Assembly: GCA_018667995.1 (NCBI GenBank)
Contig: JABIQT010000409.1
Span: 1 to 7,969, forward strand
Length of the DNA: 7,969 nt
Direction: 5' to 3'
Source of the DNA: Candidatus Latescibacterota bacterium
GTDB taxonomy: Bacteria > JAAXHH01 > JABIQT01
Part shown: positions 1 to 7,969 of the stretch, piece by piece
Layout of the letters: each line of letters begins with the position of its first letter
Numbering within the stretch: the stretch's first letter is position 1
Program-made: the position numbers and the translations under genes
Notes under the pieces: generated by a model
What the model was told of the DNA's origin: nothing
Database searches by the model: none
What the model saw: the letters and a program-made list of their open reading frames with translations, nothing else

Positions 1-1
1 A

Positions 2-1246
2 GCGGTACCTGGAATGATGGCTGGAATGGGAATGCTCTGGGAGCAGTGGGGTCGACTTCGGTGGGAAGAAATCGCGAGACCTTCACGGGACCTGCTTGAT
101 GATGGATTTCCATACGACATATCCGCATCCAATATAGAGGCGATGGCCCATGTAATTCGGCGTTTTGAGGCGACTGCGAAACATCTAATGCCCGATGGCC
201 GCATTCCACGTCCGGATGATGTCTGGCACCGGCCGGACATGGAGAAGACGCTGGAAAGGCTATCGATACATGGCTGGCGGGACTTCTATACAGGTGATAT
301 TGGACATCGAATAGCTGACTATCTACAGGATAGCGGCGGCATCCTTTCGCGTGAAGATATGGCAGCGTATGAGGCCAGGATTTCGGAGCCTTATGCGATC
401 ACATATAGAAATGCCCACGTCTATGGTCCTGTTCTATCGAACGGTTGTATCTCAAGTTTACAGATACTCAATCTGCTGAATTGCCTTGAGCCGGCCTTGC
501 CGGATACCCTTTTGTGCTGGCACCAACTCGCAGAGGTGCTTAAGCTCGCGTGGCGGGATCGCCTCAAATACGCCGGGGATCCCGATTTCGTCGACGTGCC
601 AGTGGACCGGCTATTAAGCCCAAGTTACGCTATGGGGCGTACTGAAACTTTGCGTCAATTTCCGTGGTCTATCGACCGCTTGATACCGGAAGATCCTGGT
701 GATTCTCACCATGGGACACTTCATGTTTCTGCCGCGGATGTGGACGGTAACGTCGCAGCGGTAACCATTACCCATGGGGCGACTTTCGGATCATGCGTGA
801 CGGTTCCTGGTACGGGAATCATACTCGGCCACGGTATGAGCCGTTTGGATCCGAGGCCCGGTCTTGCCAACTCAGTCGCGCCAGGCAAACGGCCACTCAA
901 TAATGTGGCTCCTATGATCATAAAGTTGCCCGACCGCGATGTAGCTACGGGAGTTCCGGGAGGACGCCGCATCATAAGTGTCGGTGCGCAACTGGCGCGT
1001 AGCATAATAGACTACGGCGCCACATCGTTTGAGGCGGCAGATGCCCCGAGGATGCATGTCCAGACTCAGGAACCTATTGAAGTGACGAACAATCTCGATC
1101 CCGATATCGTGGAGAAATTGCGAGAACTTGGCCATGATATCCAGGTTATGGAAAATGTGGGCTTTGGTGCTCACTGCGCTGAGTTCTTGAAAGATACGAA
1201 GAGCGTAAGGGCCGGAGGAAATACCTGGGCGGCCGCGGTAGATTAA
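2..1246 (+). CDS. Gamma-glutamyltranspeptidase-like Ntn-hydrolase (family T3), 5'-truncated by the window
   Basis: The frame is already open at base 2 and reads AVPGM, the conserved GGT segment before the large-subunit helices. The ATG at 14 is therefore internal and the true start lies upstream. Numbering from that ATG, the self-cleaving, nucleophilic Thr is T235 (bases 716-718) in GTLHVS, followed by DGN and TFG. Later come KRPL (292-295) and the oxyanion-hole PGG (315-317). The predicted small subunit is 176 residues, close to the usual size. Compared from memory with E. coli Ggt, the gamma-glutamyl-binding residues are changed: N411 to G255, Q430 to G274, D433 to R277, and S462/S463 to N296/N297. 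The nucleophile and the glycine pair are kept. I infer an active Ntn amidohydrolase of another specificity; oxamate amidohydrolase shows that family members can act on other amides. No signal peptide can be judged. It is followed after 43 bases by the dehydrogenase gene, probably in one transcript. Confidence 0.92.
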   Translation, partial: AVPGMMAGMGMLWEQWGRLRWEEIARPSRDLLDDGFPYDISASNIEAMAHVIRRFEATAKHLMPDGRIPRPDDVWHRPDMEKTLERLSIHGWRDFYTGDIGHRIADYLQDSGGILSREDMAAYEARISEPYAITYRNAHVYGPVLSNGCISSLQILNLLNCLEPALPDTLLCWHQLAEVLKLAWRDRLKYAGDPDFVDVPVDRLLSPSYAMGRTETLRQFPWSIDRLIPEDPGDSHHGTLHVSAADVDGNVAAVTITHGATFGSCVTVPGTGIILGHGMSRLDPRPGLANSVAPGKRPLNNVAPMIIKLPDRDVATGVPGGRRIISVGAQLARSIIDYGATSFEAADAPRMHVQTQEPIEVTNNLDPDIVEKLRELGHDIQVMENVGFGAHCAEFLKDTKSVRAGGNTWAAAVD

Positions 1247-1289
1247 ACGGACTCATGGTTACATCTGAGATTAAACGAGGAGATGTTAT

Positions 1290-2330
1290 ATGTCGGACGG
1301 TCGTCCCGAGGTCGTCGTACTTTGCCAGAGGAACATACGTGAACAATATATGCAAGATGAGGCCCTGTCGTGTCTCGAGTCATTCGCACAGTGGAGATGG
1401 ATCGACTGTCAGGATGGGCACCTGACAGAAGACGGAGATCTCATAGCCCAGATCAAATCTGCCAATGCCGTGGTGCTTGCCCCGGGGGCGCCTCAGATTT
1501 CAGGTGACATTATGGACCGTGTCTCGGGGCTTGGTTTTATCGGCGATATGGAGGGCGACCGATTCGCGCAGCGTATCGACCTCGATGCCGCCTGGGAGCG
1601 GGGGATACGTACCATTGATACGACCAACGGATCATCCTATCCCGTGTCTGAATGGGCGCTTGCCCTGATCATTATATCACTTCGGAACGCAGGAGCACAT
1701 TTTCGGAATATGATCGCTGGTCGCACACGGAAGACCGGCGACGATCCTGGGTACAAGCATGGTGACCTATATGGTAAGCGGATTGGATTGATCGGTTGCG
1801 GCCACATTGGAAGGCGCCTGATCAAGTTTCTTGAGCCGTTCCGCTGTGAGATCTTTGTTTACGATCCCTATTTACCGCGTGAAATGGCCGATGCCGTTGG
1901 TTTCACACAGACCTCATTGAAGAATGTCATGTCGGGCACTGACGCAATTGTCTGCCTCGCGCCGATTACACGCCGGACGCGTGGCATGATCGGCAAAGAG
2001 GAATTAGACTGGATTCCTGAAGGCGCCATATTCGTGAATGTGTCTCGGGGTGCCGTAGTGGATAGTGTCGCATTGATCGCTCGGCTGGAGCGCGGCGATA
2101 TCGTGGCCGGTTTGGATGTTTTTGATCCAGAACCCGTGCCGGAGGATAGCGAAATACTGAACATGCCCAACGTATTTCTAAGCCCGCACATAGCAGGCGT
2201 TACCGAGGCAAGTTATCCACGGATGTTTACGCTCATGGTCGACGAACTGCAGCGCCACTTCAGTGGCCATGAAACCCTGTTTGACCTCACACCAGGCTCG
2301 TCTGCAAACCGTCGCGGGTTGGATACATAG
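1290..2330 (+). CDS. D-isomer-specific 2-hydroxyacid dehydrogenase, NAD(P)-dependent
   Basis: 346 residues, the usual length for the family, and likely cytosolic. It should interconvert a 2-oxoacid and a D-2-hydroxyacid using NAD(P)H. The nucleotide-binding Rossmann domain sits in the middle, with GxGxxG as GCGHIG at 169-174 and an acidic strand end at YDP (191-193), which favours NAD over NADP. The catalytic residues are visible: R253 in NVSRG, E281 in DVFDPEP and H300 in SPHIAG. The ATG at 1290 is well supported by GAGGAG at 1277-1282, seven bases upstream. It follows the GGT-like gene by 43 bases with no visible terminator between them, so co-transcription is likely. A 12-bp stem-loop begins 20 bases after the stop. 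The substrate cannot be told from sequence: this family includes phosphoglycerate, glyoxylate/hydroxypyruvate and lactate dehydrogenases, and none is specifically indicated. Confidence 0.93.
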   Translation: MSDGRPEVVVLCQRNIREQYMQDEALSCLESFAQWRWIDCQDGHLTEDGDLIAQIKSANAVVLAPGAPQISGDIMDRVSGLGFIGDMEGDRFAQRIDLDAAWERGIRTIDTTNGSSYPVSEWALALIIISLRNAGAHFRNMIAGRTRKTGDDPGYKHGDLYGKRIGLIGCGHIGRRLIKFLEPFRCEIFVYDPYLPREMADAVGFTQTSLKNVMSGTDAIVCLAPITRRTRGMIGKEELDWIPEGAIFVNVSRGAVVDSVALIARLERGDIVAGLDVFDPEPVPEDSEILNMPNVFLSPHIAGVTEASYPRMFTLMVDELQRHFSGHETLFDLTPGSSANRRGLDT

Positions 2331-2349
2331 CCCAAATGTCTGAGGCCGA

Positions 2350-2380
2350 TCAGACGACTGTCGGATAAACAGTCGTCTGA
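2350..2380 (+). terminator. Perfect 12-bp stem-loop after the dehydrogenase gene (terminator-like, no U tract)
   Basis: TCAGACGACTGT (2350-2361) is the exact reverse complement of ACAGTCGTCTGA (2369-2380), with the seven-base loop CGGATAA. It starts 20 bases after the stop codon, the usual place for a terminator or a 3'-end stability hairpin. The bases after the right arm are AGAGCG, with no T run, so it is not a classical intrinsic terminator. A protein operator is the alternative, since the DNA form is a 31-bp dyad. A short competing pairing, TCTGA (2339-2343) with TCAGA (2350-2354), is also possible. Confidence 0.5.
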
Positions 2381-2500
2381 AGAGCGCATCACGCATTGTA
2401 TATGGGCAGTCCTTGTCATCTTTGTAGCGCGTCTGTCTCTGCCCGGCATGTACGATCAGTATTCGTAAGTAATTACGCTTGATTCGTGATTTCATTCCCT

Positions 2501-2506
2501 GAGGAG
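2501..2506 (+). promoter_or_regulatory. Shine-Dalgarno site that fixes the TIM-barrel gene start at 2513
   Basis: GAGGAG lies six bases before the ATG at 2513. An in-frame GTG at 2486 would add nine residues (MISFPEEFS), but the SD site would then be inside the gene and no SD precedes that GTG. The family's first beta strand begins at MKLGLMSG, which also supports 2513. Confidence 0.8.
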
Positions 2507-2512
2507 TTTTCA

Positions 2513-3295
2513 ATGAAGTTAGGATTGATGTCTGGAGACCTGGTTCCTTCGTCGGAACTTCCCACGCTGGGATTTGATGCCGTACAGATGTTCTATGGCG
2601 GGGATGACGAGGACAAGGATCCGTCTCTCGAGTCCATTGACGCGCTGCTTGGACCGGGCAACCTGGCCCTGGCAGCCATGACGCTACACAATGATCTGGT
2701 TGGCGCCGACGGTAAGATAGACAGCGATGTAGACAGAGCTATTCAGTGTGTGGAGAAGACGGCTGCCCTGGCCGGACGGTTTGGCGACAATGAGCGGCCG
2801 ATTCTGGTGTGGCATCCTTCCGGATATCCTGAGGGAGAATTCATCGATGATCATGTGATTTTTGAAGGTCTCTGTGATGCCCTGCGGGCAGTCTGTCGTG
2901 TCGCAGATAGACTCGATGTATCTATTGCCGTGGAGATAACGCGGGCAGGTAGCGTGGGCGGCGCTGAGGCCTTTCTGCGTATCAGGGATCAGGTCACCTC
3001 AGATAGGCTGGGCGTGTGCATTGACGCCGCAAATTTCGCCCCGGACCGTACACCTCTCGAACGGTCTGTCCGCATGTTACGGTCCCACATCGTTATTGCT
3101 CATGCGAAAGATTCGTCCTTTGCAGACAACGGTGAGGTCGCCGAATATGGTCCGGTAGGAACGGGAAAACTCGACTATCCGACCTACATAAAGAGCTTGG
3201 CGAAATACTGCAACGTGCCCTACCTCGTCTTTGAGTACTACAAGTCAAGAGAACAATTGCTCGAGGCCAGAGACATCGTGAAGACATGCCTCTAA
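2513..3295 (+). CDS. Sugar phosphate isomerase/epimerase-like TIM barrel (xylose isomerase-like / AP endonuclease 2 family)
   Basis: 260 residues, normal for a single-domain member. Expected to be a cytosolic, divalent-metal-dependent isomerase or epimerase acting on a sugar, inositol derivative or ketoacid. The likely metal ligands fall at the expected barrel strand ends: E141 in AVEIT, D171 in VCIDAAN, H197 in IAHAKD and E241 in VFEYY. H101 in VWHPSG lies in the substrate pocket region. The GxGxLDY element that closes the barrel is present as GTGKLDY (216-222). In many relatives a His follows the strand-6 Asp; here the segment reads DAANFA, so Asn takes that place. The gene lies 182 bases after the dehydrogenase, behind a stem-loop, and 108 bases before the nitrilase-type gene. 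It may be its own transcript or part of a larger catabolic operon. The exact substrate is not recognisable. Confidence 0.88.
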   Translation: MKLGLMSGDLVPSSELPTLGFDAVQMFYGGDDEDKDPSLESIDALLGPGNLALAAMTLHNDLVGADGKIDSDVDRAIQCVEKTAALAGRFGDNERPILVWHPSGYPEGEFIDDHVIFEGLCDALRAVCRVADRLDVSIAVEITRAGSVGGAEAFLRIRDQVTSDRLGVCIDAANFAPDRTPLERSVRMLRSHIVIAHAKDSSFADNGEVAEYGPVGTGKLDYPTYIKSLAKYCNVPYLVFEYYKSREQLLEARDIVKTCL

Positions 3296-3342
3296 AAAGA
3301 CTTAGGTCGTGGCTTCTGGTGTACGCCAGTCTGTCGCGAAAA

Positions 3343-3372
3343 TTGGCGGGGCAATGCGTCGAGAGTTATACT
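3343..3372 (+). promoter_or_regulatory. Candidate sigma70-type promoter for the nitrilase-nucleosidase-radical SAM-SDR run
   Basis: TTGGCG at 3343-3348 (4 of 6 to TTGACA) and TATACT at 3367-3372 (5 of 6 to TATAAT) are separated by 18 bases. They lie 31 bases before the ATG at 3404, in the only gap before the compact run. A short imperfect hairpin (CTGG at 3317-3320 with CCAG at 3327-3330) precedes it but is too weak to call a terminator. Such matches arise by chance often, so support is modest. Confidence 0.33.
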
Positions 3373-3403
3373 GCATGTCGACTCTGGTCTGGAGGAATGA
3401 ACT

Positions 3404-4171
3404 ATGAAGTTGAAAGTAGCGGGAGCTCAGATTGCGGTCACAGGTGATATCAATTCGAATGTGGCGGCCATCACGAGGGGGTTGGCCTACGCGGAAGGAG
3501 AGTGCGCGGACATCTTGATTACACCCGAGGGTTCTCTCAGCGGATACAGTCCTGAATTCGATCGTACGGAGGCGGAATCCGCCCTTGAGCACATAACCGC
3601 GCTGGCCGCCAAAAAACGAATCGGGCTTGCCCTGGGCACATGCTACTTCGAGAACGATGACCATTGTTATAACCAGGTGCGGTTCTACGGACCGGATGGA
3701 CAGTATCTCGGGTTCCATAGCAAGACACTGACATGCGGCACTATGACCGCCGTACCCCAGGGCGAGATCAACGACTATGCGGTAACACCTTTACGGACCT
3801 ATCAGTTTGAGGGATGCACCGTGGGTGCCCTCATCTGCAACGACATGTGGGCCAATCCCGCTTGCACACCACAGGATGATTCGCACCTTGCCCATCAACT
3901 TTCCGATATGGGAACACAGGTTCTATTCCATGCAGTAAATGGCGGTCGAGATGGCACCGAGTGGGCGGGATTAATCTGGCAGTTTCACGAATCCAACCTG
4001 CGCATTCGGGCTCGGGCAGGTAACCTCTGGGTGGTAACAGTCGACAGCGCTGAGCCGGTGAATTTGCCCTGCAGCGCTCCTTCAGGTGTGATCAATCCGG
4101 AGGGAGCCTGGGCGTGTCGCGTTCCTGATCAGGGAGAGCAGTTCTTCGCCCACTCCATTGAGATTCCCTGA
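3404..4171 (+). CDS. Carbon-nitrogen hydrolase, nitrilase superfamily (probable amidase)
   Basis: 255 residues, typical for a single-domain nitrilase-fold amidohydrolase in the cytosol. The Glu-Lys-Cys triad is complete: E42 in TPEGSLSGY, K107 in HSKTL and C145 in LICNDMW. The N-terminus (KVAGAQIAVTGD...N) matches the fold's first strand. Members hydrolyse or condense non-peptide C-N bonds: amides, N-carbamoyl compounds and rarely nitriles. The motif after the nucleophile (CNDMW) and the later FHAVNGG and SAPSGV stretches suggest a particular subfamily. I cannot name its substrate, and true nitrile hydrolysis is not indicated. The start is supported by GGAGGA at 3391-3396, seven bases before ATG. 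Its stop (4169-4171) is one base from the ATG of the nucleosidase, so the two are translationally coupled. It may act with the downstream enzymes or simply head their operon. Confidence 0.92.
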   Translation: MKLKVAGAQIAVTGDINSNVAAITRGLAYAEGECADILITPEGSLSGYSPEFDRTEAESALEHITALAAKKRIGLALGTCYFENDDHCYNQVRFYGPDGQYLGFHSKTLTCGTMTAVPQGEINDYAVTPLRTYQFEGCTVGALICNDMWANPACTPQDDSHLAHQLSDMGTQVLFHAVNGGRDGTEWAGLIWQFHESNLRIRARAGNLWVVTVDSAEPVNLPCSAPSGVINPEGAWACRVPDQGEQFFAHSIEIP

Positions 4172-4172
4172 A

Positions 4173-5030
4173 ATGTCTTCTTTTGGCACTTACATTGTCA
4201 CCGCGCTCCAGGCCGAGGCCCGTCCACTGATTTCGCATTTTGGACTCAAGCAAGATACCACATGCCATGCCCTCAGAGTCTATCGGTCAGATCGCATTAC
4301 GCTTGTGGTGAGCGGTACGGGCAAAGTGAAGTCTGCCATAGCGACAACTGGGGTGCTGCAGCCCGTTGCCGAAACTTCGCGGGCGATCGTGCTGAATTTG
4401 GGGATTTCGGGCGCGAGCAATCTGAAAGGCGATCAGGCATGCGAGATCGGTGACGGATTCCTCGTAAATCGACTCTTTGACTATTCCTCGGGCCGTAGCT
4501 ACTATCCGGATATGCTTGCTCGGTGTGAGTGCCCTGAGGCGATGCTCACCACTGTCGATCGACCACTTGATAGCAAAGATGATATCTCTGTGCCAGATGG
4601 TTTGGTCGATATGGAGGGTTCGGGGTTCTTCGAGGCCGCAGCCACATTCTGCGGTCCACATCAGATCGCTCTCTACAAGGTGGTATCGGACTTCCTTCAA
4701 GTCGAGAAATTGGATAAAGAGTGGGTGAGCGACCTCATCTCAGCGCACATTCCCCGATTAGAATCCATCTGCGACTCCTACCAGGCAATCGTTCATGAGG
4801 AATATGACGTGCTTAGCGATGAGGACCGAAACCTTCTCAGGCGTGTTCGCGACAACTTGCGACTGACAGTGTCTCAGTTCAAGATCTTGACGGAATCTGC
4901 CCGATTCTGTAAACTCGAATCCGGAAATCCACTCCCCGACCTTTCCCCCTACTTCACGGTATCGGTTTCCGGAAAACACGAAGGCAAGCAACATTTTGAG
5001 CGAATCAGAGAACGGCTCCTGGCATCGTAA
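4173..5030 (+). CDS. Nucleoside phosphorylase superfamily protein, MTA/SAH nucleosidase-like
   Basis: 285 residues from the chosen ATG. The three MTAN catalytic positions are visible: E15 in TALQAE (water activation), E148 in VDMEG (ribose contact) and D173 in VVSDF (general acid at the adenine). SGTGKV (47-52) and NLGISGA (75-81) are the family's glycine-rich core strands. The expected reaction is cleavage of adenine from 5'-methylthioadenosine, S-adenosylhomocysteine or 5'-deoxyadenosine. The last point matters because the next gene is a radical SAM enzyme, which makes 5'-deoxyadenosine. About 110 residues follow D173, where classical MTANs have only around 35; this extra part looks helical and charged. 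The ATG begins one base after the nitrilase stop with only a weak GAG (4160-4162) upstream, so coupling is likely. An in-frame TTG at 4158 is a poorer start. The 3' end overlaps the radical SAM gene by 35 bases. Other nucleoside phosphorylases or futalosine hydrolase remain alternatives. Confidence 0.85.
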   Translation: MSSFGTYIVTALQAEARPLISHFGLKQDTTCHALRVYRSDRITLVVSGTGKVKSAIATTGVLQPVAETSRAIVLNLGISGASNLKGDQACEIGDGFLVNRLFDYSSGRSYYPDMLARCECPEAMLTTVDRPLDSKDDISVPDGLVDMEGSGFFEAAATFCGPHQIALYKVVSDFLQVEKLDKEWVSDLISAHIPRLESICDSYQAIVHEEYDVLSDEDRNLLRRVRDNLRLTVSQFKILTESARFCKLESGNPLPDLSPYFTVSVSGKHEGKQHFERIRERLLAS

Positions 5031-6027
5031 CTTTTCTCACATTTACGTTGAAGATTCCGCCTATCAGTACCCCATGGCGAAATCGTTGCTGAAACGCTTC
5101 TCACAATCGACGGTGGTATCGGTCGCGAACTATAAATCCATCTTCGCGCGTCCACGACAACATTTTCAAACCCAGAAGCAGAGCTCAAACCTGATACTCG
5201 CTGTGAAAAAGGAGAATCACCTTTATCCAGGTTCCGGCCAGGTTCAGGGTTTCGGACTTGAGAACTTCTTCTACAATACGCTCACGCTCAACTGTGTGTA
5301 CAATTGTGATTATTGCTATCTCCAGGGCATGTATCCGTCTGCCAATCAGGTCGTTTTCGTGAATTCCATCGATTTTCTCGATGCCGCCAGATCGGCCATT
5401 TCTGCTCGAACTAACAAAGCGCAACCGTTGTATCTCTGTATATCATATGACACGGACTTACTCGCATTTGAGAATGTCGTGCCGTATTGTCGCGAGTGGA
5501 TTACATTCGCCTCCGAACAGACTGACCTCCTGCTGGAAATCCGAACCAAAAGCGCGTCCTATCGGAGCATAAGCGACCTACCGGTGACAGACCGTGTTAT
5601 TCTCGCGTGGACATTATCGCCAGAGATTGTGGCTTCGAAATACGAACGTGGGGCTCCACCGGTGCATCGGCGTCTTGAATCTGCCGCTTCAGCTGCCAAG
5701 AAAGGCTGGCCGGTCCGGCTCTGCTTCGATCCCGTGATCACGGTTCCAGATTGGAAATCACATTACCAGAAACTGATTGAGACTACGTTCGATGCCATAC
5801 CTTGCCGATCCGTTAGAGATGCCACAGTAGGGGTATTCCGAATGAACGCGCACTATCTGGACCGGATCCGGAAACAGCGCCAGAATAGCGATATACTGTA
5901 TTCGCGCTATGAGAAGGAGGGAGAGAATGTATCCTACTCCAAGGAGCAACGCCCGGAAATAACGTCGTATATCAGGGATTTACTCACGCGGCATCTCCCT
6001 CCAGAGAGGATTGAAGTATGGACGTAG
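4996..6027 (+). CDS. Radical SAM protein, spore photoproduct lyase (SPL)-like family
   Basis: 343 residues, about the length of B. subtilis SplB. The [4Fe-4S] cluster motif CxxxCxxC is C100, C104, C107 in NCVYNCDYCYLQ, a close match to the SPL form. Flanking family features are LILAVKK (66-72), QGMY (110-113), FVNSIDF (121-127) and the C-terminal VWT. The enzyme should cleave SAM reductively to make a 5'-deoxyadenosyl radical. The region equivalent to SPL's ACTSD hydrogen-donor segment reads CISYDTD (148-154). By my alignment the donor Cys is replaced by Y151, so true photoproduct lyase activity is doubtful. The start is TTG at 4996, with GAAGG (4980-4984) eleven bases upstream. It is the only start codon that keeps the conserved FSHIYVE near the N-terminus; the first ATG at 5074 would remove it. 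The gene overlaps the nucleosidase by 35 bases and the SDR by 10, so expression is probably coupled. Confidence 0.9.
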   Translation: MSESENGSWHRNFSHIYVEDSAYQYPMAKSLLKRFSQSTVVSVANYKSIFARPRQHFQTQKQSSNLILAVKKENHLYPGSGQVQGFGLENFFYNTLTLNCVYNCDYCYLQGMYPSANQVVFVNSIDFLDAARSAISARTNKAQPLYLCISYDTDLLAFENVVPYCREWITFASEQTDLLLEIRTKSASYRSISDLPVTDRVILAWTLSPEIVASKYERGAPPVHRRLESAASAAKKGWPVRLCFDPVITVPDWKSHYQKLIETTFDAIPCRSVRDATVGVFRMNAHYLDRIRKQRQNSDILYSRYEKEGENVSYSKEQRPEITSYIRDLLTRHLPPERIEVWT

Positions 6028-6713
6028 CCATCGTCAGCGGGGCATCGTCAGGCATAGGACTCAGCGTATCGAGAAAACTAGTAGAGATGGGGTACGAAGT
6101 CTACGGCCTCGCGCGAGATTTTGGCCGCACATCATACGAAGATGACGCTTTCCATAAAGTGGTCTGTGACATCACGGAGTCTGTACAGCTGGAAGACAAA
6201 GTGTCGAAATTACTGCGTGAGGCGGGATCGCTAAAGGTTCTCGTAAATAATGCTGGAGTGGGACACTTTGGTCCCCACGAAACGCTCAGTGTCACACAGC
6301 TGGAGCAAATGGTTCGAACGAACCTTCTGGGCCCCATGATGTTGACACGGTTATCCTTGCGGCATCTCAGAGAGTCGTGCGGCTTTGTTATAGATATCTC
6401 CTCCACAGGAGCGCTACAGCCTGGACGGCTTGGGTGTGCCTATACGGCCACAAAGGCCGGGCTTCACCAATTTGGACTCTCCCTATTTGAAGAGGTCCGA
6501 AAAAGTGGTATAAAGGTCGTAACAATCTACCCGGATATGACTCAGACGGATTTCTATAAGTCTGCGGGATTTCGCCCCCACGATGATCCGGACTGCCACC
6601 TTACGCCGGAATGTGTGGCTGATGCTGTGCAGCAGGCGCTTAGCCAGCGTGAGGGCACCGTAGTGACGCAAATTGTACTCAAACCTCAGCGTTTTCAGAT
6701 CGACCGTACCTAG
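6018..6713 (+). CDS. Short-chain dehydrogenase/reductase (classical SDR, NAD(P)-dependent)
   Basis: 231 residues, slightly short for a classical SDR but with every hallmark. The cofactor loop TGxxxGxG appears as SGASSGIG (7-14), with Ser for the first Thr. NNAG is at 77-80, N102 lies in TNLLG, and S129, Y142 and K146 form the catalytic set in DISST and AYTATK. R33 after the second strand (GLARD, 30-34) hints at NADP(H) preference, a weak inference. The start overlaps the end of the radical SAM gene in ATGGACGTAG, and AGAGGA (6005-6010), seven bases upstream and inside that gene, is a good SD. This arrangement implies co-expression at similar levels. It should oxidise or reduce a hydroxyl/keto group, possibly on the substrate or product of the radical SAM enzyme, but SDR sequences rarely reveal the substrate. 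It closes the compact run; the next gene is 324 bases away. Confidence 0.93.
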   Translation: MDVAIVSGASSGIGLSVSRKLVEMGYEVYGLARDFGRTSYEDDAFHKVVCDITESVQLEDKVSKLLREAGSLKVLVNNAGVGHFGPHETLSVTQLEQMVRTNLLGPMMLTRLSLRHLRESCGFVIDISSTGALQPGRLGCAYTATKAGLHQFGLSLFEEVRKSGIKVVTIYPDMTQTDFYKSAGFRPHDDPDCHLTPECVADAVQQALSQREGTVVTQIVLKPQRFQIDRT

Positions 6714-6779
6714 GCGGTGTGGAGTGCTGGTAGGGAAGTGCTCGTAATCGGTACCTACTTGAAACGGGACTCGAGCCAC

Positions 6780-7014
6780 GTGCTCCGGGCCACTGTTTTC
6801 TCTGCCGGCTGGGCCACACCTTTGGCCTCTGTACATAGGAAAGACAGCAATGCCTGCGTGCTGAATCCAACTTGTGGAAGGTGTGGAGCACGCATGGAGA
6901 TTGGTTGCCCGGGGAAGACGATTCGGGAGCACTTATGCGGAGCACGAAATGAGTGTGGTCGTGCCAATGGCACTCGCCTGAGCGTAAGCCACTAGTTTGC
7001 TCCACTACGGAGCA
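6780..7014. repeat. Cluster of six GGAGCA/TGCTCC hexamers in both orientations
   Basis: TGCTCC occurs at 6781-6786 and 6998-7003; GGAGCA occurs at 6885-6890, 6926-6931, 6939-6944 and 7009-7014. Four copies extend to GGAGCAC/GTGCTCC. CGTGCTCCG (6779-6787) and CGGAGCACG (6938-6946) form a perfect 9-bp inverted pair about 150 bases apart. A random hexamer would be expected roughly 0.1-0.2 times on both strands of a gap this size. Binding sites for a regulator, RNA pairing or a decayed repeat are all possible. Confidence 0.5.
6998..7014 (+). promoter_or_regulatory. Short hairpin/operator-like palindrome before the heparinase-like gene
   Basis: TGCTCC, loop ACTAC, GGAGCA: a perfect 6-bp stem with a five-base loop, ending 24 bases before the ATG at 7038 and 10 bases before its SD. 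It is the only place where two of the clustered hexamers face each other closely. That suits a dimeric regulator site or a leader hairpin. No T run follows, so termination is unlikely. Confidence 0.4.
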
Positions 7015-7037
7015 TGCATAGAAAGAGGAATAGAGAA

Positions 7038-7969
7038 ATGTCTGAGTTATCCATACCGTGGCATCCACGGATGCTAATGGTCAACCGAGTTTTCCGTCTG
7101 CCAGTGAGGGCATCGGATCGCCCTGTGACCATCATGGCCGGCGCGGTAGAAATTCGCTCATCCAGATGGGATAGTCGAGAAGATGTGTGGTATTACTATC
7201 TGAAGACCCCGGCAGAGGCTGGCGACTACGTAATAGAAGCCAAACAGGGAAATGGAACGGCCCGGGTGGAAATACAAGTGCGTACGCTGGATCAGATGAG
7301 GGAACCGCGGGATTTTAACGGTCTTATCTGGCCACGACGATGGACGGTGGGCCAGCCATGGGAATCAATGAAGCAGCAGCAGACACTTCAAGATACCAAA
7401 TCGAGGCGTGTTCGGGATGATGAGCAATTAGCCTGGTGGTCGCGCCAGACCGACGAGTCCCTCTGGAAACAAATGCCTTGGCCCGAGTTTCCCCAGGCTC
7501 ATTTCGTGAACGTAAATCAGGGATGTCCCTCCTGTGGAACTGGTGTGTTTCGAAATGACGGATTCTACCCTTGGGTCCGAGACCACCTGACAGCCGACTA
7601 CCGTTCCACCTGCCCATCGTGCAGAGAGATATTCCCAAGCAATGACTTTGCTGCCGGAGACTACACCAGTGGTGACCGCCCCGATGACGGATTTGGATAT
7701 TTTGATGCGGAAGGGCATGTCTTCCTTTTCACAGCAACCTACCATCGAGACCAGGTAAACAAAGTCGACGGCGGTATCCAGCAAATGACCGATAGCCTGC
7801 GCACCTCACCGTTTGATGAGGAAATGGCGCGGCGCCTCGCAATCTTGCTGCTTCGCTACGCATCGGATGCGCTCTACCTCGCGACGGTTCCGCAGTTCCG
7901 ATATGGCCCATCTATGGGAATTGAGACGCCGTGGATATGGGGCCAGCCGGACTGGGCGACGCACCAGGA
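7038..7969 (+). CDS. Heparinase II/III-like protein with zinc ribbon, 3'-truncated by the window
   Basis: 310 codons are visible and the frame is still open at the last base. The start is supported by GAGGA at 7025-7029, eight bases before ATG. Residues 1-85 look like a beta-sandwich (VTIMAGAVEIR, YYYLKTP, GDYVIEAKQ, ARVEIQVRT). A four-Cys zinc ribbon follows: C163 and C166 in GCPSCG, C192 and C195 in TCPSCRE, then FPSNDF (199-204). From memory, this pattern precedes the alpha/alpha-toroid domain in many heparinase II/III-family proteins of Planctomycetota and relatives. Helices after 256 (EEMARRLAILLLRYASDALY) would start that toroid. The family cleaves acidic polysaccharides by beta-elimination, but the catalytic part and C-terminal beta-sheet domain lie outside the window, so activity is untested. 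No signal peptide is visible, which is odd for a polysaccharide lyase and suggests a cytosolic oligosaccharide-acting enzyme, or a different substrate. It sits behind the 324-base gap, so it probably has its own control. Confidence 0.72.
   Translation, partial: MSELSIPWHPRMLMVNRVFRLPVRASDRPVTIMAGAVEIRSSRWDSREDVWYYYLKTPAEAGDYVIEAKQGNGTARVEIQVRTLDQMREPRDFNGLIWPRRWTVGQPWESMKQQQTLQDTKSRRVRDDEQLAWWSRQTDESLWKQMPWPEFPQAHFVNVNQGCPSCGTGVFRNDGFYPWVRDHLTADYRSTCPSCREIFPSNDFAAGDYTSGDRPDDGFGYFDAEGHVFLFTATYHRDQVNKVDGGIQQMTDSLRTSPFDEEMARRLAILLLRYASDALYLATVPQFRYGPSMGIETPWIWGQPDWATHQ

Follow-up and report, generated by a model that had tools for sequence, protein, structure and literature searches.

A nucleosidase and an SPL-fold radical SAM protein form a conserved overlapping gene pair, frequently joined by an SDR, in distant bacterial phyla

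The window analysed here is an entire contig of 7969 bases from a metagenome-assembled genome of Candidatus Latescibacterota (6.06 Mb, 85% complete), and it contains a compact run of four open reading frames (Table 1). As the initial annotation described, all four lie on the + strand, and their coordinates bear out a one-base gap (4172) followed by overlaps of 35 bases (4996-5030) and 10 bases (6018-6027). The first gene had been called an amidohydrolase, a loose wording for what Pfam places in the nitrilase superfamily (CN_hydrolase, PF00795, E=4e-12, 46.3 bits against a cut-off of 23.2). The identities given to the other three genes held: the radical SAM protein matches the spore photoproduct lyase (SPL) family (PF20903, E=6e-20) and the SDR matches adh_short (PF00106, E=3e-38), whilst the match of the nucleosidase to PNP_UDP_1 is weak (PF01048, E=0.005), its MTAN/PNP type being confirmed by an AlphaFold model (pLDDT 92.4) whose Foldseek matches are MTANs.

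Table 1. Genes and predicted translation signals of the four-gene run (positions in the window)
Feature	Position	Strand	Remarks
Nitrilase-superfamily carbon-nitrogen hydrolase	3404..4171	+	PF00795; local neighbour, outside the conserved cassette
Nucleosidase, MTAN-fold, adenine-type active site	4173..5030	+	ATG start; in-frame TTG at 4158
Probable Shine-Dalgarno of the radical SAM gene, GAAGG	4980..4984	+	Predicted from sequence; pattern repeated in relatives
SPL-fold radical SAM protein	4996..6027	+	TTG start; CxxxCxxC = C100/C104/C107; Tyr151 at the position of the SPL H-donor Cys
Probable Shine-Dalgarno of the SDR gene, GAGAGGA	6004..6010	+	Inside the radical SAM gene; predicted from sequence
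Classical SDR oxidoreductase	6018..6713	+	GxxxGxG and YxxxK both present

On the same strand before the run, positions 2-3295 encode a truncated gamma-glutamyltranspeptidase, a D-2-hydroxyacid dehydrogenase and a xylose-isomerase-like TIM barrel; these are probably a separate catabolic set, with which the hydrolase at 3404-4171 may belong. At the other end, an open reading frame cut by the contig end (7038-7967) carries CPSCG and CPSC cysteine pairs and has no Pfam match below E 0.009.

A scan of the named genomes with the radical SAM alignment recovered 494 relatives, and the counts out of 80 given below come from the best 80 of these, which are consequently a biased sample. The neighbourhood search that had been proposed as a means of refuting a functional link found the radical SAM homologues mostly in the company of the nucleosidase, which lies within the locus in 77/80 (adjoining the radical SAM gene in 76 and 2.9 kb off in one), and often in that of the SDR (48/80). 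Judging by record titles, the carriers belong to Latescibacterota, Verrucomicrobiota, Lentisphaerota, Balneolota, Marinimicrobia, Bacillota and Leptospiraceae. The laboratory acetogen Clostridium ragsdalei P11 (L113) is one of the carriers of all three genes. In 15 relatives, the nucleosidase, radical SAM and SDR genes follow one another directly; 14 of these relatives belong to one family and share the gene order, whilst the last (G068) is more distant. The hydrolase had been put forward as a possible part of the functional set, a view that does not survive: it adjoins the cassette in the window and in none of the 80 loci besides, nor was it found in the sequence stretches examined around the triad of those 15 relatives.

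In an even draw of Bacillota, the radical SAM gene was present in 10/199 genomes and the nucleosidase adjacent to it in eight of the ten; the SDR was adjacent in one only, the centre genome, which was not randomly drawn. Co-occurrence extends to genomes in which the genes are apart. All five genomes examined whose radical SAM gene is isolated, from Bacillota (two), Leptospiraceae (two) and Verrucomicrobia (one), encode a member of the nucleosidase family elsewhere (E about 1e-82 to 1e-85), at scores far above the ordinary MTAN-type matches of the same genomes, where such were listed. Three of the five also have an SDR homologue elsewhere, strong in both Leptospiraceae (about 1e-91) and weaker in the Verrucomicrobia genome (2e-46), and the genes around these unlinked copies of nucleosidase and SDR offered no functional clue. 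In Fusobacterium vincentii, the nucleosidase and radical SAM protein are encoded in one open frame (L031:6134-8008, on a 2.1 Mb record filed as a plasmid). Pairwise distances correlate between nucleosidase and radical SAM protein (r=0.87, 73 loci) and between radical SAM protein and SDR (0.84, 44 loci), in both cases partly through shared species history or ancestry. Taken together, the nucleosidase, radical SAM protein and SDR form a real cassette, and the functional link originally suggested between the three is strongly supported by this recurrence across phyla, linked or not. The SDR stands as a frequent but optional partner, missing from many genomes: a presence/absence search run with positive controls gave no SDR match at 1e-30 in 12 of the 20 genomes searched, all without a linked copy.

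Several loci depart from the standard layout. Relatives are carried by two unannotated gut 'phage' scaffolds, in one of which (L032:6841-9005) the SDR comes first, followed by a truncated nucleosidase and then the radical SAM gene; no viral contig was confirmed among the cassette carriers. In a Caloramator genome (L088:7121-9647), the radical SAM gene is intact whilst the nucleosidase and SDR flanking it are broken into several frames, as a result of sequencing errors or decay. The SDR motifs GxxxGxG and YxxxK are intact in the window and most relatives, whilst two Opitutales copies (L045:8993-9679 and L058:9619-10314) have neither the glycine motif nor YxxxK and are possibly non-catalytic partners.

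The junction between nucleosidase and radical SAM gene is itself conserved. Their reading frames overlap in 67 of the 75 loci with a linked pair, and the radical SAM gene starts with TTG in 48 of these 67, mostly at -29 or -35. As the overlap recurs across loci, the 35-base TTG overlap of the window is more than chance. The sequence GAAGGNAA, which supplies the codons for the C-terminal EGK motif conserved in the nucleosidase, resembles a Shine-Dalgarno sequence for the radical SAM gene that follows; in the window, the GAAGG of Table 1 lies within these codons, 11 bases upstream of the TTG at 4996. The EG pair occurs in 38/48 TTG overlaps, as against 3/19 other overlaps and 0/8 gapped loci, although starts were chosen by position and Shine-Dalgarno score, a rule that itself favours Shine-Dalgarno candidates and may have miscalled a few. 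This layout points to translational coupling of the two genes. In the loci scanned, the cassette is not directly preceded by a riboswitch, and the few aptamers detected lie in other places.

What kind of radical SAM protein is this? Its AlphaFold model (pLDDT 93.5) superposes over the full length on spore photoproduct lyase (4RH0; TM 0.82, Z 35.6, rmsd 2.3), with the next family at Z 15.7. It shares with SplB (TIGR04070, PDB 4FHC/4RH0) the whole-length fold, the CxxxCxxC motif, whose three cysteines (C100/C104/C107) are invariant in 28 members, and both tyrosines flanking the third of them. It differs in having a shorter hairpin, in occurring in non-spore-forming phyla, and in its hydrogen donor: in a profile alignment, the H-donor cysteine of SPL (ACTSD; Cys140/141) aligns with Tyr151, a tyrosine in 26/28 members. 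A cysteine three residues from the SPL position, Cys148, is kept in 21/28 and could serve as a different H donor. The lesion-binding hairpin of SPL (R304/Y305) falls in a gap of the alignment of the cassette protein. Since the window protein scores 79 bits on TIGR04070 against a cut-off of 400 (relatives 57-100 bits) and has Tyr151 in place of the cysteine, and since six cassette-bearing genomes encode a separate SPL above cut-off as well, sequence and model together identify it as SPL-like in fold but not as an SPL.

The nucleosidase stands in a similar relation to MTAN (MTA/SAH nucleosidase, Pfs). It has the MTAN fold and catalytic set (E15, D146-M147-E148 and D173), with E15, D146, E148 and D173 invariant, but lacks some 35 internal residues, carries a C-terminal helical extension of ~90 residues and, like its relatives in other cassettes, falls far below the family cut-off (20-32 bits where detected, against 73.8 for TIGR01704). 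At the position of Asp173, four clostridial MTANs also have Asp, whereas this genome's futalosine hydrolase (identified by TIGR03664) has Asn, a pattern that, together with known MTAN chemistry, points to an adenine nucleoside as substrate. We also considered the nucleosidase as a futalosine hydrolase (MqnB), an assignment rejected on its TIGR03664 score (37.6 bits, cut-off 124.7) and on its Asp in place of Asn. A separate MTAN above cut-off is present in 9 of 17 cassette genomes, all of Bacillota type. As true SPL and MTAN genes exist separately in several Clostridia, neither cassette protein is simply the housekeeping enzyme; in the window genome and its relatives, no MTAN above cut-off was found, so a general role for the nucleosidase is conceivable there.

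The gene set, overlap, co-occurrence, folds and residues are computed, and from them we infer a reaction, an order of steps and a class of substrate. The radical SAM enzyme would cleave SAM and, in the absence of the cysteine with which SPL returns the hydrogen, would presumably not regenerate it; its reaction would then leave an adenosyl product, which could be 5'-deoxyadenosine or a substrate to which the adenosyl group has been attached. The nucleosidase would strip adenine from this product, and the SDR, where present, could reduce or oxidise the freed sugar or carbonyl. For a nucleosidase acting after a radical SAM step there are precedents in MqnE/MqnB and HpnH/HpnG, although for the logic only: in both, a nucleosidase of the same superfamily takes off the base, yet their radical SAM enzymes belong to other subfamilies, and the comparison serves as a working analogy. 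Because an adenine-type nucleosidase is fixed to a radical SAM protein without the SAM-regenerating cysteine, our best reading is that the nucleosidase frees adenine from an adenosyl product, and we put the chances at about even that the pair is a dedicated, translationally coupled module for this purpose, with the SDR as a frequent third member. As a full MTAN coexists with the cassette, we slightly prefer an adenosylated substrate, formed as in MqnE or HpnH chemistry, over 5'-deoxyadenosine. The fuller pathway that this implies, in which the SPL-fold enzyme would place 5'-deoxyadenosyl onto a substrate, the coupled or fused nucleosidase would remove adenine and the SDR would finish the sugar, is nevertheless rather unlikely when taken as a whole.

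A narrower version of adenine removal is that the nucleosidase merely clears inhibitory 5'-deoxyadenosine, the substrate of the radical SAM enzyme being unrelated and then modified by the SDR. MTAN is established to relieve radical SAM enzymes by splitting 5'-deoxyadenosine, and the initial annotation had given the nucleosidase just such a support role. The kept adenine-site residues make a role on an adenosyl product plausible, and the strict co-occurrence, the fusion and the fact that neither the window genome nor its relatives showed an MTAN above cut-off all accord with disposal. However, nine cassette genomes have a separate full-scoring MTAN that on established knowledge already splits 5'-deoxyadenosine, and the nucleosidase is a dedicated partner that has gained a domain. 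The separate MTAN of several Clostridia makes a more specific substrate at least as likely; we consider pure disposal possible but doubtful. That unrelated enzymes came together here by chance in a local operon is hardly credible for the run as a whole: chance does account for the nitrilase-type hydrolase, but is refuted for the nucleosidase-radical SAM pair, since the three remaining genes are found together in several phyla and accompany one another in genomes where they are not linked.

Could the cassette instead repair DNA, its SPL-fold enzyme reversing or processing a lesion other than the spore photoproduct? Cassette neighbours are mostly varied housekeeping genes. In Opitutae (L052, L061, L070, L111), an O6-methylguanine methyltransferase gene directly precedes the pair, upstream of the nucleosidase, several of these loci also having a HAD hydrolase, and in a Bacillota lineage (L183, L184, L185, L188, L066) the pair adjoins DNA polymerase I, which in L188 lies directly downstream on the same strand. 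We hold a repair function to be unlikely, as the signal from such neighbours is weak, these being few, confined to particular lineages and picked out post hoc, the lesion-binding hairpin of SPL lies in the alignment gap, and reversal of a lesion offers no evident task for an adenine nucleosidase. It does draw on SPL as the closest fold and on the methyltransferase of Opitutae, PolA in thermophilic Bacillota, and MutS, UvdE, UvrD and RecA in single lineages, and other SplB-like proteins have been tied to SOS and repair genes in a comparative study (PMC3765255). Queuosine salvage offers the same logic of a nucleosidase paired with a radical SAM lyase, namely QueK and the queuine lyase QueL (PMC11130926, PMC10723273, PMC11477304). 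Yet the QueL of preQ1-riboswitch queK-qrtT-queL loci is a radical SAM protein of some 230 aa from an unrelated subfamily, QueK is of another nucleosidase family, and both systems coexist in the genome of Clostridium tarantellae; we therefore reject the cassette as the queuosine-salvage set, a very improbable identity. The cassette profiles had no match at the preQ1 riboswitch-queK-qrtT-queL loci at E values up to 10, and no preQ1 riboswitch was found at the cassette loci scanned. Narrowed to three genes, the set is unnamed in the literature searched: our targeted search, with subscription papers mostly outside its scope, found no published description of the nucleosidase, SPL-like protein and SDR together.

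Returning to adenine removal, the cassette may uncover either a dedicated route for the by-product of the radical SAM reaction or adenosylation chemistry of a new kind, and if the latter were true, many bacterial phyla would make a ribosylated metabolite or cofactor that is as yet undescribed. With its conserved coding overlap, the cassette is spread over distant phyla, anaerobes and acetogens included. The partnership also provides a direct handle on a large branch of SPL-like proteins, which databases tend to label as photoproduct lyases.
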